Source: an uncultured Pseudomonadota bacterium (lineage in GTDB: Bacteria > Desulfobacterota_B > Binatia > UBA9968). From it: DNA of 6,501 nucleotides. The notes beneath the pieces are model-generated. The model had not been told where the DNA came from. It made no database searches and was given only the letters and a program-made list of their open reading frames with translations. Location: contig CAMLCX010000286.1 in assembly GCA_946478635.1 (NCBI GenBank), forward strand, positions 1 through 6,501, read 5' to 3'. Positions 1 through 6,501 of the stretch are shown here, piece by piece. The stretch's first letter is position 1; each line of letters begins with the position of its first letter. The translations under genes were made by a program, and so were the position numbers.

Positions 1-192
1 CGATCCGCGATATTCTCTCAGAGAATGAATCTTGTCGAAGCTACGATCACGTCCGAAGCGCGTGGCGCGATTTCGCTTGATGATATCGAGAAGCAGCTGA
101 TTCTGAATTTCTTCCGGTTTGCTGGTGAGGCTTTGCCGGCGCGTCCATTGACGGCCGGCGAGATACGCCGCGGCTTTCAAGAGCACGCCCAT
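1..192 (-). CDS. GH3 auxin-responsive promoter family protein, N-terminal fragment (cut by left edge)
   Basis: A minus-strand reading frame opens at an ATG (192-190) and stays open to the left edge, giving the first 64 residues. The pattern is that of the N-terminus of bacterial GH3 proteins: an amphipathic opening helix, then QNQLLLDIIKRNRATRFGRD (residues 30-49), then a short helix ending in a YR-containing segment (residue 61 on). GH3 enzymes belong to the acyl-adenylate-forming superfamily. Plant members join amino acids to jasmonate or auxin; most bacterial members have no known substrate. The catalytic ATP-binding motifs lie outside the window, so activity cannot be judged. The start lies 5 bases past the stop of the HDO-enolase gene and has no clear Shine-Dalgarno of its own, which suggests translational coupling in one operon. 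The family call rests on remembered motif pattern over a short fragment, so I am fairly but not fully sure. Confidence 0.72.
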   Translation of the reverse strand, partial: MGVLLKAAAYLAGRQWTRRQSLTSKPEEIQNQLLLDIIKRNRATRFGRDRSFDKIHSLREYRGS

Positions 193-197
193 GGGTT

Positions 198-2069
198 CTA
201 CCGGCGCAGCTCGAGCTTCGCGCTCGCAAAGCGTTCCAGGGCGTCTTCCTTCACTATGACGCTCAGGCCGCGAGTTTTTAGTAGCGGCGCCCGGCCGCCC
301 AAGCCGAACGCGACGTTTTCGAAGGTGACATCTTCGCTGAGAAGCCAGGTGCCAAAGGAACCCTCGGCAAAGGCGAGCGCGGGCAAGTGCGCCGCGAACG
401 CGCGCCCGGCAGCCGAGAGAATTCCCGTTTCGCCCACCTGAGCGCCGACTTGAATTTTGATGCCGGCGTCCTGGGCGAGCCGGGCGATGGCCAGACTGCC
501 GGCAATGCCGCCGCATTTGGATAATCGGATGTTGAAATAGTCAGCGGCTTTCATCTCGATCAGGCGGCGCGCCTGTTCAAGCGTGATGAGCGATTCATCC
601 GCCATTACCGGAATACCGCCTTCCTCGCGCACTTGCTTCATGCCGGCAAGATCGGCGGCTGCGACGGGCTGCTCGATTGCCTGCAACTTGAATCTGGCGA
701 GTTGCTGAAGATTTGCGATGGCCTCGCTCGCGCTCCATGCGCCGTTGGCGTCGGCGCGGAGCTCGACTCCCACCCCGGCGGCTCTGCGGACAGCTTCCAG
801 ACGCGCAATGTCGTCGCCGGTACCGACTTTTACTTTGATTTGCCGCAGGCCGAGCCGCGCCATTCTCCTGGCAAGCGCGGCGGCGTCCGCCGCCGTGTCC
901 GCCGAAATCACGCCGCTATAAACCACTTCGGCGCGGACCGGTGGAAGCAGGTCCGCGAGCGCGCAATGATCGGCGCGCAGGCTCCAATCTAGCAGTGCTA
1001 GTTCGACTGCGCAAAAGGCGGTATTCCAGGCGACGACGTCGCGGTGGTTTTTGTCGACTTCAGTCCATTTCGGCAGCGCGGCTTGAAGATACTCGAGAGT
1101 TTCCCATCCTGGCGCGAAGGTTTCGGCGAAAATTGCCGGAGCCAATCGCTCTCTGACGTGCGCCAGCATGGAATCGGTTGTTTCGCCGGTGACATAAGAA
1201 CGCGGCAGGCTTTCACCGAAACCGCTACGTCCCTCGCCATCGGTCACTTTGACGATGACGGCGTCGCTCTCTTCGCGGCTTTGCAGCGCATGGCGAAAGG
1301 ACTGATGGAACGGGATGCGCAGTTGATAAATAGTCATGGATTCTATTCGCTTTGCTTTCGCCGGCTCGCTTCTGGCACGCGTGCGCTGCCGGGAGATCGG
1401 CGGAAAGTAATGACGCACAAAGAGACGGTCGCCCAGCGTGAAGCGCGCGATGTGATCGAACAAATCATCGGAGATGTGATGAAACGCCAAGTAGTCTATA
1501 ACAATAGTCACGCCTTCTTCGGCATGGCGAATATCCACCTCGGAGTGCAGCTCGAACCAGCGCAGCGCCGGCTTCGCGAATTCATACTTACCGATGAGCG
1601 CGCCGGCGATCTCGCTCGAGCAGCGCGACAGCATGAACTCGAAGCACATGGTTTCCAGCAGCACGGACAGGCAGAGCTCGCGCAAGGTCGCCACCGGCAC
1701 GCGGGTGGCGCAGAAGACGGCGACCCGCTGGCGCGCCTCGGCGATCAATCGATCGATTTCATTTTCAGCGAAGCCAATGCCGCGCGCCAACTCCAGCAGC
1801 AGCGCCGAGTGCGGTTTCTCGTCCTCCGAGCGGCCCATCTCTTCCAGGAGATTTTCTTTCAATAATTCGGCGGCAGTGGACGGCAGCGAAGCAAAGCACA
1901 GCGCGACGATATGCGAGGATAAATAGTGGGTGCGAAACACGTTGCGGAGAAATTCGCGCGCTGCTTCAGACGAGGCGCGACCGGAAACCAGAACTTGATA
2001 CTCCGGGGAGTCGCGGAACTCCCGCGTTGCCTGATCGAATGCTTGGTTGATCTTGTCCACAGAGATCAT
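198..2069 (-). CDS. HDO (haem-oxygenase-like diiron oxidase) fused to an MLE-subgroup enolase-superfamily enzyme
   Basis: This is one uninterrupted 623-residue frame with two enzyme domains. Residues 1 to about 222 form an all-helical haem-oxygenase-like fold of the TenA/PqqC/CADD type. Its putative iron ligands are all present: E77 (LLEEMG), H87, E139 (LLETMCFEF) and the H175-D179-H182 cluster (HSEVDIRH). E77-H87 and the H-x3-D-x2-H spacing match known HDO diiron enzymes such as SznF. A basic, Pro/Ala-containing linker (about 223-244) follows. Residues 245-623 form an enolase-superfamily domain with the MLE-subgroup catalytic set: KVKVG (K412, K414), metal ligands D440 (RADANG), E466 (IEQP) and D491 (ADES), and the opposing lysine K518 (LSKCGG). 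That domain could be a dipeptide epimerase, N-acylamino acid racemase, o-succinylbenzoate synthase or cycloisomerase; motifs alone do not decide. No signal peptide or membrane segment is seen, so it is probably cytosolic. The ATG at 2069 follows a GAGG with 5-base spacing. The internal ATG at 1337 (M245) has no visible Shine-Dalgarno, which supports true fusion. It lies 41 bases after the aas stop. Confidence 0.88.
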   Translation of the reverse strand: MISVDKINQAFDQATREFRDSPEYQVLVSGRASSEAAREFLRNVFRTHYLSSHIVALCFASLPSTAAELLKENLLEEMGRSEDEKPHSALLLELARGIGFAENEIDRLIAEARQRVAVFCATRVPVATLRELCLSVLLETMCFEFMLSRCSSEIAGALIGKYEFAKPALRWFELHSEVDIRHAEEGVTIVIDYLAFHHISDDLFDHIARFTLGDRLFVRHYFPPISRQRTRARSEPAKAKRIESMTIYQLRIPFHQSFRHALQSREESDAVIVKVTDGEGRSGFGESLPRSYVTGETTDSMLAHVRERLAPAIFAETFAPGWETLEYLQAALPKWTEVDKNHRDVVAWNTAFCAVELALLDWSLRADHCALADLLPPVRAEVVYSGVISADTAADAAALARRMARLGLRQIKVKVGTGDDIARLEAVRRAAGVGVELRADANGAWSASEAIANLQQLARFKLQAIEQPVAAADLAGMKQVREEGGIPVMADESLITLEQARRLIEMKAADYFNIRLSKCGGIAGSLAIARLAQDAGIKIQVGAQVGETGILSAAGRAFAAHLPALAFAEGSFGTWLLSEDVTFENVAFGLGGRAPLLKTRGLSVIVKEDALERFASAKLELRR

Positions 2070-2074
2070 CGGAA

Positions 2075-2078
2075 CCTC
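2075..2078 (-). promoter_or_regulatory. Ribosome binding site of the HDO-enolase gene
   Basis: GAGG on the minus strand sits 5 bases before the ATG at 2069-2067, inside the 41-base gap after the aas stop. It fixes the start of the fusion at the HDO domain rather than at the internal ATG before the enolase domain. No hairpin plus T-run terminator is seen in the gap, consistent with read-through from aas. Confidence 0.6.
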
Positions 2079-2110
2079 ACGCAGTCCGCGAGACCGGCCG
2101 AAGGAGTTCT

Positions 2111-5100
2111 TTAGGATCCAGGCCGCTGAACTCGCTCCTGGGCCATGGCCTTGATTTCCCGCAAATCAACTTTGCCGGAGCCGAGCAGCGGCAGGGAGTC
2201 GACGGCATAGAGATTTTCGCGTTTGGGTATCCACAGCTTCGGCAAGTTGGACTGGTTCAATTTGTCCCAGAGTTCTTCTCTGCTGATACCGTTCTGCGCA
2301 TAGAACGCCACGAGTTTTTCGCCGCGCTGCTCGTCGGGCAGCGCGGTAACGGCCGCTGCCGCGCTGCCTAAAACTTCGTTGATCGTCTCTTCGACTTTCA
2401 CGTGCGGCACCATTTCGCCGCCGATCTTGCTGAAGCGGGAAATCCGATCGACGATTCGAATGAAACCGTCCTCGTCCAGCACCGCGATGTCGCCGGTAAC
2501 ATACCAGCCATGGCGCAGCGACTGATCGGTGAGGTGGGGTTGGCCAAGGTAACCAAGCATCAAATTCGGGCCCTTCACGAGAAGCAAGCCCTCTTCGCCG
2601 GGAGGCAATGGATGCTCGGAGTCCCGGTCGACGATCTTAACCGCAACGCCGGGAAGCGGCTGGCCGACCGTGCCAGGTTTATAGCCAATTTGTTTCTCGC
2701 TGCGATAATCTACATCGCTGGTGTTCACCGAAACGACCGGCGCGAGCTCGGTACAACCGTAGCCCTCCAGAATCGTGATGCCGTATTTTTCCCGGTAGCC
2801 CCGGACGACCGGCTCGCGAAGCTTCTCCGCGCCGGCGATCACATAACGGAGCGAGGCAAATTCTTCTTTAGCGCAGCGGCGCAGGTATCCGCCGAAAAAC
2901 GTCGATGTGCTGATCAAAAGCGTGGCTTTGTACTTCCGCACCGTTTCGCCGATCGTCTTGGCGTCGGTGGGATTGGGATGATAAACCACGCCAAAGTCGG
3001 CGAGCAACGGCAGCCAGAGCGTCCCGGTGAATCCGAAGGAATGAAACAGCGGCAACACGCCCATGATGCGATCGTCGGAGGTAAAGTGAATGACCTGACC
3101 TATGCCTTCGACATTCGAAACAATATTGCGATGCGACAGCATCACACCTTTGGGCGTGCCCGTGCTACCGCTGGAAAAAATGACCGTGGCGAGATCGTTG
3201 GGTCTCTGAGTCTTGAAATATCGGCGGTTGAGCCAGGAGGCGGGGAGAAGGAATGCTTTCACGGCGGCGGCGAGTTTTTGCAGCGACGAAAAGTCTTTTC
3301 GGATTTCTTCGAGAAAGACCATGCCCTCGGTCTTTTCCATGCTGGCTTTTGACAGAAAGATTCTGGACGTTAGAATCGTTCGGATCCCGCACTGCTCAAC
3401 GGCCGCAGCCATCGCTTCGCGTCCGGCCGTGAAGTTCAAGTTAACCGGAACTTTGCCGGCGAGAAGGACCGCAATATTGGCAAGCGCTCCGCCGACGGAT
3501 GCCGGCAAAAGAATGCCAACCATGGACTCTGTCGGGCAGCGCCGTTTTACCCAGTGGGACAGCACCAGGCCACCGATCAGCGTCTTGCCATATGTCAGCT
3601 CCATGCCTGTGGTGTCGGCCATACAAAAGGCAAACCAGTGCCGTTTCGCGGCTCGAATGAATCTTGTGTGGAGCAATTCGGCGGCGCTGGGACGATGTTC
3701 GAAGGCTTGGCTCTCGAGTTCGGCGACGGCGCTGCGAACTTCGTGGACGGTGGCGTTGGAGCGTAATGGCGATCCGAACGAGACCGTCACTGGGTAGAAC
3801 CAGCGCTTCGGCCACTTCCAGAAAAAACGCCCTTCTTTGAAGCTGAATATGCTGCCCCAGAGCTGGTCCAGATGAACCGGTATGATCGGGACGTTGGTTC
3901 CTTCGACGATCTTTTCAAAGCCGCGTTTGAAGGGAAGCAACCGGCCGGTGCGAGTGATGGCGCCTTCGGCGAAAATACAAACCACGTGCCCTTTGTCCAA
4001 TTCGTTGCGCGCGTGCTTGAGCGATTGAACGATGTCGCGCCGGTTGGTTGCTGACACGGGAATCGAGTGCATGAGGCGAAAAAACCAATTCAATCCTTTG
4101 AGCTCGTAATATTCGCGGTGCAGCATGAAACGAACCAGTCGCGGTAATGCCCCACCGACCATAAACGCGTCGACGAACGAAACATGATTCGACACCAGCA
4201 ACGCCGGGCCGTTGAGCGGCATGTTTTCCGCGCCGACGATCTTCATGCGATAAATCGAGTGGGTGAACAGCCAGAGAATCAAGCGCACGAAATAGTCGGG
4301 CAGGAAATAAAGAATCGCGATAGTGCCGCCCAAGGTCAGCAAACCTGTCAGCAGAATGATCGCCTCAGGGGTGAATTGCAGCGGCGTCTTGAACAGCCAA
4401 TGGATCGCCGCCGCGAGAACGATGCCGATGGTATTCATGAAGTTGTTGGTCGCGATCAGTTGGCCTTTTTCTTCACGACCGGCTTTTTGCTGCAGATATG
4501 CATTTAAAGGCACAGCAAATAAACCCGCCGAAAAACCGAGGCCGACCAGGGCCATGGCCGTGTGCGCATAGGAGGGCGCGGCGAGCGCAACCAAGCCGAG
4601 GAATATGCCCATGGCGACCGAGCCCAGCGGAACCAGGCCCAGTTCGATATGGTCACCGGAAAGGCGGCCGGCCGCGAGACTGCCCAAGCCGATGCCGATC
4701 GCTAGGAATGTGCCGAGCAGGCCGATATGAAATTCATCGAGGTGGAGCAACTCCTTGCCGAAAAAAAGCATGTTGATCTGCACGAGCGCACCAAGGAACC
4801 AGAAATAAGAGATGCCGATCACGGTGAGCCACAACGGTTTATCGCGGCGTAATCGGTGCAAGCCTTCGGCGATTTCCCCGAATGGATTCAAAAGAAAGAG
4901 TTTTGCCGCGCCGGATGGCGGAACGCGCGCGATCCCCAGGCTCGTCATCGTGCCCAGGATCGCAATCGCCAACATCAAGACACCGATCAGCGGCAGATGG
5001 TCCTTCCAAACCGAAAAAATGGCGCTGCCCACCGAGGTGCCGAGGATGATCGCCATGAACGTGCTCATTTCCAACAGACCGTTGCCGCGGGAAAGATCTT

Positions 5101-5512
5101 TGTCGGGCAGCATTTCCGGCAAAATGCCGTACTTGGCCGGACTGAAAAATGTCGCGTGAAGGCCCATCAGAAAAACCAGTGCGAGCATGGACCGGAGGTG
5201 GCCTGTGAAGAATGCCGCGATCGCCAGAACCATGATGCCGATTTCGAACATTTTCACCGCGACCAGGATGGATCTCTTGCTGTACACGTCCGCCAGATGC
5301 CCGGCATACCCAGAAAACAAAGCTGAGGGCAGAATGAACAAGAAGGCGATGATCTCGACATAGCCCGGTCCGCCATTGACCGCGAGATCCAAAGCCACGA
5401 ATGAGACCACGATTTTTAAAAAGTTGTCGTTGAACGCGCCGAGAAATTGCGTCCAGAAAAACGCAAAAAAGCCCGGCTCTTTCAGCGTGTCGATGTATCT
5501 GCCGTCCGCCAT
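2111..5512 (-). CDS. aas: LplT-PlsC-Aas triple fusion: lysophospholipid transporter / acyltransferase / acyl-ACP synthetase
   Basis: A protein of 1133 residues (from the ATG at 5512) with three domains. Residues 1 to about 410 are a polytopic MFS module opening with GAFNDNFLK, as in LplT, which flips lysophospholipids across the inner membrane. Residues about 425-620 are a PlsC-type acyltransferase with HX4D in NHVSFVDA (H443, D448) and FAEGAITRTG (E516). Residues about 635-1130 are an AMP-forming acyl-ACP synthetase: SSGSTGTPKG near 780-790, GYGCTE (917-922), the TGD aspartate (D1008) and the adenylation lysine K1114 in GSGKVD. All key residues are present, so the protein looks functional. 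Known members activate free fatty acids onto ACP and re-acylate 2-acyl-glycerophosphoethanolamine at the inner membrane; E. coli splits these jobs between LplT and Aas, and single-chain versions occur elsewhere. The frame also extends upstream to a TTG at 5569, adding 19 residues with no better ribosome binding site. I prefer the ATG because the transporter motif starts soon after it. First gene of the probable operon with the HDO-enolase and GH3 genes. Confidence 0.92.
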   Translation of the reverse strand: MADGRYIDTLKEPGFFAFFWTQFLGAFNDNFLKIVVSFVALDLAVNGGPGYVEIIAFLFILPSALFSGYAGHLADVYSKRSILVAVKMFEIGIMVLAIAAFFTGHLRSMLALVFLMGLHATFFSPAKYGILPEMLPDKDLSRGNGLLEMSTFMAIILGTSVGSAIFSVWKDHLPLIGVLMLAIAILGTMTSLGIARVPPSGAAKLFLLNPFGEIAEGLHRLRRDKPLWLTVIGISYFWFLGALVQINMLFFGKELLHLDEFHIGLLGTFLAIGIGLGSLAAGRLSGDHIELGLVPLGSVAMGIFLGLVALAAPSYAHTAMALVGLGFSAGLFAVPLNAYLQQKAGREEKGQLIATNNFMNTIGIVLAAAIHWLFKTPLQFTPEAIILLTGLLTLGGTIAILYFLPDYFVRLILWLFTHSIYRMKIVGAENMPLNGPALLVSNHVSFVDAFMVGGALPRLVRFMLHREYYELKGLNWFFRLMHSIPVSATNRRDIVQSLKHARNELDKGHVVCIFAEGAITRTGRLLPFKRGFEKIVEGTNVPIIPVHLDQLWGSIFSFKEGRFFWKWPKRWFYPVTVSFGSPLRSNATVHEVRSAVAELESQAFEHRPSAAELLHTRFIRAAKRHWFAFCMADTTGMELTYGKTLIGGLVLSHWVKRRCPTESMVGILLPASVGGALANIAVLLAGKVPVNLNFTAGREAMAAAVEQCGIRTILTSRIFLSKASMEKTEGMVFLEEIRKDFSSLQKLAAAVKAFLLPASWLNRRYFKTQRPNDLATVIFSSGSTGTPKGVMLSHRNIVSNVEGIGQVIHFTSDDRIMGVLPLFHSFGFTGTLWLPLLADFGVVYHPNPTDAKTIGETVRKYKATLLISTSTFFGGYLRRCAKEEFASLRYVIAGAEKLREPVVRGYREKYGITILEGYGCTELAPVVSVNTSDVDYRSEKQIGYKPGTVGQPLPGVAVKIVDRDSEHPLPPGEEGLLLVKGPNLMLGYLGQPHLTDQSLRHGWYVTGDIAVLDEDGFIRIVDRISRFSKIGGEMVPHVKVEETINEVLGSAAAAVTALPDEQRGEKLVAFYAQNGISREELWDKLNQSNLPKLWIPKRENLYAVDSLPLLGSGKVDLREIKAMAQERVQRPGS

Positions 5513-5712
5513 GGAAGTCACTTCAGCTCGTTGACGCTTATATTTCGGCAAAAAGGACCCATAATTCAAGAGAAATTTTCAACGGGCTGCGCGCCCTCGC
5601 AAAATTCTCCGGTATTGGCGCGGGACCGCTGGCGACAGTCGATGAAGTAAGCCTGGATTCGTGCCCGGAGGCAAGCAGGTCGGTGCCCTAAGAAGGAATG
5701 GCCACAATAAGA
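5513..5712. other. 200-base leader region upstream of aas
   Basis: This stretch separates the small hypothetical frame from the aas start and should carry the operon promoter on the minus strand. I see A/T-rich sequence around 5541-5580 (minus strand TTGAAAATTT and AAATATAAG), but no -35/-10 pair with normal spacing and no clear sigma-54 GG-N10-GC promoter. No convincing Shine-Dalgarno precedes the aas ATG; the nearest purine run on the minus strand is GAAGTGA. Confidence 0.4.
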
Positions 5713-5985
5713 TCAGGGTGCCTTAAAATTTCGAGTTCGAATGAGGATCAGAGTTTTTCGTCGATCCTTGACCGCGGAACGCCGGCCACTTCTTCCCGCG
5801 ATCTTTGCAGCGATCGCTTGATTCGATGGACCATCGACAAATTTGAATTTTTGACGCTTGGTCACGCCGTGATCCGCGATGCTAAATTCCGTCATCAGGT
5901 AATTCAGGTTCTCTCGATCGTGTTTCTGGAACGCCCGTTTTAAGGCATCGACAAAATCCGATCCTTTTATGATCCATAGGCTCAT
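5713..5985 (-). CDS. Small hypothetical protein (90 residues)
   Basis: I do not recognise this protein. The frame runs 90 residues from an ATG at 5985 that is preceded by GGAG with 9-base spacing, the best ribosome binding site in the spacer. The frame is also open upstream to an ATG at 6072 and a TTG at 6105, but those starts lack a good site. The N-terminal half looks like a real soluble protein, with an amphipathic helix rich in charged residues around FVDALKRAFQKHDRENLNYL (residues 11-30). The last 30 residues are strongly basic, with 11 Lys/Arg. No signal peptide, membrane helix or known motif is visible. The region is more AT-rich than the flanking genes, which fits acquired DNA, a decayed gene or non-coding DNA. 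The overlapping plus-strand frame (5698-5943) has no supporting start signal. Confidence 0.35.
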   Translation of the reverse strand: MSLWIIKGSDFVDALKRAFQKHDRENLNYLMTEFSIADHGVTKRQKFKFVDGPSNQAIAAKIAGRSGRRSAVKDRRKTLILIRTRNFKAP

Positions 5986-5994
5986 TGCTATTTT

Positions 5995-5998
5995 CTCC
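5995..5998 (-). promoter_or_regulatory. Candidate ribosome binding site of the 90-residue hypothetical gene
   Basis: GGAG on the minus strand, 9 bases before the ATG at 5985-5983. It is the reason for choosing this start over the upstream in-frame ATG and TTG, and the main evidence that the frame is translated. Confidence 0.35.
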
Positions 5999-6189
5999 AA
6001 TCCGTTGCCGCGAACCAGGCGGAAAATAGATTCATTCGTTCTTCGTCGATTGCCGAACAGAGCAACGGACATGCCATGCCGGGATATATCCTCGGATCGG
6101 TTCAATGATCGGCGCGGGGCAAACTATTTTTGCGTTTATGGAGAAAACTGCAGCGGGATTACAGATGGAGGGAGGGGAAACTGCCCAGG

Positions 6190-6221
6190 CCGTTAGGCGC
6201 CTCGATTAGGGTGTCTAACGG
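6190..6221 (+). repeat. Inverted repeat / hairpin with 13-pair stem and 6-base loop
   Basis: CCGTTAG (6190-6196) and CTAACGG (6215-6221) are perfect reverse complements. Read as plus-strand RNA, the stem continues inward to 6202/6209 with G-U pairs at 6197/6214, 6199/6212 and 6202/6209, leaving the loop CGATTA. Read as minus-strand RNA, the G-U positions become A/C mismatches, so only the 7-base outer stem is uninterrupted. It lies 32 bases past the stop of the sigma-54 regulator gene and could end that transcript, but no T-run follows on either strand, so a standard intrinsic terminator is not supported. It may instead be a palindromic element or a structured RNA. Confidence 0.5.
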
Positions 6222-6252
6222 ACCAGGCACCGAAGGAACCAACTGGCCGAAC

Positions 6253-6501
6253 TCAGGATTTCGTTTGACGGAGGCGATAGAGTTTCATCTTGGTTTGAAG
6301 TGTGGCCCGGCTGATGCCCAGGAGCTTAGCCGCTCGCGTGACGTTGCCGCCGGTTGTGGCGAGGGCCTCGGCGATGGTTCGTTTTTCCACCACTCCGGTG
6401 GACTCGCGGGAGATTCCTTTTAGTCCGCGCGGCTCCGGCTTCGATGCCGCGCCGCGCAGCTCCGCCGGCAAATCGCCAACGTCGAGGAAATCGCCTTTCG
6501 A
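6253..6501 (-). CDS. Sigma-54-dependent transcriptional activator (NtrC-type), C-terminal fragment (cut by right edge)
   Basis: The frame is open from the right edge to a TGA at 6255-6253 and gives the last 82 residues. It begins with SKGDFLDVGDLPAELR, the usual end of an NtrC-type AAA+ domain, where a conserved DLP motif closes the module. A short Pro/Gly/Arg-rich linker follows (about residues 17-36). Last comes a Fis-type helix-turn-helix (about residues 38-77) with the hallmark GGNVTRAAKLLGISRATLQT (residues 51-70). Such proteins bind upstream enhancer sites and use ATP to open sigma-54 RNA polymerase promoters; many are response regulators paired with a sensor kinase. The receiver or sensory domain and the GAFTGA loop are outside the window, so the signal is unknown. 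It points towards the aas operon, but about 740 bases away, and no sigma-54 promoter was seen before aas, so a regulatory link is unproven. A TTG at 6471 could be misread as a start; the frame clearly continues upstream. Confidence 0.9.
   Translation of the reverse strand, partial: SKGDFLDVGDLPAELRGAASKPEPRGLKGISRESTGVVEKRTIAEALATTGGNVTRAAKLLGISRATLQTKMKLYRLRQTKS

Follow-up and report, generated by a model that had tools for sequence, protein, structure and literature searches.

The window analysed here, a stretch of 6,501 nucleotides from an uncultured bacterium of the Binatia (contig CAMLCX010000286.1 of assembly GCA_946478635.1), carries on its minus strand a gene for a protein of 623 amino acids (positions 198..2069), in which the called open reading frame runs without a stop from the ATG at 2069-2067 to the TAG at 200-198. 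Its product joins a heme-oxygenase-like dimetal oxidase (HDO) domain, presumably of the diiron type, to an MLE-subgroup enolase domain in one polypeptide. Three Pfam profiles match the protein above their curated cut-offs: Haem_oxygenas_2 (PF14518; residues 38-198, E 2.1e-15), MR_MLE_N (residues 250-375, E 5.2e-5) and MR_MLE_C (residues 396-610, E 4.6e-49). The HDO domain comprises residues 1-228 (1386..2069, minus strand) and the enolase domain residues 241-623 (201..1349, minus strand). They are connected by a linker of about residues 229-240 (1350..1385, minus strand), which is predicted with low confidence: the mean pLDDT of residues 231-240 is 56 in the predicted model, with values below 50 for residues 233-236 in one model and 229-234 in another. 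The mutual arrangement of the domains can therefore not be read from the predicted model. The sequence GAGG (2075..2078, minus strand), five bases 5' of the HDO ATG, is the likely Shine-Dalgarno element, and none was seen in the sequence before the internal ATG near 1337 (AATAGAATCC-ATG). Thus, the original prediction was right in describing a single continuous polypeptide with a likely ribosome binding site in front of the HDO start.

Five bases beyond the stop codon of the fusion gene starts a gene for a GH3-family amide synthetase (1..192, minus strand; PF03321, E 2.8e-7), which is cut by the end of the window. On the other side, an Aas-type gene (2111..5569, minus strand), encoding an MFS transporter (PF07690), a PlsC acyltransferase (PF01553) and an acyl-AMP ligase (PF00501), ends 41 bases upstream of the fusion start; it scores 1395 bits against NF006386, above the equivalog cut-off of 1221. 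The location of these three genes on one strand gives a predicted operon-like layout. At 6256-6501 (minus strand) the window end truncates a regulator, of which the C-terminal part with a Fis-type HTH_8 domain is present.

A protein search in which 7997 candidates were scored yielded 1698 relatives at E ≤1e-3. The best 120 of these 1698 are 74-94% identical to the query and all have both domains in the precomputed Pfam annotation; 119 of them are 619-640 amino acids long and one has 574. NCBI gives an organism name for six of these 120, namely five Candidatus Binatia and one Polarisedimenticolaceae. Since such relatives are full-length, the stop that could have been hidden by a sequencing error near 1340-1400 is not there, and an assembly chimera is likewise ruled out by the 153 fused sequences that were compared. 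A pattern scan of GTDB genomes for close relatives gave two loci, one in a Deltaproteobacteria MAG and one in a Candidatus Binatia MAG. Among 145 genomes drawn from the class of genome G001, which is the class of the nearest relatives and includes the Binatia MAG G002, some match to the fusion protein was found in 111, the listed rows being mostly the enolase part alone; the complete fusion occurs in seven, and in an eighth (G130) it is cut by a contig end. A draw of 395 genomes from the phylum gave a match in G001 only. Searches at order level gave matches in 9 of 35 and 2 of 16 genomes, of which eight (including the truncated G130) and one, respectively, belong to the HDO-MLE fusion family; the weak matches in G018 and G076 fall outside it. 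No relative was found on viral contigs, and of 834 plasmid records with some match none had one place covering 80% of the fusion protein.

The N-terminal domain has the heme-oxygenase-like helical fold, as indicated by the PF14518 match and by comparison of the predicted model with known structures, in which CADD and HrmI, the latter as second-best match, head the lists. Heme oxygenase and TenA are also present in these lists, ranked below CADD and HrmI, and were rejected as readings. The proposed metal ligands E77, H87, E144, H175, D179 and H182, assigned by alignment to CADD, are invariant in all 153 fused sequences, including that of the window, and E77 and H87 align also with positions of FlcD. 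For the middle-helix ligand, E139 had originally been proposed, but the alignment points to E144: counted along HMMER alignments, the Glu at chain position 142 of CADD (1rcw), which we take to be a metal ligand, coincides with E144 and not with E139. None of the 153 fused and 117 HDO-only rows has a substitution of E144, and E139 is nearly invariant, being replaced by Thr in one HDO-only row. Thus, E144 rather than E139 is probably the ligand. With this correction, the six residues would match the pattern of three histidines and three carboxylates (3H/3C) described for the metal site of HDOs (PMC13108848). In other respects the domain is distant from known members, with only 12-18% identity in the structural matches to this superfamily, and it differs from CADD, HrmI, FlcD and UndA in being fused to an enolase. 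It also differs from FlcD, described as a mononuclear-iron variant (PMC13108848), in that the last core helix retains its three ligands.

In the enolase domain, K412/K414, D440/E466/D491 and K518 align with the catalytic residues of PDB entries 1jpm, 3jva and 2p88, as expected for the MLE subgroup, where the K-x-K motif is presumably on strand 2 and the catalytic Lys on strand 6. None of these residues varies among the 153 fused and 88 enolase-only rows. The claim that both halves keep their catalytic sets is borne out: the 12 residues that were named for it show no exception in a set of 128 fused sequences or in the set of 153, the window being a member of both. The three reference proteins share the fold and the full K-x-K / D-E-D / K set, but are only 28-30% identical and, unlike the present enolase, are not fused to an HDO. 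The top structural match is N-succinyl-Arg/Lys racemase (2p88), and the top sequence matches are dipeptide epimerases (1jpm, 3jva); since racemases, dipeptide epimerases and muconate cycloisomerases all lie within 3 Z units in the structure comparison, the reaction of this domain is not settled by these matches. According to their PDB titles, the matched racemases of the superfamily take N-acyl amino acids or dipeptides. Candidate pocket residues are R265, R290 and Y292, which show no substitution in the 153 fused rows and are shared by 85-87 of the 88 enolase-only rows. The acidic DDH loop of 2p88, which we infer contacts the substrate side chain, aligns with R290-S291-Y292, so that R290 stands at an Asp of the racemase and the acidic residues by which N-succinyl-Arg/Lys racemase would accommodate a basic side chain are replaced by R290-x-Y292. 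This replacement suggests an acidic or neutral side chain of the substrate, and it weakens the case for a basic head group that could be drawn from the match to 2p88.

Regarding the genomic context, the fusion is linked more consistently to the GH3 gene than to the Aas-type gene. A complete GH3 gene is located directly downstream of the fusion in loci L001 and L002, and the gap between the two genes is 3-6 bases in seven fused loci. With a GH3 profile built from eight neighbour genes and a threshold of E ≤1e-20, the clade was detected in 10 of the 145 class genomes, and in all 10 it is beside this type of enolase, which is fused to an HDO in seven, accompanied by a separate HDO in one and by an OlsE-like hydroxylase in two. 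Eight of these 10 genomes supplied the profile, and the independent finds are G034 and G137 only; absences among the 145 genomes carry little weight, as there are no completeness figures. In G058, the HDO, the enolase and GH3 are three consecutive genes. Second, lower-scoring GH3 copies exist in G034, G041 and G074, beside which the ORF beginnings in these short loci, inspected by eye, revealed no enolase. Distant second GH3 genes, at L071 710-3123 and L072 755 onward, adjoin a gene of about 240 amino acids that by eye looks acetyltransferase-like. The sole NCBIfam match of eight GH3 proteins scanned is OlsH (NF052613). The scores come from relatives, as the GH3 gene of the window is incomplete, and amount to 95-127 bits for seven clade members and 51 for one distant copy; they are so far under the cut-off of 620 that the match does not establish GH3 specificity.

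The Aas-type gene is less closely associated. It is directly upstream of the fusion in the window, L040, L041 and L046, separated by one ORF in L042 and 5.5 kb away in L001. By tblastn it is absent from the 8.4 kb upstream in L039, from 4.5 kb in L044, and from the split and OlsE-type loci L043, L045 and L069 (L002 begins 472 bases upstream of the fusion and is uninformative). A role of Aas as fixed partner was therefore rejected. Directly 3' of GH3, five of seven fused loci have a gene for a small protein of about 150 amino acids that by eye appears to be a multi-pass membrane protein (L041 12940-13395, L042 12710-13132, L046 4031-4519, L002 4043-4513, L040 about 6173-6580), for which no Pfam or NCBIfam match was obtained with the L041 protein and no Pfam match with that of L042. 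The biotin synthase gene bioB is near L001, L040, L041 and L046, and pgeF near L040, L041, L042 and L046; a link to biotin was discarded because the other loci yielded no bioB.

HDO-only proteins of about 235 amino acids and enolase-only proteins of about 380 are both common, the former from sources including Binatia and Pyrinomonadaceae, the latter from sources including Deltaproteobacteria, Rokuibacteriota, Vicinamibacteria, Methylomirabilota and Sericytochromatia. The objection that homologs might always be two separate genes thus holds only as far as two-gene forms are indeed common, whereas fused homologs are also many. Co-encoding of the split forms was examined with 78 HDO-only rows, 36 of which are on contigs of at least 3500 bp, and 83 enolase-only rows, leaving out two short-contig rows and rows without stated contig size. 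For 13 of the 36 HDO-only rows, the contig has exactly the same size in bp as that of an enolase-only row, as compared to a mean of 0.675 and at most 4 matches when sizes were shifted by 1-100, which suggests that split HDO and enolase are encoded together. A second fused group (P0320, P0321, P0331, P0335, P0336, P0338, P0342, P0346) exists in addition to the Binatia clade, and the long-branched P0306 is a further fused sequence outside both. Members of the second group (P0335, P0320/P0331/P0338/P0342) are on contigs of up to 2.5 Mb. A single fused HDO clade was rejected with p-AU 0.0007 (30 rows), or 0.024 without P0306, in a test that used quick trees with long branches and groups named after tree inspection. 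This rejection implies that HDO and enolase have probably been joined more than once; two or more fusions are likely, the second group perhaps being the product of an independent one, with fission as the alternative. The single fused clade of the first HDO tree is to be disregarded, since only one fused clade had been put in and the wider set changed the result. The enolase tree was not relied on because of two outgroup rows with branches of length 10, probably wrong ORFs; P0257 and P0339 in it are probably fragments of fused genes, and a G137 piece of less than 121 amino acids was dropped.

In two genomes another hydroxylase family takes the place of the HDO. An OlsE-like fatty-acid hydroxylase, GH3 and the enolase occur in a row in L045 (6846-10657, G074) and L069 (457-3385, G137, with the enolase apparently split over two contigs), and no HDO of the fusion family was found in G074 and G137. 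The replacement is one of position only. The ornithine-lipid hydroxylase OlsE belongs to PF04116, a family different from that of the HDOs and presumably of the diiron type. The two hydroxylases beside GH3 score 176 and 180 bits with the OlsE model (cut-off 475), and matches below this cut-off occur away from GH3 in seven of nine other genomes searched, with G041 and G134 as the exceptions. Since the strongest of these (G080:C24:30824-31684, 342 bits) is in a genome that also carries a fused HDO, an OlsE-like enzyme and an HDO are not mutually exclusive at the genome level.

The reading that we prefer, to which we give about even chances, is that the fusion protein is a predicted bifunctional tailoring enzyme of an N-acyl amino acid (amino-acid-lipid) pathway, in which the amino acid derivative is made by the neighbouring GH3. 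The latter would acylate an amino acid at its alpha-amine with a fatty acid, by analogy with OlsH, which converts fatty acid, ATP and ornithine to N-acyl-ornithine and whose relatives outside planctomycetes may, according to its authors, take other amino acids (PMC12493201). The enolase domain would bind the free carboxylate through Mg2+ and move the alpha-proton with K414 and K518, most likely resulting in inversion of the alpha-carbon, or else in dehydration. The dimetal site of the HDO domain would use O2 to oxidise the same molecule, by hydroxylation or desaturation of either the amino acid part or the acyl chain, and the Aas-type neighbour, through its PlsC domain, may attach a further acyl chain. 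HDO substrates can bind to Fe1 via a carboxylate, as described for MboA, an HDO acting on a tripeptide whose C-terminal Arg it desaturates (PMC13185094), and this action on a peptide C-terminus is a precedent for HDO chemistry on an N-acylated amino acid. Thus, the chemistry of OlsH, the N-acyl and dipeptide racemases and the carboxylate-binding HDOs together indicate that the three active sites would suit one N-acyl amino acid. For the substrate class, the order of these steps, epimerisation over dehydration, the kind of oxidation and the identity of the amino acid, we infer rather than observe. The original prediction of successive steps on one carboxylate substrate appears reasonable given the adjacent GH3, the split neighbours, the equal contig sizes and the probable repeated fusion; the GH3 operon, which it did not include, adds a suggestion of the substrate class. 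The arrangement resembles the OlsH/OlsI pathway of Singulisphaera (PMC12493201) in having a GH3-family synthetase in an operon and, at several loci, an acyltransferase domain in the vicinity. It differs in that a PlsC-type domain is found in place of OlsI and in the low OlsH score of GH3, and no HDO or enolase counterpart is mentioned in the main text of that paper, which contains none of the terms enolase, racemase, epimerase or heme.

Several alternatives, the first two and the strict ornithine-lipid one being narrower or variant forms of the preferred reading and not exclusive of it, deserve attention. It is possible, though unlikely, that the enolase is an OSBS-like syn-elimination dehydratase which removes water after hydroxylation of the beta-carbon by the HDO, leading to a dehydroamino-acid lipid. 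The combination of K-x-K with a third Lys is common to epimerases, dehydratases and cycloisomerases, and o-succinylbenzoate synthase structures are at most 2.6 Z units from the best structural match; still, the closest structure is that of a racemase and the closest sequences are those of dipeptide epimerases. An equally doubtful variant is that the HDO acts on the acyl chain in the manner of UndA, a fatty-acid HDO (PMC13108848), for instance by introducing a 3-hydroxyl for a second acylation, with the enolase acting on the amino acid part. The preference of OlsH for non-hydroxylated fatty acids, by which later hydroxylation may be needed (PMC12493201), and the PlsC-domain gene upstream of the fusion are in agreement with this. 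Somewhat less probable is a product other than a membrane lipid, where GH3 would conjugate a small molecule or free amino acid that the HDO and enolase had already modified. The known HDOs have their roles in natural-product biosynthesis (PMC13108848), but several loci have genes for an acyltransferase or a small membrane protein nearby, which argues against it, as do the N-acyl or dipeptide substrates of the matched racemases. We consider it slightly more improbable again that the fusion is strictly an ornithine-lipid enzyme, its HDO modifying the ornithine head group as OlsE does and its enolase making a D-ornithine lipid. OlsH as the sole GH3 match, the OlsE-like gene adjoining GH3 and enolase in two genomes, the racemase 2p88 as top structural match, and HrmI, which forms N6-hydroxylysine, all point in that direction, but the invariant R290 suggests an acidic or neutral side chain, no OlsH or OlsE match reaches its cut-off, and a PF13444 gene (the OlsB family, although PF13444 is broader as it also matches in E. 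coli) is present elsewhere in 5 of 11 genomes searched. That the fusion fixes only dosage or assembly of domains without a common substrate, as the low-confidence linker and the separate HDO-only and enolase-only proteins would allow, is very improbable in view of the likely repeated fusion and the linkage even when split.

Both halves of the protein belong to known families, and their combination and the operon were not found in the literature searched. No report was found for heme-oxygenase-like with enolase superfamily and fusion, for N-acyl amino acid with GH3 and enolase, or for N-succinyl-Arg with racemase; the sole match to iron-containing redox enzyme with muconate apparently concerns Acinetobacter resistance. 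Such absences are weak evidence because most subscription papers are outside these searches. The 2026 review on HDOs, in which about a dozen are listed as functionally validated, has no word beginning with fusion, fused, enolase, lipid or N-acyl (PMC13108848).

Returning to the preferred N-acyl amino acid pathway, a tentative and rather doubtful extension is that it leads to an undescribed class of bacterial amino-acid lipids. A single bifunctional diiron-oxidase/enolase protein would both epimerise and oxidise their head group, and in related operons an OlsE-type hydroxylase would serve as oxidase instead. The substrate class of the HDO is suggested here by the operon, the probably repeated fusion, and the fact that two related operons have a hydroxylase of another family at this position. 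If this reading holds, O2 chemistry would be coupled to alpha-carbon chemistry in one protein, the genes would form a compact set for expression and assay, and HDO chemistry would be linked to the amino lipids of soil bacteria that are for the most part uncultured.
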